A stretch of DNA of 64,000 nucleotides from Pinibacter soli (GTDB lineage: Bacteria; Bacteroidota; Bacteroidia; Chitinophagales; Chitinophagaceae). This document shows positions 1-64,000 of this stretch, piece after piece; within the stretch, counting starts at the first letter, position 1, and every line of letters begins with the position of its first letter. The position numbers and the translations under genes were made by a program. Where the stretch lies: the NCBI RefSeq assembly GCF_029961145.1, contig NZ_JASBRG010000001.1, positions 682,001 through 746,000 on the forward strand. The letters run 5' to 3'. The notes beneath the pieces were generated by a model. That model was given only the letters and a program-made list of their open reading frames with translations, was not told where the DNA came from and did not search any database.

Positions 1-356
1 GGAATCATTATAAGATTAACCAGATTATAAAAACAAGATAACACAAGCTTACAACATTGTATTTACACTATGACGAAATTGAAAACTGGACTCAGAATAT
101 CTTGTTCATTATAAAACGTACAAATACCTAATTTCTCCGGTGCTTCATAAGCATTAATACCTTTTCAAAATATTTTTCGATTTAATTCCAATCGCTCCAA
201 AGCCACTACAACTACACATTGGCGTTATCTTAACAACTTGAACGCAGCACTAATTATTTTCCGGTGGTCATAGATTCTCATCATACCATTCATAAACTTT
301 TGTTCATGGGATGGGTGATGAAAATTATTTTCGCAAACTTTTAAAAAATAAATTCT
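1..356. other. AT-rich non-coding leader region
   Basis: I see no convincing coding frame, RNA gene or perfect palindrome in this stretch. It is AT-rich and lies upstream of the outer-membrane protein that starts at 357, so it probably holds that gene's promoter. I could not find a clean TAnnTTTG box close to the start. Confidence 0.5.
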
Positions 357-1016
357 ATGACAAAAATTCTATGCTGTTGCCTCGCAATTATTCTCGCTAT
401 TTCCGCAAATGCACAAATTAACAAAGGTGCTTTTCTACTGGGTGGGGATGTCGGATTTGGAGACTCAAAAAACAGTTCCAGCTATTCAAACAACGCGTAC
501 ACTGGGGGAGGTTTCTCTGTATCCCTTGGAAAAGCAATTAACGAAAACAAAGTCATCGGATTTACTCTTGGATTTAATTCTTCAAAGCAAAATTCAGAAG
601 GTACAGTAGCCAACTTTGATACCAGCAGTGTAAAAAGTAACACATACAATGTCGGTTTCTTTTATAGAGATTATAAAAAACTGGCGAAAGACTTTTATTT
701 CTTTACTCAGGCAAATGCCGGCTATTTTTATTCCACCCAGAAATACGATTACACTGTTAATAAATTAAATACCAATAAACAGGTGCAGAATGGCGGCAAC
801 GTTTCCATTGCGCCAGGTATTGCCTATAAGCTTTTCAAAAAAATGTATTTGGAGTTGTCCCTGAATAATCTGGTATATGCGAACTACACAGCTACAAATA
901 CAACGTATGAAGAAACAGACAAAAAACTGAAAGGTCACAACTTTTCTATTGGAACATCGTTTACCAACAACGGCTTTCTGAGTAACATCGGTATGGGCTT
1001 CCGTTTTATTCTTTAA
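357..1016 (+). CDS. Small outer-membrane beta-barrel protein
   Basis: 219 residues. An N-terminal signal peptide (about residues 1-19, hydrophobic core followed by SANA-Q) is followed by alternating polar/hydrophobic strands with many Gly, Asn, Tyr and Phe residues, ending in GMGFRFIL, a typical barrel-terminal strand with aromatic and hydrophobic ends. This is the pattern of the small Bacteroidota porin-like (OmpW/PorT-size) barrels. No substrate can be read from it. It is a single gene, convergent with rpiB and separated from it by a hairpin terminator. The start is the ATG right before the signal peptide. Function beyond outer-membrane location is unknown. Confidence 0.75.
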   Translation: MTKILCCCLAIILAISANAQINKGAFLLGGDVGFGDSKNSSSYSNNAYTGGGFSVSLGKAINENKVIGFTLGFNSSKQNSEGTVANFDTSSVKSNTYNVGFFYRDYKKLAKDFYFFTQANAGYFYSTQKYDYTVNKLNTNKQVQNGGNVSIAPGIAYKLFKKMYLELSLNNLVYANYTATNTTYEETDKKLKGHNFSIGTSFTNNGFLSNIGMGFRFIL

Positions 1017-1047
1017 TTTTTACGCATAAAATATAGACACAAAAAAG

Positions 1048-1073
1048 CCTGATAGACTTCAAAATCTATCAGG
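1048..1073. terminator. Bidirectional hairpin terminator
   Basis: CCTGATAGA (1048-1056) pairs with TCTATCAGG (1065-1073) around an 8-nt loop, with an A-run on the left and a pyrimidine-rich right side. It sits between two convergent genes (stops at 1016 and 1097), so it can serve both. Confidence 0.75.
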
Positions 1074-1096
1074 CCTTCTATTTATCTCGAATCTAT

Positions 1097-1546
1097 TTAA
1101 GCACACGCAATTTTTCCCACCCGGTTAGCATGTCTGCCGCCTTCAAATTCAGTATTAATAAATGTTTCGATCATTTCTTTTGCCTGATCAAGTGATACAA
1201 ATCTTGCAGGAATGCAAATCATGTTCGCATTGTTGTGTTTGCGCACCAGGCTTGCCACTTCATTTTCCCAACATAGTCCCGCACGAATGTTTTGATGTTT
1301 GTTAGCAGTGATCGCAACACCGTTTGCGCTGCCACATAGCAAAATGCCAAAGGCAGTTTCGCCGTTCTCTACGCTGCTCGCAGTAGGATGTGCGAAGTCA
1401 GGATAGTCGACAGAATCCAGAGAATCTGTACCGAAATTTTTAACGGAATATCCTTTTTCTTCCAGCCACTTTACAAGCGCTGCTTTGTATTCATAACCGG
1501 CATGGTCGCAGCCGATTGCTATTGGAAGTGATAAATTAAATGACAT
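1097..1546 (-). CDS. rpiB: Ribose-5-phosphate isomerase B
   Basis: 149 residues from the chosen ATG at 1546; an alternative in-frame start two codons upstream is possible. RpiB interconverts ribose 5-phosphate and ribulose 5-phosphate in the cytosolic pentose phosphate pathway. Family marks seen: GCDHAG near the N terminus (residues 12-17), the catalytic-cysteine segment LCGSANGVAITANK in place of the common CGTGIG form, and RKHNNANMICIPAR with the phosphate-binding His/Asn region. Length is normal for the family. It lies downstream of tatC on the same strand with an 80-bp gap that carries repeat-like AT-rich sequence, so co-transcription is possible but not shown. Confidence 0.93.
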   Translation of the reverse strand: MSFNLSLPIAIGCDHAGYEYKAALVKWLEEKGYSVKNFGTDSLDSVDYPDFAHPTASSVENGETAFGILLCGSANGVAITANKHQNIRAGLCWENEVASLVRKHNNANMICIPARFVSLDQAKEMIETFINTEFEGGRHANRVGKIACA

Positions 1547-1625
1547 AAGCAATTTGAAATTTTAGATTTAAAATTTGAAACTCCTCAAACTCATAACTCA
1601 ATACCCATTACTCACAACCATCCTC

Positions 1626-2477
1626 TTATCCCCACTCCTCGGCTTCTTTTTTCTTTTTCTCTTTTACTACACGCCCCGCGATCCAGATACTTATTTCATA
1701 CAATAGAAGCAGTGGCAATGAAGCAATCGTCATACTCACAATATCAGGAGGAGTAATTACTGCTGCAATCAGCAAAATTACAACAACTGCATATTTTCGG
1801 TAGGTGCGCAGGAATGTTGGAGTAACGATACCAACCTTCGCCAGGAAATATACAACCAATGGAAGCTGAAACACAATGCCACAACCCAGTACAAGCGATA
1901 CAATATTATCAATGTAATCGCTGATCATGAACGTATTCTGAATCAGCGGGCTCAAGGTATACGCGGCAAAAAAGTTCACACTGTATGGCGCCATTAAGTA
2001 ATAACCAAAAGCTATACCGAGAAAGAAAAGTAGTGAAACCCAAAACACAACGCCTCTTGTTTTGCTCACTTCTTTTTCTGTAAGTGCCGGTTTTACAAAT
2101 CGCCAGAACTCCCAGAAAATGAAGGGAAATGCCAACACAAAGCCGATAACAAATGCAATGGTAAAGCTCATCAAAAACTGGCTGCTCATTTCTGTACTAA
2201 TGAGCTTTATGTTGATATCCTCAAGGCACATAGCATTACCCATGTGAAGGGCATGACTGGTTTCGCAAAGCCAGCGATAGGTAATGAATTCCTTATGTGC
2301 CGGACCCATGATGATCTGGTCGAAAAAGAAATCCATTTTCCAATACGCAATTACAGAGCCTACAAGAACAGCAAGTAGTGCACGAAACAGATGCCCACGT
2401 AATGCTTCAATGTGGTCAATGAACGACATTTCCGCATTATTGCTGTTATTATTCCTATTTAAAAAGTTAAGTGCCAT
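1626..2477 (-). CDS. tatC: Sec-independent protein translocase TatC
   Basis: 283 residues. TatC is the receptor subunit of the twin-arginine translocase in the cytoplasmic membrane and exports folded proteins. The sequence has the conserved cytoplasmic N-terminal segment SFIDHIEALRGHLFRA and six predicted membrane segments, with the motif FPFIFWEFWRFVKPALTEKE after the second one, which is a strong family signature. The C terminus is short and charged. There is no tatA or tatB gene nearby in this window. A TACTTTTG box lies 20 bp upstream of the ATG. In this window ActB, the class V aminotransferase and the DUF1501 protein carry Tat-like signals and are candidate substrates. Confidence 0.95.
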   Translation of the reverse strand: MALNFLNRNNNSNNAEMSFIDHIEALRGHLFRALLAVLVGSVIAYWKMDFFFDQIIMGPAHKEFITYRWLCETSHALHMGNAMCLEDINIKLISTEMSSQFLMSFTIAFVIGFVLAFPFIFWEFWRFVKPALTEKEVSKTRGVVFWVSLLFFLGIAFGYYLMAPYSVNFFAAYTLSPLIQNTFMISDYIDNIVSLVLGCGIVFQLPLVVYFLAKVGIVTPTFLRTYRKYAVVVILLIAAVITPPDIVSMTIASLPLLLLYEISIWIAGRVVKEKKKKEAEEWG

Positions 2478-2496
2478 AAGTTTTCAGAAAGCCGGG

Positions 2497-2504
2497 CAAA
2501 AGTA
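2497..2504 (-). promoter_or_regulatory. -7 box of tatC
   Basis: On the minus strand this reads TACTTTTG, a full match to the Bacteroidota TAnnTTTG element, 19 bp before the tatC start codon. Confidence 0.45.
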
Positions 2505-2506
2505 GT

Positions 2507-2647
2507 TGAAAATTGAGAGTTGAGAGTTGAAAGTTGAAAATGAGATGTTAATGAATAAATTGAAAGTTGAAAATTGAAAGTTGGAAATTAAAAACCCAAC
2601 GATAAGTCGTTCATTTTCAACTTTCAATTTTCCATTTTCAATTCTTT
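2507..2647. repeat. Palindromic 'TTGAAAGTTGAAA' repeat
   Basis: The left half is built from iterated TTGAGAGTTGAAAGTTGAAAA words. The right half is the complementary TTTTCAACTTTCAATTTTCC type, so the segment can fold on itself. It ends directly against the stop codon of the next gene (2648). Related words recur at 15774, 25537 and 43717. Confidence 0.7.
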
Positions 2648-3931
2648 TCAACTATTTAAAACTTTCATTTTAACCATCTCTATGCGGGTGTCACTTACAG
2701 ACATGATATCGAATTCGTAGTTCCCTATGATAATCCTATCCTTGGTTTTAGGAATGGTTTCATGTTGCTGAATAATATAGCCGGAAAGCGTTTCGGATTC
2801 TTCTCCGGGAAATTCAAGCCCATATTTTTCGTTGAGATAGTCAAGTTCCAATCTGCCCGACAGAATATATTCTTCATCGCTCAGTTTCTTTTCTTCAAAT
2901 TCTTCTGTGTCATACTCATCGCGAATATCACCGAATATTTCTTCCAGCAGATCTTCCATGGTAACAATGCCTGCAGTGCCGCCAAATTCATCTACTACCC
3001 AGGCAATACTTTTTCTATCCAGTGTAAATTTGTTAATGAGATCGCTTACACTCATACTCTGCGGAACGGCGGGTATCGGGTGTAATATGGATTTGATGTC
3101 CGGTGGCCTTTTAAAAAGATCCAACTGATGCACGTATCCGACAATATGATCTATATTTTCTTCATATACGACAAGCTTGCTCAGCTTGGTTGATATGAAT
3201 TTCTTTTTCAACTCTTCAATGGTTATTTTACTCTCAACACCCTCAATCTCTTTACGCGGCACCAAACATTGACGCACTTTAATGTTTGGCAGCGACAACG
3301 CATTTTCAAAAAGCTCTGTATTGAGGTCGGCAGATTCTACATCCTGTTCGCCATTGTGGAGAAAGAAGTAATCAAGATCCGCACGCACAAACGCTTCTTT
3401 ACGCTCATCAACACGTATGTTGAAGAGATATTTTAAAATCCACTCAGAAATATAAATGAAGAAATTTACCAACGGACTCAACAAAGAATAGAAAAACTGA
3501 ACAATCCTCGCGACGAAGCCGCTCAGCAACATTTCATTTTTTGATCTCCATATTGCATAAGGAAGAAAGCTTCCTAAAAGGACAATGATAGCCGTTGACA
3601 CTAAGGTTTCGCAGAGCAATCTTACGAAGTTGACATAGTTGCCCGGGATATGTTCTTTAATGATGAGCATGTTCCACCAGGGATCAAGCATTTCCCCAAT
3701 TAATACACCATATACAACAAGGGAGATGTTAAGACCAATGAGCGTAGCGCCAATAAACTGAACGGGATGTTCAAAATAAGCAGAGATTATTTTCCCACTT
3801 ATTTTCCCTTGCTTCTTTCTAAGCTCAACAGAAAGCCTGTTAAGATTTACAAAGGCAATATTAATACCCACAAAAAAACCAGTGAGTAAAATTGATACAA
3901 TGATCCAGATAAAGGTGTACAGGTTAATCAT
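2648..3931 (-). CDS. DUF21-CBS-CorC/HlyC membrane protein (GldE-like)
   Basis: 427 residues. Order: an N-terminal DUF21/CNNM membrane domain (about residues 1-190, four hydrophobic segments), a CBS-domain pair (about 205-330, with VPRKEIEGV and the segment AWVVDEFGGTAGIVTMEDLLEEIFGDI split across it), and a C-terminal CorC_HlyC domain (about 345-425). The DEFGG-GIVT-DLLEEI-GEI block is the clearest family mark. Relatives are called hemolysin-like, CorC (magnesium/cobalt efflux accessory) or, in Bacteroidota, GldE of gliding motility. The sequence alone does not separate these. The hemolysin name should not be taken as toxin function. It is followed by a palindromic repeat at its stop codon, and gmk lies just upstream on the same strand. 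Confidence 0.88.
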   Translation of the reverse strand: MINLYTFIWIIVSILLTGFFVGINIAFVNLNRLSVELRKKQGKISGKIISAYFEHPVQFIGATLIGLNISLVVYGVLIGEMLDPWWNMLIIKEHIPGNYVNFVRLLCETLVSTAIIVLLGSFLPYAIWRSKNEMLLSGFVARIVQFFYSLLSPLVNFFIYISEWILKYLFNIRVDERKEAFVRADLDYFFLHNGEQDVESADLNTELFENALSLPNIKVRQCLVPRKEIEGVESKITIEELKKKFISTKLSKLVVYEENIDHIVGYVHQLDLFKRPPDIKSILHPIPAVPQSMSVSDLINKFTLDRKSIAWVVDEFGGTAGIVTMEDLLEEIFGDIRDEYDTEEFEEKKLSDEEYILSGRLELDYLNEKYGLEFPGEESETLSGYIIQQHETIPKTKDRIIIGNYEFDIMSVSDTRIEMVKMKVLNS

Positions 3932-3972
3932 GCATTACGAATGTAATAAAAAATAAACTTTGTCTGGTTATA

Positions 3973-4554
3973 TTATCGTATTTCGAGGAATTTTTCGATG
4001 ATGCCGGCGGCCTCGTGACAAGCTTTTTCCAATTTGTCATTCAGAATCACATGGTTAAAATGATGTTTGAATGAAATTTCATAAGAAGCTTTGTTTACTC
4101 TTGCCTGCAAGCTTTCTTCCGTTTCTGTGCCGCGACTTTCAAGGCGGCGTCTAAGCTCCGTCACTCCGGGTGGTTCTATAAAAAGAGATAGCGAAGTTTG
4201 AGGATACTGTTGCTGCACATGAATGGCACCCTTTACGTCTATATCCAACATTGGTATCTGATCATTGGCCCAAATACGCTCCAGCTCGCTTTTAAGTGTG
4301 CCGTAATACTTGCCTTCATACACCATTTCCCACTCTACAAATTCATTCTGGCGAATCTTGTGCTGGAAATCTTCGAGCTTCAGGAAATAGTAATCAACAC
4401 CATTTTTTTCCAGGCCTCGCGCACTACGTGTTGCAGCCGATATTGAAAATGACAGCTGAGGATATTTGTGAAGCAAATAATGCGTGATAGAGGTTTTACC
4501 CGCGCCAGACGGAGCCGTAATAATGATAATCTTATTTCTGTATAATCCTGCCAT
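3973..4554 (-). CDS. gmk: Guanylate kinase
   Basis: 193 residues. It phosphorylates GMP (and dGMP) to the diphosphate using ATP in the cytosol. Seen: P-loop ITAPSGAGKTSI at residues 12-23, the GMP-binding segment SISAATRSARGLEKNGVDYYF (split, residues about 37-57), EWEMVYEGKYYGT, and the LID-region pattern RRRLESRGTETEESLQARV. Length is standard. The ATG at 4554 is preceded within 5 bp by TTACTTTG, a near-match to the -7 box, which would leave almost no 5' leader. The downstream neighbour on the same strand is the CBS-domain protein, 41 bp away. Confidence 0.96.
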   Translation of the reverse strand: MAGLYRNKIIIITAPSGAGKTSITHYLLHKYPQLSFSISAATRSARGLEKNGVDYYFLKLEDFQHKIRQNEFVEWEMVYEGKYYGTLKSELERIWANDQIPMLDIDVKGAIHVQQQYPQTSLSLFIEPPGVTELRRRLESRGTETEESLQARVNKASYEISFKHHFNHVILNDKLEKACHEAAGIIEKFLEIR

Positions 4555-4660
4555 TGTGCAAAGTAATAGGGAAATAGGGAGAAATTGAAATCAGGTAATG
4601 AGTTTTGGGTAATATTACTAAGTTACTACCAGTTAACAAATGTCATGGTGTTACACACTC

Positions 4661-4702
4661 ACAACTTATAACTTAGAACTCATAACTTAGAACTCAAAAC
4701 TC
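4661..4702. repeat. Iterated 'AACTTAGAACTCA' word
   Basis: Tandem variants of ACTTATAACTTAGAACTCAT precede the hydrolase start. The same vocabulary recurs at 18690-18776. It has no partner arm here, so it looks like half an element. Confidence 0.55.
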
Positions 4703-4707
4703 GAATC

Positions 4708-5523
4708 TTGCCAACCGTATCTTACCAGTCATCTCAAATTAACTACACAGCCAGCGGCAGCGGTAAAAAAATACTGGTTTGCCTGCACGGATATGACGAA
4801 GATGCCGATACATTCGACATTTTTTGCAAACCTCTCGCTAATGACTATACGTCCATTTGCATTGACATGCCATTTCACGGAAAAACGAATTGGAAAGAGG
4901 CCGCAACAGCTGGCATTGGCAGCCAGGATTGGGAAGAAATAATTGATCGCATTTTACAACAGGAAAAAATATCCGCCACAAGGGTCGTTCTACTCGGTTA
5001 TAGCATGGGGGGAAGAATTGCACTTTCCTTATTCGAACATATGCCGCAGAAAATCGACAAGCTTATTTTGTTGGCCCCTGATGGTTTCACCAACAACTTT
5101 TGGTATTGGCTGGCTACGCAAACATTTTTAGGAAACAGATTGTTTCGATTTACCATTCATCATCCAGCGTGGATACTACAGCTAGCGAAACTCCTGTATA
5201 CGTTCAGACTCATCAACCTCAGTGTATTAAAACTGGCGAGACATTACCTGGAAGACAAAGAGCTGGCAGAGCAATTATATGCCCGCTGGACGTGCTTCAG
5301 AAAGTCCCGACCAGATTTCGACAAGATCATACAATCTGCCACCGATAGCCAAACACCCATAAGGCTTGTATTTGGCAAATTTGATCATCTCATTTTGCAA
5401 AGGCATGCTACTGCTTTTTGTCAATCGATGGGACATTTATGTAAACTAACCGTTATCAACTCGGGGCATCATTTGCTGCGAGAACAATATATGGAGGCGT
5501 TGACAGCGCAGCTTTACAATTAA
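4708..5523 (+). CDS. Alpha/beta-hydrolase family protein
   Basis: 271 residues starting at TTG (MPTVSYQSSQ); no ATG or GTG gives a complete fold, and the upstream region is repeat sequence, so TTG is the best start. Seen: oxyanion-side LHGYDEDADTF, nucleophile elbow GYSMGG (Ser), acid region FGKFDHL (Asp) and catalytic SGHHLL (His), so all three triad positions are present in the expected order. A helical cap lies between about residues 130 and 205. No signal peptide or membrane anchor, so cytoplasmic. Substrate cannot be predicted. It is a lone gene between gmk (divergent) and the glycosyltransferase. Confidence 0.85.
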   Translation: MPTVSYQSSQINYTASGSGKKILVCLHGYDEDADTFDIFCKPLANDYTSICIDMPFHGKTNWKEAATAGIGSQDWEEIIDRILQQEKISATRVVLLGYSMGGRIALSLFEHMPQKIDKLILLAPDGFTNNFWYWLATQTFLGNRLFRFTIHHPAWILQLAKLLYTFRLINLSVLKLARHYLEDKELAEQLYARWTCFRKSRPDFDKIIQSATDSQTPIRLVFGKFDHLILQRHATAFCQSMGHLCKLTVINSGHHLLREQYMEALTAQLYN

Positions 5524-5653
5524 GAATGCTTTCTGTGATGCTAGCCGACAAAATGCCAAGACTAAAAACTGTCAACGTTTGATTTTAGAATAAAATAAGC
5601 AATACAACACCCGGAGAATTCTTAATTCCTAATTCTTAATTCCTAATTGCGCT

Positions 5654-5661
5654 TACATTTG
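5654..5661 (+). promoter_or_regulatory. -7 box of the GT2 gene
   Basis: TACATTTG matches TAnnTTTG exactly and ends 4 bp before the ATG at 5666. Transcription would start at or next to the start codon (leaderless). Confidence 0.45.
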
Positions 5662-5665
5662 TTAC

Positions 5666-6805
5666 ATGATTTTGTTTTTTGCAAGTCTTGCTTTGCTAAT
5701 ACTGTATGCTTTTCTCATTGCTTTTTATGATAAGGGCTGGAGAACGCTTTCTTCTTTCAGCGAAGCCGATGTGGAGAATGCTACACCTTCCATAAAAATA
5801 TCAGTCATTGTTCCGGCGAGAAATGAAGAGCAAAATATTGGCTGGTGCCTTGAATCGATTGTTGGGCAAAACTATCCCAAAGAACTTTTTGAAGTAATCG
5901 TAATAAATGATCATTCAACTGATAACACAGAACGTATTGTAAGTGGTTATTCCACTCAAAACGTAAAACTTATAAATCTTGTTGATTATGTAGAAGCCGG
6001 TTTGAACTCTTATAAAAAAAAGGCAATTGAAATCGGCATTTCTAAATCCTCCGGCTACCTGATCCTGACGACAGATGCAGATTGCTTCGCCGATAAAAAT
6101 TGGTTGCGTAGTATTGCTGCCTATCAGGAAAAGACACAAGCGGTATTGATTGCGGCGCCGGTGAAAATCATTTTAAAAACAGGCTTGCTTTCCTACTTTC
6201 AATCACTCGACTTTTTAATTCTTCAAGGCATTACAGGGGCATCAATTCATCGAAGATTTCACTCAATGTGCAACGGCGCAAATCTCGCTTATTTAAAGAG
6301 TGCGTTTTACGAAGTAAATGGCTTTAAGAACGTGGACAATATTGCAAGTGGAGATGACATGCTGCTTATGCATAAGATCGTAACACGCTATCCGGATAAA
6401 TTCTTTTTTCTAAAATCACGGGAAGCCATTGTATCCACGCAACCTGCAACCTCCTGGAAAGAGTTTTTCAATCAACGCATAAGATGGGCAAGTAAGGCTG
6501 ATAAGTACGACGACAAACGTATCACCAAAGTGCTGTTTCTGGTTTACTTTCTAAACTTGTTTTTGCTGCTTACACTCGTGTACACGGTTTGCAATATTGC
6601 ATTCTTCTCCTATTTTATATTTTTGATCCTAACTAAAACAATTATCGAATATGCGTTTGTCAGCCGTATTGCAAATTTCTTTTCGCTGAATAAGTTGATG
6701 TATTATTTTCTTCCTCTTCAGCCTATACACATTGTGTACACGGTAATTGCGGGCTTTCTTGGCAAGTTTGGTAAATACGAATGGAAAGGAAGAGTAGTGA
6801 AGTAA
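5666..6805 (+). CDS. Membrane glycosyltransferase family 2
   Basis: 379 residues. An N-terminal membrane segment (1-21) precedes a GT-A catalytic domain: VIVPARNEEQNIGWCLESI, the nucleotide-binding VINDHSTDN, the metal-binding TTDADCF, the acceptor-site SGDDMLLMHKI and QRIRWASK (QxxRW). Three or so hydrophobic segments close the protein (about 290-370). This architecture fits processive or lipid-linked sugar transferases that work at the inner face of the cytoplasmic membrane with a nucleotide sugar donor. Product unknown. It stands alone rather than in a polysaccharide cluster. Its stop is followed at once by a 16-bp perfect inverted repeat. Confidence 0.9.
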   Translation: MILFFASLALLILYAFLIAFYDKGWRTLSSFSEADVENATPSIKISVIVPARNEEQNIGWCLESIVGQNYPKELFEVIVINDHSTDNTERIVSGYSTQNVKLINLVDYVEAGLNSYKKKAIEIGISKSSGYLILTTDADCFADKNWLRSIAAYQEKTQAVLIAAPVKIILKTGLLSYFQSLDFLILQGITGASIHRRFHSMCNGANLAYLKSAFYEVNGFKNVDNIASGDDMLLMHKIVTRYPDKFFFLKSREAIVSTQPATSWKEFFNQRIRWASKADKYDDKRITKVLFLVYFLNLFLLLTLVYTVCNIAFFSYFIFLILTKTIIEYAFVSRIANFFSLNKLMYYFLPLQPIHIVYTVIAGFLGKFGKYEWKGRVVK

Positions 6806-6810
6806 AAATA

Positions 6811-6861
6811 ATCATTGAATAATTGAGATCGTCGCATCACTTTCATCAATTATTCAATGAT
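6811..6861. repeat. Palindromic 'ATCATTGAATAATTGA' repeat
   Basis: ATCATTGAATAATTGA (6811-6826) and its exact reverse complement (6846-6861) flank a 19-bp centre. It begins 5 bp after the stop of the glycosyltransferase gene. The same words recur at 54523, 55471, 59583 and 60232. Confidence 0.8.
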
Positions 6862-6898
6862 TCAATAATTCATTTATTATTTTGCCTATCTTGAATTC

Positions 6899-7984
6899 AT
6901 GTCCGCAAATGACTCTTTACAAAACCTGGCATGGAAAAAACTGCGCAAAAACAAAGGCGCTGTTTTTGGATTGTTTATCATCGGGGCATCTATAGTTATT
7001 GCCATTTTTGCATACGCAATTGCACCAGACAGCTCACCTTACGCCAACAGAATGGTAGTCGAAATTGCCGGACGACAGCCGGGTTTCACTCAAAAGTTTA
7101 TTCTCCTTAATAATCATCGATATATTGAAAGGAAAAACATTCTCGATCGGTTTTTCTTTGGCAAAGAGGATAATGTCGATTATGTTCCGATAGTTTCTTA
7201 CACAGAACATTCAGATAGCATTGTATATAAAAAATACATAGACGAGGGCGTATCGGAGAATATATCCGTTGCGAAAAATGCTTTACAGCAGCCCATCGAA
7301 TCGAACTTCGTGAAGAAAAAATTCACGCTTGGTACAGACAAATTCGGCCGAGACATTTTGAGCCGACTGATCATTGGCCTACGCGTAAGCCTTGGCGTAG
7401 GTTTCATCGCCGTGATCATTTCACTTTCGATAGGCATCATTGCCGGAGCTATTGCCGGATACTATCGTGGATGGGTAGACGATATTGTAATGTGGTTTGT
7501 GAACGTGCTTTGGAGCATTCCCACGCTTTTGCTTGTGTTTGCGATCACATTGCTTTTGGGAAAAGGATTTTGGCAAGTATTTATTGCAGTTGGGTTAACG
7601 ATGTGGATCAATGTGGCACGTATGGTGCGCGGGCAGGTAATGAGTGTTCGCGAACTGGAATATGTGGAAGCAGGAAGAGCCTTGGGCTTTACCAACATGC
7701 GCATCATTTTCAAACACATTTTACCAAATATCTGGGGACCAATTTTAGTTGTCGCTGCATCAAATTTTGCATCTGCAATAGTTATCGAAGCGGGCTTAAG
7801 CTTTCTCGGCGTTGGTGTGCAACCACCACAGCCAAGCTGGGGATTGATGATCAAAGAAAACTACAACTTCATTATCACCCACAATCCAATGCTGGCGCTT
7901 GCTCCGGGCTTTGCTATTATGCTGCTGGTGCTGGCATTTAATTTATTGGGAAATGGATTAAGAGATGCGTTGAATGTGAAGTAG
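6899..7984 (+). CDS. ABC transporter permease, DppC/OppC type
   Basis: 361 residues. Inner-membrane permease of the binding-protein-dependent peptide/nickel class. Seen: an N-terminal OppC_N segment WKKLRKNKGAVFGL, first membrane helix (about 20-40), then a roughly 90-residue soluble insert (about 45-140) before LGTDKFGRDILSRLIIG, and five more helices. The ATPase-docking EAA loop is EAGRALGFTNMRIIFKHILPN (one residue over the shown core, residues about 260-280). The large insert after helix 1 is bigger than in E. coli DppC and is common in Bacteroidota versions by my recollection. No DppB, DppA or ATPase gene is adjacent, so partners must be encoded elsewhere. Substrate is inferred from the family only. 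Confidence 0.9.
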   Translation: MSANDSLQNLAWKKLRKNKGAVFGLFIIGASIVIAIFAYAIAPDSSPYANRMVVEIAGRQPGFTQKFILLNNHRYIERKNILDRFFFGKEDNVDYVPIVSYTEHSDSIVYKKYIDEGVSENISVAKNALQQPIESNFVKKKFTLGTDKFGRDILSRLIIGLRVSLGVGFIAVIISLSIGIIAGAIAGYYRGWVDDIVMWFVNVLWSIPTLLLVFAITLLLGKGFWQVFIAVGLTMWINVARMVRGQVMSVRELEYVEAGRALGFTNMRIIFKHILPNIWGPILVVAASNFASAIVIEAGLSFLGVGVQPPQPSWGLMIKENYNFIITHNPMLALAPGFAIMLLVLAFNLLGNGLRDALNVK

Positions 7985-7987
7985 TGA

Positions 7988-8140
7988 GCACACAGATGAC
8001 ACGGATTAGCCAGATTTACACGGATTTTTCGTTAATAATTTGAACAACCGTTAAAAAGCTACACCTCGAGTTGCCAAGGAGTAGTTTGAGAATTCGAAAA
8101 AAATCAGTGCAAATCCGTCTAATCCGTGTCATCTGTGTGC
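7988..8140. repeat. Long palindromic repeat, family R, copy 1
   Basis: GCACACAGATGACACGGATT (7988-8007) is repeated as an exact reverse complement at 8121-8140. The inner parts (CCAGATTTACACGGATTTTT and AAAATCAGTGCAAATCCGTC) are also largely complementary. It starts 4 bp after the stop of the permease gene. Confidence 0.9.
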
Positions 8141-8156
8141 CATTCCTTTAAATACA

Positions 8157-8189
8157 AAATGGCCGACATATCGTCGGCCATTTACTTTT
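8157..8189. terminator. Hairpin terminator
   Basis: AAATGGCCGA (8157-8166) pairs with TCGGCCATTT (8174-8183), followed by CTTTTTT on the plus strand. It lies between convergent genes (permease and Lrp regulator). Confidence 0.7.
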
Positions 8190-8243
8190 TTCGCAATGCA
8201 ATCGTGTTAATATAGCATGCAGAAAAATGTAAAAGGTTATTAA

Positions 8244-8717
8244 CTATTTAGTCTTATACACCTGTACATTTCTGCCAAAGCTTTCATCAAGAGAGATAAA
8301 TGTTTCTGTTCTTTCTATGCCTTTAATTTTTTGAAGATCGTCGTGAAGAATTTGTCGAAGCTCTGTAATGTCTTTACAGACTACTTCACCAAACATAGAG
8401 TAATTACCCGTCGTGTAATTCAAACGAACAATCTGTGGGATCTTACGAAGTTCTTCTGCAACGATGTCGTACAAAGAACTTTTTTCAAGATACACACCAA
8501 TGAATGCAATCACATCATAACCTAACTGTTTCAAATCAACATTCAATTTTGTACCTTTAACTACGCCAGCTTCCTGTAATTTTTTGATGCGCACGTGTAT
8601 TGTACCTGCGGACACAAAAAACTTTTTTCCCAAGTCTGCGTATGATATTTCCGCGTTTTCCATCATCTCCTGGATTATCTGATAATCCAGTTTATCAAGA
8701 TTTAATTTAGTTGCCAT
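8244..8717 (-). CDS. Lrp/AsnC family transcriptional regulator
   Basis: 157 residues. N-terminal AsnC-type winged helix-turn-helix (about 1-60: LDKLDYQIIQEMMENAEISY, then LGKKFFVSAGTIHVRIKKL as recognition helix region) and a C-terminal RAM/effector domain (about 70-150) with the TGNYSMFGEVVCKD ligand-pocket segment. Proteins of this family bind DNA as octamers or dimers and respond to amino acids. No neighbour suggests a specific regulon. A perfect TATATTTG box lies 36 bp upstream of the ATG. Stands alone next to the tRNA-like pair. Confidence 0.93.
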   Translation of the reverse strand: MATKLNLDKLDYQIIQEMMENAEISYADLGKKFFVSAGTIHVRIKKLQEAGVVKGTKLNVDLKQLGYDVIAFIGVYLEKSSLYDIVAEELRKIPQIVRLNYTTGNYSMFGEVVCKDITELRQILHDDLQKIKGIERTETFISLDESFGRNVQVYKTK

Positions 8718-8752
8718 TTTCTACATGTTTATTAGATAATATCAAATTATTA

Positions 8753-8760
8753 CAAATATA
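8753..8760 (-). promoter_or_regulatory. -7 box of the Lrp-type regulator
   Basis: Minus-strand TATATTTG matches TAnnTTTG, with a leader of about 30 nt before the start codon at 8717. Confidence 0.4.
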
Positions 8761-8856
8761 ATTACATTTTCTCTAAAGTTTCAAATTTTTTATTAAATAT
8801 TATACATCAAATCGAGGTTTTTATTTAATATTGCATCAGAAAGTTCTTTAACACAC

Positions 8857-8977
8857 TGTGGGATGATGAAATTTTCGGCAGACATGCCCTCTTGTCTCGG
8901 GGGTGAGGAAAACAAGACAAATCAACGCTTTCAGCTAGACTAATTGCCTCGTGGAGGTTCGAGTCCTTCTCCTACAG
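8857..8977 (+). tRNA. Class II tRNA-like gene, copy 1 (Leu-like body, apparent GUC anticodon)
   Basis: 121 nt. Acceptor TGTGGGA (8857-8863) pairs 7/7 with TCCTACA (8970-8976), counting one G-U, with G8977 as discriminator. D arm ATG/CAT has the Leu-type loop AAATTTTCGGCAGA. Anticodon stem CCCTC/GGGGG (8887-8891/8899-8903) closes the 7-nt loop TTGTCTC, so the triplet at 34-36 is GTC (8894-8896) with U37, which is very unusual in working tRNAs. Variable-arm stem GAGG/CCTC (8905-8908/8947-8950) holds a 38-nt loop, far above the normal size. T arm GGAGG-TTCGAGT-CCTTC. No encoded CCA. The body says Leu class while the anticodon says Asp, so identity is unresolved. It could be a functional odd tRNA, a tRNA-derived RNA, or a pseudogene. 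The fold is kept by compensatory changes relative to copy 2. Confidence 0.65.
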
Positions 8978-9059
8978 CTCATTAAAATATCAAAGAAACT
9001 ATTCCAATATTTGAATTTTATTTAAAAATTGCAAATCTATTGTATTCTTTGGTAAATAT

Positions 9060-9231
9060 TGTGGGGTGATGAAATTTTTGGCAGACATACCCTCTTGTCT
9101 CGGGGGTGGGGAAGCACGGATAAACATAGCATAGAGCCGACGATACCACGCGTATGGCCGACCGGGGTTGACCACTAAAACTTTGTGCTACAGCTAACGT
9201 CCCCGTGGAGGTTCGAGTCCTCCCCCTACAG
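9060..9231 (+). tRNA. Class II tRNA-like gene, copy 2 (variable-arm loop of 89 nt)
   Basis: 172 nt. Acceptor TGTGGGG (9060-9066) pairs with CCCTACA (9224-9230); relative to copy 1 the last pair changed from A-U to G-C on both sides. D arm ATG/CAT with loop AAATTTTTGGCAGA, anticodon stem CCCTC/GGGGG and loop TTGTCTC identical to copy 1 (triplet GTC at 9097-9099). Variable stem GGGG/CCCC (9108-9111/9201-9204) replaces GAGG/CCTC, again a double change. T arm GGAGG-TTCGAGT-CCTCC replaces the G-U pair of copy 1 with G-C. The variable loop is 89 nt and contains AGCAC/GTGCT (9113-9117/9185-9189) as a possible continuation of the stem. It lies 82 bp after copy 1. A TTCTTT word sits 7-9 nt upstream of both copies. 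Confidence 0.65.
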
Positions 9232-9283
9232 CTGCTTTTTCTCATGTTTAATTTAGGACCGCTTTGTGTCTACAAAGTAGTAG

Positions 9284-9309
9284 CCCTTCCCAAACGGAAG
9301 GGTTTTTTT
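9284..9309 (+). terminator. Rho-independent terminator after the tRNA-like pair
   Basis: CCCTTCC (9284-9290), loop CAAAC, GGAAGGG (9296-9302), then seven T. It lies 52 bp after the end of copy 2 and is the natural end of a transcript covering both tRNA-like units. Confidence 0.85.
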
Positions 9310-9336
9310 ATTGCAGAAATTTAGAAGTTAGAAATT

Positions 9337-9534
9337 CAATGTCTTTTAGTTAGGCTTCAAGTTTTGCTACATTAATGTCCTACGGACAAAGTGTACTTAT
9401 TGTTACGTTTTCTATTGATATAAATGCCCTACGGGCAATAGTACATTTCCCCGAGGGAAATAATATCAATAGAACTCAGCTGAAACGGAGCATATTGCCC
9501 GTAGTGCATTAACACCTTAACTAAACGACATTGA
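9337..9534. mobile_element. MITE-like palindromic element with nested hairpins
   Basis: About 198 bp. The ends CAATGTCTTTTAGTTAGG (9337-9354) and CCTTAACTAAACGACATTG (9515-9533) are inverted repeats with two mismatches. Inside, TTCTATTGATAT (9410-9421) pairs with ATATCAATAGAA (9463-9474), and that arm encloses TGCCC-TAC-GGGCA (9425-9437) and ATTTCCC-CGA-GGGAAAT. A further TGTCC-TAC-GGACA lies at about 9376-9388. The 10-bp GTTAGAAATT occurs immediately outside both ends (9327-9336, 9535-9544) and may be a target duplication, although similar words are common in this genome's spacers. No coding capacity. Non-autonomous element is the inference. Confidence 0.6.
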
Positions 9535-9627
9535 GTTAGAAATTAGGAACTAGTTGAGGAAGCATGCTACTCAATTAAACATTCACTCTATTCTAATTCC
9601 TAACTCCTAACACCTAATTTCTAATTC
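9535..9627. repeat. Simple 'TAATTCCTAA' repeat
   Basis: GTTAGAAATTAGGAACTAG on the left and TCTAATTCCTAACTCCTAAC (then more TAATT words) on the right form a loose inverted pair just before the moaA stop. Same vocabulary at 5621-5649 and 18061-18089. Confidence 0.6.
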
Positions 9628-9633
9628 CTTGCA

Positions 9634-10608
9634 CTACCCCCCTATCAACGACATGCTTTCTGGTACTTTCGCTTTTGCAGAAGCTGCAGCGGTAAAGCCA
9701 TCCATCGGTTTGTTATAGACGGCGTTTTGAATTTCTTCCAGCAAACGTACATCGTCAACGCCATTGCGCATTAAATCTCTTACGTTCAAAACTTCATTCC
9801 CATAAAGGCAAGTGCGCACGCCCCCTGTAGCGGTAATTCTTAACCTGTTGCAGGAGCCGCATAAAGTGCGTGAAAAGGCAGGAATAACTGCTATGCTACC
9901 CATATGACCTTCCGGCTTATAGTGGACCGCTATGGCATTGGCTGGATCTTGTTCTTTGTAAAGCTTGTATTTTGTTTCAATATGGGAGAGAATTTTGGTA
10001 TAGTTCCACTCAAGCCCGGAATACGCATGGCCCTGGCCATTGAAAGGCATTTCTTCAATAAACCTCACACTTACTGGTAACGCTTTCGTAAGCTCCACAA
10101 AATCCAATATTTCATTAATATTGCTGCCCATTACGACCATATTCAGTTTTACGTTGAAATCGTTGGCTAGTAAAGCGTGAAATGAATTGAGTACTTTCAG
10201 AAAGTCGCCCCGGTGAGTTAGTTGCAGGAACTTATCGCGTTTAAGTGTATCGAGACTGAGGTTCACGTTTTTTATCCCTGCAGCTATAAGATCCGCAATG
10301 TGCGAGAAAGTGAGGACGCCATTCGTGGTGATTGATACCTGCTTTATATTTTCTATACTTCCCAGGTTTTTCAATAAGGAAGAAATGTCTTTACGTACGA
10401 AAGGCTCACCACCTGTTACACGTACTTTGCTGATGCCGTGTTCACTTAACAATGCAACAAGGCGGATGATTTCTTCATAAGTTAATAATTGCTCACGCTC
10501 TACGAAATGCTGATTTTCGGGCATACAGTAATTACAACGCAGATTACAACGATCGGTAACGGCGATTCTCAAATAATTAATATTTCTTCCAAATTTATCT
10601 ATCAGCAT
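9634..10608 (-). CDS. moaA: GTP 3',8-cyclase MoaA
   Basis: 324 residues. Radical SAM enzyme that, with MoaC, converts GTP to cyclic pyranopterin monophosphate in molybdenum cofactor synthesis. Seen: the SAM-cluster motif CNLRCNYCMPE (residues about 21-31), the GGEPFVRKD segment, SITTNGVL, and the C-terminal second-cluster motif CGSCNRLRITATGG followed by RTCLYG. Both cluster sites are intact. Length is normal. No other moa, mog or moe gene lies in the window, so it is a detached pathway member. ActB nearby is related to molybdopterin enzymes but its family does not bind the cofactor, so the two are probably unrelated. Confidence 0.95.
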   Translation of the reverse strand: MLIDKFGRNINYLRIAVTDRCNLRCNYCMPENQHFVEREQLLTYEEIIRLVALLSEHGISKVRVTGGEPFVRKDISSLLKNLGSIENIKQVSITTNGVLTFSHIADLIAAGIKNVNLSLDTLKRDKFLQLTHRGDFLKVLNSFHALLANDFNVKLNMVVMGSNINEILDFVELTKALPVSVRFIEEMPFNGQGHAYSGLEWNYTKILSHIETKYKLYKEQDPANAIAVHYKPEGHMGSIAVIPAFSRTLCGSCNRLRITATGGVRTCLYGNEVLNVRDLMRNGVDDVRLLEEIQNAVYNKPMDGFTAAASAKAKVPESMSLIGG

Positions 10609-10740
10609 ATCAAGCCTTTCAGCAGCTATTATTTGGTTTGCAAAATGGAGAGATAAATATACGAAGATGGTACGACAGCCTTCTGCAAAACTTCATAAAA
10701 CGACCTGATAATCATTTCTCAAACCTTACCACGGTTTATT

Positions 10741-10748
10741 TAATTTTG
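10741..10748 (+). promoter_or_regulatory. -7 box of the GH97 gene
   Basis: TAATTTTG matches TAnnTTTG, 32 bp before the start codon at 10781. Confidence 0.4.
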
Positions 10749-10771
10749 TTGTTTAAGTTTTGGACTATTAA

Positions 10772-12970
<2,199 letters not shown>

Positions 12971-12994
12971 AATTGGTTGAATAACCAGTTTTTG

Positions 12995-13034
12995 AAAAAC
13001 CCCGCAAACAGAAATAACAGTTTGCGGGGTTTTT
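12995..13034 (+). terminator. Rho-independent terminator after GH97
   Basis: AAAAACCCCGCAAAC (12995-13009) and GTTTGCGGGGTTTTT (13020-13034) form a perfect 15-bp stem with a 10-nt loop. Confidence 0.9.
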
Positions 13035-13208
13035 CGTGATGTAAAAAATAAGCTTACCTTCAATAAGCACTTTATGTACCCCTTAACCTGTAGTTTATGA
13101 AACTCTTTCTGACGCTGCAAAAGCTTTTTTATTGCGCCCAAAAGCCATCGCAACCAACCGAATCATTCAATCATAAAATCCTGCTCAGTCAAATCCGCCA
13201 ACTTTTCC

Positions 13209-13216
13209 TAATTTTG
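13209..13216 (+). promoter_or_regulatory. -7 box of trmB
   Basis: TAATTTTG matches TAnnTTTG and ends 7 bp before the trmB ATG at 13224, leaving at most a few nucleotides of leader. Confidence 0.45.
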
Positions 13217-13223
13217 CGCCCTT

Positions 13224-13934
13224 ATGGGCCAGAAAAAGTTGATGCGGTTCGAAGCAATAAAATCCTTCCCTAATGTATTACAATACCCCGAGGGAATGCA
13301 AGGTAAATGGAGTGATTTCTTCAAAAATGATAATCCTCTAACACTGGAATTAGCCTGTGGTAAAGGCGAGTATGTAGTGGGGCTTTCCGCTTTATATCCA
13401 AATCATAATTTGATAGGTGTTGACCTGAAAGGCAACAGAATTTACATCGGTGCAAAAAAATGCATTGAGCAGGGATATACAAATGCGGCCTTTCTACGCA
13501 CTCATATTGACAAGATAAACAACTACTTCGCTCATGGTGAAGTAAGCGAAATATGGATCACTTTCCCCGATCCGCAATTGCGTATTTCGAGAGCCAAGAA
13601 GAGGCTTACGCACCCGAATTTTCTAAGACTTTATCAACAAGTGTTAAAACCTGGTGGCATCATACACTTAAAAACCGATTCTCCCGTTCTATATAGGTTC
13701 ACTTTATTGGTTATTGAGATGTATGGTCTTACATTACTTGAAAAGGATGATGATGTGTACGCTAAGGAAAATGTAAAAGAGGAGCTGCAGATAAAAACGC
13801 ACTATGAAAAACTAGATATTGCACAAAGCAACCGTATTCATTATATTCGATTTCAATTGCCATTACAACCTCTATCCAACATTGACAAACAATTACTTGA
13901 ACGTGTAAGAGCAAATGAAGAAGAAGCTAATTGA
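13224..13934 (+). CDS. trmB: tRNA (guanine-N7-)-methyltransferase
   Basis: 236 residues. Uses S-adenosylmethionine to methylate G46 in the variable loop of tRNA. Seen: SAM-binding motif LELACGKGEYVVGLSALYPN (residues about 40-59), IGVDLKGNRIYIGAKK, and the catalytic/tRNA-contact segment EIWITFPDPQLRISRAKKRL, with the PDP motif. Length is usual for Bacteroidota TrmB. Its last codons overlap the next gene by 20 bp, so trmB, the DUF5522 gene and the alkyltransferase-like gene form one translationally coupled unit. Very short or absent 5' leader (see -7 box). Confidence 0.94.
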   Translation: MGQKKLMRFEAIKSFPNVLQYPEGMQGKWSDFFKNDNPLTLELACGKGEYVVGLSALYPNHNLIGVDLKGNRIYIGAKKCIEQGYTNAAFLRTHIDKINNYFAHGEVSEIWITFPDPQLRISRAKKRLTHPNFLRLYQQVLKPGGIIHLKTDSPVLYRFTLLVIEMYGLTLLEKDDDVYAKENVKEELQIKTHYEKLDIAQSNRIHYIRFQLPLQPLSNIDKQLLERVRANEEEAN

Positions 13935-14133
13935 AGGTCTTGATTTTTATTACAACGATCAAGGCTTTATAGTACTAACCGAGAAATATCATCTGGAACG
14001 AGGACATTGCTGTGGCAACGGTTGCAGGCACTGCCCATACGATTATGAAAATGTGCCTGAACCAAAACGTCAGGAACTTTTAGAACAACGTAATCATGAG
14101 CGCCAGCAACAAGAAACCATCGCCGTTAACTAA
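13915..14133 (+). CDS. DUF5522-type small cysteine-rich protein
   Basis: 72 residues. The core is RGHCCGNGCRHCPYDYENVP, with four Cys and one His that look suited to bind a metal ion. It resembles the DUF5522 family found beside tRNA or DNA modification genes. The start overlaps the end of trmB and the end overlaps the start of the next gene by 38 bp, so it is certainly co-transcribed. No signal peptide. Function unknown. A role with TrmB or the alkyltransferase-like protein is only suggested by position. Confidence 0.8.
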   Translation: MKKKLIEGLDFYYNDQGFIVLTEKYHLERGHCCGNGCRHCPYDYENVPEPKRQELLEQRNHERQQQETIAVN

Positions 14134-14500
14134 GTTATCAACCGTTCAACCTTCCGGAAGAAAGGATGATAATTTCTTCCAGCAAGTCTTCGATGTGGTC
14201 AGGCAAATACCAAAGGGCCGCGTAACATCTTACGGAGCCATTGCGGCGAGCCTTGGCGCCAAAACATCATCACGGCTTGTAGGTTATGCCATGAACGGCG
14301 CCGGCCTTATAAAGCCCAAAGTACCGGCACATCGTGTGGTTAACAGAAACGGCGATCTTACCGGCATGCATCACTTCTCTCCTCCCGAACGCATGCAACA
14401 ACTACTTGAAAAAGAAGGCGTGAAAGTAGAAAACAATAGAGTGGTAGATTTCAAGAAGAAATTCTGGGATCCAAGTGACCACGCAGATGACGCTGATTAA
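14096..14500 (+). CDS. Alkyltransferase-like protein (MGMT DNA-binding fold without the active Cys)
   Basis: 134 residues. It has the Ogt/MGMT DNA-binding domain: VFDVVRQIPKGRVTSYGAIA, the arginine-finger region TSSRLVGYAMNG, and the active-site loop VPAHRVVNRNG. True methyltransferases have PCHRV; here the acceptor Cys is Ala (residue 78). Such Atl proteins bind O6-alkylguanine and hand it to nucleotide excision repair rather than repairing it themselves. No N-terminal Ada/Ogt domain. The last residues (HADDAD) and the stop codon are encoded by a palindromic repeat, see findings. Third gene of the trmB unit. Confidence 0.88.
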   Translation: MSASNKKPSPLTKLSTVQPSGRKDDNFFQQVFDVVRQIPKGRVTSYGAIAASLGAKTSSRLVGYAMNGAGLIKPKVPAHRVVNRNGDLTGMHHFSPPERMQQLLEKEGVKVENNRVVDFKKKFWDPSDHADDAD

Positions 14501-14627
14501 ACTGATTAACGCAGATAAGTTTCAATATAAAAACAAACCCCCAAGATTTTATAATCCTGGGGGTTTGTTTTTATTAAGACGATAGCACAAAATCAGCGCA
14601 AATCTGTTTAATCAGCGTCATCTGCGT
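14481..14627. repeat. Long palindromic repeat, family R, copy 2
   Basis: ACGCAGATGACGCTGATTAA (14481-14500) is repeated as an exact reverse complement at 14608-14627. Each arm contains the stop codon of one of the two convergent genes (14498-14500 and 14608-14610) at mirror positions. Confidence 0.92.
14531..14570. terminator. Bidirectional terminator inside repeat copy 2
   Basis: AAACAAACCCCCA and TGGGGGTTTGTTT are complementary, with inner GAT/ATC pairing, in the middle of the palindrome. The A and T tracts suit both convergent transcripts. Confidence 0.85.
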
Positions 14628-15108
14628 ACCTCTCTCCTCCGCTTCCATCCAACGCCGCAATATCACTCGCACTTAAATTCAACAAAAGGGCGACTTTACT
14701 CTTGAACGGATTTTGTGCCCCGAAAGCAAATAACAGAAATGCATACAGCGCCATGAATGCAAAGTTGCCCGTGATCACATAGCAGATGCCGCAGAACAAG
14801 GCAGGTATATTGATCAGCCTCCAAAATACAACCGATGCTTTTTTAAATCCATCCATTTTTTCCTGCGCGGAAAGATTGCCTGCTCTTAGCTCCAGCACTC
14901 TTTTCTTATAAAGGCGAAATCCAATTAAACAACTTGCAATTGCAAACAACAACGCAATCAGCTGCAAAGCACGATCTAGCTGAACGTTTTGGCTGATTGT
15001 CTTTTTGGCAATCAAAACAATTGACAATACAACAACGGCAAAGCCAATTTCAGTTAAAAGCAAGCCGTTAAAAGTCTTCTGAAGAGCCTTGAATTGATTG
15101 GGTTTCAT
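14608..15108 (-). CDS. Small four-helix membrane protein, unknown function
   Basis: 166 residues. Four hydrophobic segments (about 15-35, 46-64, 92-112, 115-135) separated by charged loops such as YKKRVLELRAGNLSAQEKMDGFKK. I do not recognise a named family. It reads as a conserved Bacteroidota inner-membrane protein. The C-terminal residues (GSGGERYADDAD) follow a KVALLLNLSASDIAALDG segment and are partly encoded by the repeat arm, giving the same ADDAD ending as the convergent gene. Upstream is the DUF420 gene on the same strand 118 bp away, which could place it at the tail of the oxidase-assembly cluster, but nothing in the protein shows this. Confidence 0.65.
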   Translation of the reverse strand: MKPNQFKALQKTFNGLLLTEIGFAVVVLSIVLIAKKTISQNVQLDRALQLIALLFAIASCLIGFRLYKKRVLELRAGNLSAQEKMDGFKKASVVFWRLINIPALFCGICYVITGNFAFMALYAFLLFAFGAQNPFKSKVALLLNLSASDIAALDGSGGERYADDAD

Positions 15109-15225
15109 GATTGAAAAAGAACACGGATTTTTATGATTGTGATGATTTTCTATGATCTATTTTATGAGGTCACAAAAACAAAGACGGGTGCTGCGAAATT
15201 AACCTTTCACGATTCACCATTCACT

Positions 15226-15768
15226 TTAACTATAGTAGGGACTAATCAGCAAATACACAATCACACCAGTCACAGACACGTAAAACCAAATGGGCCATGT
15301 GATCTTTGCAATTTTTCTATGTGCCGGCCATTCAGCTACCAATGCCCGATAAGCTGTAAAGAGAATGAACGGAAGAATAACAGCCGCAAGAAATATATGT
15401 GTGATCAAAATGATGAAATAAACATATCGAATGCCACCAACGCCGCCAAATTTAGTATCGCCGCTTAGCAAATGATGGGCTATGTACGATACAAGAAATA
15501 TCGTTGAAAGAATAATTGCTGCAAACATTATTCGCTTGTGTCTTTCATATCTGCCGCTTTTTGCTGCAACCAGACCCAATATTAAAAGCACGGACACAAT
15601 TGAATTAATCACTGCATTTATCGCCGCGAAAATGTGTACATTAAATCCAAGATTTACTTCAAGTTTTACTCGTGATAAAACAACAACCGCTGCAAACACT
15701 ACGAATGATAAAACACCAATAAGCCATTTTGCAGTTCCATCGTTTTTCTTAATCAGAGGTTGTAACAT
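15226..15768 (-). CDS. DUF420 membrane protein, probable cytochrome oxidase assembly factor
   Basis: 180 residues with five hydrophobic segments. It matches the DUF420 family (YozB/CtaM type): VIVPLILGLVAAKSGRYERHKRIM region, an HRL-like RHKR, IAHHLLSGDTKFGG and the closing WPIWFYVSVTGVIVYLLISPYY. In Firmicutes CtaM is needed for caa3/aa3 oxidase activity. Here it is the last or second-last gene of a run that holds SCO, subunit IV, two subunit III genes and ctaB, which fits the same job. His residues in the loops could bind copper or heme, but this is inference. 81 bp downstream of the SCO gene on the same strand. Confidence 0.8.
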   Translation of the reverse strand: MLQPLIKKNDGTAKWLIGVLSFVVFAAVVVLSRVKLEVNLGFNVHIFAAINAVINSIVSVLLILGLVAAKSGRYERHKRIMFAAIILSTIFLVSYIAHHLLSGDTKFGGVGGIRYVYFIILITHIFLAAVILPFILFTAYRALVAEWPAHRKIAKITWPIWFYVSVTGVIVYLLISPYYS

Positions 15769-15773
15769 ATTAA

Positions 15774-15803
15774 TTGAGAGTTGAAAATTGAAAGTTGAAA
15801 ATT
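15774..15803. repeat. Simple 'TTGAAAGTTGAAAA' repeat
   Basis: One-sided copy of the TTGAGAGTTGAAAATTGAAAG word, in the gap between the SCO and DUF420 genes, next to the DUF420 start codon. Confidence 0.5.
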
Positions 15804-15849
15804 ACGTAGCGGCAAATTGCATTCACCCCTCGCCTTCTTATGCATCAGG

Positions 15850-16584
15850 TTATTTTCTGAATAGATTTCGCTTCTTTGTTTTGTCTTTTTCCAGCATCAG
15901 GAAGACAATTCCTTCAGCAAGTTTTTCCATTGACGCGCTGTCGAGACCATCGTAATAGCCACGCACAACACGATCTTTATCGAGCAATACCATTTTTTGG
16001 GAATGTATGAAATTGGAGTCAACACCTTCTCCATCCTGCAAGCCGAGTTTCAATTCGTTTAGTGCAAAATCGTAGATCTTCTTTTTCTCTCCGGTAAGCA
16101 TCCACCATACATCATGGTTAACGCCAAAGCGGTCCGCATATCTTTTTAATTGTTCTGCGGAATCTCTTTGCGGATCAACTGTGAAGGATACAAACTGCAC
16201 AAAAGTTGTATCGATCATTTTTGTATCGTCTTTCAACTTTAAAGAACTTTGCAGCTTCTTCATGTTTTTTGTAAGCGTGGGACAAATGCTTGGGCAATGC
16301 GTGAAGAAGAAATCTGCCACGATTACCTTTCCTTTCAAATCACTTAACGATACTGAATCACCTAACTGGTTTACAAGTTTGATATCTGCAGCTTTGTGCC
16401 AGATAGTATCTGTAATTTCCTTACCTCCTTCAACCTTTGTAATTACGCTATCCACATAATAGCGCGGAGGCATCGGCACAGCATTTTCACTGAAGTGATC
16501 CACTATGAAATAACAAACTACGGGTAATAATATTGCAAGGCACAGGCCAAGTAAAGCGCTCTTATTCAAGACTAAAATTTTCAA
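15850..16584 (-). CDS. SCO1/SenC-family copper chaperone
   Basis: 244 residues. One N-terminal membrane anchor (about 10-30) and a thioredoxin-like periplasmic domain. The copper-binding motif C-xxx-C is at C97/C101 (THCPSICPT) and the third ligand is H194 (FIHSQK), so the site is complete. SCO proteins deliver copper to the CuA centre of oxidase subunit II or keep its cysteines reduced. The partner here is ctaC in the same cluster. The insert KVEGGKEITDTIWHKAADI before the domain is family-typical in Bacteroidota. Second to last gene of the assembly half of the cluster. Confidence 0.92.
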   Translation of the reverse strand: MKILVLNKSALLGLCLAILLPVVCYFIVDHFSENAVPMPPRYYVDSVITKVEGGKEITDTIWHKAADIKLVNQLGDSVSLSDLKGKVIVADFFFTHCPSICPTLTKNMKKLQSSLKLKDDTKMIDTTFVQFVSFTVDPQRDSAEQLKRYADRFGVNHDVWWMLTGEKKKIYDFALNELKLGLQDGEGVDSNFIHSQKMVLLDKDRVVRGYYDGLDSASMEKLAEGIVFLMLEKDKTKKRNLFRK

Positions 16585-16727
16585 TTAAATAATCGGTAAG
16601 CCGGAGGTGTTCTTGAAAACCGGCACAAAGGTAAGTATTTGAAGCGCTGAATAATTGAATAATTGAGTGCCTGATCCGCGATTTTGCAAGCCATTAGCAA
16701 CTATTCTGCGATTCAGTTTGATCCATA

Positions 16728-16757
16728 AAAAAACCACCGCTTGTATGCGATGGTTTT
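16728..16757 (-). terminator. Minus-strand terminator after subunit IV
   Basis: In minus-strand RNA, AACCAUCGC pairs with GCGGUGGUU (one G-U) and is followed by a run of U. The plus-strand version has an A-C mismatch at the same place, so the hairpin is specific for minus-strand transcription, ending the run that stops at 16780. Confidence 0.8.
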
Positions 16758-16779
16758 GTTTATAAAGACTTTCAAATAA

Positions 16780-17226
16780 TTATTCGATAGTTCCTTCTTT
16801 TTGAGCACCGTGTTCGTGTTCAACCGGAGCTTTTTTGTCATTTTGCTCGATGTGATACGGATCGTACTTGTTACGCAGGTTCTTGTAAGAGTTACCATCT
16901 GCCAGGAAGGCGATAATAAACCAAACGAACAGGAATAAAGGCACTACGATGGTCATGATAAGGTTTCTTATTTCATGCTTAAGGTGCATAAAGTAAGCAA
17001 CGATATAGAAAGCTTTCCACAGCATTAAAGCGCAGATAAGGCCTTTAAGGAAATGTCTGAAGAAACCATCTGGCAAAGCAGCTTTATACATATAAAAGCC
17101 AATTGCAAGTTCTACCAATGTAATAACAGTAAGGTAGAGTGTAATACGAATAACTTCTTTAGTGCCGCCACCAGCGTGTCCGTGCTCCTCGTGATGATAT
17201 ACTGCGGTAGTTGAATGTTGTTCCAT
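16780..17226 (-). CDS. ctaF: Cytochrome c oxidase subunit IV (caa3 type)
   Basis: 148 residues, three membrane segments (about 27-46, 57-78, 87-107) and the COX4_pro-like segment AFYIVAYFMHLKHEIRNLI, which is the family mark (conserved FMHLKHE). The N terminus (EQHSTTAVYHHEEHGHAGG) and the C terminus (EHEHGAQKEGTIE) are His/Glu rich. A small accessory subunit of the proton-pumping oxidase in the cytoplasmic membrane. It lies 30 bp after a subunit III gene and before a minus-strand terminator, so it ends a transcript. Confidence 0.9.
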   Translation of the reverse strand: MEQHSTTAVYHHEEHGHAGGGTKEVIRITLYLTVITLVELAIGFYMYKAALPDGFFRHFLKGLICALMLWKAFYIVAYFMHLKHEIRNLIMTIVVPLFLFVWFIIAFLADGNSYKNLRNKYDPYHIEQNDKKAPVEHEHGAQKEGTIE

Positions 17227-17256
17227 TAAAATAAGTTTATGTTGACTTTTATATGA

Positions 17257-17928
17257 TTAGATTAAGTAAAAACAAGTGAATACAAATACCCAAACAAGAT
17301 CTACGAAGTGCCAGTACAAACCAGCTTTTTCAATCATAAGGTAGTGACCACGCTGATCAAATTTGCCTTGCAATGTCATGATCAACATAATGATATTGAT
17401 GATTACACCAGAGAATACGTGGAAACCATGGAAACCAGTGATTGTAAAGAAGAAATTTGAGAAGTTTGTTGTAGCAACAGAACCATTGTGGTTAGGGAAA
17501 GGGTTGTGACCCCACCATGCACCTTCATGATATAAGTGTGTCCACTCCCAAGCCTGGCAGCTTAAGAAAGCAAGACCACCGAGAATAGTGAATACAAGAT
17601 ACTTTGCAACTCTTTTTCTATCCATTTCCTGACCAGCTTGTACAGCCAACACCATTGTTACAGAGCTGATGATCAAAATGAAAGTCATCAAACTCACGAA
17701 CAATAACGGATAACCGGCACCTAATCCAGGGAATGAATTAAACACGTGGTTTGGATCAGGCCAACTGTTGGTTGCAAAACGAATGGTACCGTAGGAAATA
17801 AGGAAAGCTCCGAATGTGAAAGCATCACTCATTAAAAAATACCACATCATGATTTTTCCATACTCCACGTTGAATGGACTTTTACCACCATTCCACCATT
17901 TTTGTACTGCTGGTACTGCTTGTGCCAT
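17257..17928 (-). CDS. ctaE: Cytochrome c oxidase subunit III (first of two)
   Basis: 223 residues, heme-copper oxidase subunit III family. Five or more membrane segments. Family marks: MMWYFLMSDAFTFGAFLISY, SCQAWEWTHLYHEG, FFFTITGFHGFHVFSGVI, and the C-terminal GLYWHFVDLVWVFVFTCFYLI (one residue over the core, split here as GLYWHFVDLVWVFVF and TCFYLI). Subunit III stabilises the core and helps proton uptake. It is not metal-binding. It sits between a second, shorter subunit III gene upstream and subunit IV downstream. Confidence 0.93.
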   Translation of the reverse strand: MAQAVPAVQKWWNGGKSPFNVEYGKIMMWYFLMSDAFTFGAFLISYGTIRFATNSWPDPNHVFNSFPGLGAGYPLLFVSLMTFILIISSVTMVLAVQAGQEMDRKRVAKYLVFTILGGLAFLSCQAWEWTHLYHEGAWWGHNPFPNHNGSVATTNFSNFFFTITGFHGFHVFSGVIINIIMLIMTLQGKFDQRGHYLMIEKAGLYWHFVDLVWVFVFTCFYLI

Positions 17929-18060
17929 GTTAGTTTTAAAATTATAAGCGCATCATCTAAAATAAATCAACAAATGACCGCTTAGTTAACAATTGAATTT
18001 TTCTAAATTAATATCTCAACTCTGTCTTATGTTGCTAAGGCTATTTCCCCAAGACAGATT

Positions 18061-18089
18061 TAATTCCTATTTCCTAATTTCTAATTCCT
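18061..18089. repeat. Simple 'TAATTCCTATTTCC' repeat
   Basis: TAATTCCTATTTCCTAATTT and following words directly precede the stop codon of the 18.1-18.7 kb subunit III gene. Confidence 0.5.
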
Positions 18090-18094
18090 GATGT

Positions 18095-18673
18095 TTACGC
18101 CATCGTTAAAAAGAACACAAAAAGATAAAGCCACAAAATATCTACAAAATGCCAGTAAGTGCTCATCACTTCTACCGGAACGGCATCGTAGTTTTTTTTC
18201 TTCGCGCTGAACGCTTTTATGAACATGATCAGCAACGCTATTACACCGCCCAACACGTGTAAAATATGCAATCCTGCGATGATATACAAAAATTGCCCTT
18301 CGCCTGACCCTTCGAAGGTTGTGCCGCTCTTCCACAATTTTCCAAATCCGATAAATTGAAGAACTACAAACAAAGATCCTAACAAAGCTGTAATCGTCAG
18401 CAGTCTTCTATATTTCGCCATATCTCTTTGCTTGAAATCACGCAAAGACATTTGCATTGTTAAACTGCTTGCGAGCATAACGACTGTTGAATACCAAAAC
18501 GTCTTCGGAAATTCAATTGTTATCCAGCTAGGCGCACTTCTTTTTACAATGTAGGCACTCGTAAGGCCCGCAAACATCATGATGACACTTGCCAAACCCA
18601 CCCATAAAGTAAATTTATGAGGATGTATCCTTTTTTTTTGCCCGCTCACTTGTTCATTCATCGCTATATTCAT
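18095..18673 (-). CDS. Cytochrome c oxidase subunit III (second copy)
   Basis: 192 residues from the ATG at 18673; starts at 18691 or 18661 are also in frame. Same family as the adjacent gene: LWVGLASVIMMFAGLTSAYIV, FWYSTVVMLASSLTMQMSL, IIAGLHILHVLGGVIALLI and VMSTYWHFVDILWLYLFVFF. It lacks the longer second-half loop of the 223-residue copy, and the two share only the family motifs, so this is an old duplication rather than a recent one. Two-gene subunit III arrangements are known from Bacteroidota oxidases. It stands 97 bp downstream of ctaB, with an AACTTA-type repeat between. Confidence 0.88.
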   Translation of the reverse strand: MNIAMNEQVSGQKKRIHPHKFTLWVGLASVIMMFAGLTSAYIVKRSAPSWITIEFPKTFWYSTVVMLASSLTMQMSLRDFKQRDMAKYRRLLTITALLGSLFVVLQFIGFGKLWKSGTTFEGSGEGQFLYIIAGLHILHVLGGVIALLIMFIKAFSAKKKNYDAVPVEVMSTYWHFVDILWLYLFVFFLTMA

Positions 18674-18689
18674 TGTAATAATTTTTTTC

Positions 18690-18776
18690 AAGTTTTAAGT
18701 TGTGAGTTATAAGTTATAAGTAAGGCTTTTATGAATTCTCAAAACTTATTACTTAAAACTTACCACTTACTACCTC
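18690..18776. repeat. Palindromic 'AAGTTATAAGT / ACTTATTACTT' repeat
   Basis: AAGTTTTAAGTTGTGAGTTA (and more of the same words) on the left, AAAACTTATTACTTAAAACT on the right. The right half ends next to the ctaB stop codon at 18778. Confidence 0.65.
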
Positions 18777-18777
18777 T

Positions 18778-19680
18778 TTACATTTTATCCGCCAGCAATG
18801 CAAACATCACTATCGGCAAATATATGTAGCTGCTAAACATCACTCTTCGCGCAGCTTTCACTTCCATTTCGTTATATAATCTTATACTTTGAACCACCAT
18901 AAATATGTTGGCGACAAGTACGATCAACATGCTAACAAAACCACTTACATGTGTGAAATAAGGCAATACTCCAACCGGTATCAAAAGCAATGAATAAATG
19001 ATTGCCTGTATTGCCGAATATTTCGTTGGTCCTTCTACCGATGGTAGTAATTTAAACCCTGCGTTGCTATAGTCTTTATGCGCTATCCATGCAATTGCCC
19101 AGAAATGTGGGAACTGCCAGAAAAACTGAATACTGAAAAGCGCCCAACCGCCTAAACCTACGCTGTCATTTCCTGCTGTCCATCCGATCAAACAAGGTAA
19201 GGCCCCGGGAACTGCGCCAACCAAAACAGAAATCGCATTTACCTTTTTTAAAGGCGTATAAATAAACGCATATAAAAAGAGGCTAAATGCTGCAAGTCCT
19301 GCGGACAGCCAATTGAAGAAAAAACCCAAAATGAAACAACCGGCAAATCCCGTAACTATCGCAAATATCCAACCTTCTGTTTCAGACATTCTGCCCGAAG
19401 CGATTGGCCTGCTAGCCGTACGCTTCATTTTTGCGTCCGTATCTTTCTCCACTACCTGGTTTATGGTATTCGCGCTACCGGTAACTAAAAAACCACCGAT
19501 GAAAAATAATGTAATCATCCACCAGTTGTATTCAACCACTTTTGGCGCAAGCAAATAGCTTATCACAGCAGAAAAGACAACCATCGTGGTCAATGCAAAT
19601 TTTACAAGCGCTTTATAGTCCTGTAGTTTTTGACCTAATGTAAAAGAACTTGCTTTTTTCGATGTAGTTTCCTGCGACAT
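18778..19680 (-). CDS. ctaB: Protoheme IX farnesyltransferase
   Basis: 300 residues, UbiA-type polyprenyltransferase with about eight membrane segments. It attaches farnesyl to heme b to make heme O, the precursor of heme A in the oxidase. Seen: first Asp-rich motif in NTINQVVEKDTDAKMKRTAS, followed by RPIASGRM; second motif around AWIAHKDYSNAGFKLLPSVEG. No heme A synthase (ctaA) gene is in the window. It follows a terminator behind ctaD, so it may be a separate transcript or be read through at low level. Confidence 0.94.
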   Translation of the reverse strand: MSQETTSKKASSFTLGQKLQDYKALVKFALTTMVVFSAVISYLLAPKVVEYNWWMITLFFIGGFLVTGSANTINQVVEKDTDAKMKRTASRPIASGRMSETEGWIFAIVTGFAGCFILGFFFNWLSAGLAAFSLFLYAFIYTPLKKVNAISVLVGAVPGALPCLIGWTAGNDSVGLGGWALFSIQFFWQFPHFWAIAWIAHKDYSNAGFKLLPSVEGPTKYSAIQAIIYSLLLIPVGVLPYFTHVSGFVSMLIVLVANIFMVVQSIRLYNEMEVKAARRVMFSSYIYLPIVMFALLADKM

Positions 19681-19821
19681 TACTTTCTTCTTTTTTTATT
19701 CAAAAAATTTTATCCGGGCTCTCAGTTATCAGAGCCAGAAATAAATCTTTCTACGCTTCATCTTCCAGTTGGTAAGGTCATTCGGAAAAACACCCTATCA
19801 GATATCTTTTTAAACCTTTAT

Positions 19822-19847
19822 AAAAAATACCCCGATTTATATCGGGG
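19822..19847 (-). terminator. Terminator after ctaD
   Basis: Minus-strand CCCCGAT (19841-19847 complement) pairs with ATCGGGG (19830-19836 complement), then TATTTTTTA. It separates the act-ctaCD operon from ctaB and the genes behind it. Confidence 0.8.
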
Positions 19848-19906
19848 CATTCATATCGATTGAATTTTCAAAAATTCTAGCTTCTATACCCCTTACTCAG
19901 TTAATC

Positions 19907-21727
19907 CTAGTGATGTTCACTTTCATTTGCGCTTATCGGCTCAGTCTGAGGAATGAATTCTCTTCCGTCTTTGCCGTAATCATAAGCCCAACGGTGAACT
20001 TCAGGAATTTCGCCAACCCAGTTACCGTGACCAGGATGGATCGGAGTTGTCCACTCTAAAGTATTTGAGCCCCATGGATTTTCTGATTTCACTCTTCTTC
20101 CTTTGAAAATTGAATAGAAGAAGTTGAATACAAATAATAACTGTACTGCGAATACTATTATTGAAACGATTGAAATGAAATGGTTCAAACCACCGAATTG
20201 GTTGAATGATGCCCAGCCACTGTAATCAAGGTAACGACGAGGCATACCCGCCAAACCTTCGTAGTGCATTGGCCAGAAGATCAAATAGGCACCAACGATT
20301 GTAATCCAGAAGTGGATATAACCCATAGTGTTATTCAAATAACGACCGTACATTTTAGGGAACCAATGGTACACACCGCAGAACATACCGAAGAATGATG
20401 CAACACCCATTACTATATGGAAGTGAGCAATCACAAAGTATGTATCGTGCAAGTGAATATCCAAAGATGAGTTACCTAACCAGATACCTGTCAAACCACC
20501 AGAGATGAACAAGCTCACAAAACCAATCGCGAACAACATCGCAGGTGTAAATCTGATATTACCTCTCCAAAGAGTAGTTAACCAGTTAAATACTTTAATA
20601 GCCGAAGGTACCGCGATCAACAATGTAAGTAGTACAAAGAATGAACCTAAGAATGGGTTCAAACCAGTTACGAACATGTGGTGCGCCCATACAAGGAACG
20701 CCAGGATCGTGATCGCAAAGATAGATCCCACCATTGCCATATAACCAAAGATAGGTTTACGTGCATTGGTACTCATTACTTCCGATACCATACCCATCGC
20801 AGGCAACAGGATGATGTATACCTCAGGGTGACCAAGGAACCAGAATAAGTGTTGATATAGAATTGCACTACCGCCTTCGTTAGGCAATGCTTTTTGAGTA
20901 GATGCTAAGAATATGTCTGACAAGTAGAAGCTTGTACCGGCATGACGGTCAAACAACAACAGGATGAAACCAGACAACAATACTGGGAAAGACAATACAC
21001 CAAGTACAGCTGTGAAGAACAATGCCCAAACTGTCAAAGGCAGTCTAGTCATGCTCATACCTTTTGTACGCATGTTTAATATTGTAGAGATGTAGTTCAA
21101 ACCACCCAATAATGAAGACACTACGAACAGCGCCATCGCGATCAACCAAAGATCCATACCTGTTTTAGAACCAATGGAAGCGTCGCCCAATGCACTCAAA
21201 GGAGGATAAGACGTCCAGCCACCACTTGCAGGACCTGTTTGAATGAACAAAGAAGAAATCATTACCACACTGGAAATAAAGAAGAACCAGTATGACAACA
21301 TATTCATGAAAGGAGACGCCATATCGCGTGCACCTATCTGAAGAGGAATAAGAAAGTTTGCAAACGTACCGCTCAAACCTGCAGTCAATACGAAGAATAC
21401 CAACACGGTACCGTGCATTGTTACAAGAGCGTAATAAAACTCAGGTTGAATTTTACCGCCTTTAGCCCAGTGACCAAGAATGTTTTCCAACCATGGGAAT
21501 GTTGTGTCAGGAAAACCTAATTGCAAACGGAAAAGAACAGACATCAAACCACCAAGAATCGCCCAGATAATCCCCGTAATAAGGAATTGTTTAGCAATCA
21601 TCTTGTGATCCATGCTGAAAACATATTTGCTGATAAACGTCTCATGATGATGGTGTTCACCATGCCCGTCATGATGCGCTTCGTGTGTAGATACTTCAGA
21701 TCCGTGCAAGATAGCTTCGTTACTCAT
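19907..21727 (-). CDS. ctaD: Cytochrome c oxidase subunit I
   Basis: 606 residues from the ATG at 21727 (a TTG two codons upstream is possible). Catalytic subunit with low-spin heme and the heme a3-CuB centre. Seen: FLGHPEVYIILLP (CuB His, cross-linked Tyr, and the Glu of the D channel, so A1 type), VWAHHMFVTGLNP (two CuB His), and HLHDTYFVIAHFHIVMG (heme ligands). Twelve membrane helices fit the length. The N terminus carries a His cluster (HEAHHDGHGEHHHHE) of no known function; a metal-buffering role is only a guess. Last gene of the act-ctaCD transcript, followed by a terminator. Confidence 0.96.
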   Translation of the reverse strand: MSNEAILHGSEVSTHEAHHDGHGEHHHHETFISKYVFSMDHKMIAKQFLITGIIWAILGGLMSVLFRLQLGFPDTTFPWLENILGHWAKGGKIQPEFYYALVTMHGTVLVFFVLTAGLSGTFANFLIPLQIGARDMASPFMNMLSYWFFFISSVVMISSLFIQTGPASGGWTSYPPLSALGDASIGSKTGMDLWLIAMALFVVSSLLGGLNYISTILNMRTKGMSMTRLPLTVWALFFTAVLGVLSFPVLLSGFILLLFDRHAGTSFYLSDIFLASTQKALPNEGGSAILYQHLFWFLGHPEVYIILLPAMGMVSEVMSTNARKPIFGYMAMVGSIFAITILAFLVWAHHMFVTGLNPFLGSFFVLLTLLIAVPSAIKVFNWLTTLWRGNIRFTPAMLFAIGFVSLFISGGLTGIWLGNSSLDIHLHDTYFVIAHFHIVMGVASFFGMFCGVYHWFPKMYGRYLNNTMGYIHFWITIVGAYLIFWPMHYEGLAGMPRRYLDYSGWASFNQFGGLNHFISIVSIIVFAVQLLFVFNFFYSIFKGRRVKSENPWGSNTLEWTTPIHPGHGNWVGEIPEVHRWAYDYGKDGREFIPQTEPISANESEHH

Positions 21728-21779
21728 TGTCAAAATTCTTTAAATAGATAACTATTATACTCTAATCCTGAATTACAGT

Positions 21780-22856
21780 TTATTTCTTTGCAGTCGCAGC
21801 TGAGTCAGCTGCTGGCTTTGTTGATTTTGTAGAATCCGCAGCAGGCGCCGGAGCCGCAGTTGCTGGATCTTTTTCAGGGAAAGCCTGTACGTAATTTGCT
21901 TTTTGTTTAGCTCTCCAAAGGATGAAATCCGATTGCGATACAACTTTAATAATTCCTTTCATCGAATAGTGCCCTTTACCGCACATTTGATCACAAGAAA
22001 TTTCATATTCAAAGTTAGGATTATTAGTTTTTTGCTTCATTTCCTCTGTAGTGTACAAAGGAGTGAACCACATTGTAGTTGGTGTTCCGGGAACAGCATC
22101 CATTTTCATACGGAAGTGAGATAGACCAACGTCGTGGACAACGTCTCTGGAATTGATCACCAATTTAACCGGTTGACCTTTTACAAGATACAGAGCTTCT
22201 GTAGTTACGATATCATCATGAGAAGCAGGATCATCCCAAAGCAAACCCAATTGGTTAGACTGCGCCTCGTTGATATTCTTATAATATTTTTTACCAAATG
22301 TGTTGTCTTTACCTGGGTAGCGATAGATCCAAGCAAACTGTTTACCTGTAATTTCTACAGTCATCGCATCTTTTGGCGCATCACCAGTGATTTTGAACCA
22401 GTAGTACAAACCAAAGCCTACGAGAATAGTAAGAGTGATCGCAGGGATAACTGTCCAGATCAACTCCAATTTGTTATTGTGAGGGAAATAAAATGCCTTG
22501 CGATTCTCTTTATATTGATATTTAAATGCAAACCAGAACAACAACACTTGTGTAAGAACAAATACAATTCCGGTAATTACAAGAGTGATGTACAACATTG
22601 AGTCGATCTTCTGACCATGATCAGAAGCCGCTTCACCCAATATTTTTGGTTTCAGCAAAGCGTTACACCAGTACACACCTATCAGGCCCAATATAAGAAA
22701 TGCCAACAGCAGGAAGCCGTTTATGCGGTTATTTTGTTCAAAGGTTTTCTTTTCACCCTTTAATACAGCTACATATTCACTTGCCTTTGCTATTTGGAAA
22801 ACAATTAGAAATCCTAATAACAAGACTGCTATTATAAAAAAGGCAGACATGGTCAT
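21780..22856 (-). CDS. ctaC: Cytochrome c oxidase subunit II
   Basis: 358 residues. Three N-terminal hydrophobic segments (about 4-20, 46-66, 86-110) plus one at 132-153, one more than the usual two, then the CuA cupredoxin domain. CuA ligands seen: H241, C288, C292, H296, M299 (SCDQMCGKGHYSM). No cytochrome c domain is fused, so electrons must come from a separate cytochrome, probably ActE/ActA of the neighbouring complex. The C-terminal 40 residues are Ala/Pro/Lys rich and disordered, like the tail of ActE. 46 bp before ctaD in the same operon. Confidence 0.95.
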   Translation of the reverse strand: MTMSAFFIIAVLLLGFLIVFQIAKASEYVAVLKGEKKTFEQNNRINGFLLLAFLILGLIGVYWCNALLKPKILGEAASDHGQKIDSMLYITLVITGIVFVLTQVLLFWFAFKYQYKENRKAFYFPHNNKLELIWTVIPAITLTILVGFGLYYWFKITGDAPKDAMTVEITGKQFAWIYRYPGKDNTFGKKYYKNINEAQSNQLGLLWDDPASHDDIVTTEALYLVKGQPVKLVINSRDVVHDVGLSHFRMKMDAVPGTPTTMWFTPLYTTEEMKQKTNNPNFEYEISCDQMCGKGHYSMKGIIKVVSQSDFILWRAKQKANYVQAFPEKDPATAAPAPAADSTKSTKPAADSAATAKK

Positions 22857-22924
22857 GGTCTAATGAAATTTATACTAAGTTTCGAAATATTTAAATCAAA
22901 AGTAACTCTATTCTGTGTTTCAAA

Positions 22925-24145
22925 TTAAGTGTGGTGGATAACACTTTCTTTGAAGAATGGGTGATTTTTAGGAACTAATGGTGCCTGAGCCAATGCTCTA
23001 CCAGTTGAGAACATGATCAAACCAACAAAACCGGCAGCCACACCAAAGTCAAACAGGTTAAGATCAACATGCTCTTTGAAAGGCCCTACGAATACCATTT
23101 GATAGAAATCTACCCAGTGACCAAATATGATCAGTACTGCCAGGATTGCAACGCTTGTATAATTACGTTTAGCGCTTCTTCTCATCAGCAATAACAAAGG
23201 TACCAGGAAGTTAACGATCAGGTTAAGGAAGAAAATTCCTTTGTAAACACCCTGAACACGAGGTTTGAAATAAATGGTTTCTTCAGGAATGTTAGCGTAC
23301 CAGATCAACATATATTGTGAGAACCACAAATAAGTCCAGAAAATTGAGAACGCAAACATGAACTTACCAAGGTCATGCAGGTGTTCTTCGTTAACCACTT
23401 CAAGATATCCGCGGTTTTTAAGAAAGATCACAAACAATGCGATCAATGACATACCTGATACAAATGAACTTGCAAATGTATACCAGCTATACATCGTTGA
23501 GTACCAATGAGCATCGATGCTCATCAACCACAACCATGGCGTTACAGAGGCAACCGTTAAACCGAACCAAACGATGAACAGTGCAGCCCAAACTGTATTT
23601 TTAAAAATGTATTTTCTACCTTCTTCAACAGAAGCGAGAGGATTTTCGTCAAGGAAACGGCTCAATTGTCTCATTTTATGACCAAGAACAACCCACAAAC
23701 CAATTGACAAAATTGTCCACACGATAAAAAACGTGGGGTTCAAAAACCCGGATTTACCTTTCAGAATAGCGTCATGTTGAACATGCTCTTTATCTAACCA
23801 ATGATAAATATGATGCTGATCGGTCATCACAATGCACAAAAGAACGATAAGCGCGATTACGCCTAAAGGAATTACAGCTTTTGAAATAGCTTCCGGAACA
23901 CGGCGGAATGCCAATTGCCAACTACCCATTGCAAGAGTTGTGGCGCATATAAAGAACATGCTGGCATTTACAATCAAAAGAAAAAACACACTGTTATGTA
24001 GCATAGTTGCCCAAAACCTTGCAGGTTCGTGGGAACCGTACATAAAAAATCCAACTATTACAGAAACAATACCCACCGCCATCAGCGCTAATGAAATGTT
24101 TCTAAATCTGCCGGGAATCTCGAATTGCTCTTTAAATGACGACAT
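22925..24145 (-). CDS. actF: Alternative complex III subunit ActF
   Basis: 406 residues from the ATG at 24145. Polytopic membrane subunit (about ten helices) of the quinol:cytochrome c/oxygen electron transfer complex. It is distantly related to the ActC/NrfD fold and carries no cofactor. Family marks by recollection: the segment FWTYLWFSQYMLIWYANIPEE and DFYQMVFVGP, both present. Gene order actA-B-C-D-E-F followed by ctaC-ctaD is the standard Bacteroidota layout for an ACIII-oxidase supercomplex. 69 bp separate it from ctaC. Confidence 0.93.
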   Translation of the reverse strand: MSSFKEQFEIPGRFRNISLALMAVGIVSVIVGFFMYGSHEPARFWATMLHNSVFFLLIVNASMFFICATTLAMGSWQLAFRRVPEAISKAVIPLGVIALIVLLCIVMTDQHHIYHWLDKEHVQHDAILKGKSGFLNPTFFIVWTILSIGLWVVLGHKMRQLSRFLDENPLASVEEGRKYIFKNTVWAALFIVWFGLTVASVTPWLWLMSIDAHWYSTMYSWYTFASSFVSGMSLIALFVIFLKNRGYLEVVNEEHLHDLGKFMFAFSIFWTYLWFSQYMLIWYANIPEETIYFKPRVQGVYKGIFFLNLIVNFLVPLLLLMRRSAKRNYTSVAILAVLIIFGHWVDFYQMVFVGPFKEHVDLNLFDFGVAAGFVGLIMFSTGRALAQAPLVPKNHPFFKESVIHHT

Positions 24146-24187
24146 TCTCAAAAATTTATGCTCAATGAATCAATTTAAATTCTTCAG

Positions 24188-24844
24188 TTATTTTTTGGCC
24201 GCAGCTGAATCAGCTTTAGGTGCTGCAGCAGCTGGTGCAGATGCAGCAGCTTCGCTACCACCTTTTGCTTCAGCTTGTTTACCTTTAATGTAGTGGATCA
24301 CCATCCATCTCTGCTTTGGAGTAAGCTGCGATGCATAAGAACCCATCATGTTTTTGCCGTATGTAATCGCGTGGAACATTGTTCCTTCGCTCATAGCTTC
24401 ATACTTAGCATCGCCAACCAGTGTAGCCGGTTTTACCGGATAAGGACCATCGCCTCCTTTGTACAAAGGACCATTACCATCCAGTTTCGCACCATGGCAA
24501 ATACCGCAGTTGATCAAAAACAATCTTTCTGCTTCTACTTTACCAGTCGAATCAAGCGCAGGCAAAGGGTTTACCATTACTGCTTCGCTTGCATACAAAC
24601 CTGTAGTGTCAGCGGGAGTTTGATAGATCACGTCCTCATTTCTGCTTACAGTACCCTTAACATTTCTTGCATTGTAGTTAATGCCATCATTGTTCAGGCC
24701 GCTGTGATCTGAATAAGTTTCCACTGCACGACTATATGCCATGTCCGGCATATAGTTTCTGGACGGCTTACGTTTTACATCGCTACAGCTGATAACAACT
24801 ACAAGTGCAGCTAACAAGGTAAATATGACAGATAATTTTTTCAT
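24188..24844 (-). CDS. actE: Alternative complex III subunit ActE, monoheme lipoprotein cytochrome c
   Basis: 218 residues. Lipoprotein signal with lipobox VVISC (Cys20). One heme site C113-GI-C116-H117 with a likely Met ligand in MMGSYASQL. In solved ACIII structures ActE sits on the periplasmic side and passes electrons out. The C-terminal 30 residues are Ala/Pro/Lys rich and look disordered, a feature shared with ctaC's C terminus in this window. Directly upstream of actF with a 42-bp gap. Confidence 0.94.
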   Translation of the reverse strand: MKKLSVIFTLLAALVVVISCSDVKRKPSRNYMPDMAYSRAVETYSDHSGLNNDGINYNARNVKGTVSRNEDVIYQTPADTTGLYASEAVMVNPLPALDSTGKVEAERLFLINCGICHGAKLDGNGPLYKGGDGPYPVKPATLVGDAKYEAMSEGTMFHAITYGKNMMGSYASQLTPKQRWMVIHYIKGKQAEAKGGSEAAASAPAAAAPKADSAAAKK

Positions 24845-24923
24845 CTGTGTTCTATTATTGTTTTTTTTCAGCCAGAACCAATTTTTATCTCAGTTCTGAT
24901 CGAGTTGATTCTTCTTACAATTA

Positions 24924-25520
24924 TTATTCAAATGCAGTTTTCTCTTTTCTAACCTGGAACGGCATTGTGTCCTTGTCGTAACGACCAAGCCACCATCCAG
25001 TTTCAGCATTCTGCACATTTATTTCTTTTGCTCCTGCCTGAGCAAGAAAAGATTTCACTTCATCTTCATTTGTTTTCTCTGTGCACTCAATCACCATTAC
25101 AAACTGATCGTCTGTAGCACGTGGGTGGAAGTGGTGCTTTTTCAAAAACGGAGCTAACTGGCACAGGTAGCAGAAAGTAAGTACCATTCCTACTGCAGAG
25201 AACAATACTGTTAACTCGAAAGTGATAGGGATCCACGCTGGCAATGCAAAGTGAGGTTTACCTCCGATGTTTAAAGGCCAGTCTTTGGTAAATACCCAAC
25301 TAATGCCACCTAACGCTGTTGTGGTTCCTGTAATAGCATATATAAAACCGGCTGTATGAAGACTTGTATCACGCAGTCCCATAGCATGGTCCAAACCGTG
25401 CATTGGAAACGGAGTGTATATATCATGAAGCTTGTAACCCGCCTTGCGTACTTTTTTTACTGCAGGAAACAGTACCGCTTCATCATCAAAACAACCTACT
25501 ACAAATTTTTTTACAGACAT
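24924..25520 (-). CDS. actD: Alternative complex III subunit ActD (DUF3341)
   Basis: 198 residues. Begins with a soluble domain that matches the DUF3341 start (VVGCFDDEAVLFPAVKKVRK, HDIYTPFPMHGLDHAMGL), then two membrane helices (about 60-82 and 100-123) and a cytoplasmic tail. It has no cofactor and holds the membrane subunits together. 79 bp before actE. A TTGAAAATTTGAAAA repeat lies between it and actC. Confidence 0.93.
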   Translation of the reverse strand: MSVKKFVVGCFDDEAVLFPAVKKVRKAGYKLHDIYTPFPMHGLDHAMGLRDTSLHTAGFIYAITGTTTALGGISWVFTKDWPLNIGGKPHFALPAWIPITFELTVLFSAVGMVLTFCYLCQLAPFLKKHHFHPRATDDQFVMVIECTEKTNEDEVKSFLAQAGAKEINVQNAETGWWLGRYDKDTMPFQVRKEKTAFE

Positions 25521-25536
25521 CTTTTAAAATATTCTG

Positions 25537-25621
25537 AATTTGAAAATTTGAAAATTTGAAAATGAACACTTGAGTTTCGTTATCAAAACAACTCTCAACT
25601 CTCAACTTTCAACTCTCAATT
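25537..25621. repeat. Palindromic 'TTGAAAATTTGAAA / CAACTCTCAACT' repeat
   Basis: Left side TGAATTTGAAAATTTGAAAA, right side AACTCTCAACTCTCAACTTT plus CAACTCTCAATT. It lies between actC (whose stop is at the right edge) and actD. It is inside the operon, so it does not act as a complete terminator. Confidence 0.6.
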
Positions 25622-25623
25622 AT

Positions 25624-27069
25624 TTAGTGCGCATGTGCTTGCTCGTGAGCAAATTCTTCTGGTGCTTGCGTCTCGATTCCGCCAACTCCTTCTTTATAGC
25701 TTTCCCCGCTCTTCTTCAAGATGTGCTTGATCTCAGCGATAGCAATTACAGGGAAGAATTTAGAGAACAGGAAGAAACACGTAAAGAACAATCCAAACGT
25801 ACCCATATAGAAACCAACTTCCCAAATGGTAGGCCTGTAGTATGTACTCCAGCTACTTGGCAAATAGTCTCGATATATAGAGGTAACGATGATCACAAAA
25901 CGTTCGAACCACATACCTACGTTTACGATGATTGACATGAAGAAAGTAACAGTGATGTTTCTTCTCATTTTACGGAACCAGAAGATCTGCGGAGACAATA
26001 CGTTACAGCTCATCATCAGATAATAGCTCCATGCTAATGGAGTTGTAATATCCCATCTGTTCCTAAACGCAGCTGCCTCGTAAGGATTCTGACCGTACCA
26101 AGAAATGAACAACTCAGTAATATAAGCGATACCCACGATAGAGCCGGTTAAAACGATAACCTTGTTCATCACCTCGATGTGCTCAAGGGTGATATAATCT
26201 TCGAGGCTTAATACTTTACGTACGATCAACAACAGTGTTTGTACCATCGCGAATCCGGAGAAGATCGCACCTGCCACGAAGTATGGAGGGAAGATGGTAG
26301 TATGCCAACCAGGAATTACTGATGTTGCGAAGTCAAAAGATACGATAGTGTGTACTGACAATACCAGTGGAGTACTCAAACCAGCCAATACAAGAGACAA
26401 AGACTCATGACGTTGCCAGTGTTTTGTAGAACCAGTCCATCCGAAAGACAGAACACCATACATTCTTTTTCTCCATTTTTCTTTTGCACGGTCACGCACA
26501 GTTGCCAGATCCGGAAGAAGACCCGCATACCAGAACAACAACGAAACGGTGAAGTATGTAGAGATCGCAAATACGTCCCAAAGAAGTGGAGAGTTAAAGT
26601 TTACCCACAAAGGACCTCTTGTATTTGGATAAGGCAACACGAAGAACGCGTTCCAAACACGACCCATGTGGAAGATTGGGAACTGACCAGCGCACATTAC
26701 TGCGAAGATCGTCATCGCTTCCGCAGCACGGTTCACACCTGTTCTCCATCCCTGGCGGAAAAGTAGCAAGATTGCGGAGATCAACGTACCGGCGTGACCG
26801 ATACCAACCCACCACACGAAGTTGGTGATATCCCAACCCCAACCAACTGTTTTGTTAAGGTTCCACTGGCCGATACCGTAAACAACGTCACGATATACGG
26901 AGTAAGCACCGAAAGATAATAAGAAGAGCGAAATAGTAAACCCTATTTTCCAAAGCTTTGAAGGCTTTGCTTCAATTGGGCGAACAATGTCTTCTGTTAC
27001 CTGGTGATAAGTCTTATGACCTGTTACCAGCGGGTTTCTTGTTTGCGATTCGTATCTTAATAATCCCAT
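25624..27069 (-). CDS. actC: Alternative complex III subunit ActC (NrfD family)
   Basis: 481 residues, NrfD/PsrC-type membrane protein with about ten helices. It provides the quinol-binding site close to the ActB iron-sulfur clusters. Seen: WWVGIGHAGTLISAILLLFRQGW (two residues over the core, residues about 93-115), MCAGQFPIFHMGR and HTIVSFDFATSVIPGWHTTIFPPYFVAGA, the last two strong family signatures. The C terminus is His/Glu rich. 87 bp after actB in the same transcript. Confidence 0.95.
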   Translation of the reverse strand: MGLLRYESQTRNPLVTGHKTYHQVTEDIVRPIEAKPSKLWKIGFTISLFLLSFGAYSVYRDVVYGIGQWNLNKTVGWGWDITNFVWWVGIGHAGTLISAILLLFRQGWRTGVNRAAEAMTIFAVMCAGQFPIFHMGRVWNAFFVLPYPNTRGPLWVNFNSPLLWDVFAISTYFTVSLLFWYAGLLPDLATVRDRAKEKWRKRMYGVLSFGWTGSTKHWQRHESLSLVLAGLSTPLVLSVHTIVSFDFATSVIPGWHTTIFPPYFVAGAIFSGFAMVQTLLLIVRKVLSLEDYITLEHIEVMNKVIVLTGSIVGIAYITELFISWYGQNPYEAAAFRNRWDITTPLAWSYYLMMSCNVLSPQIFWFRKMRRNITVTFFMSIIVNVGMWFERFVIIVTSIYRDYLPSSWSTYYRPTIWEVGFYMGTFGLFFTCFFLFSKFFPVIAIAEIKHILKKSGESYKEGVGGIETQAPEEFAHEQAHAH

Positions 27070-27156
27070 ATTCTATGCTTTTAGCTATCAGCCGTTAACT
27101 TTTAGCTTATAAAGTTTTTGTGAATAATAACTCTTTTAACCTTGTCGTATTTTCAA

Positions 27157-30100
27157 TTAGCTGTGTGCTGCTTCTTTCTTTTCTGCTTTGTGCTCTTCGT
27201 GTCCTTCTTCCTCTTCTTCAGCTTTTACACCCAAAACAACATCTGTGTTACGAACTTTAGCCAGGTAGTTCACGTTTGGCAATACGTGTAATTGCTCAAG
27301 CGTAAAGAACATACGGTTTTTGTTGTCCTGTCTTGTTTTTGAAATCTGGCTTTCTGTGTTGTTAGCGTTACCGAAAACGATCGCATCAGCCGCACATGCT
27401 TGTTGACAAGCTGTTTTAGCATCATTGTCTGTCAAAGTGCGATTTTCTTTTTTCGCTTTCAGTTTACCTTCCTGCAAACGCTGAACGCAGAATGAACATT
27501 TCTCGATTACACCACGGCTACGAACAGTTACATCTGGGTTCAATACCATACGTGTAAGCTCGTCGTTCATCATCAACACAGACTCATCAAGATGACCTAT
27601 ATTTCCAAGACCGCCAGTGTTCTTTTGGTTATCAGGGAAGCTGTCAGATCCTGTATAATCAGCCCAGTTGAAACGACGTACTTTATAAGGACAGTTGTTC
27701 GCACAATATCTTGTACCTATACAACGGTTATAAGTCATTTGGTTCAAACCTTCACTGCTGTGGTTAGTGGCAGCTACCGGACATACGTTTTCGCAAGGTG
27801 CGTTGTCACAATGTTGACAAAGCATCGGTTGGAAAAGCGTTTGAATACTGTCTGCATCTGAAGCGTTACCGCTGAAATAACGGTCGATACGCAACCAATG
27901 CATTTCATGCGCTCTCAATACTTCGCTTTTACCCACAACTGCCACGTTATTTTCTGCAGTACATGCTACTACGCAGGCACCACAACCATAACAGCTGTTC
28001 AAGTCGATACTCATTCCCCATTTGATACCCGGACGGTCGTAGTGAGGATAGATTGTACCTTCTTTTTCGTATTCAGCCAAGCCACCGAAAGGTGCCAATT
28101 CTTTATCTCTTGCTTCCCAAATTTGTTTTGGATTCTTTTTGAAAGATTCCAAAGTAAGTTCTTTCACTACTTCACGACGGCCTTCATAGCTAGCGTGAGT
28201 TTGTGTTTGAGCAAGTTTGTATATTTTCTTAGCGTCTGTGATAGTTACATCGCTGGCATTGTAAACAACGTTACCATTATTAAGCGTAGCAAATCCAAAT
28301 ACGTTTTGTCCCAATTTGCTGCCGTCAAAGTGAGTCACAGCTTTACCGATTTTCTCACTTCTGCCGTAACCAACTGCGATTGCAATTGTATTTGCCTGGA
28401 TACCAGGAACGATGATAGTTGGGATTGTAATTTCTTTACCCCCTACTTTAACTGTAGCCATTGGCTTAGTCATTTCTACATCGTAAGTGTCAGACGCCGT
28501 TGGATTAAGAACATCTATACCGAACAACTTTTTACCTAAGGCAGGCGAAATGATTGCATAGTTGTCCCAGGTGATCCTTGTGATTGGATCAGGCATTTCT
28601 TGCAACCAAGGGTTGTTGGCTTGTTTACCATCACCCATGCTCACTTTCTCATACAACACCAATTCAATTTCACCACCTTTTTTAGCGCTGTTGATCGCCG
28701 AAGTAGCTTCTGCCACTTTTGCTCCATTGTAAGCTGTGCCGCTTACAGCTGCCGCCGGCTCGATAACACCGTCTTGCAAAGCTTTCAGGTATGCAGCCTG
28801 TCCGCCTACTTTAGCAGCCCAGAAAGTATTGAAATAATCGTGATAAGCAGTTTTGTTACCAGTCCATGTTAACAATGTATCCTGTAACTGGCGGGTTTTG
28901 AAAAGTGGAGAGATTGTAGGCTGCATCAAGCTGTAGTAACCAGCTTTAGGTTCAGCATCGCCCCAGCTTTCAAGGTAATTATTAGCTGGCAAAACGTATT
29001 TGCACAATTCAGTTGTTTCATCCATTTTTTCGTTGAATGAAACAGAAACTTTTACTTTTTTAACAGCCGCTTTGAATTTCTCTGCGTCTGCATAGTCGTA
29101 AGCAGGGTTTGCATCCCAGATCAACAAAGCACCAACGCTACCCGCGTTCATGTCGTCAACCAATTTAGCAAACTCGCTATCTACACCCTGACGTGTTTGA
29201 GAAGGAGCGGCCCAGTTTAAAACTGTTCCGTTTGCACCAATCGCTTCGTTGATTGCAGCAACGATAACCTGAATGTTAACGTCGTTGCTACCACACATTA
29301 CAATAGCAGCGCCTTTATTTGCCAAAAGATCTTTTGCAACTTTTTCGATCGCTGATTTCAGTTTTGCATCGCCTACTGACACACCCTGACCGTTTACTGC
29401 GTTCAACAGAGACAAAGCAATTGCACCTGTTTCAGAAGGACGGTGAGTAAAGCGTTCGTCAGCATTTGCACCTGTCATGCTAAGCATACTCTCGAATTGG
29501 TAGTGCTTGCTCATTTCAGGATTAGCTTCGTTGATTTTTCTTCCGTGAGAGTAACCTTTTTGTTGCTCAAGCGGGTTCAACCATGTACCAAGGAAATCAG
29601 CACCGATACCTACAACCACTTTTGCTTTTTCCAACTGGTAAGCAGGGAAAGCTCTTTTTCCGTAAGCAGCTTCATTTGCCTGTAACATTCCACTGTATGA
29701 AATGGAATCATACTGTACGTGGCGGCCGCCCGGATATTTTGCTAAAAATTCTGTGATGATTTGTTTTGTAGAAGGGGAAGTGATTGTGCTCGTAAGCAAT
29801 ACAACCGGAGCTCCGCCCAAACCTGCCAATGCTTCAGAAACCATTTTATCAAATGCTTCCAGGGAGCTGACTTCTTTTCCATCAGCTGATGGGTAACGAA
29901 GACGCGCAGTATCATAAAGATCTAAAACAGAAGCCTGAACACGTGGAGTGGTTCCGCCTTTTGTGATAGAAGAAAGGTCGTTTCCTTCAATTTTAATAGG
30001 ACGACCGTCACGAACTTTCGCAACTACAGGTATAACTTCTCCGCCGGATACAAATGTTGTAGCATAGTAATTAGCTACACCAGGAGTGATCTCAGCTGGT

Positions 30101-30342
30101 TTATTTAAATAAGGAATGGCTTTTTTTACCGGTGTTTCGCAGCTTGCAGCTACAGCAGCAGCAGCGGTGCTAAAACCCAGGTATTTAAGAAAGTCCCTGC
30201 GTGGGGTTTTTGCATCCAATAGTCCTTTCCCTTCCAGATCTTCAAATGGTAATTCCTCGCGGAATTCGTTCTGAACATTCTCTTGATGTGCTTCTGAGTT
30301 GTGTAACTCCCCGAAACTTTGCCAGTATTTTTTGTTAGCCAT
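27157..30342 (-). CDS. actB: Alternative complex III subunit ActB
   Basis: 1061 residues. A fusion of a molybdopterin-oxidoreductase-like domain (about 80-760, without the residues to bind the cofactor in this family) and a ferredoxin-like domain (about 770-1010). A Tat-type signal lies at an internal position (RRDFLKYLG at 48-56) after a soluble N-terminal extension, the 'Tat-variant' form known for this family. Iron-sulfur ligand groups seen: CYGCGACVVAC, CQHCDNAPCENVCP, CIGTRYCANNCP, and CSFC with CQQACAAD, which fit three 4Fe-4S clusters and one 3Fe-4S cluster. The C-terminal 30 residues are Glu/Lys/His rich. 95 bp after actA. Confidence 0.95.
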   Translation of the reverse strand: MANKKYWQSFGELHNSEAHQENVQNEFREELPFEDLEGKGLLDAKTPRRDFLKYLGFSTAAAAVAASCETPVKKAIPYLNKPAEITPGVANYYATTFVSGGEVIPVVAKVRDGRPIKIEGNDLSSITKGGTTPRVQASVLDLYDTARLRYPSADGKEVSSLEAFDKMVSEALAGLGGAPVVLLTSTITSPSTKQIITEFLAKYPGGRHVQYDSISYSGMLQANEAAYGKRAFPAYQLEKAKVVVGIGADFLGTWLNPLEQQKGYSHGRKINEANPEMSKHYQFESMLSMTGANADERFTHRPSETGAIALSLLNAVNGQGVSVGDAKLKSAIEKVAKDLLANKGAAIVMCGSNDVNIQVIVAAINEAIGANGTVLNWAAPSQTRQGVDSEFAKLVDDMNAGSVGALLIWDANPAYDYADAEKFKAAVKKVKVSVSFNEKMDETTELCKYVLPANNYLESWGDAEPKAGYYSLMQPTISPLFKTRQLQDTLLTWTGNKTAYHDYFNTFWAAKVGGQAAYLKALQDGVIEPAAAVSGTAYNGAKVAEATSAINSAKKGGEIELVLYEKVSMGDGKQANNPWLQEMPDPITRITWDNYAIISPALGKKLFGIDVLNPTASDTYDVEMTKPMATVKVGGKEITIPTIIVPGIQANTIAIAVGYGRSEKIGKAVTHFDGSKLGQNVFGFATLNNGNVVYNASDVTITDAKKIYKLAQTQTHASYEGRREVVKELTLESFKKNPKQIWEARDKELAPFGGLAEYEKEGTIYPHYDRPGIKWGMSIDLNSCYGCGACVVACTAENNVAVVGKSEVLRAHEMHWLRIDRYFSGNASDADSIQTLFQPMLCQHCDNAPCENVCPVAATNHSSEGLNQMTYNRCIGTRYCANNCPYKVRRFNWADYTGSDSFPDNQKNTGGLGNIGHLDESVLMMNDELTRMVLNPDVTVRSRGVIEKCSFCVQRLQEGKLKAKKENRTLTDNDAKTACQQACAADAIVFGNANNTESQISKTRQDNKNRMFFTLEQLHVLPNVNYLAKVRNTDVVLGVKAEEEEEGHEEHKAEKKEAAHS

Positions 30343-30437
30343 ACTAATATTAGATCGAAGATTATTGGTTACTGCCGTTTTAGTTACAGACAGTGAATTT
30401 CCTTTTAATTATTTGTTTTGATCCTTTGCACTATATA

Positions 30438-31718
30438 TTAATAGTGACATTTTTGACATTCTGTACCACCGATTGTTTCTACAGTGATGCTATCCAGTTT
30501 ATGAGGGTTAGCGATCATTTCGCCATCTTTATTCTTAATAGAATCTTTCATTTGGTCGTGGAACTTCTCGTATATGCTGTAGAACTTGTTGTCTGTGAAT
30601 TGAACTTTTGTTTCACGGTGACAGTTGATACACCAGCCCATGCTCAGGTCAGCGAATTGGTATACTTCATTTTCTTTTTGAATTTCACCGTGACATGTCT
30701 GACAAGCTTGCTTACCGGCAACTACGTGTTGAGAGTGGTTGAAGTATACGTGGTCAGGCAGGTTGTGGATACGAACCCACTCGATTGGCTTAGGCTCATT
30801 AGCGTATTTCTTTTGCGCTGCGTCCCAACCTGTGTAGCTATAAAGTTTTTTGATCTCCTCTGTTCCATTAACCTCTGTTCCGTCTTCGCGGTACAGTTTT
30901 TCGCTTTTATCGCTATACTCGTTGATCGCCATGTGACAGTTCATACAAATATTCAAAGAAGGAATATTTGCCTGTTTGCCCAATTGCGCACCACCGTGAC
31001 AATACAAACAGTTGATCTGGTTAGTGCCTGCGTGTACTTTGTGAGAATAGAAGATTGGTTGTTCAGGCTGGTAGTTTTTATTACGGCCAAGACCGATAGC
31101 GCCTTGAATTGTGTAATAACCACCTACTACAAACAGTACCAATGTAAATAAGGTGATGTAAGTTTTATTTCTGTAGAAAGGAACCGGCTCGAAAGCAGGA
31201 ACACCTTCTTTATCGTCAGAAAGTTTTTTCAGGTTTGAGTTTACCTGCAACAAAATCAGCGTAATAACTGCAAGGATCAGGGAAAGAATACCGAAAAGAA
31301 GGCTGTTATCAGAACCCTTTTCTTCTGTTTCAGTAGCTGCAGCTGCACCTGGAGTTGTTGGCACTGGTGTGCTAACATATTTCAGGATGGCATCGATATC
31401 GGCATCTGAAAGGCTTTCAAACACCTGCATTGGTGTTTTATTGTACTTAACGTACAAGTCGTTGAAATACTTGTTACCGCTAGCCAACACTTTTTGGTTG
31501 TTGTGGATCCACGCGTGTAGCAATTTTTTGTCTGGAACACGTTCTTCAATACCTGCCAGTGCAGGACCGGTCAAATCTTTATTTACGGCGTGACATGATG
31601 CGCAATTCGCCTGAAATAAAGCCTTGCCGTCTTGAGCCTTCAAATTCTGGAAAGAAATTATAAGGAGCAAAAGGATACTGAATATACTAGTCTTGGCTAT
31701 TCTGCTTTGATAATTCAT
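30438..31718 (-). CDS. actA: Alternative complex III subunit ActA, fused multiheme cytochrome c
   Basis: 426 residues from the ATG at 31718 (a longer frame upstream reads into the promoter). A signal peptide (1-28, ending NLKA) is followed by a monoheme domain (C39-C42-H43, CASCH), two membrane segments (about 145-190 region), and a pentaheme domain with CLYCH, CMNCH, CQTCH, CINCH and CQKCH. That gives six CxxCH sites, against five in the ActA of ACIII as first described; the extra one is the N-terminal fused domain. First gene of the operon, with a good -7 box 52 bp upstream. Confidence 0.94.
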   Translation of the reverse strand: MNYQSRIAKTSIFSILLLLIISFQNLKAQDGKALFQANCASCHAVNKDLTGPALAGIEERVPDKKLLHAWIHNNQKVLASGNKYFNDLYVKYNKTPMQVFESLSDADIDAILKYVSTPVPTTPGAAAATETEEKGSDNSLLFGILSLILAVITLILLQVNSNLKKLSDDKEGVPAFEPVPFYRNKTYITLFTLVLFVVGGYYTIQGAIGLGRNKNYQPEQPIFYSHKVHAGTNQINCLYCHGGAQLGKQANIPSLNICMNCHMAINEYSDKSEKLYREDGTEVNGTEEIKKLYSYTGWDAAQKKYANEPKPIEWVRIHNLPDHVYFNHSQHVVAGKQACQTCHGEIQKENEVYQFADLSMGWCINCHRETKVQFTDNKFYSIYEKFHDQMKDSIKNKDGEMIANPHKLDSITVETIGGTECQKCHY

Positions 31719-31769
31719 ATTTCTCAAAATATCTGTGGATAATGTGGAAAAAATATCCGGAATCGGGTG

Positions 31770-31777
31770 CAAAAATA
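31770..31777 (-). promoter_or_regulatory. -7 box of the act-cta operon
   Basis: Minus-strand TATTTTTG matches TAnnTTTG. Upstream on the same strand is GCGTTTTGTCAATTGACTGT, which offers TTG elements 14 or 21 bp away. Leader of about 45 nt to the ActA start codon. Confidence 0.5.
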
Positions 31778-32450
31778 TGACAGTCAATTGACAAAACGCA
31801 AACAAGCCGATATTTTTTTTTTCCGCTCTGGGCTTGCGTTTCAGAGGATTAAACTCAAGAATGCAGAATATACCGACAAAAATTTATGATAGCTTTAGAA
31901 CTATTTTTAATATATACAAAAATGTGAATAACAGAAAGTTTATCTCCATCATCTTAATATATGATTACCATCAACATCGATTGGTTCGTGCAGAAATAAA
32001 CTGAAAATCAGAGAGCATCTTTTCTGGTAGAAAGTCTATTATAGAAAAGATACATTGAAATATTCGGAAAATACCCATTTTTAACAGGGCTAATTTAACC
32101 AATAGCCCAGTTTCTTTTCCGAGACCTAATTACTGCCAGTAGTAAAGCGTACTGAAATTTCTGAGCAAAAGCATATATTTTGTAAAATATTATAAATCAA
32201 ACCCTTAGTTGAAAAGTTTAAAAATCTGCAACTAAGTTAAGATTGCGACTAAACGGTTGACGATTGGGGGCAGGAAATAAGTGCTTCCGTTGCAAATCAA
32301 AAACGGCGCTTTTTATACCATACTATATATAGTGTAAAAATATATAGTATAACAGTCCTTTGGAGCAGTATATTTTCTTTACAAATTATCTGACGAGAAT
32401 GGTTAAAGAATGCAGGGTAGAAAAGTTGCTTCGCCAAATGTCAAAGGGCC

Positions 32451-32458
32451 TATTTTTG
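32451..32458 (+). promoter_or_regulatory. -7 box of purN
   Basis: TATTTTTG matches TAnnTTTG, 29 bp before the ATG at 32488. It supports the shorter purN start over an in-frame ATG at 32410. Confidence 0.45.
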
Positions 32459-32487
32459 CTTTTCTAATAAAAACGCCACACTATCAC

Positions 32488-33063
32488 ATGATCAAAGTAG
32501 CCATTTTTGCTTCCGGAGCCGGTTCCAATGCCCAAAAGATAATTGACCATTTTAAAGATCACCCTTCTATAAAGATCAGTCTGATTGTTTGCAACAAACC
32601 TGGCGCAGGCGTTTTGGGTATTGCGGATAAAGAAAACATTCCGACATTACTTATTGAAAAGGAACAATTCTTCAGAGGCGACCATTACGTACATGCCTTA
32701 AAGGCTCATGATATATCTTTTATCATACTTGCGGGATTTCTCTGGAAAATACCCGGCGGTTTGGTGGAAGCTTTCCGTGGACATATTATTAATATACATC
32801 CGGCACTTCTACCAAAGTATGGTGGCAAAGGCATGTATGGACAATTTGTACATGCAGCAGTCATTGAAGCAGCAGAGAAAGAAAGCGGCATCACCATTCA
32901 TTATGTCGACGAACAATACGATCACGGTTCTACTATCTTCCAGGCAACTTGTGAAATAACGCCCAGCGATACACCGGAAACACTCGCTCAAAAAATTCAT
33001 GCATTGGAGCATGCACATTTTCCAAGAGTGGCGGAAGAAGTGATCTTACAATTAAAAAGTTAA
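32488..33063 (+). CDS. purN: Phosphoribosylglycinamide formyltransferase
   Basis: 191 residues from ATG 32488 (MIKVAIFASGAGSNAQ), which puts the conserved N-terminal strand at the normal place; the upstream in-frame ATG adds 26 residues not found in the family. It transfers formyl from 10-formyltetrahydrofolate to GAR in purine synthesis. Seen: FASGAGSNAQKI (phosphate binding), IILAGFLWKIP, IINIHPALLPKYGGKGMYG (Asn-His catalytic pair) and the YVDEQYDHG Asp. The stop codon is 24 bp before a stop in the next gene's open frame, which begins soon after. Confidence 0.94.
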   Translation: MIKVAIFASGAGSNAQKIIDHFKDHPSIKISLIVCNKPGAGVLGIADKENIPTLLIEKEQFFRGDHYVHALKAHDISFIILAGFLWKIPGGLVEAFRGHIINIHPALLPKYGGKGMYGQFVHAAVIEAAEKESGITIHYVDEQYDHGSTIFQATCEITPSDTPETLAQKIHALEHAHFPRVAEEVILQLKS

Positions 33064-33114
33064 ATTGAAAGTTTGTTGATTGAATAAAATTTTTTCGGTG
33101 TAATATCACACTCA

Positions 33115-33912
33115 ATAAAAGCATTTTATCTGATCAGATATTTACTACTAATCGTCGTTTGTTTTTGCACCGTTGCGGCAACGGCACAGTATGCTACCAT
33201 AAAGGGAACAATAATGGATGAGACCAATACATTTCCTATTCCCGGAGTGAGTGTATTGTCCAAATCCGGCCGGGGTACTACTACTGACTCGTCCGGAAGA
33301 TATTCCATCGTCCTGGCAGAATCGGATTCCATTTACTTTTCATATCTAAATAAACCGACGTCAAAATTTGCAGTGAACACTATTGCAGATCCCAATGCTT
33401 TTAATGTAGCTATCCGAATTCCTGTTGCCTATTTGAAAGAGATCAGGGTTTTGCCACGCAACTACAAAATGGACTCCCTTCAAAACCGAATCGATTACGC
33501 AAAGGTTTTCAACTATAAAAAACCCGGGCTTAGTATAACTGCCCCTAATACAGGAGCTCTGGGTGTTGGTCTGGACTTAGATCAGATCATCGGAATGTTC
33601 AGCGTACAAAAGAACAGGCGCATGGCGCTCTTCCAAAAGAGGTTAATCTGGGAGGAGCATGAAAAATTCATCGACCATCGCTTTTCAAGAGGCGTTATAC
33701 GCAGGCTTACAAAACTCGACAGTACAGCTCTGGACACGTTTATGATCGTTTTCAGACCCAGCTATTTATTCACCGCTTCCAGAAGCGATTACGACTTTTA
33801 TGACTACATAAAAAAAGCCGGAGAGGCTTATAAAGCCGGTGTTCGACATAATTATCTTTTGCGTAAGGAAGATTATTTAAACGATTATTACGATCAGGAT
33901 TACCACAATTAA
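33115..33912 (+). CDS. Secreted protein with CarboxypepD_reg-like domain; start codon unclear
   Basis: Open frame of 266 codons if begun at ATA 33115. The first ATG is at 33214, but the 33 codons before it read as a signal peptide (RYLLLIVVCFCTVAATAQ) followed by the true first strand YATIKGTI of a carboxypeptidase-regulatory-like beta-sandwich (about 30-105: GVSVLSKSGRGTTTDSSGRYSI). A stop lies at 33085-33087, and no ATG, GTG or TTG occurs between it and 33214; candidates are ATA 33115 and CTG 33130. The rest (about 110-266) is a helical domain without a family I know (RMALFQKRLIWEEHEKFIDH). The CarboxypepD_reg fold is common in Bacteroidota surface and TonB-linked proteins. Likely co-transcribed with purN and the next gene (10-bp gap). 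Confidence 0.6.
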   Translation: MKAFYLIRYLLLIVVCFCTVAATAQYATIKGTIMDETNTFPIPGVSVLSKSGRGTTTDSSGRYSIVLAESDSIYFSYLNKPTSKFAVNTIADPNAFNVAIRIPVAYLKEIRVLPRNYKMDSLQNRIDYAKVFNYKKPGLSITAPNTGALGVGLDLDQIIGMFSVQKNRRMALFQKRLIWEEHEKFIDHRFSRGVIRRLTKLDSTALDTFMIVFRPSYLFTASRSDYDFYDYIKKAGEAYKAGVRHNYLLRKEDYLNDYYDQDYHN

Positions 33913-33922
33913 ACCTCAGAAC

Positions 33923-34468
33923 ATGGACCAACTAACTCTTGGCATAGGCACGCGTTTACAACATACACAATATGGACCGGGTGTTATTGTTGGCGTAAAA
34001 TATGCAGTCTACATAATTTCATTTATCCATCACGGCATTAAAGAGATCGATAAAACGGATACTCATTTGGATGAAATTCTTCCGGAAAATGTGACCACCG
34101 AAGTCGAGACAACATCGGAGCTGGAAAAATCGCTTCTTAAAATTCTTCGCTTGTGGGGCGACGTTACCGAGCCAGTTCCCTTAGGCGAGAGATGGACCGG
34201 TGGAACGATGCTCCTCCAACCAAAAGATTCTTCTTTAAAACCCAAGGAAATACCCATTGAAGCATTCTTTCACAAAATAGTAATGCTGCGCGACAGGATC
34301 CGCGTAATGGAACAACAGATTAATAGTCATAAAACTTTAACCGACGAGGACAAAGTAAATCTTCAACAATATATTACACGTATTTACGGCTCCCTTACCA
34401 CATTTAATGTTCTTTTTAAAAATAAAGAGCAGTGGTTTGTTGGGGAAAAAGGCGCGAAGGAGGATTAG
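33923..34468 (+). CDS. Conserved cytoplasmic protein with Tudor-like N terminus, unknown function
   Basis: 181 residues. The start LTLGIGTRLQHTQYGPGVIV (GxRVxHxxYGxGxI pattern) resembles the small beta-barrel found at the C terminus of UvrD/PcrA-type helicases and in DUF3553 proteins. The rest is helical and charged, with a probable coiled coil at about 112-150 (IVMLRDRIRVMEQQINSHKT). No signal peptide or membrane segment. I do not recognise a named family for the whole protein. It follows the secreted protein by 10 bp, so it is co-transcribed. Confidence 0.7.
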   Translation: MDQLTLGIGTRLQHTQYGPGVIVGVKYAVYIISFIHHGIKEIDKTDTHLDEILPENVTTEVETTSELEKSLLKILRLWGDVTEPVPLGERWTGGTMLLQPKDSSLKPKEIPIEAFFHKIVMLRDRIRVMEQQINSHKTLTDEDKVNLQQYITRIYGSLTTFNVLFKNKEQWFVGEKGAKED

Positions 34469-34525
34469 GGAAATTGCTGGTTATTAGACTTTATGTGCAA
34501 CAACCGGCAACCATCAACCAACAAC

Positions 34526-35047
34526 TCATTTCTTCTTTTTCTTCACCTTCGGTTCTACAATCACGCCATTAAACGAAATAGGTTGTTTGCTCGTGCTGGT
34601 AACCTGCAGCGTTGCATAGCCCTCGGATGACACGCTTAAACTCATCATCTGTATGTCTTGCACATCTTTTGGCTTGATTAGAATATCCCAACCTTGTTTT
34701 TTACCAGGCGTTACGGTGTAGTCAAAATCTTTTGAAATGAAGTGAATGCCTCCTTGCGTTGGGTCCATCGGTGCCGTGTATGCGCGACCATAGTATGGGA
34801 GGTAAGAATTAATGGTATCCTTGCTCACTTTCACATCGTATTCATAATTGAGCTGACGGGTTGCACCCGACATTGGCATTGCGGACTGCGCCTTAAACAC
34901 ATAATTCTGCGAGTCGATAAGCGCTTTAATAGCGGCTTGTTTCTTTTCCTTTTTTGAATCTTGTGCTATTAAATTGTTGTTATTAAACAGCAAGGCAATC
35001 ATTATGAAAGAAAAATAAATGCCTGCCAAGAGAAGTCTTTTTGCCAT
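34526..35047 (-). CDS. DUF4251 secreted protein
   Basis: 173 residues with a signal peptide (about 1-28, FSFIMIALLFNNNNLIAQ). The body has the DUF4251 pattern: SYLPYYGRAYTAPMDPTQGG (residues about 82-101) and IHFISKDFDYTV. Bacteroidota-specific periplasmic domain, role unknown. The C terminus is a run of Lys (PKVKKKKK). Convergent with the preceding gene and divergent from the DapB-like gene. No partner. Confidence 0.85.
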   Translation of the reverse strand: MAKRLLLAGIYFSFIMIALLFNNNNLIAQDSKKEKKQAAIKALIDSQNYVFKAQSAMPMSGATRQLNYEYDVKVSKDTINSYLPYYGRAYTAPMDPTQGGIHFISKDFDYTVTPGKKQGWDILIKPKDVQDIQMMSLSVSSEGYATLQVTSTSKQPISFNGVIVEPKVKKKKK

Positions 35048-35234
35048 TGTTTCAATGCTTTAAAGTTTGCGAATTAGGCTTATTAAATATAGCACTAAGT
35101 TTTTATTAAATATATACCCAACAAGCTTTCACCCTTCTTAAAAATGGTTACTATATTGCAATTCTCCCCAATCGCAACTGCGTAGTTGCAGCCCTGCCGT
35201 GTGGTCTAATTTTCTAACCTTTAAAAACAAACTC

Positions 35235-36002
35235 ATGACCAAAATTAGAATCGGACTATTTGGCTTCGGCAAAACCGGCAAACAAGTAGCTGGTGAATTT
35301 CTAAACGACAAGCATTTTGAGTTGGTTTGGGTCGTTCGAAGAAACGAAACCGACCTTGGCAAGTATGCGAGTCACTTGTTAGGACATGAATTCAAGGCAG
35401 GAAAACTTTTTTCTGTGAACGACATTGGTCCTGATTTCTATAGAAAGAATCCCGTAGATGTATTGGTAGATTTTTCAAGTTCAGACGGCATTCAATATTA
35501 TGAAGCGGCGGCTGAACAAGGCATCAAAATCATTTCAGCAATCTCCAAGTATGAAGAACAGGATTTCCAACTGTTAGAAAAATTGAAATCCAAAACAGCG
35601 ATGTTATATTCTCCAAATATCACGCTGGGAGTGAATTTCTTACTAATTGCTTCACAGGTTTTACAAAAGATTGCACCGCATGCAGATATTGAAATTGTTG
35701 AAGAACATTTTCGCAAAAAAAATGAAACATCAGGTACCGCATTAAAAATTGCCGAAACACTCGGTCTTGAAAAAGACAAACACGTTAATTCAATTCGTGT
35801 GGGCGGTATCGTTGGTAAACATGAAGTGATATTCGGCCTGCCCAATCAAACGATCCGCATCATTCACGAAAGCATTAGCCGGGCTGCATTTGGCCAGGGC
35901 GCCATCTTTGCGGCTAAATGGCTGATCGAGCAAGCAGCGGGGTTATACAATATGGAAAATTATATTACCGATCTGTTCAGAAGAAATATTCCGGTTTACT
36001 AG
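35235..36002 (+). CDS. Divergent dihydrodipicolinate reductase (DapB-like)
   Basis: 255 residues from ATG 35235 (MTKIRIGLFGFGKTGKQV); an upstream in-frame ATG at 35199 adds 12 non-family residues. It has the NAD(P)-binding GxxGxxGK start, VLVDFSSSDGIQYYEAAAEQG, and a central segment IEIVEEHFRKKNETSGTALK. In classical DapB this is ExHHxxKxDxPSGTA with two catalytic His; here only the first His (H158) is kept, the second is Phe, and the loop is one residue shorter with Asp/Pro replaced. The ending (GQGAIFAAKWLIEQAAGLYNM) is DapB-like. It may still reduce dihydrodipicolinate for lysine/peptidoglycan synthesis, or be a paralog with another substrate. The stop codon lies in a palindromic repeat. 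Confidence 0.75.
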   Translation: MTKIRIGLFGFGKTGKQVAGEFLNDKHFELVWVVRRNETDLGKYASHLLGHEFKAGKLFSVNDIGPDFYRKNPVDVLVDFSSSDGIQYYEAAAEQGIKIISAISKYEEQDFQLLEKLKSKTAMLYSPNITLGVNFLLIASQVLQKIAPHADIEIVEEHFRKKNETSGTALKIAETLGLEKDKHVNSIRVGGIVGKHEVIFGLPNQTIRIIHESISRAAFGQGAIFAAKWLIEQAAGLYNMENYITDLFRRNIPVY

Positions 36003-36098
36003 AGAAAGAACGCAGATTATCATGATTGTCATGATTAACACAGATAAATTCTCGTCATAACAAATCATAAAAATCTTGATAATCTGCGTTCTTTCTCT
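36001..36098. repeat. Long palindromic repeat, family R-related, copy 3
   Basis: AGAGAAAGAACGCAGATTAT (36001-36020) plus CA pairs exactly with the reverse complement at 36077-36098 (22 bp). The stop codon of the DapB-like gene (36000-36002) overlaps the left end. Confidence 0.9.
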
Positions 36099-36130
36099 TT
36101 AATTTCGAACCTCCAAAATTATCTAATCAA

Positions 36131-36511
36131 ATGAGCAAGAAAATCATCGTTACAGATAAAGCGCCAGCTCCAATTGGACCTTATAGCCAGGCTGTACAAG
36201 CGGGTAATATGTTATTTATTTCTGGGCAAATTCCTATCAATCCAGCAACGGGAAATGTTGAGGCAACCGATATTCAAGGTGAAGCGACGCAAGTAATGGA
36301 AAACCTGAAAGCCATTCTAACGGAAGCCGGAACAACGTTTGCCAGTATTGTAAAAACAAACATTTACTTAAGCGACATGAATTTGTTTGCCCAGGTAAAT
36401 GAAGTGTATGGCAAATATTTTGAAAAAGATTTTCCTGCACGAGAAACAGTTGCGGTGAAAGGTTTGCCAAAAGGCGTGAATGTTGAGATCAGTATGATCG
36501 CAGCATTGTAA
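36131..36511 (+). CDS. ridA: RidA-type reactive intermediate deaminase
   Basis: 126 residues, normal length. It hydrolyses reactive enamines/imines made by PLP enzymes such as threonine dehydratase. Seen: APAPIGPYSQAVQAGNMLFISGQIPINPATG, here best read as IGPYSQAV and FISGQIP, then VKTNIYLSDM, and the active-site ARETVAVKGLPKGVNVEISMIA with the conserved Arg and Glu. Cytosolic trimer in the family. It follows the DapB-like gene after a repeat and is followed by GTAGAGACGCG repeats. Confidence 0.95.
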   Translation: MSKKIIVTDKAPAPIGPYSQAVQAGNMLFISGQIPINPATGNVEATDIQGEATQVMENLKAILTEAGTTFASIVKTNIYLSDMNLFAQVNEVYGKYFEKDFPARETVAVKGLPKGVNVEISMIAAL

Positions 36512-36537
36512 TAACTGAATAATTGAATAACAATGTA

Positions 36538-36565
36538 GAGACGCGTATGAACGCGTCTTTTTTTA
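36538..36565 (+). terminator. Terminator-like hairpin after ridA
   Basis: AGACGCGT (36539-36546), loop ATGA, ACGCGTCT (36551-36558), then seven T. It is part of the GTAGAGACGCG repeat and can end the ridA transcript. Confidence 0.7.
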
Positions 36566-36779
36566 TTCGGGAATGTAGTATCCAATGCGGCAGATTGATT
36601 TATTTGTGTTGGAACGTTTGGTGCAAAGGAGACGCGTTCAACGCGTCTCTACCAAGGTCAACATTCAGGACTATTACATTTACTTCGGGTGGTTCTCAGA
36701 CCTAACAGGTTTTGAAAAACCTGTCAAGTCTGATGCAAGTTTCCTTCAGCAAATCTCTATTCTTTGTGACTTTAAAATA

Positions 36780-36806
36780 AAACGTCCCGAAAATTTCGGG
36801 ACGTTT
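36780..36806. terminator. Terminator after kbl
   Basis: AAACGTCCCGAAA and TTTCGGGACGTTT form a perfect 13-bp palindrome. On the minus strand it is followed by TTTTATTTTA, so it suits kbl, which ends at 36834. Confidence 0.8.
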
Positions 36807-36833
36807 CAGTAATTCAGTTACTCAGTTATTCAA

Positions 36834-38021
36834 TTATTTCAGTACACCCAGCTCCTTACCCACTTTTGTAAAACCCGCAATCGCTTTATCCAAATGTTTT
36901 TGCTCATGCGCTGCACTCAACTGTACACGAATACGAGCCTGACCTTTCGCCACAACAGGGAAGAAGAAGCCGATTACGTAAATATCTTCTTCCAACAATT
37001 TAGCAGCAAATTGTTGCGCAATCACTGCATCGTACAGCATGATCGGAACGATCGGGTGATCGCCGGGCTTAATATCAAACCCAGCTTCCGTCATTTTGGA
37101 CCGGAAATATTTTGTATTGAATTCCAGTTTATCACGGAGTTCAGTTGTTTCTGTCAACAGATCCAACACAGCGATAGAAGCACCAACAATGGAAGGCGCA
37201 ACTGTATTAGAGAACAAATACGGGCGGCTACGCTGGCGAAGCATTTCAATCACTTCTTTTTTACCGCTGGTAAAACCGCCGCTGGCGCCGCCAAGCGCTT
37301 TACCTAAAGTACCGGTGATAATGTCTATTCTTCCCATCACATTTCTGTACTCATGCGTACCGCGACCCGTTTTACCCAAAAACCCTGATGAGTGACATTC
37401 GTCGATCATCACAATCGCATCATATTTATCTGCCAGGTCGCAAATTTTATCGAGCTGAGCAATGGTTCCATCCATGCTGAAAGAACCATCGGTAACAATG
37501 ATACGGCTGCGGAGACTTTGCGTTTCTTTCAATTTCTCCTCCAGATCTTCCATATTGTTGTGTTTGTACCTGTATCGTTGTGCCTTACAAAGACGCACAC
37601 CGTCAATGATCGAAGCGTGGTTCAATTCATCGCTGATGATCGCATCCTGATCGCTAAAAAGTGGTTCAAACACGCCGCCGTTTGCATCAAAAGCGGCAGC
37701 GTATAAAATAGTATCTTCTGTACCTAAGAACTTTGCAATTTTTTGTTCCAACTCTTTATGAATATCCTGCGTTCCACAAATAAAACGAACACTACTCATT
37801 CCGTAACCGTGTGAGTCAATGGCTTTATGTGCTGCTTCAATTACTTTAGGATTTGCAGATAGACCAAGGTAGTTGTTGGCGCAAAAGTTCAATACCGTTT
37901 TCCCATTCACCTGAATTTCAGGACCTTGTTCACTGGTAATGATGCGTTCCGTTTTAAAAAGGCCGGCTTCTTTTATCTCGCCCAGCTCTTTGCTTATCCG
38001 TTCTACGAATTTGGTATTCAT
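36834..38021 (-). CDS. kbl: Glycine C-acetyltransferase (2-amino-3-ketobutyrate CoA ligase)
   Basis: 395 residues. PLP enzyme that cleaves 2-amino-3-ketobutyrate with CoA to glycine and acetyl-CoA in threonine breakdown. Seen: VLNFCANNYLGLS, YGMSSVRFICGTQDIHKELE, the PLP-contact VMIDECHSSGFLGKTGRGTHEY and the Schiff-base segment TGTLGKALGGASGGF (Lys). Length is normal. No tdh (threonine dehydrogenase) gene is nearby. A perfect TATTTTTG -7 box lies 24 bp upstream of its start. Divergent from the small Cys-rich gene at 38162. Confidence 0.95.
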   Translation of the reverse strand: MNTKFVERISKELGEIKEAGLFKTERIITSEQGPEIQVNGKTVLNFCANNYLGLSANPKVIEAAHKAIDSHGYGMSSVRFICGTQDIHKELEQKIAKFLGTEDTILYAAAFDANGGVFEPLFSDQDAIISDELNHASIIDGVRLCKAQRYRYKHNNMEDLEEKLKETQSLRSRIIVTDGSFSMDGTIAQLDKICDLADKYDAIVMIDECHSSGFLGKTGRGTHEYRNVMGRIDIITGTLGKALGGASGGFTSGKKEVIEMLRQRSRPYLFSNTVAPSIVGASIAVLDLLTETTELRDKLEFNTKYFRSKMTEAGFDIKPGDHPIVPIMLYDAVIAQQFAAKLLEEDIYVIGFFFPVVAKGQARIRVQLSAAHEQKHLDKAIAGFTKVGKELGVLK

Positions 38022-38044
38022 TGATTCATATTTAATTTGGAGCC

Positions 38045-38052
38045 CAAAAATA
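38045..38052 (-). promoter_or_regulatory. -7 box of kbl
   Basis: Minus-strand TATTTTTG matches TAnnTTTG, 23 bp before the kbl start. Confidence 0.45.
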
Positions 38053-38127
38053 GGGAATACTGATAGCCTGAAACACCAAATTTTAATTATGCAAAAAAAT
38101 CCTAATTTAGGTGTAACCTTTTTTGTG

Positions 38128-38135
38128 TACCTTCG
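38128..38135 (+). promoter_or_regulatory. Possible -7 box of the small Cys-rich gene
   Basis: TACCTTCG differs from TAnnTTTG at one position and lies 26 bp before the ATG at 38162. Confidence 0.3.
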
Positions 38136-38161
38136 TCATACTTCTAATAAACTTAACGATT

Positions 38162-38365
38162 ATGAAAGCAACAGCATTATACAGGCTGGCTTTTTTATTG
38201 ATCATCCTTGGTGCCAGTGTTTTCCTTTATGCATATAACCATAAGGAAAAGCCTGCAACGGATGATTGCACAGAAGGCGGAAGGAAAAGTTGCTGCGAGA
38301 AAAAGGCTGACAGCGAATTCATCATTCTTGAATCGATCGTTGATCGCCTGACAGCTTGCAGATAA
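38162..38365 (+). CDS. Small membrane-anchored Cys-rich protein, unknown
   Basis: 67 residues from the ATG at 38162 (MKATALYRLAFLLII); an in-frame ATG 13 codons earlier adds a second hydrophobic stretch and overlaps the likely promoter. One N-terminal membrane segment (about 4-22) is followed by a short charged domain with four Cys (DDCTEGGRKSCCEKK and the final TACR). No family recognised. Transcribed away from kbl and followed at once by a strong terminator, which supports a real independent gene. The cysteines would be outside the cytoplasm if the N terminus is inside. Confidence 0.6.
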   Translation: MKATALYRLAFLLIILGASVFLYAYNHKEKPATDDCTEGGRKSCCEKKADSEFIILESIVDRLTACR

Positions 38366-38392
38366 AATATTAATTTCATCCCTACTCAATAT

Positions 38393-38416
38393 AACCAGCT
38401 CCGGCTGGTTTTTTTA
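38393..38416 (+). terminator. Terminator after the small Cys-rich gene
   Basis: AACCAGC (38393-38399), loop TCCG, GCTGGTT (38404-38410), then T-run. Confidence 0.85.
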
Positions 38417-38430
38417 TGGACGTGAAAAGC

Positions 38431-38552
38431 GTGAATGGTCAATGATCAATCGTGAGTGGGACGCCGAGCGTTTGAGAACCAGCACTATCTTGAATTTCCA
38501 TCCTGTGCGGCGAGCCTCATTCACAATTCACGATTCCCGATTGACGATTCCC
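38431..38552. repeat. Palindromic 'GTGAATGGTCAATGATCAATCG' type repeat
   Basis: The left part GTGAATGGTCAATGATCAAT and the right part TCACGATTCCCGATTGACGA with CATTCACAATTCACGATT are loosely complementary around a GC-richer centre. It fills most of the gap before the sigma factor gene. Confidence 0.55.
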
Positions 38553-38640
38553 TTTTTTTCAGATTTTTTGTAACATTCCTGTACTGCCCTGCGTATAACT
38601 ATTAAATTAAACATCAACATTACCGTTAGAGCTGCTGTTT

Positions 38641-39126
38641 ATGACAGAAAAGGACTACAACGAATGCGTTAGAAACTGTGCCGATAATGTATACCGGTTT
38701 ATCGTGAAGAATCTTCGTCATGAAGAGGATGCACGAGACGTGGTGCAGACAGCTTTCGAAAAATTGTGGCGCAACAGGAATGAAATTGATGCGGAAAAAA
38801 GCAAATCGTATCTTTTTACCATCGCTTATCATCAAATGATTGATCATCTGAGAAAAGTGAGAAGAATACATTTAAAAGACGAATTTCACGAAACAACAAG
38901 CATAAGCAATAAGCCAACCAATAACCTTAAAAGAGTGCTCGAAGAAGCCTTATCCAAACTGAACGAAACGCAGAGAAGTCTTGTCCTGCTGAAAGATTAC
39001 GAAGGATATTCCTATGAAGAAATCGGTGCAATCACCAATCTCAGCGAGAGCCAGGTAAAAGTGTACTTGCACCGGGCACGTATTTTATTGAAAAACTATC
39101 TGGTAAGTCCCGAAAATGTTTTGTAG
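38641..39126 (+). CDS. ECF-type RNA polymerase sigma factor
   Basis: 161 residues. Region 2 (about 10-75: VYRFIVKNLRHEEDARDVVQ, then AFEKLWRNRNEI and FTIAYHQMIDHLRKV) and region 4 (about 100-155: LNETQRSLVLLKDYEGYSYE, then EIGAITNLSESQVKVYLHRAR) are both complete; there is no region 1 or 3, as in ECF sigma factors. It directs RNA polymerase to a special promoter set when freed from its anti-sigma factor. The next gene, 24 bp downstream, looks like that anti-sigma factor, followed by an outer-membrane barrel that may be regulated with them. Confidence 0.93.
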   Translation: MTEKDYNECVRNCADNVYRFIVKNLRHEEDARDVVQTAFEKLWRNRNEIDAEKSKSYLFTIAYHQMIDHLRKVRRIHLKDEFHETTSISNKPTNNLKRVLEEALSKLNETQRSLVLLKDYEGYSYEEIGAITNLSESQVKVYLHRARILLKNYLVSPENVL

Positions 39127-39150
39127 GATTTATCAAACAACAAAATAAAA

Positions 39151-40278
39151 ATGGAAATAAACCGCCATAATTACGAAGAATACTTTCTACTGTACATTGA
39201 CAATGAGTTGTCGGTTGCGGACAGAACTTCTGTTGATGTATTCGTAGAACAAAATCCGGACCTGCGGCCAGAACTGGAAGCGTTGCGACAATCTCTTTTC
39301 TTACCGGAAGAAAAAATTGTTTTCCCCGGCATAGCTGGCCTTTTCAAAAATGAGAACGCGGCAACTATAGACGCCAATAACTGCGAGGAATATTTTGTAC
39401 TGTATCATGATGGTGAGTTAACGGCTTCCGACGAAAAATTGGTGGAAGATTTTGTTCTGGATCATCCGCAACATAAAGCTGACTTTGAACTTATTCAAAA
39501 GGCAAGACTAGAAGCAGACCAAACAATAGTATTTGAAAATAAACAGGTTCTGTATAAACGAGAGAAGACGGAAAAAGTAATTTACTTCACATGGTTGAGA
39601 TGGTCCGCTGCTGCGGCTGTGATTGTGATTGCAGGGTTGTTGTGGTTCAATAAAAGCAATTTGTTTACCGGCAAATCAGCTGAACGACCAATCGCATCAG
39701 TTGGTGAACATCCAAAAAACAGCGCCATTGAAAGCAACCCGGCACCTGCCAAAATTCAATCAACTACGCAGCCAGAAAATGCTGTGCCGGCGGCTCAGCA
39801 AAATGAAACTCCTGGCAGCATTAAAACCCCATCTTCAGGAGAGGTTACGGAAACAACGCATGAAGTAAAAAACGGAGCGGGCACAGATGGCCAGCATACA
39901 GGAACACCTTCTGCAACCAATGCCGATAAGGTGAGAAACAGTATTACTGCAGATCCGTCAATGGCGATAACCGATATTCCTCTGACATCTAGCAAAGTAT
40001 ACCCTGTGAAAAACGATGTTGCAGTGAACGATCCAAACGTAAGCAAGATAAATGAACACATTAAACCCAACATAGCGAACGCCACACTTGCAAGTGAAAG
40101 CGATGAGAAAACAACCGACAATGCAGACCTTGCCAATAACGAATCATCACTTGGTAGAAAAAGCGGGCTAAGAGGCTTCATCCGCAAAGCAACCCGGGTG
40201 ATTGAACGTAATGCAAATGTTGATCCTGAGGAAAGACCAGGCATTATGATTGGCAATTTTGCGATCGCTACAAAATAA
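39151..40278 (+). CDS. Probable anti-sigma factor with duplicated N-terminal module
   Basis: 375 residues. Two copies of an acidic helical module: NYEEYFLLYIDNELSVADRT (about 7-26) and NCEEYFVLYHDGELTASDEK (about 76-95), each followed by VxxFVxxxPxxxxELExL-type sequence. This resembles the sigma-binding start of anti-sigma factors (YxELL-YlDgELs), but the zinc ligands HxxxCxxC are absent. One membrane segment (about 150-166) leads to a long, low-complexity Thr/Pro/Asn-rich periplasmic region (170-330) and a Lys/Arg-rich end. Position after the sigma gene supports the role. A tandem module is unusual and could bind two sigma molecules or grip one twice. The stop is followed by a GGGCGAAT repeat. 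Confidence 0.75.
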   Translation: MEINRHNYEEYFLLYIDNELSVADRTSVDVFVEQNPDLRPELEALRQSLFLPEEKIVFPGIAGLFKNENAATIDANNCEEYFVLYHDGELTASDEKLVEDFVLDHPQHKADFELIQKARLEADQTIVFENKQVLYKREKTEKVIYFTWLRWSAAAAVIVIAGLLWFNKSNLFTGKSAERPIASVGEHPKNSAIESNPAPAKIQSTTQPENAVPAAQQNETPGSIKTPSSGEVTETTHEVKNGAGTDGQHTGTPSATNADKVRNSITADPSMAITDIPLTSSKVYPVKNDVAVNDPNVSKINEHIKPNIANATLASESDEKTTDNADLANNESSLGRKSGLRGFIRKATRVIERNANVDPEERPGIMIGNFAIATK

Positions 40279-40326
40279 GACGGGCGAATGCGCCCTGTCC
40301 GAAAAAGGGCGAATACAATTCGCCCC
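40276..40326. repeat. Palindromic GGGCGAAT repeat
   Basis: GGGCGAATGCGCCC and GGGCGAAT-ACA-ATTCGCCC follow the stop of the anti-sigma gene. A hairpin-forming interspersed element inside the operon, before the outer-membrane protein gene. Confidence 0.7.
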
Positions 40327-40368
40327 GACATTCACAAGATTTATCAACTCTTTTTAAACAACAAGTAT

Positions 40369-41250
40369 ATGCACAAACTGTATTTACTATTAGCCGCCTT
40401 ATGTATCACTACCATCAGCATGGCACAGTCAGATACCACCCGCCCGAAAACTGATACAGTGAAAGTTAAAAATGACACTATTGTGGTAGGCGGGATGATC
40501 ATCATCAAAACGCCCAGCGACCAGCAGCCAGAGCCGCAAAAACACAATAAGAAAGACTTTTACGTAAATCTTCCGAAGAAGAAAAAGAACCCTAACCTGA
40601 GTACCAACTGGCTCGTGTTTGACTTTGGTTTCAATAATATGGACGATAAAACAAATTACTCTTCACCTGCAGTGCAGCAACTTTTTTCTCCTGCAGGAAG
40701 TGGTAACGCAGATTGGTTTGATCAGCGCAATGGCAAATCCGTGAACGTGAACATTTGGTTTTTTATGCAGCGTTTGAATTTGGTTCAACACATTCTTAAC
40801 CTGAAATATGGATTGGGACTTGAGCTATATAACTTCCGATATTCGCAACCGATTCGTTTTGACACCGACCCAACAAACGGTTACAGCTACTATTTGGATC
40901 GCACACAAAACTATTCAAAGAACAAGTTGGCGACAGACTACCTGGCCGTACCGGTAATGTTGAACTTCAACTTTACGCCTGGAAAAAAGCCATGGGAAAC
41001 TTTTGGATTGAGCGCCGGCGTTAGTATGGGCTATCTGTATTCTTCCCGTCAAAAAGTTATCAATGAACAGGGAAAAAATAAGATCCATAACAATTTTGAC
41101 ATGGAAGAATTCAAGTTGTCTTACATAGCCGAGTTGCAATTAGGTTTCATAAAACTCTACGGCTCTTATGCATCTAAAAGTATCTTCAAAAACGGTATCA
41201 ATCAAACGCCGTATGCAATCGGTGTAAGGTTCAGCAATCAATCTTTTTAA
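40369..41250 (+). CDS. Outer-membrane beta-barrel protein (PorT-like)
   Basis: 293 residues from the ATG at 40369 (MHKLYLLLAALCITTISMAQ, signal peptide 1-20); an earlier ATG at 40288 lies in repeat sequence. A linker rich in Thr/Asp/Lys/Pro (21-75) is followed by a beta-barrel with strand pattern LVFDFGFNNM, YGLGLELYNF, PVMLNFNFTP, GLSAGVSMGYLY and a closing YAIGVRFSNQSF. It fits the PorT/OmpA-like small barrels of Bacteroidota. Third gene after the sigma/anti-sigma pair, so it is likely controlled with them; cell-envelope stress sensing is an inference. Confidence 0.8.
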   Translation: MHKLYLLLAALCITTISMAQSDTTRPKTDTVKVKNDTIVVGGMIIIKTPSDQQPEPQKHNKKDFYVNLPKKKKNPNLSTNWLVFDFGFNNMDDKTNYSSPAVQQLFSPAGSGNADWFDQRNGKSVNVNIWFFMQRLNLVQHILNLKYGLGLELYNFRYSQPIRFDTDPTNGYSYYLDRTQNYSKNKLATDYLAVPVMLNFNFTPGKKPWETFGLSAGVSMGYLYSSRQKVINEQGKNKIHNNFDMEEFKLSYIAELQLGFIKLYGSYASKSIFKNGINQTPYAIGVRFSNQSF

Positions 41251-41270
41251 TAGAAGAAACTAGTAGTTGA

Positions 41271-41311
41271 AAAGCGTCGGCGAGTTTCAAACTTTCCGAC
41301 GCTTTTTCTTT
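41271..41311 (+). terminator. Terminator of the sigma/anti-sigma/barrel operon
   Basis: AAAGCGTCGG (41271-41280) pairs with CCGACGCTTT (41296-41305), with an inner GTTT/AAAC, then a T-rich tail. Confidence 0.8.
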
Positions 41312-41374
41312 TGCAAAAAGTATAATCTCGCTCTGCAAGGCTTGCAGCCTTGCAGCACTATCTCGCTGCCTCTG

Positions 41375-41432
41375 GCCACTATATCGCTGCAAGCGACAGA
41401 ATAAACCTCCGAAGCTGGAAGCTTCGGAGAGC
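41375..41432. repeat. Left repeat flanking hicAB
   Basis: GCCACTATATCGCTGCAAGC plus GACAGAATAAACCTCCGAAG and CTGGAAGCTTCGGAGAGC. Contains CCGAAGCT-GGA-AGCTTCGG. A near-copy in the same orientation stands at 42203-42267, on the other side of hicAB. Next to it GCAAGGCTTGCAGCCTTGC (about 41336-41356) is another palindrome. Confidence 0.7.
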
Positions 41433-41458
41433 AGCGTAAAAACTGTCACGAACTCGAA

Positions 41459-41875
41459 CTAAACAATACTTGCCAGCGCATTTATTTGCTTGTTAATGGT
41501 AATAATGCCCGCAGCGATCTTTTCGTTTTGTTCAGCCCTTGGCTTACGATGACCTGTAAGGTAATGACTTAACTGCTTCTCATTTATTCCCGTTACGCGG
41601 GATAATGCAGAACGCGTAATTAAGCCATCTGCCAAATGCAACATTGCTGAACCTTGCAGAGCAAAATCCAATTCATATTTACCTTTAACAATATAGTTGG
41701 GCAATTTATCACCGTCTGCCAGAGATGCTTCAATATGGAATTTGAATGCTTCTGCAAATTTCTGCTTTACGTCATCCAGAGTTTTGCCGGTAGCAAAAAC
41801 AACTCCGTTTATTTCTCCGGTGCCGGCACTAAAATTGTCGCCGGACCATTCTACCAATACTGCGATCTTTTTCAT
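41459..41875 (-). CDS. hicB: HicB-family antitoxin
   Basis: 138 residues from MKKIAVLVEWSGDNFSAGTG (ATG at 41875; an alternative is 4 codons earlier). N-terminal partial RNase-H-like fold with FSAGTGEINGVVFATGKTLDDVKQ (split pattern typical of HicB), and a C-terminal helix-turn-helix (about 92-138: ITRSALSRVTGINEKQLSHY) for DNA binding and autoregulation. It neutralises the HicA ribonuclease encoded just upstream on the same strand (25-bp gap). Gene order toxin then antitoxin is the usual one for hicAB. Confidence 0.9.
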   Translation of the reverse strand: MKKIAVLVEWSGDNFSAGTGEINGVVFATGKTLDDVKQKFAEAFKFHIEASLADGDKLPNYIVKGKYELDFALQGSAMLHLADGLITRSALSRVTGINEKQLSHYLTGHRKPRAEQNEKIAAGIITINKQINALASIV

Positions 41876-41900
41876 TTTAGCGTTCATTAAGTGGGCAGGT

Positions 41901-42098
41901 TTATCGCCATCCCGCTTGTTTAAAAATACTGTTTAAGAGCTCTTGCGATAATGTGTCGCTTGACTTTCCATTCACAGTAACTTTTCCTCTTTTGCTACCG
42001 TGTTTAAATTGCCTGTGACTCGTACCGTTTTGACTGTGAAGAAACCAACCGTCTGCTTTTAGCATATCAATTATTTCTTTCACCTTAAATCTTTTCAT
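41901..42098 (-). CDS. hicA: HicA-family toxin (mRNA interferase)
   Basis: 65 residues, normal for HicA, a double-stranded-RNA-binding fold that cleaves mRNA. Seen: KVKEIIDMLKADGWFLHSQN, GTSHRQFKHGSKRGKVTVNG with the catalytic His in SHRQF, and the closing LLNSIFKQAGW. Paired with hicB. The module lies between two related repeats (41375-41432 and 42203-42267), which suggests insertion into, or movement with, a repeat. Confidence 0.92.
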   Translation of the reverse strand: MKRFKVKEIIDMLKADGWFLHSQNGTSHRQFKHGSKRGKVTVNGKSSDTLSQELLNSIFKQAGWR

Positions 42099-42202
42099 GG
42101 GTTAAGGATTTCCGCTTGACACTTCAAAGATAGAAATATTTCTATCATTTATATAATCGCACTGACGTTTAATTTCTTTCTGCTTTGCAACCCTATTCTG
42201 TT

Positions 42203-42267
42203 GCCACTATTAATGATATCGCTGAAAGCTACAGAATAACTATCCGAAGCCGGAAGCTTCGAAGAGC
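42203..42267. repeat. Right repeat flanking hicAB
   Basis: GCCACTATTAATGATATCGC plus TGAAAGCTACAGAATAACTA and TCCGAAGCCGGAAGCTTCGA. Same order of words and orientation as the left copy, with small indels. Confidence 0.7.
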
Positions 42268-42414
42268 CAAACACCAAGTAACCACATTGCAAAACTCATC
42301 TTAATTGTTTTCTTTTGTATCGGACTTATTTCAACGATTGTTTTGCGCTTCCAGCCTGGAAATGCTTCACTATGTATTGTATTCAAATCTTTCATTACCG
42401 CTAAATCTCTCTTT

Positions 42415-43716
42415 ATGCAACGCAGAAGTTTTCTAAAGGATGCCGGATTGTTGCTTACAGGCGCATCCATTTTACCCAAAATATCTCATGCCGAATCTTT
42501 AGATAATACGCCTTTCAAAGTTGATTCATGGGCCGCAGTGCGCCAGCAATTTCTACTACAGACAGATTACATTCACATGGCGTTAATGTTGCTTGCTTCA
42601 CATCCAAAACCTGTAAGAGATGCTATCGACTATCACCGTAAAATGCTAGACGCGAATCCGTGTGGATACTGGGAAAGCCAGTACCCAACTATGGAGGACA
42701 GCATCGCACAATCTGCCGGCAAATTTTTTGATGTCGATCCAAAAGAAATTGCTTTAACCGATAGTACTACCATGGGCCTTGCTATGTTGTACAACGGATT
42801 TCGTCTTACAGAAAATGATGAAGTGCTAACAACTGTACATGATCATTACTCTACAGAAAAATCACTAGAATTTGCAGCTGCAAAAAGCAATACAACCATA
42901 AGAAGGATCACACTATATGAAGATCCCGCAAAAGCAAGTGTTGATGAGATTGTAACAGCACTTACAAACGGCATTACAACGAAAACAAAACTGGTTGCCG
43001 TTACCTGGGTACATTCATGCACGGGTGTAAAGCTGCCCATTAAGGTAATGACAGACGCAGTGAGAGCAGTGAGCGCAAAACAAGGAAGAAGAATTTATTT
43101 TGCTGTGGATGGAGTACATGCAACAGGTATTGAAAACTTTAGTATAAAAGATCTCGGCTGTGATTTTTTTGTTGCCAGTACACACAAATGGATCTTTGGG
43201 CCACGTGGCACTGGCATTCTATGGGCGAAGAAAGATACATGGAACCAGCTTTCACCAACCATTCCAGCGTTTTCAAATTATGCATATGGCATGTGGCTGG
43301 GAATGGTGCCGGACGGAAAAATCCCATTTGGCGATTGGTGCACACCGGGAGGTTTTCATTCTTTTGAACACAGATGGGCGCTGCCAAAGGCATTTGAATT
43401 TCATACACAAATTGGTAGAGATAAAATTGAGTCACGCAGTCATGAACTAAGTACGTTACTGAAAAATAATTTGATGGAGATGAAAAACATAACGCTGCAT
43501 ACGCCAGCCTCTCCTTCTCTGTCCGCAGCAATCAATTGCTTTGAAGTGGCCGGCTTTAAAAATCCCGATACAGTTGTAGCAAAACTGCACGTTAAAAAAA
43601 TAATTGCAAGCTCTTCTCCATATCGGGTGAGTTACGTAAGATTAACGCCGTGCATTCTCAATTCTGAGGAAGAAGTGCAGACTTGTTTAAAGGCTTTGCA
43701 AACACTTAACGCATAA
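42415..43716 (+). CDS. Tat-exported class V aminotransferase (isopenicillin-N-epimerase-like)
   Basis: 433 residues from the ATG at 42415, which places the Tat signal MQRRSFLKDAGLLLTGASIL at the N terminus; an earlier in-frame ATG at 42343 would bury it. PLP-dependent fold type I: LTDSTTMGLAMLYNGF (cofactor loop), YFAVDGVHATGIENF (Asp) and FFVASTHKWIFGPRGTG with the Schiff-base Lys. The substrate is unknown; relatives include cysteine desulfurase-like and isopenicillin N epimerase-like proteins. An exported PLP enzyme is uncommon but this subgroup is known in Bacteroidota. A repeat begins right at its stop codon. Confidence 0.88.
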   Translation: MQRRSFLKDAGLLLTGASILPKISHAESLDNTPFKVDSWAAVRQQFLLQTDYIHMALMLLASHPKPVRDAIDYHRKMLDANPCGYWESQYPTMEDSIAQSAGKFFDVDPKEIALTDSTTMGLAMLYNGFRLTENDEVLTTVHDHYSTEKSLEFAAAKSNTTIRRITLYEDPAKASVDEIVTALTNGITTKTKLVAVTWVHSCTGVKLPIKVMTDAVRAVSAKQGRRIYFAVDGVHATGIENFSIKDLGCDFFVASTHKWIFGPRGTGILWAKKDTWNQLSPTIPAFSNYAYGMWLGMVPDGKIPFGDWCTPGGFHSFEHRWALPKAFEFHTQIGRDKIESRSHELSTLLKNNLMEMKNITLHTPASPSLSAAINCFEVAGFKNPDTVVAKLHVKKIIASSSPYRVSYVRLTPCILNSEEEVQTCLKALQTLNA

Positions 43717-43827
43717 TTGAAAATTGAAAGTTGAAAATGGAAAATGGAAAATGGAGGGATTTTAAAATTTGTTCATCTTCAACCTTGGAGCAGCATTTTC
43801 AATTTTCAACTTTCAACTTTCAATTAA
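43717..43827. repeat. Palindromic 'TTGAAAATTGAAAGTTG' repeat
   Basis: TTGAAAATTGAAAGTTGAAA (43717-43736) on the left and TTTTCAATTTTCAACTTTCA with CTTTCAATT on the right form a long inverted repeat. It begins at the stop codon of the aminotransferase. Confidence 0.8.
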
Positions 43828-43904
43828 ATTCAAATTTTCCATTAAAAAGATTTGATTAAATTGAGGCTGTAAACAAAGCGGAAGATTAAGTTTAACGATT
43901 GACT

Positions 43905-45689
43905 ATGATTACAAATCCAACGAGACTTTTTGATTGTGTGCAGTATCATTTGGAAAGGAGCCCTATAGAAGATATGCTTGCTGCAAAAGAAAATGGACAG
44001 TGGAAAAAATATAGCACGCAGGAAGTAAAAAATATTACAGAAGAGTTAAGTGGCGGCTTGTTCAACCTTGGTATCAGCGGCAATGACATGACTATCGAGA
44101 ATCGAGATAAAGTTGTCATTCTATCTAAAAACCGTCCGGAGTGGATTATGCTTGATTTGGCTGTCCAGCAAAACGGAGCTGTTCTGGTTCCTGTTTACCC
44201 AACCATTAATGTGCATGAGCTTGAATTTATTTTGAATGATTCACAAATAAAAATGGCCTTTGTTAATGACGAAGAAACCTACACAAAAATATTCAGCATC
44301 AAGCATAAGGTACCTAGTCTGCAATACATTTTTAGCTTTGAGCACGTTCCCAATGCAGCACACTGGAAAGAAGTTTTTCAAAAGTCTACACCAGGGGCTA
44401 TTGAAAAAGTAAAGGCAATTGCTGCGACAATTAAGTACGAAGACCTCGCAACCATCATTTATACTTCAGGAACAACGGGCACGCCGAAAGGAGTAATGCT
44501 TTCTCACAAAAATATTCTCAGCAATGTGCAAAGCAGCATGCCTTGTTTTCCGCCGGGTAATAGATTCAGAGCATTGAGCTTTTTACCGCTCAATCACATT
44601 TTTGAAAGAATGGTTAGCTACATTTATATGTTTAAAGGTGCTTCCATTTACTACGCCGAAAGCCTTGATACCATTGGTGAAAATTTACAGGAAGTAAAGC
44701 CAACCTTGTTCACCACCGTGCCGCGTTTACTTGAAAAAGTATACGAACGCATCATGCAAAAAGGCGCTGACCTGACTGGCATTAAAAAGAAATTATTTTT
44801 CTGGGCGCATGGACTTGCCACCAAATTTGAGATCAATCAAAACCAGGGCATGTGGTACAACATGCAACTGGCTATTGCAAACAAAGTCATTTTCAGCAAG
44901 TGGCGCGAAGGCCTCGGTAATCATTTGCAATGTATTGTAACAGGCGGCGCGGCTTGCCAGGTGCGGCTTATCAGAATTTTTACTGCGGCAGGCATCCCGA
45001 TCATGGAAGGGTACGGTCTTACTGAAACATCACCGGTAATCAGCGTAAACAGATTTGACGAAGAAGGCAGAAAGTTTGGCACCACAGGTCCGTTGATTGA
45101 TCAGGTGCAGGCAAAATTTGCTGAAGATGGAGAACTGCTCGTAAAAGGAGATAACATTATGATGGGCTACTATAAACGCCCGGATCTTACTGCTGATGAA
45201 ATTACCGATGGTTGGTTCCACACCGGAGATATCGGTACAATGGTAGATGGGAAATTTTTGAAAATAACTGATCGCAAAAAAGAACTATTCAAAACAAGCG
45301 GCGGCAAATATGTTGCTCCATTGCCTATCGAAAACAAATTGAAAGAGTCGATGCTCATTGAACAGGTGATGGTGATAGGATCGGAAAGGAAATTCGTTTC
45401 TGCCGTTATTGTTCCTTCTTTCTCAAATTTGAAAGAGTGGTGCAAGAAGCAGAACATTCCATTTACCAGCAATGAAGAAATCATTAAAGACCCTCGTGTG
45501 ATCACTTTTTATAAAGAGATCATCAACGAGTATAATAAGTTTTTCAATCATGTGGAGCAGGTGAAAAAATTTGAGTTACTGGCAAATGACTGGTCGGTGA
45601 ACTCTGGTGAGCTTACGCCTAAATTGAGTTTGAAAAGAAAAGTGGTTATGGAAAAATACAGACCGGTAATTGAAGCGATGTACGCATAA
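43905..45689 (+). CDS. Long-chain acyl-CoA synthetase (AMP-binding)
   Basis: 594 residues from ATG 43905 (a TTG two codons earlier is possible). It activates fatty acids to acyl-CoA via acyl-AMP, at the membrane. Seen: YTSGTTGTPKGVMLSHKNIL (P-loop-like A3 motif), LPLNHIFERM, GYGLTETSPVISVN (A5), DGWFHTGDIG (A7) and ITDRKKELFKTSGGKYVAP (A8, Lys). All motifs are intact. The family is FadD15/FAA1-like. It stands alone without beta-oxidation genes. Followed by a strong terminator. Confidence 0.93.
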   Translation: MITNPTRLFDCVQYHLERSPIEDMLAAKENGQWKKYSTQEVKNITEELSGGLFNLGISGNDMTIENRDKVVILSKNRPEWIMLDLAVQQNGAVLVPVYPTINVHELEFILNDSQIKMAFVNDEETYTKIFSIKHKVPSLQYIFSFEHVPNAAHWKEVFQKSTPGAIEKVKAIAATIKYEDLATIIYTSGTTGTPKGVMLSHKNILSNVQSSMPCFPPGNRFRALSFLPLNHIFERMVSYIYMFKGASIYYAESLDTIGENLQEVKPTLFTTVPRLLEKVYERIMQKGADLTGIKKKLFFWAHGLATKFEINQNQGMWYNMQLAIANKVIFSKWREGLGNHLQCIVTGGAACQVRLIRIFTAAGIPIMEGYGLTETSPVISVNRFDEEGRKFGTTGPLIDQVQAKFAEDGELLVKGDNIMMGYYKRPDLTADEITDGWFHTGDIGTMVDGKFLKITDRKKELFKTSGGKYVAPLPIENKLKESMLIEQVMVIGSERKFVSAVIVPSFSNLKEWCKKQNIPFTSNEEIIKDPRVITFYKEIINEYNKFFNHVEQVKKFELLANDWSVNSGELTPKLSLKRKVVMEKYRPVIEAMYA

Positions 45690-45713
45690 TTGTACCACAA
45701 ATAAATTGCGCAC

Positions 45714-45756
45714 AAAACCGGCTCCGTTTAATTGTGGAGCCGGTTTTGCTTTTTTT
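45714..45756 (+). terminator. Terminator after the acyl-CoA synthetase
   Basis: AAAACCGGCTCC (45714-45725) and GGAGCCGGTTTT (45736-45747) form a perfect 12-bp stem with a 10-nt loop; GC and seven T follow. Confidence 0.92.
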
Positions 45757-46090
45757 GCACAAACCACAAAGTACTTCCTCATCGTTTTTAATATCCCATT
45801 ATTAACTGAATTTCACTTATTACAACTGATTGATATGACACATCTTATAATAAGCGGCGGTTAAAATGCAAAATACCGGAAGAAAAATTTTCTGGTTGCC
45901 GACTGATCATTGAAAAAAATTGAGTAGAAACCACTATATTGCCGAAATGAAGGCTCATTAACTGCAGAGGAATTACCTTATCCACTGCGTAGCTAACGAT
46001 TAGACACCATCGATGCTTACAACCAAAACTATATGAAAGGTTTATTTTTTGTAATTACAAAATGATGGAACCAGTTTAACCAAATGGCCT
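45757..46090. other. Gap before the histidine kinase
   Basis: 334 bp with no gene, RNA or strong palindrome that I can support; it presumably holds the kinase promoter. Confidence 0.45.
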
Positions 46091-48115
46091 ATGCGTTGCC
46101 CCTATATTAAACGAGAATTTTTATTAATCACGTGCCTGCAATTGCTGCTGACATTGTTTTGTTCAAACTTGTTTGCGCAAAACAAAAGCAACGCACAATT
46201 TGCTGCAGATACTGTTGCAATTCAAAAGCTGTGGAACGAAAGCCACGATATAAGAAATTCCCAACCTGAAAGATCGCTTGCACTTTTAAATGAGGCCTTG
46301 CAAAAAAGCAAGGAAATCAACTATGGCAATGGCATTGTTAATACACTCATAAACATCGGCGCCTGGTTTTCAGGAGCCAACATCGACACCGTTATTGAAC
46401 AGGGAAATCTTGCGCTCACTCTCTATGCAAGATACAATCTTTCTAACCCAAAACTTAAGGCAGACATACACATTCTTCTCGCCGAAGCGTACGATGAAAA
46501 AGGCAAAAAAGATTCATCTGCTTATTTCTATTATCTCTTAAATGATGAAATAACAAGCGGCAATATCAATTCGCCAGAGTTTGAAATTGATATTTACATT
46601 AAACTCACAGCCTTCTGGCTAAACATGGATTACGATTTCGCGCACATGGAGTACACTGCTCACCAGTATGTTGAAAAAGCAAAGCTTGCAGTCAGGCGTG
46701 TCCAGGACACTACGAATGTTATTGCGAACTTGTACTTTTTGCAAGGGCTGTATTACTACGCTGCCAAACAATATGAAATGTCGCGCAACTACTTCAAGCA
46801 ATATCTTGTAACGCAGGATAAGGTCATCAGTATTCCGCGAAAAATTTCTACGTTGCTAAACATTTCTGAAGCGTATCTTATTGAAAACAAACCTGCAGAA
46901 GCGCTGGAGTATTTGAATCGGGTAACCGATATGGATAAGAATCCCAAATACCACGAGTCGTACGCGTTCTATTTGATCATTGCCAATCTTATAAAGGCTA
47001 AAGCCTTATTTCAGCAAAACAAGTATGCCCAAACAATAACGCTTGTTAATGAAAACCTCAAGCGGGCTGAAGAAACGGGTAGTCCTATAAGAAACGAAAT
47101 TATCGACGCCCATAAAATAGTGTCTGAATCTTACAAAGCATTGGGAGAATATGAAAAGGCATATCAGCATGCAGACCTTTACCTGGCATTGCACGACAGT
47201 ATAATGAAAAAAGACAAGTTGGATATGGTGAACCAGCTTGAGATAAGATATCGCCTTTCCGAAAAGGATAAAGAATTGGCTAAGCAAAAACTCGCTATTG
47301 AAGAAACCAGGAATAAGGTGCACAAAAGAAACCTTTTATTGGGATGCATAAGCATCGCGGCCATATTTCTAACCGTTATGTTTTTCCTGTGGAGAAAAAA
47401 CAGTTTACATAAACAGAAATTGCAGGAGGAAAAGATTAACAGCTTTGATCAGCAAATGGAGATCACAAGACTTAACGCCACCATTAATGGAGAAGAAAGA
47501 GAACGTATCAGAATTGCCCAGGAGCTGCATGATGGCATCGGCGGACTACTTGCTATTTCAACCATTAACTTCGAACAGGTTAAAAGCGATCTTTATCTTG
47601 AAAATGAAAATAATTTTTCAGAAGGATTAAAGCTGCTGAAAGAAGCATCCGTTGAATTACGCAAAACGGCGCATAACATTATGCCTGAAATACTTTTACA
47701 GAAAGGCCTGGTAGAAGCTGCTAAGTCTTTCTGCGAAAGAATGGCAGGAAACAACTCAATCAATATTTCGTTCCAGACAGTTGGTTCTATAAAAAAATTC
47801 AATAAGGAATTTGAGTTGCTTTTATATCGCATTACACAAGAACTTCTTCATAACATTCTAAAGCACTCCAAGGCTACGGAAGCGCTGGTACAATTTTGTT
47901 TTCAGGAAGAAGGTTTGGACCTTACTGTTGAAGACAATGGTATTGGTATGCCTGCTGAAAGACGCTCATCGTCCGGAGGAATGGGGCTGCAAAGCATTCA
48001 GGATAGGATAAAGGCGATCAACGGCCACATGGAAATTAAAAGCACGCCTGATCAAGGCACAGGCATTTACATTGAGTTCCTGAGGAAGGACGCGTTCATT
48101 GAAGTTATTTCATAA
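46091..48115 (+). CDS. TPR sensor histidine kinase (NarL/DegS type), orphan
   Basis: 674 residues. A signal/anchor at the N terminus (about 10-30, FLLITCLQLLLTLFCSNLFAQ over two pieces), then tetratricopeptide-like helical repeats in the periplasm (about 35-380), one membrane segment (about 414-434, LLLGCISIAAIFLTVMFFLW), a coiled-coil linker, a HisKA_3 domain with H480 in RIAQELHDGIGG, and an HATPase_c domain (about 565-670: ELLHNILKHSKA, VEDNGIGMP, GGMGLQSIQDRI). Such kinases pair with LuxR-type response regulators, but no regulator gene is adjacent on either side. The signal sensed is unknown. Confidence 0.92.
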   Translation: MRCPYIKREFLLITCLQLLLTLFCSNLFAQNKSNAQFAADTVAIQKLWNESHDIRNSQPERSLALLNEALQKSKEINYGNGIVNTLINIGAWFSGANIDTVIEQGNLALTLYARYNLSNPKLKADIHILLAEAYDEKGKKDSSAYFYYLLNDEITSGNINSPEFEIDIYIKLTAFWLNMDYDFAHMEYTAHQYVEKAKLAVRRVQDTTNVIANLYFLQGLYYYAAKQYEMSRNYFKQYLVTQDKVISIPRKISTLLNISEAYLIENKPAEALEYLNRVTDMDKNPKYHESYAFYLIIANLIKAKALFQQNKYAQTITLVNENLKRAEETGSPIRNEIIDAHKIVSESYKALGEYEKAYQHADLYLALHDSIMKKDKLDMVNQLEIRYRLSEKDKELAKQKLAIEETRNKVHKRNLLLGCISIAAIFLTVMFFLWRKNSLHKQKLQEEKINSFDQQMEITRLNATINGEERERIRIAQELHDGIGGLLAISTINFEQVKSDLYLENENNFSEGLKLLKEASVELRKTAHNIMPEILLQKGLVEAAKSFCERMAGNNSINISFQTVGSIKKFNKEFELLLYRITQELLHNILKHSKATEALVQFCFQEEGLDLTVEDNGIGMPAERRSSSGGMGLQSIQDRIKAINGHMEIKSTPDQGTGIYIEFLRKDAFIEVIS

Positions 48116-48168
48116 AGCCGTGCTTCGTGAAGACAAAAACCACGGCACTCCGCTTTGATAAAATAATA

Positions 48169-48197
48169 AGCCGGCCGCGTGGCAACCGGCTATTGTT
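48169..48197. terminator. Hairpin terminator between the kinase and AhpD genes
   Basis: AGCCGG (48169-48174) pairs with CCGGCT (48186-48191), then ATTGTTTTC. A second hairpin GCCGTG/CACGGC precedes it (48118-48146). Confidence 0.55.
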
Positions 48198-48220
48198 TTC
48201 TCTCATGTTCACTATTCAAA

Positions 48221-48811
48221 TTACATCAAAACCACAAGGCTTTTTATAACCGCAGAAAGTCTTACAGCATCATGAATACGTTGCTTAGCCGTACCATGCG
48301 CAATCAATGTTTTTTCATGAGATGTTACACACAACTCACAACCATTCAAAGCACTAACAGCAAGGCTCAGCAATTCGAAAAATTCTTTTCCTAAAATTGG
48401 ATTTGCCATGATGCTCATGCGAATGCCGGCTTGTGCATTGCTGTAAAATTCATCGTGCATAAAGTGACGAAAACGATAATACACATTGTTTGCGGTAAGC
48501 AAACTTGTGCAGCTTATTGTTTCTGCAACTTCTTTTTCGTTTGCGCCTTCTGCTTTTGCAAATACTGTAAATGCATTTTGAAGGAGTACATTTTTCTCAT
48601 TCATTGCAACTGCCAATGCCAGTAAATAAGCTTCTTTTTTTGAAAGCGTTTCTGCAGCTAATGCATTTGTAACATTTATTTTAAGATCGCGCAGATACTT
48701 GCTATCAGTCGATGCGAGCAATTTCAGATTATCACTCACATGCTCTTCGCTAAGGCCAAGATCTTTCAAAAGCGCAACTGCATTATCTGTTGTATTTGTA
48801 GTTCCAAACAT
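48221..48811 (-). CDS. AhpD-like alkylhydroperoxidase
   Basis: 196 residues from MFGTTNTTDN (ATG at 48811; the open frame extends 17 codons further upstream). The C-terminal half carries the carboxymuconolactone-decarboxylase fold motif NGCELCVTSHEKTL, i.e. CxxCxxxH, the redox-active pair of AhpD. AhpD reduces the peroxiredoxin AhpC, and the adjacent gene upstream on the same strand is a peroxiredoxin, so the two are a natural pair. A hairpin with T-tracts lies between them, so they may be partly separate transcripts. Confidence 0.9.
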   Translation of the reverse strand: MFGTTNTTDNAVALLKDLGLSEEHVSDNLKLLASTDSKYLRDLKINVTNALAAETLSKKEAYLLALAVAMNEKNVLLQNAFTVFAKAEGANEKEVAETISCTSLLTANNVYYRFRHFMHDEFYSNAQAGIRMSIMANPILGKEFFELLSLAVSALNGCELCVTSHEKTLIAHGTAKQRIHDAVRLSAVIKSLVVLM

Positions 48812-48924
48812 ATTTCCCGATTTTAAGAACATAAAAGCATCAGCACATTGCTGCACCGACAACTAAAAATTATTTTGAACAAGAATCGTTGTAGTTGGTA
48901 TGAAAGTATACCGGAGAGAGGACG

Positions 48925-48955
48925 AAAAAAGTCCGGTTGTTTGCCGGACTTTTTT
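48925..48955. terminator. Strong hairpin after the peroxiredoxin gene
   Basis: AAAAAAGTCCGG (48925-48936) and CCGGACTTTTTT (48944-48955) with a 7-nt loop. It lies 8 bp behind the peroxiredoxin stop on the minus strand. Confidence 0.85.
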
Positions 48956-48962
48956 ATATTTT

Positions 48963-49517
48963 TTAAGCGTTTAAAGTAGCTTCACCTTTTTGCCAGTTAC
49001 AAGGGCAAAGTTCGTCTGTTTGCAGAGCATCCAATACACGTAATACTTCTTTTACATTACGGCCAACACTCAGGTCGTACATAGAAACCCAACGTACAAT
49101 ACCTTGAGGGTCTACAACGAAAGTAGCGCGGTAAGCGATCTTTTCGTTTGGTTCAAGAATACCCAATTCTTCAGCAAGAGATTTTGAGGTATCTGCCAAC
49201 ATTGGGAACTGCAAGCCTTTCAAATCTTCGTGATCTCTTCTCCATGCAACGTGAACAAACTCGCTGTCTGTAGAAGCACCAATCAGGATTGCATCGCGGT
49301 CTGCGAAGTCTTGATAATGTTTGTTGAATTCAGCGATTTCTGTAGGGCACACAAAAGTGAAATCTTTTGGCCACCAGAACATCACCATCCATTTGCCGCT
49401 GTTCTTGATTTCTTCAGAAGAAATGTCGTAAAACTCTTTCCCTTTTTCTATTGATACTACTGCCTTTTTGTTGAACTCTGGAAACTCTGCTCCAATTGAT
49501 AATACTTTGTTGCTCAT
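48963..49517 (-). CDS. AhpC/Prx-type 2-Cys peroxiredoxin
   Basis: 184 residues. Reduces peroxides with a peroxidatic Cys at 57 (FTFVCPTEIAEF) and a resolving Cys near the C terminus (C171 or C173 in DELCPCNW). FWWPKDF and VRWVSMYDLSVGRN are family-typical. Cytosolic. The neighbouring AhpD-like protein is a likely reductant. Intact and of normal length. The upstream sequence holds TACTTTCG 25-30 bp before the start, a near-match to the -7 box. Confidence 0.95.
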   Translation of the reverse strand: MSNKVLSIGAEFPEFNKKAVVSIEKGKEFYDISSEEIKNSGKWMVMFWWPKDFTFVCPTEIAEFNKHYQDFADRDAILIGASTDSEFVHVAWRRDHEDLKGLQFPMLADTSKSLAEELGILEPNEKIAYRATFVVDPQGIVRWVSMYDLSVGRNVKEVLRVLDALQTDELCPCNWQKGEATLNA

Positions 49518-49633
49518 ATTCGTGTTTAATTATTGTTCTTAAATGAGGCGCGAAAGTAGGGAAGAATGACCATAGAAGAAGTTGATTTTTTCTATGATGA
49601 TATAGATGATGTCTATAATGCATAAAGCCAATG

Positions 49634-49792
49634 GCACACAGATGATGCTGATTAGACTGACTTACACAGATTAGTTGGCATGCGGATGACACGGATTAGA
49701 CGGATTTACACGGATACATTACCACAATAGCAGAAATAACTGAACGCTTGAAAAAATCAGCGTAAATCAGTCTAATCAGCGTCATCTGCGTG
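49634..49792. repeat. Long palindromic repeat, family R, copy 4
   Basis: GCACACAGATGATGCTGATT at the left and AATCAGCGTCATCTGCGTGC at the right; a second left-type arm (GCGGATGACACGGATTAGAC) is nested at 49682. The right end is 4 bp from the porin stop codon (49797). Confidence 0.85.
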
Positions 49793-49796
49793 CTCC

Positions 49797-51101
49797 CTAA
49801 AACTCCACGTGGAACCTTGCAGATAAAATACTCACGGGACCGCGGTCCTTATTGTAGCCAGGGTTTAACACAAACTGGTAATCGCCCGAAAACCAGATGG
49901 GATATTGTTTGAAGGGTTTTACTTTATAATAGACCTCAGTAACATTTTCAACAGCATAGTTTATGGTTCCATCACCAAGTATAAAACCATTTCCCCCGAG
50001 CTTAAGATATTCACGGTGATCTTTTGACAAACCACCTAATGTTGTGGCAATGCCAAGCTCGTCATCTTCACGTTTCCATTTTGCACCATCAATCAAAATA
50101 CCGGCAGATAAGTTCTGGTCGATCTCGGTAAAGCACCATGTTTCATTTTTGCCATCGTTCCAACCTGCACGAGCAAACAAGCCTGTGTATTTGCCAATTT
50201 GCTGACTAAAGTTTACACCAAATCCATATTTAGTTCTGCCGAATTCTCTTGTAGCGGTGATATCAGGTTCCACCATTTTAATTGCCGAGTCGTAATTACC
50301 CATGTTGGCTCTGTTACGAAATGCAAGCAACTTAACACTTCCGGGACGGTTGTTGATGGAAAACCCTCTTTCGATTTGTGCATTCAGGGAAAGCGCTTCG
50401 GATAGATTGGTATTTAATTTACTTCCGTTAGCTGTCGTTGGAAGTGCTGCTGCACCAGCTTTAAATGCCCAATCGCCTAATTGCAACATTGCAGAAACGC
50501 TGTAAGTATAACCGCGAACATCAGCCGCATAATCCCAGGCGCCATTATTCATAAATGCCCAGTTTAGGAACTGTGTCCTTGGTGCATTGCTGTAATCATT
50601 GTTGTCAAATATATCGCCAAGACAGAATTTTCCTGCAAGTACGCGAATGAAGTTTTTTGGCTCCTTTCCGCGAAGCTGGTTCGCTGCATCGTCTACATCT
50701 TCATATCCGCCTTTTAGTGCAAATGTTTGTTGTAAATAAGCGCGGCCCAAAAATAAAGTTGGTTCAGGGTTACCTACCCGAAAGGTTTCACCATTTGAAG
50801 AAGCACCCATACCAACGGCACCAGTTAAACCGCTACCACCCACAATTTCCGGGTTTATGAAAATAGCAGCGCCTTTCCACAATCTTGCACCAAGATATAA
50901 TGTTGCTGAAAGTGAATTTTGCTTTTCTTCTTCTCCGGTCAAGCTGTTTGTGCCGCTATACGGAGATTGGAAAGAGGGTTTGTACTGATATATGTAGGTT
51001 GTCTGGAAATGAAAATTAATTCGTTGAGTGCTGTCTTTTGTGGTTTGAGCCTGCGCAAAAATTCCGCCGAGCAAAGCCAATACGATCGCCAAAAATCTCA
51101 T
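49797..51101 (-). CDS. Carbohydrate-selective porin (OprB family)
   Basis: 434 residues from MRFLAIVLALLGGIFAQAQT (ATG 51101; the longer frame to 51182 adds no family sequence). Signal peptide 1-19. Family marks: NFHFQTTYIYQYKPSFQSPY, LYLGARLWKGAAIFINPEIV, RVLAGKFCLGDIFDNNDYSN, GFSINNRPGSVKLLAF, and the barrel-closing GPVSILSARFHVEF. OprB-type porins let sugars through the outer membrane. It is not next to sugar-uptake genes; GHL10 follows on the same strand 240 bp away, with a repeat between. Confidence 0.9.
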   Translation of the reverse strand: MRFLAIVLALLGGIFAQAQTTKDSTQRINFHFQTTYIYQYKPSFQSPYSGTNSLTGEEEKQNSLSATLYLGARLWKGAAIFINPEIVGGSGLTGAVGMGASSNGETFRVGNPEPTLFLGRAYLQQTFALKGGYEDVDDAANQLRGKEPKNFIRVLAGKFCLGDIFDNNDYSNAPRTQFLNWAFMNNGAWDYAADVRGYTYSVSAMLQLGDWAFKAGAAALPTTANGSKLNTNLSEALSLNAQIERGFSINNRPGSVKLLAFRNRANMGNYDSAIKMVEPDITATREFGRTKYGFGVNFSQQIGKYTGLFARAGWNDGKNETWCFTEIDQNLSAGILIDGAKWKREDDELGIATTLGGLSKDHREYLKLGGNGFILGDGTINYAVENVTEVYYKVKPFKQYPIWFSGDYQFVLNPGYNKDRGPVSILSARFHVEF

Positions 51102-51189
51102 CCTGTTCGTTTTCCGCAAATCTACAGAGTGGAAATTAAGAGAAAGAAAATTTGGGGAATTATAAAATACACAATGATGCAAAAAAGTG

Positions 51190-51427
51190 AGCGCACAGAT
51201 GACGCTGATTTACCTGATTTACGCTGTTTAGTTAGCATACGGATGACGCGGATTTCTTTGATTTGAGATTTGAAGTTGATATAAGCAGAATGCTCGCAAT
51301 ATCGGACTTCATTTTTTCCGTGCGATTAATTTCAGCTTGACTGTACAAGCAAAAAAAATCCGTGTTAATCCGTCTAATCCTTGTCGTCCGTGTGCCTATC
51401 TGCGCAAATCAGCGTCATCTGCGTGTT
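51190..51427. repeat. Long palindromic repeat, family R, copy 5
   Basis: GCGCACAGATGACGCTGATT (51190-) at the left and AATCAGCGTCATCTGCGT plus an earlier AATCCGTCTAATCCTTGTCG at the right. The right end is 3 bp from the stop of the GHL10 gene (51430). Confidence 0.85.
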
Positions 51428-51429
51428 CA

Positions 51430-52650
51430 CTACTTGATCCAGTCCATTGTTGGCAGCGGTGCCGGATCTTTAAAGTAATTCAATCGCAAACTATCGCTCC
51501 AGCCGTTTGGATTGTTTACAAATGATTTGCTTGAGAAGAAGATCATGCCTTGAATATTTGGCGTATTGCGAAGCATTTCTATTTGTCGTGGTAATTGTGT
51601 TTTGTCCTTCCAGGCGGCGTTTGAGTTGGCTCTGTATACACCCAACCCGATGTAGCAATGCTTACCGTAAGTGTGTTTGCTCCACCAATCCAGCAATACG
51701 GTATAATCGGCTACTTTGAAACCAATCTCCCAATATAACTGTGGCGCCACATAGTCGATCCAACCTTCTTTTAACCACAGCAAAATATCTGCATAGAGAT
51801 CGTCGTAGTTTGTTTGACCGGCTTTTGTTTGGCTACCTTCGGGGTCTTTGTCTTTATTTCTCCAAACACCAAACGGGCTTATACCAAAAACACAGGCGCC
51901 ATTGGCTTCTTTGATGGCTTTATTCAGACTTACAATAATGGAGTCAACATTGGATCTGCGCCAGTCATCTTTTGACATGCCATTACCATATTTTGCATAA
52001 CTCGTATTATCGGGAAATTCTTTTCCAGCAATCCTGTATGGATAAAAATAGTCGTCGAAATGGATACCGTCTACGGCATAACGACTCACAACATCGCGAA
52101 TAACTCCTGTAACAAATTCTTGTACGTCTTTATTGCCCGGATCAAAATAGCGTTTGTCGCCATAGCTAAGAAACCACTCCGGATGTATTTTGGTGATATG
52201 TGTTGCAGCAATAGAAGATTTGCCGATTAAAAACTCTGCTCTGTAAGGGTTGCACCATGCATGAAAGGCCATTCCGCGCTTGTGCGTTTCAGCAATCATG
52301 AACTGCAACGGATCATAGTAAGGAACTGGCGGTTTGCCTTGCGTACCTGTTAGCCATTGGCTCCAGGGTTCGAAAGATGAAGGATAAAATGCATCCGCAG
52401 AAGGTCTTATTTGTACAACGACAGCATTAAGGCCGTTGCGCTTATGCATTTCCAGTAAATCAATAAATTGCTGACGCTGATTTTCTACATTGTATTCGCC
52501 TTTGTTTGGCCAATCAATATTGTCAACCGTTGCGATCCATGCAGCTCTGAACTCAGGTTTCGCCTGCTGTGCAACCGATTTGGATAGAGGAGCTAACTGA
52601 AAAAAACACAATAATCCTATAATAAGCCTTTGGGCAGTTTTCATCATCAT
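51430..52650 (-). CDS. GHL10-type glycoside hydrolase-like protein (DUF187)
   Basis: 406 residues with a signal peptide (about 1-28, ending KSVAQQ). TIM-barrel family 'glycosyl hydrolase-like 10': FRAAWIATVDNIDWPNKGEY, NAVVVQIRPSADAFYPSSFE, GMAFHAWCNPYR, VDGIHFDDYFYPYR (likely acid Asp-Asp), DYVAPQLYWEIG and GLGVYRANSN. Members are thought to act on cell-wall or surface glycans; substrate not proven. Third of a small block with the porin and MarR gene, the latter 21 bp upstream and probably co-transcribed with it. Confidence 0.92.
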   Translation of the reverse strand: MMMKTAQRLIIGLLCFFQLAPLSKSVAQQAKPEFRAAWIATVDNIDWPNKGEYNVENQRQQFIDLLEMHKRNGLNAVVVQIRPSADAFYPSSFEPWSQWLTGTQGKPPVPYYDPLQFMIAETHKRGMAFHAWCNPYRAEFLIGKSSIAATHITKIHPEWFLSYGDKRYFDPGNKDVQEFVTGVIRDVVSRYAVDGIHFDDYFYPYRIAGKEFPDNTSYAKYGNGMSKDDWRRSNVDSIIVSLNKAIKEANGACVFGISPFGVWRNKDKDPEGSQTKAGQTNYDDLYADILLWLKEGWIDYVAPQLYWEIGFKVADYTVLLDWWSKHTYGKHCYIGLGVYRANSNAAWKDKTQLPRQIEMLRNTPNIQGMIFFSSKSFVNNPNGWSDSLRLNYFKDPAPLPTMDWIK

Positions 52651-52671
52651 ATGGGTAAAGAAGTTAATAAT

Positions 52672-53133
52672 CTATTCCGCGTTGCATCCACCTCTCACTT
52701 TGTCTAAAAGTGTATTCAAGATTTTTGCTTCCTCTTCAGACAGACGGCTAAATAAGCCATCCATTTCATCCTGGTATTTATCAAGTTCTGATAGCAGCTC
52801 AAGTCCTTTTGGAGTAATGGTAACATCCACAAGCCTACGGTCATTTTCGCAAGTCACTTTTTTAACAAGATCTTTTGCAATCAGGCGATCTACGATTCGG
52901 CTTGTATCACTCATTTTATCAAGCATGCGCTGCCTGATCTGCAATGTAGAAAGGGGCCCGCACTGGCCGCGCAGAATACGTAAAATGTTAAATTGCTGAG
53001 AAGTGATATCTTCTTTCTCCAATATTTTCTTAACTTTTTCCATGAACCAATTGTACGTATAAATAAGATTTATAGCAGACTTTTGGTACTCACTTCTAAA
53101 AGTGGTTTGATATATATCATGTTCGATACCCAT
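52672..53133 (-). CDS. MarR-family transcriptional regulator
   Basis: 153 residues. Winged helix-turn-helix: ITSQQFNILRILRGQCGPLS (one start helix), RQRMLDKMSDTSRIVDRLIA (recognition region), KKVTCENDRRLVDVTITPKG (wing with the DxR motif). Dimeric repressors that bind small phenolic ligands or oxidants. It lies 21 bp upstream of the GHL10 gene on the same strand, so it may regulate that gene and itself. Confidence 0.93.
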   Translation of the reverse strand: MGIEHDIYQTTFRSEYQKSAINLIYTYNWFMEKVKKILEKEDITSQQFNILRILRGQCGPLSTLQIRQRMLDKMSDTSRIVDRLIAKDLVKKVTCENDRRLVDVTITPKGLELLSELDKYQDEMDGLFSRLSEEEAKILNTLLDKVRGGCNAE

Positions 53134-53469
53134 AACAATAAAAATGTTCAGTTGCTAAAATAAAAAAGTTTAGACAAGTTTACAATCGTGAATTAATGTC
53201 GTTTCTTTAAGCAGGTGCTCCCTGAGTGAGATTGCTTCGACACATTTCCGTATATACCAGCCCAGATTGCTTTGCTTTACAACCTTCTTTCTCTTCAGGG
53301 TCTCGCAATGACGATGCAAACTTTTTGCGTTTTACCATACAAATAGTTATTGCAAATCCAAGAGTTACAGGTTCATTGCGAGCCTCTTGAAATTATGTAT
53401 GCTCAATAACAAAGATACAAATCGCACCGGGGCAAACGAGGCGAAGCAATCTCATTGCTAGAGATGACC
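53134..53469. other. 336-bp gap with an inverted repeat
   Basis: No gene. GAGATTGCTTCG (53229-53240) is repeated as exact complement CGAAGCAATCTC (53442-53453). Words GGTCTCGCAATGACGATGC and TTGCGAGCCTCTTGAAA lie between. It looks like a further interspersed repeat family (GAGATTGCTTCG/CGCAATGACG). Confidence 0.65.
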
Positions 53470-54498
53470 TCAACTCCACACTGTTGTTCCTTCGCTGCAA
53501 TTGGCACAAATATCAATGTTTTTGCGGCTTTGCAGGATATCCCTTCTGAATTTTACGTATTCATCACTTTGCCAGACCTCTTTAAAACTCTTATCTTTTA
53601 AGCTCCCCAATTTATGAGTTGCGTCTTTATCAAAACAGCACGGAACCACCAGTCCATCCCAACTTATCACAGTAGCGTGCCACAAACGCCAGCAGTGATT
53701 TTCAAGCTTGTTCTTGAATTGGACCACGCCTTCTTCGTTCTTTTTGTAGCGACTATATTTTTCGATTGTTGGTATTAACTGATGTGGATCATTTTCATAA
53801 TCATACACCTGCGCTGTTTTTAGCCATACATCATCCACGCCAATCTTTTCGGCCAATGCTTTGACCTCTTCTATCTGGTGCTCATTTTGCTTTACAACCA
53901 AAAACTGAAAGATCACGAATGGCTTTTTACTGTTCAATTCTTTTTTCCACTTCACAATATTCTCTGCGCCTTTGATCACTTTTTCCAACTTACCGCCTAC
54001 TCTATATTGCTGATACACATCTTGCGTTGTGCCGTCAATGGAGATGATCAGCCTGTCAAGCCCGCTTTCCACGGTCCTTTTGGCATTCTCATCTGTCAGG
54101 TAATGAGCATTGGTAGAAGTTGCTGTATATATCTTTTTCTTCGTGGCATATTTTACCATTTCAAGAAAATCCGGATTCAGGTATGGTTCGCCTTGAAAGT
54201 AAAACACCAAATAAAAAAGATCCTTGTAAAGCTGATCAATGGTTTGTTTGAAAAAATCATTCTTCAACATTCCTGTTGGTCTCGTAAAAGCTCTCAGGCC
54301 GCTCGGGCATTCAGGGCAGCGAAGATTGCATGATGTAGTGGGCTCAAAGGAAATGGAAACGGGATAACCCCATTGTATTGGTTTTTTCGTCCACTTGCTT
54401 ACATAATAACTGCTCAAAACTTTAATTCCGTTCCATGCACGTCGTGGTGTCATCCGGGATAAAAGATTTAAACTATCGCTCCAATTGAATTGACCCAT
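53470..54498 (-). CDS. Radical SAM/SPASM domain protein
   Basis: 342 residues from ATG 54498. Radical SAM barrel with EPTTSCNLRCPECPSGLR (CxxxCxxC, about residues 51-68), FYFQGEPYLNPDFLEMV, ATSTNAHYL, and a C-terminal SPASM-like segment VVPCCFDKDATHKLGSLK and ICANCSEGT with four or five Cys for an auxiliary cluster. SPASM proteins modify peptides or act on sugars and alcohols. No precursor peptide gene is seen next to it. This form resembles those annotated near lipid or glycan genes, but the substrate is unknown. A perfect TAACTTTG box ends 6 bp before the start. Confidence 0.88.
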   Translation of the reverse strand: MGQFNWSDSLNLLSRMTPRRAWNGIKVLSSYYVSKWTKKPIQWGYPVSISFEPTTSCNLRCPECPSGLRAFTRPTGMLKNDFFKQTIDQLYKDLFYLVFYFQGEPYLNPDFLEMVKYATKKKIYTATSTNAHYLTDENAKRTVESGLDRLIISIDGTTQDVYQQYRVGGKLEKVIKGAENIVKWKKELNSKKPFVIFQFLVVKQNEHQIEEVKALAEKIGVDDVWLKTAQVYDYENDPHQLIPTIEKYSRYKKNEEGVVQFKNKLENHCWRLWHATVISWDGLVVPCCFDKDATHKLGSLKDKSFKEVWQSDEYVKFRRDILQSRKNIDICANCSEGTTVWS

Positions 54499-54504
54499 AG
54501 TTTG

Positions 54505-54512
54505 CAAAGTTA
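54505..54512 (-). promoter_or_regulatory. -7 box of the radical SAM gene
   Basis: Minus-strand TAACTTTG matches TAnnTTTG and lies 6 bp from the ATG at 54498, so the transcript would be leaderless or nearly so. Confidence 0.45.
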
Positions 54513-54522
54513 CGGCTATATT

Positions 54523-54690
54523 AATAACTGAATAATTGAATAACTGATTAACTGAATAGCTGAAGTTTTCAGTTCGCCAAACTCCAGTTATTCAATCATT
54601 GCGCTATTTAACTATTGAATGTTCGAATACCGAAGCGTATAATCAACTATCAACCATTCAGTTAATCAGTTACTCAGTTATTCAGTTATT
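54523..54690. repeat. Palindromic 'TAACTGAATAATTGAA' repeat
   Basis: AATAACTGAATAATTGAATA (54523-) and AGTTAATCAGTTACTCAGTT with ATTCAGTTATT (to 54690) are inverted partners. The element sits between two divergent genes and its right end touches the -7 box of the GH25 gene. Confidence 0.75.
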
Positions 54691-54693
54691 ACT

Positions 54694-54701
54694 TATTTTT
54701 G
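54694..54701 (+). promoter_or_regulatory. -7 box of the GH25 gene
   Basis: TATTTTTG matches TAnnTTTG and ends 3 bp before the ATG at 54705, again leaderless-looking. Confidence 0.45.
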
Positions 54702-54704
54702 CGC

Positions 54705-55469
54705 ATGGCCCAGACCAAGAAATCGAAAGTTACCTCAAGATCCCTTCTATCCTTATTGATCTTAGCCGTATTGGGGGTGTTAGCCTGGTGGCTTTACAAC
54801 AGAAACGTTCCCAAGTTTGCCCGTTATCCTGAGTTTGGCATCGACATTCCTTACAATTTCTCGATTCATGGCATTGACGTTTCCAAATACCAAAAAGATA
54901 TCGACTGGGCCGAGGTAAAAGCCATGAATGTCGACAACATACAAATAGGTTTCACTTTTATTAAGGCAACTGAAGGTTTGGGAAATGTGGATGGCTATTT
55001 TAAGCAGAATTGGCACGATGCGAAAAAAGCCGAGGTCGTAAGAGGTGCCTATCATTTCTTCTATGCAACGAAAAGCGGCAAGATACAAGCGGAAAACTTT
55101 ATCAATACGGTACAACTTGAAACCGGCGACCTTCCTCCTGTATTAGACGTAGAGCAAGCATACGGTGTGAGTGTCGACAAAGTAAAGCAACGCGTAAAAG
55201 AATTCCTTGACACAATACATGAATATTATGGTGTAATGCCCATCATTTACACCAATGTTGACTTTTATAATCAATATCTTAAAAACGATTTCGACGACTA
55301 TCCTTTATGGGTGGCGCATTATCTGCAAAAAGACAAGCCCCGCATTACCCGCGAATGGACTTTTTGGCAACACAGCGAAAGCGGACACATAAATGGCATT
55401 GCCAACCGCGTAGATTTCAATGTTTTCAATGGCGATTCGTCTGAGTTTATGAAGTTATTGATTGAATAG
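54705..55469 (+). CDS. Membrane-anchored GH25 lysozyme-like muramidase
   Basis: 254 residues from ATG 54705. Basic N terminus and one membrane anchor (about 14-34). GH25 barrel: HGIDVSKYQKDIDWAEVK (first catalytic Asp region), FTFIKATEGLGNVDGYF, GAYHFFYATKSGK, DLPPVLDVEQAYG (catalytic Asp-x-Glu) and WTFWQHSESGHINGI. It hydrolyses the beta-1,4 bond in peptidoglycan (N-acetylmuramidase). Intact catalytic motifs, no wall-binding repeats. Not phage-associated here. Followed right after the stop by a 16-bp perfect inverted repeat. Confidence 0.92.
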   Translation: MAQTKKSKVTSRSLLSLLILAVLGVLAWWLYNRNVPKFARYPEFGIDIPYNFSIHGIDVSKYQKDIDWAEVKAMNVDNIQIGFTFIKATEGLGNVDGYFKQNWHDAKKAEVVRGAYHFFYATKSGKIQAENFINTVQLETGDLPPVLDVEQAYGVSVDKVKQRVKEFLDTIHEYYGVMPIIYTNVDFYNQYLKNDFDDYPLWVAHYLQKDKPRITREWTFWQHSESGHINGIANRVDFNVFNGDSSEFMKLLIE

Positions 55470-55569
55470 TGACTGAATAACTGAGTATCCGAATAACTGA
55501 GTATCCGAATGTCGAAGGGTATAATTAAATAACAACCCTTCAGTTATTCGATTACTCAGTTATTCAGTC
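55470..55569. repeat. Palindromic 'GACTGAATAACTGAGT' repeat
   Basis: GACTGAATAACTGAGT (55471-55486) and its exact reverse complement (55554-55569). It starts at the first base after the GH25 stop codon. Confidence 0.85.
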
Positions 55570-55723
55570 AGGCCTCCTCACATTAACCAAAAATTAATTT
55601 TTATTTCGTTAAACTTTCCCCCTCAATCCCTTTCTTAGCATATTGTAGCCCATTTGCCTATCCATTACAGGCAGTAACAATATTTGGCACCGCCGGTAAT
55701 TTCATTTTATACAACATCGTCCT

Positions 55724-57400
55724 ATGTCCATTACCAGAAGAGACATTTTCAAAAGTTTTTTGCCCAAAAAAGATTCCATTAAGTGGCAGGAAGTTTCCTT
55801 TCCGGATATTGCGAGCGGATTGGAAACCTACAAAAAGCCGTGGGATGAAAGCGCGGTGCGGCATTTGCTTCGCAGAACACAATTTGGCGCTCCCGTTGCA
55901 GAAGTAGAATATTTTAAAAAGCATTCGGCAAAAAAAGCGGTAAAAGAACTCCTCGACACAACTGTCAATAATCCCGCGCCTCCGGTAAACAATTACAATG
56001 ATGACAAGGTAACAGATGAGCAGGTTCCCCTTGGACAAACGTGGGTTAATGCCACCAACAATAGCGGTATGCTAACGGGTAGACGCATACGATCTTTCAA
56101 AAGCTGGTGGACGATGCAGATGATAACGCAGAACCGCAGCATACATGAAAAAATGGTGCTTTTCTGGCACAATCATTTCGCTACGCAAACGGAAACAATC
56201 AGGCATCCACAGTTCATTTATCAACATAATTTGCTTTTGCGCAAATATGCGTTGGGCAATTTTAAAGAGATGACGAAAGCGATTACGACGGATCCCGCGA
56301 TGCTTCGATATCTTAATGGCGCCCTCAATACAAAAAAAGCACCGGACGAAAATTACGGACGGGAATTACAGGAACTCTTCACAATTGGTAAAGGGCCGGG
56401 ATCGCACTATACAGAGGCTGATGTAAAGGCCGCTGCCCGTGTACTTACAGGTTATAAGATCAGGCCTCTAATGCAGGATTCAGCGTTTGATCCACTAAGA
56501 CATGACGACGGCGACAAACAATTTTCTGCGTTTTATGGAAACACCGTTATCAAGGGACGAAGCGGCAAAGATGGACAACAAGAAGTTGATGATCTAATGA
56601 ACATGATCTTCGATCAGCCGGAAGTCGCAAAGTTCATTTGCAGAAAACTATATGTGTTTTTTGTTTACAGCAACATCACTCCCGCTGTTGAACAGCATAT
56701 TATTTCGCCATTGGCAGATATTTTTAGAAAACACAACTATGAAATAAAGCCGGTGCTTGAAAAGTTGCTTACTAGTAAACATTTCTTTGACGTTGCCAAC
56801 CGGGGAGCAATTATTAAAAGTCCAGTTGAATTTATCGTAAACCTTTGCAGAGAATACAATGTTTCTTTTCCCGCAGAAGCAAATTATATGAGCCGTTATG
56901 ATGCGTTCGAGTTTATGTTTTTGCGAAGCGCATACATGCAGCAAAATATTGGAGATCCGCCGAATGTTGCGGGTTGGCAGGCATATTATGAAAGTCCCGC
57001 ATTTTATAAGCTGTGGGTAAATTCAGACACGCTGCCAAAAAGAAATCAGTTTAGCGATAGAATGGTATTGTTTGGGTACAGAACAAAATCGCAGGGAGAT
57101 TTTGTGGGCATTGATCTGATTGCCTTTGCAAAATCATTGCAATCACCCGAGAATCCTGATATGCTGATACAAGGCTCTGTGCAATATTTACTTGGTACCA
57201 ATCTTCCAAACGATCAGCAGCAGTTCATTAAAACATCTATTCTGCTTTCCAACTTACAGGATATGGCAGATCATTATTGGACGAATATTTGGACAAGCTA
57301 TATTCAAAATCCAACGAAAGAAAACAAAACAATCGTTGAAACTAAACTCAGACAGCTGTACAAATATTTAATGGACCTGCCCGAATATCAACTTTGTTAA
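55724..57400 (+). CDS. DUF1800 family protein
   Basis: 558 residues. Begins MSITRRDIFKSF, no clear signal peptide. Core: DESAVRHLLRRTQFGAPVAE, KMVLFWHNHFATQTETI, NGALNTKKAPDENYGRELQE, LFTIGKGPGSHYTEADVKAA, NVAGWQAYYESPAFY. DUF1800 proteins are nearly always encoded next to a DUF1501 protein, as here (31-bp gap). Their role is unknown; proposed links to exported protein complexes or lipids are not established. The pair is a two-gene operon. Confidence 0.9.
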   Translation: MSITRRDIFKSFLPKKDSIKWQEVSFPDIASGLETYKKPWDESAVRHLLRRTQFGAPVAEVEYFKKHSAKKAVKELLDTTVNNPAPPVNNYNDDKVTDEQVPLGQTWVNATNNSGMLTGRRIRSFKSWWTMQMITQNRSIHEKMVLFWHNHFATQTETIRHPQFIYQHNLLLRKYALGNFKEMTKAITTDPAMLRYLNGALNTKKAPDENYGRELQELFTIGKGPGSHYTEADVKAAARVLTGYKIRPLMQDSAFDPLRHDDGDKQFSAFYGNTVIKGRSGKDGQQEVDDLMNMIFDQPEVAKFICRKLYVFFVYSNITPAVEQHIISPLADIFRKHNYEIKPVLEKLLTSKHFFDVANRGAIIKSPVEFIVNLCREYNVSFPAEANYMSRYDAFEFMFLRSAYMQQNIGDPPNVAGWQAYYESPAFYKLWVNSDTLPKRNQFSDRMVLFGYRTKSQGDFVGIDLIAFAKSLQSPENPDMLIQGSVQYLLGTNLPNDQQQFIKTSILLSNLQDMADHYWTNIWTSYIQNPTKENKTIVETKLRQLYKYLMDLPEYQLC

Positions 57401-57431
57401 ACCAACCTGTGAACCAAAAAACAAACCTCAG

Positions 57432-58730
57432 ATGAAAAGAAGAACATTTTTTAAATATACCGTTCCGTCAATTGTTGCACCGGTTTTTCTCGGGGGCTTT
57501 AATCTGCGTGCATTTGCCGCGAGCCCGCTGGTACAGGCTTTCAACAATTCATCAACAGATGGAAATGTTTTAGTGCTTATACAACTTGCCGGTGGAAATG
57601 ATGGATTGAACATGGTGATCCCTGTAGATTATTACAGTCAGTATATTAACGCCAGAAAAAACATTGCCATCGAAGAAAGTAAAATTCTTCGTTTAACCGG
57701 CAACGACAGCACAGGCTTGCACCCTTCTATGACAGGCATTCAAAACTTGTATAACGATGGGCAAATTTCATTGGTGCAAGGCGTGAGTTATCCCGCTCCA
57801 AATTTTTCTCACTTCAAGGCAACAGATATTTGGTTAACGGGCGAAGATTCCAGCGACAACATTACTACGGGTTGGTTGGGAAGATATCTTGAGCAACAAT
57901 ATCCCGGTTACCCGGATCATTATCCTAACCCGCAAATGCCAGATCCGTTTGCCATTCAGATAGGCTCTGTAGTTTCGCCGGCATTGCAGGGGCATTCTTA
58001 TCCAATGGGCATGGCTATCAGTAATCCCGAAAGTTTTTATAAAATGCTGGAGGATCATCAGGATAAAAACGATGATCATTTTAATAGCGACAGAGTTGCT
58101 AATCAGCTTTCTTATTTGCGAGAGCTTTCTGAAAAAACAGATGCCTATGCTGGTGTAATAAAAAAGGCTGCAAAGAAATCGAAAACACTTTCTACAAAAT
58201 ACGAAGACAAGGGAAAAAACAATTTAAGTGAACAACTAAAAATTGTTGCAAGGCTTATCAGTGGCGGCTTACAAACCAAAGTGTATGTGGTAAACATTGG
58301 AGGTTTTGATACACATGCGGGGCAAACTGTAAACACAGACACGTCGAAGGGCAAACACGCCCAGTTGCTGGAAAACTTATCCAATTCGATAGCCGCATTC
58401 ATGGACGACCTTAAGCTAATGGGTGTTGATGATCGCGTGATGGGCATGACTTTTTCTGAGTTCGGAAGAAGAATCAGGTCCAATGCCAGCGGCGGAACAG
58501 ACCATGGCGTGGCAGCCCCGGTAATTGTTTTTGGCAAAAAGGTAAAAGGTGGCCAAATAGGCCACAGTCCCATCATTCCGGATAATGTAACAGTGAATGA
58601 TAATGTTGCAATGCAGTATGATTTCAGAAGTTTGTATGCCTCTATTTTAAAAGATTGGCTGGGTGTAGATCAGAATGCATTGTCGTCAATCTTGTTGCAC
58701 AATTTCGATACGTTGCCGTTGATCGCATAA
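57432..58730 (+). CDS. DUF1501 family exported protein
   Basis: 432 residues. N terminus MKRRTFFKYTVPSIVAPVFL is a Tat-like signal (RRTFFK) ending near AFA. The alkaline-phosphatase-like/sulfatase-related DUF1501 fold shows VLIQLAGGNDGLNMVIP (metal-binding Asp), SYPAPNFSHFKATDIW, VNIGGFDTHAGQ, and MTFSEFGRRIRSNASGGTDH (with the conserved GTDHG region). Second gene of the DUF1800/DUF1501 operon. Biochemical role unknown. Followed by a palindromic repeat at the stop. Confidence 0.92.
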   Translation: MKRRTFFKYTVPSIVAPVFLGGFNLRAFAASPLVQAFNNSSTDGNVLVLIQLAGGNDGLNMVIPVDYYSQYINARKNIAIEESKILRLTGNDSTGLHPSMTGIQNLYNDGQISLVQGVSYPAPNFSHFKATDIWLTGEDSSDNITTGWLGRYLEQQYPGYPDHYPNPQMPDPFAIQIGSVVSPALQGHSYPMGMAISNPESFYKMLEDHQDKNDDHFNSDRVANQLSYLRELSEKTDAYAGVIKKAAKKSKTLSTKYEDKGKNNLSEQLKIVARLISGGLQTKVYVVNIGGFDTHAGQTVNTDTSKGKHAQLLENLSNSIAAFMDDLKLMGVDDRVMGMTFSEFGRRIRSNASGGTDHGVAAPVIVFGKKVKGGQIGHSPIIPDNVTVNDNVAMQYDFRSLYASILKDWLGVDQNALSSILLHNFDTLPLIA

Positions 58731-58848
58731 AGAGAAGGCACGCAGATGACGCTGATTAGACTGATTTTTTTGACTTGAGATTTACAGGATTTCGGAAATT
58801 CCAAAATCTCAGATCACCCTAATCATCAAAATCTGCGTTCTTTCTCTT
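58731..58848. repeat. Long palindromic repeat, family R, copy 6
   Basis: AGAGAAGGCACGCAGATGAC (58731-) and the arm with AATCTGCGTTCTTTCTCT (to 58848) are inverted partners, with GAGATTTACAGGATTTCGGA and CCAAAATCTCAGATC inside. It starts at the first base after the DUF1501 stop codon. Confidence 0.85.
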
Positions 58849-59047
58849 CAAAATATTTTTCCATTGCCATAAACCTTTCCCTTTCTTTAGCTGTAATAAT
58901 ACAGTTGTTCTCTTTTATCTGAACTCAATGCCGATTACGATCGGCATTTTTTATGTATTCTATTGAATCTTATGTATTTATAAAAGCTATCAATGGAATG
59001 AAAATTTAATAGATAAAACATACATCATAACTTTTTAATAAATATTT

Positions 59048-59581
59048 ATGGCAAACACAAAACTGTGGAAGGTAGATCCCGCCCACACGGAAGTCCAATT
59101 CAAGGTAAAACATCTCGTTATTTCTACAGTTACGGGAACTTTTAAAGTTTTCGATGGAGAAGTGCATTCGAATGGCGATGACTTTGATGGTGCCGAGGCG
59201 AGCTTTAGCATCGAAGCAAAAAGCATAGACACCAACACTGCAGATCGGGACAACCATTTGCGATCCGATGATTTTTTTGCCGCGGACAAATATCCAACCA
59301 TCGACTTCAAAAATGGCGTATTACATAAAGTATCCGACGAGGAGTTTAAGCTGAAGGGAGATCTCATTATCAGAGGCATTTCCAAACCAGTCGAGCTAAA
59401 AGTTGAGTTCGGTGGTGTTGCCAAAGATCCCTGGGGTGTTACAAAGGCCGGATTTGAAATAACCGGCAAGGTCAACAGAAAAGATTTTAATCTCGTATGG
59501 AACGCAGCAACTGAAACCGGCGGCTTCTTATTGGGCGACGATGTGAGATTGTTTATAAATATTCAGTTGGTGGAGGGATAG
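59048..59581 (+). CDS. YceI-family protein without signal peptide
   Basis: 177 residues, a single lipocalin-like YceI domain: WKVDPAHTEVQFKVKHLVIS, TVTGTFKVFDGEV, RDNHLRSDDFFAADKYPTID and the closing VRLFINIQLV. YceI proteins bind isoprenoid or amphipathic ligands, usually in the periplasm; this one begins MANTKLWKVDP with no signal peptide, so it appears cytoplasmic. A lone gene. Its stop is followed at once by a palindromic repeat. Confidence 0.93.
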   Translation: MANTKLWKVDPAHTEVQFKVKHLVISTVTGTFKVFDGEVHSNGDDFDGAEASFSIEAKSIDTNTADRDNHLRSDDFFAADKYPTIDFKNGVLHKVSDEEFKLKGDLIIRGISKPVELKVEFGGVAKDPWGVTKAGFEITGKVNRKDFNLVWNAATETGGFLLGDDVRLFINIQLVEG

Positions 59582-59662
59582 AGACTGAATAATTGAATAA
59601 CTGAGTGTCTTATTTTCGATTTTGCTCTGCAATTTCCAACCATTCAGTTATTCAGTTATTCG
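59582..59662. repeat. Palindromic 'GACTGAATAATTGAATAACT' repeat
   Basis: The left arm follows the YceI stop directly; the right arm (ATTCAGTTATTCAGTTATTC) contains the stop codon of the convergent PNPOx-like gene (59656-59658). Confidence 0.75.
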
Positions 59663-60108
59663 GCTATCAGCCTATACTCTTCTTTTCCCATTATTCCCAT
59701 CTTATTCTCAGTGTATTTTATGGCATCCGGCCTTATCATCCAAATGTCGCCGCTTACTGCGACGGCAAAAGGGTATTTCATGTAATATTTTCGGGTGGCA
59801 ACTGACAATAAGCTGCTGTTATTGTTCGTCAGCAACATGCCTGTTAGCTGTACTCCAACCACATTTGTGCTTAACAATTTGTCTTGTCTTACTGCGCCCG
59901 CGACCAAAGAATTTTTCAAAGCAGCGTTCATATGGGTCGTTTCCCGCTTTGATTTAAAAACAATAATGTTCTCCTCAGGGAGATATACGTAGTAGCACAT
60001 TGCTGTATAAGGAAGATTATTGTCGCATACGCAAAGTGTGATTACTGTTTGCGATTGTATAAACGCCAATACCTTTTTACTGAGAATGGATGTCGGAGAA
60101 ATGGTCAT
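59656..60108 (-). CDS. Pyridoxamine 5'-phosphate oxidase-like flavin-binding protein
   Basis: 150 residues. Split-barrel fold: VLAFIQSQTVITLCVCDNNL, MCYYVYLPEENIIVFKSKRE, THMNAALKNSLVAGAV, and VVGVQLTGMLL. It resembles the YhbP/PNPOx-like small proteins that bind FMN or heme; no exact role. The stop codon lies in a repeat arm shared with the convergent YceI gene's 3' flank. No neighbours suggest a pathway. Confidence 0.8.
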   Translation of the reverse strand: MTISPTSILSKKVLAFIQSQTVITLCVCDNNLPYTAMCYYVYLPEENIIVFKSKRETTHMNAALKNSLVAGAVRQDKLLSTNVVGVQLTGMLLTNNNSSLLSVATRKYYMKYPFAVAVSGDIWMIRPDAIKYTENKMGIMGKEEYRLIAE

Positions 60109-60231
60109 GTAATTCGGGTGTTTGTTCGTTAAAATGAACCCGAAAAGTAGAACTGATTAATTTCCCAACTGCTGACCAAAAACAATACGACTATTAACCC
60201 TTATCATAAAAAAGGGTAAGCCAAAGCCTAC

Positions 60232-60270
60232 CCTTCAATTATTCAGTTAATCAGTTATTCAGTTATTAAA
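60232..60270. repeat. 'TTATTCAGTTAATCAGTTAT' repeat
   Basis: ATTATTCAGTTAATCAGTTA (and further TTCAGTTATT) adjoins and overlaps the fabG stop codon at 60266. Only one arm is seen clearly. Confidence 0.6.
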
Positions 60271-61021
60271 TATTCAAGCCACCGCAAACGCTGATTACCT
60301 GTCCGGTAACGTAGCTGCTCATTTTGCTGGCAAGGAATAATGTAACATCTGCAATTTCTTCAGTAGAACCAAAGCGGTTCAACGGAATATCTTTCAAATA
60401 TTGGTCAGCACCAGCACCGTCTTTCAGGTAATGCGTCATATCTGTTTCCACAAAACCCGGTGCGATGGCATTGCAACGGATGTTGCGGCTTCCCAATTCA
60501 AGTGCAATTGATTTTGTGAAACCAATAATCCCTGCTTTGCTCGCTGAATAGCTTGACTGTCCGGCGTTACCGCGAACACCCACGATAGAGCTCATATTGA
60601 TAATGCTGCCGCTTTTTGCCTTCATCATCGGGCGGATAACCTGTTTTGTCATGTTGTAAATGCTTTTCAGGTTAACGTCCATTGTTTCATCCCACTGCTC
60701 TTCGGTAAGGCGCAGCAATAAGTTGTCTTTTGAAATACCGGCGTTGTTAACACAAACGTCCACTGCTCCAAATTCCTTTACAACGTCGTTTACAAGCGCT
60801 TCGCAATCCGCAAAAATCGCAGCATTGCTTCTGTAGGCTTTGGCTTTCACTCCTAAGGCAGTTAGTTTTTCTTCGAGGGCCTGGGCTTTGGGGGCGCTTC
60901 CTTCACTCACATAGGTAAATGCAATATTTGCTCCGTGTTCTGCTAGTTTTAAAGCGATACCTTCACCAATTCCTCTTGCAGCACCGGTTACAATAACTAC
61001 TTTGTTTTCCAACAATTTCAT
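60266..61021 (-). CDS. fabG: 3-oxoacyl-ACP reductase FabG
   Basis: 251 residues, short-chain dehydrogenase fold. It reduces 3-oxoacyl-ACP with NADPH in fatty acid elongation. Seen: VTGAARGIGEGIALKLAEHG (nucleotide binding), NNAGISKDNLLLRLTEEQWD (FabG-typical), INMSSIVGVRGNAGQSSYSA (Ser, Tyr) followed by SKAGIIGF (Lys), and EVTLFLASKMSSYVTGQV-type end with VDGG replaced by VCGGLNI. Length and motifs fit FabG rather than a generic SDR. It is alone, away from other fab genes. A repeat overlaps its stop. Confidence 0.93.
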   Translation of the reverse strand: MKLLENKVVIVTGAARGIGEGIALKLAEHGANIAFTYVSEGSAPKAQALEEKLTALGVKAKAYRSNAAIFADCEALVNDVVKEFGAVDVCVNNAGISKDNLLLRLTEEQWDETMDVNLKSIYNMTKQVIRPMMKAKSGSIINMSSIVGVRGNAGQSSYSASKAGIIGFTKSIALELGSRNIRCNAIAPGFVETDMTHYLKDGAGADQYLKDIPLNRFGSTEEIADVTLFLASKMSSYVTGQVISVCGGLNI

Positions 61022-61405
61022 CTCTAAATTTTTATTGTTTTGGTATGATACAACCTAACTGTTAAGTCTTGCGTTTTAATATAACGTTTTGAAACGCGGG
61101 ATGCATCAAATAAATTTTATGTGATGCGCAAATGTAATTCAATTAAACACTAGTGTAGCAATTTGCAAATTGCAACCTTGTTTTTTGTCGCTTTTTGCCC
61201 GCTGGAACAAATTTTTATACAGTAAAAGCATGCAAATTTTCTTAACTTAACAATCTATAAACGATATGTCAAAACCTTTACACTTACGCCCTTTTACCTT
61301 TGATCAGATTAACTTTTGCAACACCCTTGGCTCATAGGCAATAATAATCTACTTTCCTTTAAAAATTCAAACCAGTTCCCAAAATAACCGCATACATACC
61401 CTAAG
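61022..61405. other. 384-bp divergent intergenic region
   Basis: Upstream of both fabG and the POTRA/barrel gene. No gene or RNA seen. A perfect TAnnTTTG box (TACCTTTG) lies at 61295-61302 on the plus strand, about 104 bp before the barrel gene's GTG start. Confidence 0.5.
61295..61302 (+). promoter_or_regulatory. -7 box of the POTRA/barrel gene
   Basis: TACCTTTG matches TAnnTTTG; leader about 100 nt if used. Confidence 0.35.
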
Positions 61406-63298
61406 GTGAACAACAGATGCATCCATATTGTATTGATAACATTGCTTTGGTTGATATCGACCCGGGCCGGTGCTACTGTGCATTTTCCTTCAGCCTTCGA
61501 CAATGATACAGTTCCCAACAAATCTATTTTCCAAAAAATAAGGGAATATAGGGATTCTATGATGCACAGGCATTACAGGGATTCTGTTCTGGGTAAAATA
61601 GCAAAAGTAGATGCTCCTGAACCGAAGGAAGATAGCACTATGGTGAAGAGTGAACGAAAATTTCTGCCCAATTCAGGTAAAATAATTCAGAACATCTATT
61701 TTAAAAGAATTGCCGTATTTGGACCGCGTGACATCAACGATACCACATTTTCTACCCGCAATAAACTCATAAGAGTTGCTAACAGCTTGCATTACGATTC
61801 GCGGCAATGGGTCATCAGGCAAACGCTTTTCTTTAGAGAAAATGATACCATTAATGCCTATACGCTGGCTGACAACGAGCGGTACATACGTACGCTACCG
61901 TTTATACAGGATGCCCGTGTATATGTAATCAATGAAGACGATGATTCCAATACTGCCGATGTGCTGATCGTAACGAAGGATGTATTTGAATACGGATTGG
62001 ATCTTTCCAATTTCAGCCCGCCAAATACTATTGCAGCTGCAGTGTACAGCAATGACCTCTTTGGCGCAGGACAAGGCCTTAGGGTTGGTTTTCGTTGGGA
62101 CAATGGTACCACTCCCCCCTTTAACACCGAGGCCCGTTATACCAAATATAACATTGCAGGTTCTTTCGCCAATTTTACCGTGGGCTATACTACGCTGAAC
62201 AACAACAATCCGCTTGATACCGGGGTGTACGAAAATTCGTATTTCGTAAGTATAACCCGTCCGTTGTACAGGCAATCGGCGAGGTTTATCGGCGGTCTTA
62301 CCCTTGCAGATAATCATTCCATGAACATTCACGATTATCCCGACAGCATGTACAGAAGCTACTCCTATCGACTGTTGGATATCTGGGCGGGTTATAATTT
62401 TAGAAATTCATTTCGCAAAAATGGATCTCTTACCAATAAGCCTAACCTTGCTTTGCTCGTGCGGCGATACAGTGCCTATTTTATCAATCGTCCAAAACAG
62501 CCGGAACTAGCGCTGGATCCCACTTACAATACCCGCCAATATTACCTGGGGCAATTTGTAATTTTTAAGCAACAGTATTTTAAGGGTAAATATTATAACG
62601 GTTTCGGCAGAACGGAGGATATTCCGCAGGGTTATACCATTACAGCCACAATGGGTAGCGAAAAATGGATCAGCCGCTACCGGTGGTACAGTGATGTGAG
62701 CGTTCAAAGCTGGCAAAAAACCCATCGTGACGGATTGTTGAACACGGGCATCGGTATCGGATCTTTCTGGCAAAAAACAACTTCGGAAGATGCGGTTATA
62801 CACGCTTTTGCCAATTATTACAGTAAACTTTTTTACTGGAAAAAACAACGTATCAGGGAAACGACATTTTTCGACTACATACTTTGCCCTAATAGCTATT
62901 TCTATAAACCATTGAATATTAATTGGGATCAGGGAATTTATGGATTCAAAAGAACAACGCTAAATGGCTACCAGCGACTCAATATGCGTTCGGAAACCAT
63001 CTATTATAGCCCTTTAAAAATCTATGGGTTCAAGTTCAATTTCTTCGCCAGCGCACAACTGTCGCTGTTGGCAGACAACAAAGAATCGATTTTTCAAAGC
63101 CCTGTATACACAGGTTTGGGGCTGGGAGCAAGGATCAGAAATGAAAATTTAAGTATCAACACGCTGAAACTGGGAGCATACTATTATCCGGTTCGCCCTG
63201 CGGGTGTGGGCTCCTTCTTTTTTGAGGCCACAACGGTGTCTGACTTGCGCTTTGACGTGTTCCCGCTGAAGATGCCAACGTTTTTACAATTCAGGTAG
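61406..63298 (+). CDS. Outer-membrane protein with POTRA-like domain and beta-barrel
   Basis: 630 residues from GTG 61406 (no in-frame ATG gives the signal peptide). Signal peptide about 1-24 (LLWLISTRAGA). After a basic linker (35-80), one POTRA-like domain (about 130-200) reads LADNERYIRTLPFIQDARVY and ADVLIVTKDVFEY, close to the BamA/TamA/FpvA-like pattern. The C-terminal part (about 210-630) is a barrel with repeated aromatic strand ends (YFVSITRPLYRQSARF, KLGAYYYPVRP) and ends in LRFDVFPLKMPTFLQFR rather than a normal terminal Phe signal. BamA/Omp85-like in a broad sense; true BamA has five POTRA domains, so it is a relative of unknown function. Confidence 0.75.
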   Translation: MNNRCIHIVLITLLWLISTRAGATVHFPSAFDNDTVPNKSIFQKIREYRDSMMHRHYRDSVLGKIAKVDAPEPKEDSTMVKSERKFLPNSGKIIQNIYFKRIAVFGPRDINDTTFSTRNKLIRVANSLHYDSRQWVIRQTLFFRENDTINAYTLADNERYIRTLPFIQDARVYVINEDDDSNTADVLIVTKDVFEYGLDLSNFSPPNTIAAAVYSNDLFGAGQGLRVGFRWDNGTTPPFNTEARYTKYNIAGSFANFTVGYTTLNNNNPLDTGVYENSYFVSITRPLYRQSARFIGGLTLADNHSMNIHDYPDSMYRSYSYRLLDIWAGYNFRNSFRKNGSLTNKPNLALLVRRYSAYFINRPKQPELALDPTYNTRQYYLGQFVIFKQQYFKGKYYNGFGRTEDIPQGYTITATMGSEKWISRYRWYSDVSVQSWQKTHRDGLLNTGIGIGSFWQKTTSEDAVIHAFANYYSKLFYWKKQRIRETTFFDYILCPNSYFYKPLNINWDQGIYGFKRTTLNGYQRLNMRSETIYYSPLKIYGFKFNFFASAQLSLLADNKESIFQSPVYTGLGLGARIRNENLSINTLKLGAYYYPVRPAGVGSFFFEATTVSDLRFDVFPLKMPTFLQFR

Positions 63299-63304
63299 GA
63301 GTAA

Positions 63305-63491
63305 GCACACGGATGACACAGATTAGACGGATTTACACAGATTTTTTGAACGTTATATTGTTATTATTTTGCTTGCAGATGATTCCGATTTATCAACGCT
63401 AAAGACCCATGCCTAAACATAAGGCCTCAATTATCCATTATCTAGTATTCAAAATCCGCGTTAATCCGTCCAATCCTTGTCATCTGCGTGC
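63305..63491. repeat. Long palindromic repeat, family R, copy 7
   Basis: GCACACGGATGACACAGATT at the left and the reverse-type arm AATCCTTGTCATCTGCGTGC at the right, with TAGACGGATTTACACAGATT and AAAATCCGCGTTAATCCGTC inside. It begins 6 bp after the stop of the barrel gene. Confidence 0.85.
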
Positions 63492-63583
63492 CAATTTCCT
63501 CACTTCGAGATAAAAAAGCTAGCCGGCTGGGGCGTTTTTAGTTTTTTCAGTTATCTTGCAGTCCCTTTTTTAAAAATGTGATT

Positions 63584-64000
63584 ATGGAATATAACAGAAT
63601 CATGGCTATAACCGGATTGCCGGGATTGTTTGAGTTATTAAGCAGTAAAGCTGACGGAGCGATCGTTCGTTCCCTCGAAGATAAAAGCACAAAATTTGTT
63701 TCCAGCCGCGTACATAACTTTTCGCATCTGGAAAGCATTGAAGTATATACTACCCGCGAAAACGTAAATCTTGTGGATGTATTTACTGCTATGCAAAGCA
63801 ACGGTGGTGCTCTTCCTTCTGAAAAAGATGCAAATGCAATAAAGGCATATTTTCAGAAAGTATATCCTGATATGGACTTCGAAAGAGTGTATAGCAGCGA
63901 TATGAAGAAGATGATCAAATGGTTCTCTGTACTGAAAGAGAACAGCATTGAAATAAAACTTTCTGAAGCTCCTGCTGAAGAATCAGATGAAGTAAGTGAA
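63584..64000 (+). CDS. DUF5606-type conserved protein (5' part, runs off the window)
   Basis: The first 139 codons are present and in frame to the window edge. They begin MEYNRIMAITGLPGLFELLS, with VNLVDVFTAMQSNGGALPSE, a pattern I recognise as DUF5606, a Bacteroidota family of unknown function. Cytoplasmic, no signal peptide. The last visible residues are acidic (EAPAEESDEVSE), suggesting a disordered tail that continues beyond 64000. The end is truncated by the window, not by mutation. Confidence 0.8.
   Translation, partial: MEYNRIMAITGLPGLFELLSSKADGAIVRSLEDKSTKFVSSRVHNFSHLESIEVYTTRENVNLVDVFTAMQSNGGALPSEKDANAIKAYFQKVYPDMDFERVYSSDMKKMIKWFSVLKENSIEIKLSEAPAEESDEVSE

Follow-up and report, generated by a model that had tools for sequence, protein, structure and literature searches.

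An apparently undescribed family of tRNA-like RNAs in Bacteroidota, linked to the amidotransferase GatCAB and proposed as a non-decoding carrier

In the two-step pathway to asparagine on tRNA-Asn, a non-discriminating AspRS acts first and GatCAB second (PMC4206432). According to the same source, bacterial GatCAB recognises U1-A72, and 68 of 547 surveyed genera encode AsnRS, GlnRS and GatCAB together, the role of GatCAB being unclear in many of them. In the identity rules collected in PMC9976931, the five strong aspartate determinants are G73, G34, U35, C36 and C38, to which G10 is added in bacteria, and amidotransferases depend on U1-A72. The same text gives G1-C72 as strictly conserved in bacterial tRNA-Asp, lists A73 for bacterial Leu identity, and for bacterial Ser identity names, among others, G73, G2-C71 and a large variable region. 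In E. coli, asnA is activated by AsnC, an effect that is weaker when asparagine is present, and the gene of the regulator is divergent from this target (PMC8707732).

We analysed a stretch of 64 kb of Pinibacter soli DNA (hereafter the window), in which the first-pass annotation had described two tandem tRNA-like genes. The features of the locus are as follows.

8244..8717, minus strand: divergent Lrp/AsnC-family regulator of 157 aa (Pfam domains; best NCBIfam model AsnC)
8826-8833, plus strand: probable promoter -7 element TAATATTG, assigned by eye
8843-8854, plus strand: GTTCTT leader GTTCTTTAACAC, assigned by eye
8857..8978, plus strand: tRNA-like RNA copy 1, read from the sequence, with G73 at 8977 and C74 at 8978; 118.5 bits to covariance model R1
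8892..8898, plus strand: anticodon loop TTGTCTC of copy 1, positions 32-38 (34-36 = GUC, U37, C38)
8905..8950, plus strand: variable arm of copy 1, GAGG...CCTC enclosing 38 nt, with covarying helices 4 and 5
9060..9232, plus strand: tRNA-like RNA copy 2, read from the sequence, with G73 at 9231 and C74 at 9232; 118.2 bits to R1
9095..9101, plus strand: anticodon loop TTGTCTC of copy 2, read from the sequence
9108..9204, plus strand: variable arm of copy 2, GGGG...CCCC enclosing 89 nt, with covarying helices 4 and 5
9282..9311, plus strand: terminator-like hairpin (9282-9304) and T run, 3' of copy 2; 1 found, 0.6 expected in shuffles

When checked on the sequence, both copies form the 7/5 acceptor/T-arm cloverleaf that had been drawn for them, with a Leu-like 3-bp D arm, and the three base pairs said to differ on both sides between the copies agree with the sequence. 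The loop TTGTCTC, with its GUC anticodon and U37, was likewise confirmed in both copies, and U37 turned out to be typical of the whole family described below. The variable arm of copy 2 contains an extra inner domain with an inner stem and GGGGTTGACCAC; this stem was placed by alignment and by folding, the latter no better than for shuffled sequences. The -7 assignment of TAATATTG was made by comparison with the promoter consensus. Words similar to the promoter and leader elements recur 5' of other family copies. The boxA-like GTTCTT leader was considered as a special trait and rejected: GTTCTT also precedes several ordinary tRNAs of the P. soli genome, and C74 is likewise encoded in the ordinary tRNAs listed, so that neither trait is special in this genome.

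Standard tools pass over the two genes. ARAGORN found no tRNA in the 64-kb window, and Rfam 15 gave no match at gathering score on the window and no tRNA match up to E 10. A search of the P. soli genome with RF00005 returned 46 matches, neither copy among them; conversely, the matches to R1 that rank next after the two copies in this genome score at most 39.1 bits and have ordinary tRNA length. The folding energy of the copies was unremarkable (z 0.82 and -0.43), as was that of their variable arms (z 1.50 and 0.37), and since these scores carry no signal folding energy was dropped as evidence. As a separate observation on the same genome, a tight cluster outside the window (G000:C11:2087280-2088811) consists of two good tRNA matches at 73.1 bits surrounded by seven to eight that are weak or degenerate, five of these scoring 30.9-46.5 bits and one 19.3. 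Some P. soli tRNA sequences, which may belong to this cluster, resemble altered copies of tRNA-Lys.

Homologues were found in related genomes, and they keep the cloverleaf; loss of the fold among relatives had been named in advance as a reason to abandon the idea. BLAST with the window pair as query gave matches in 34 of 59 genomes, that is, in 33 of 58 besides P. soli itself. The covariance model R1 was then built from 28 aligned copies taken from the BLAST loci, with the inner variable arm trimmed; because its members have the GUCUC loop, it may favour such loops. At E<=1e-20, R1 found the RNA in 65 of 149 genomes of the order, spread over 10 families, and at E<=1e-13 in 31 of 296 genomes of the phylum, including other orders and another class, P. 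soli being counted both times. In these searches 25 (order) or 12 (phylum) candidates per genome were scored, and the absence of the RNA from a genome is to be read on that basis. A DNA pattern search matched at least 120 stretches; among the 80 loci in the matches listed, the carriers include Chitinophaga, Niabella, Terrimonas, Saprospiraceae, Dyadobacter, Spirosoma, Cyclobacterium, Algoriphagus, Belliella, Fulvivirga, Marivirga and an Ignavibacteriales genome. Since the pattern forces GTCTC, loop counts from its loci were not used as evidence. Up to four copies stand in tandem, and their variable arms then differ from one copy to the next (L098 (G156:C4) and G110:C55, order family f18). ARAGORN called none of the 131 genome copies in loci L085-L184, and these genes are therefore easily missed in annotation.

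The same DNA pattern matched 114 stretches of IMG/VR, with 80 loci among the matches listed. From these, 63 viral copies (46 distinct) could be parsed; the other 17 had a T arm off the pattern or lay at the end of the stretch. A terminase, a portal protein and ThyX are encoded beside the RNA in L279, so at least this sequence is genuine phage; L296 has a DNA polymerase and a helicase, L324 an RNA ligase and a SAM lyase, and three proteins of L302 had no PHROG. The S-adenosylmethionine lyase family gene of L324 (11112-11855) lies shortly downstream of the phage copy at L324:10333. Five of the 63 viral copies were called tRNA-Asp(gtc) by ARAGORN, all of them 96-nt forms without the inner domain; such compact phage forms (L275, L288, L309, L314, L327) may be annotated as tRNA-Asp(gtc). 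Among named phages and plasmids, two viral members had no match in INPHARED and copy 2 had none in PLSDB. A GACCAC-type motif is present in the inner arm of 43 of the 46 distinct viral copies; in 35 of these 43 a palindrome of 6-12 nt begins no more than 22 nt after it, as compared to 27% in shuffled sequences (the viral sequences being related to each other). At the tips of phage variable arms (L255-L334) palindromes such as GCGCGC, GTGCAC and GCTAGCTAGC are seen. Comparable palindromes are present at retroviral kissing-loop dimerisation sites, and those of the viral inner arm suggest that loop-loop dimers may form.

The fold was judged by covariation rather than by folding energy. In the MAFFT alignment of the first 28 sequences, pairing is seen in 99.3% of the 812 cells, with two-sided changes at 13 of the 29 pairs. 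A larger set comprises 95 distinct sequences from BLAST or R1 loci, among them one ordinary tRNA (53 bits); here 98.6% of the 2738 cells are paired, and both partners have changed in 25 of the 29 pairs. The alignment of this larger set was fitted to R1 and is therefore biased toward structure. None of 500 shuffles reached the covariation values of the 95 sequences, and sliding the partners by 1-3 columns lowered pairing to 50-55%. The matches across genomes given above place the tRNA-like family far beyond chance, and the covariation indicates that the fold is under selection, as had been proposed from the two copies alone. Pairing in the 7-bp acceptor stem and in the 5-bp T stem reaches at least 99% of cells, so the stems are indeed not the 8/4 or 9/3 of allo-tRNAs; helix 2, the Leu-type 3-bp D stem, pairs in 99.3% of cells of the 95 sequences. 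An eighth acceptor pair, -1:73, which would give 8/5 stems like those of tRNA-Sec, is possible in most members, not in all: position -1 is C or T in all of the first 31 members, and A in 10 of 125 and 6 of 94 in later sets. In Dyadobacter, Spirosoma and some others (L141, L144, L160, L163, L164) the T stem apparently has one bulged T or C on its 5' side.

The variable-arm inserts of 38 and 89 nt have the sizes first given, but they are not loose loops, since within them lie a second helix of 3 bp with strong covariation and a conserved internal loop, GGAUAAA/CUAA, to which another domain is often added. Similarly, of the Leu-type assignment the 3-bp D arm and the class II body stand, whereas Leu identity does not, G73 being present in 94 of 94 members in place of the A73 of bacterial Leu. 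The covariation also rules out decayed Leu tRNA pseudogenes. The Leu-like D arm and the failure of ARAGORN and RF00005 to find the copies might have been taken as signs of decay; against the phylum-wide conservation and the invariant ends, the chance of this is negligible. We found no published description of such an RNA in the literature searched, outside which most subscription papers and bioRxiv lie, so that the family is apparently undescribed, in agreement with the initial impression that it fits no described class.

Base counts were made on 94 distinct members, from BLAST or R1 loci only and with the ordinary tRNA removed. U1, G2, C71, A72, G73 and C74 are present in all 94, as are U35, C36 and C38, and G34 is present in 93; the anticodon is thus GUC in 93 of 94 and, with C36 in every member, the GUU of tRNA-Asn is absent. 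In a wider set of 125 genome members, aligned by script, all but 2 have U-A at 1-72. The 45 distinct viral members (one cut copy dropped) have U1-A72 in 43 and A1-U72 in 2, and all have G2-C71 and G73-C74. For comparison, the ordinary tRNA-Asp of P. soli has G1-C72 and the loop CUGUCAC, and its tRNA-Asn and tRNA-Gln have U1-A72. The loop is less constrained elsewhere: position 32 is U or C, position 33 is U in 70 members, C in 15, A in 6 and G in 3, and position 37 is U in 87, C in 4, G in 3 and never A. G10 is present in 10 of 94 and C11 in 12, C11-G24 being thus in a minority. With the Asp determinants and U1-A72 kept and the decoding features relaxed or lost, the RNA resembles an Asp acceptor that GatCAB could amidate.

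That the RNA decodes had been considered unlikely from the window, and the counts at positions 33 and 37 agree. A working tRNA for Asp codons, inserting Asp or another residue, would account for the GUC anticodon, for U33 in the 70 members and for the 29 of 63 viral copies that have another tRNA gene in the same stretch; with a base other than U at position 33 in 24 of 94, a pyrimidine at 37 in 91 of 94 and an ordinary tRNA-Asp(GUC) in the P. soli genome, we consider it highly improbable. Charging by SerRS, as with allo-tRNAs, with GUC incidental or recoding, is very unlikely as well. G73, G2-C71 and the large variable region are among the determinants of bacterial Ser identity, and 8/4 allo-tRNAs often have GUC, but A72 replaces C72 in all 94 members, C11 is rare (12 of 94), and neither the invariance of G34, U35, C36 and C38 nor the link to GatB described below would be explained.

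The invariant bases include the five aspartate determinants together with U1-A72. For this reason, the occurrence of GatB (searched alone of GatCAB) was tested in 80 genomes, 42 with the RNA (at least 80 bits in the order or phylum R1 lists) and 38 without it. This set was fixed before any GatB result, by reduction from 109 candidates (57 with and 52 without the RNA), and genomes whose hits were ambiguous, such as G035, G046, G106, G140 and G171, were excluded. All 42 genomes with the RNA have GatB, as compared to 15 of 38 without it. AsnRS is present in all 80 genomes and GlnRS is over cut-off in 56. Among these 56, GatB occurs in 34 of 34 genomes with the RNA and in 0 of 22 without it (Fisher p 5e-16, the genomes being related); the test of amidotransferase and asparagine genes had been set out beforehand, and the stratification by GlnRS was chosen after the GatB result. 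In the 24 genomes without GlnRS, GatB is present in 8 of 8 with the RNA and in 15 of 16 without it, as expected if GatCAB is then needed for Gln-tRNA. Within six tabulated families, all 32 genomes with GlnRS agree, GatB going with the RNA (permutation p 6e-5), and in one genus G053 has both RNA and GatB and G118 neither. Thus, where GatCAB has no evident role in translation, GlnRS and AsnRS both being present, it occurs in this sample only together with the RNA. This strong link of the tRNA-like RNA to GatCAB is the best-supported step of our analysis. Since the RNA divides the sampled Bacteroidota genomes with GlnRS completely by GatB, the question of what GatCAB does in such bacteria becomes directly testable.

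The main rival to a carrier is that the RNA, together with AspRS and GatCAB, serves transamidation as a scaffold or regulator, for instance by promoting amidation of ordinary tRNA-Asn, and yields no Asn itself. It would give the same association with GatB. In fact, tRNA-Asn can serve as a scaffold in transamidosomes, and the ordinary tRNA-Asn of P. soli shares U1-A72 with the RNA. A pure scaffold, however, would not need G73-C74 and the full set of Asp determinants, which are kept in 94 of 94 members (G34 in 93), and we regard this reading as unlikely.

Asparagine synthetase genes were examined in the same 80 genomes. Canonical AsnB (NF006949) was found in 0 of 42 genomes with the RNA as compared to 10 of 38 without it, nine over cut-off and one below; the 10 carriers span three families (f23, f24 and f25), and the difference may be a lineage effect. 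AsnA showed no link to the RNA (4 of 42 vs. 5 of 38). AsnB-like genes (TIGR01536) are over cut-off in 74 of 80 genomes and in 37 of 42 with the RNA; the six misses were read from best E-values, and five of the six genomes have the RNA. The distribution of synthetases weakly favours an asparagine role, most carriers of the RNA having other candidate synthetases. A lack of asparagine synthetase as the driver was rejected, given the TIGR01536 genes in 74 of 80 genomes and the absence of a link with AsnA; only canonical AsnB fits it.

The gene content around the RNA was studied in 101 loci, namely 20 regions of up to 20 kb, the 80 pattern loci listed and the window (a genome may recur). Clustering of their open reading frames singled out an AsnC-type gene, found in 67 loci and far ahead of the clusters that come next, with 12. 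In the 100 loci where the RNA was located by script, the AsnC-type gene is present in 66, in 65 of them divergent and within 700 nt; the median AsnC-RNA spacing over all copies is about 155. It is absent from 34 of the 100 loci, 28 of which have at least 900 nt upstream, and no neighbour gene cluster occurs in more than three of these 28. Many loci without it belong to Saprospiraceae or to genera of the Cyclobacteriaceae. The regulator of the window matches the Lrp/AsnC Pfam domains; it scores 160.2 bits against the AsnC model NF008384, below the cut-off of 227, and has no other NCBIfam hit at E<=1e-20. An AsnC operator was looked for in the spacers and rejected: words of the AAATATT type are enriched there, but are confounded by promoter elements.

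Two further explanations bear on this neighbourhood. The RNA might be a donor of Asn or Asp to a non-ribosomal transferase that modifies lipid, cell wall or a peptide. The kept acceptor end and elbow and the relaxed decoding bases would suit such a role, and staphylococcal tRNA-Gly is a non-translating aminoacyl donor for the cell wall; on the other hand, there is no conserved transferase neighbour, the clusters after AsnC reaching only 12 of 101 loci, and the RNA is also found in phages, for which no use of a pathway of this kind is apparent, which makes a donor role distinctly unlikely. A small regulatory RNA pairing its highly conserved GUCUC loop with GAGAC of mRNAs is extremely improbable: in the mRNAs examined, the asnC messages, GAGAC is not enriched (20 of 66, mid-range among permuted pentamers). 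An antisense action on asnC mRNA, tried as a candidate, was rejected on the same count.

Of the several meanings first left open, the data favour a non-decoding RNA of the Asp/Asn amidation pathway. We regard it as probable, with much room for doubt, that the RNA is a carrier which is aspartylated by AspRS, amidated to Asn by GatCAB and controlled by AsnC. The tRNA elbow bases and the 7/5 cloverleaf are kept, so ordinary tRNA maturation and CCA completion are likely. AspRS would probably charge the RNA with Asp, considering that G34, U35, C36, C38 and G73 are kept; from the identity rules, this is likely, provided that AspRS tolerates the long variable arm. U1-A72, which is kept here and missing from true tRNA-Asp (G1-C72), makes it probable that GatCAB would turn this Asp into Asn. 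If an RNA that bears Asn and a GUC anticodon took part in decoding, the reading of Asp codons would be corrupted, and we infer that the relaxed U33, the absence of A37 and the large variable arm would exclude it from the ribosome. Asn would presumably then be released from the RNA. The AsnC-type regulator would probably control the RNA, by analogy with E. coli, where asnC is placed divergently to the asparagine synthetase gene asnA. The most likely purpose would be a tRNA-dependent supply of asparagine, with the RNA as its dedicated carrier; AspRS could then contribute even if it is of the discriminating type. Against a carrier speak the G10 of only 10 in 94 members and the absence of G1-C72, the combination of G73 and a long variable arm, which is also a SerRS feature, the AsnB-like genes of most genomes, the 34 loci that lack the AsnC-type gene and the few members without U1-A72. 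In its favour, it explains most simply why certain bases are invariant while decoding features are lost, and why the RNA goes with an AsnC neighbour and with GatB; the tRNA-Asp(gtc) calls by ARAGORN for the compact phage form and the distribution of canonical AsnB also point this way. We put forward only tentatively, at less than an even chance, the full picture of an RNA-based asparagine synthase, a carrier of chimeric identity on which Asn would be produced for the cell, with an Asp anticodon for AspRS, an Asn-type first pair for GatCAB and feedback of asparagine through the AsnC-type regulator, in phages too. If true, the RNA would be of a new kind, and the retention of GatCAB by many bacteria with both GlnRS and AsnRS would be accounted for. 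A tRNA would have left decoding to become a metabolic carrier with its own regulator, of which phages carry copies.

The RNA was compared with known systems. tRNA-Sec has a UCA anticodon and 8/5 stems, as opposed to GUC in 93 of 94 members here. With staphylococcal non-translating tRNA-Gly the RNA would share the diversion from decoding, but the amino acid, the fold changes and the cell-wall pathway are other ones. From tRNA-Leu it has the 3-bp D stem, the D-loop sequence and the class II arm, being near the tRNA-Leu(UAG) of P. soli itself, and it differs in G73 instead of A73, in the anticodon and in the variable arm. It shares G34, U35, C36, C38, G73 and G2-C71 with tRNA-Asp(GUC), and departs from it in U1-A72 instead of G1-C72, the Leu-like body, the long variable arm and U37, with no A37. 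Allo-tRNAs (PMC7609411) are likewise class II with G73, and GUC is frequent in their 8/4 forms; the 7/5 stems, the invariant Asp determinants, the GatCAB link and the conserved inner arm set the RNA apart from both 8/4 and 9/3 forms. As in E. coli asnC-asnA (PMC8707732), an AsnC-family gene is divergent from a target that would be tied to Asn synthesis, although the neighbour here is an RNA gene and not a synthetase. With the tRNA-Asn of the two-step pathway (PMC4206432) it has in common U1-A72, G73, G34-U35, the association with GatCAB and, as proposed, Asn made on the RNA; it differs in GUC instead of GUU, the class II body, the huge variable arm and the loss of a fixed U33 and purine 37, and a discriminating AspRS would suffice. 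Because it fails a tested feature of each, we filed the RNA under none of tRNA-Leu, tRNA-Asp, tRNA-Asn, allo-tRNA or tRNA-Sec; judged by its bases, it would work like a substrate of the transamidation pathway.
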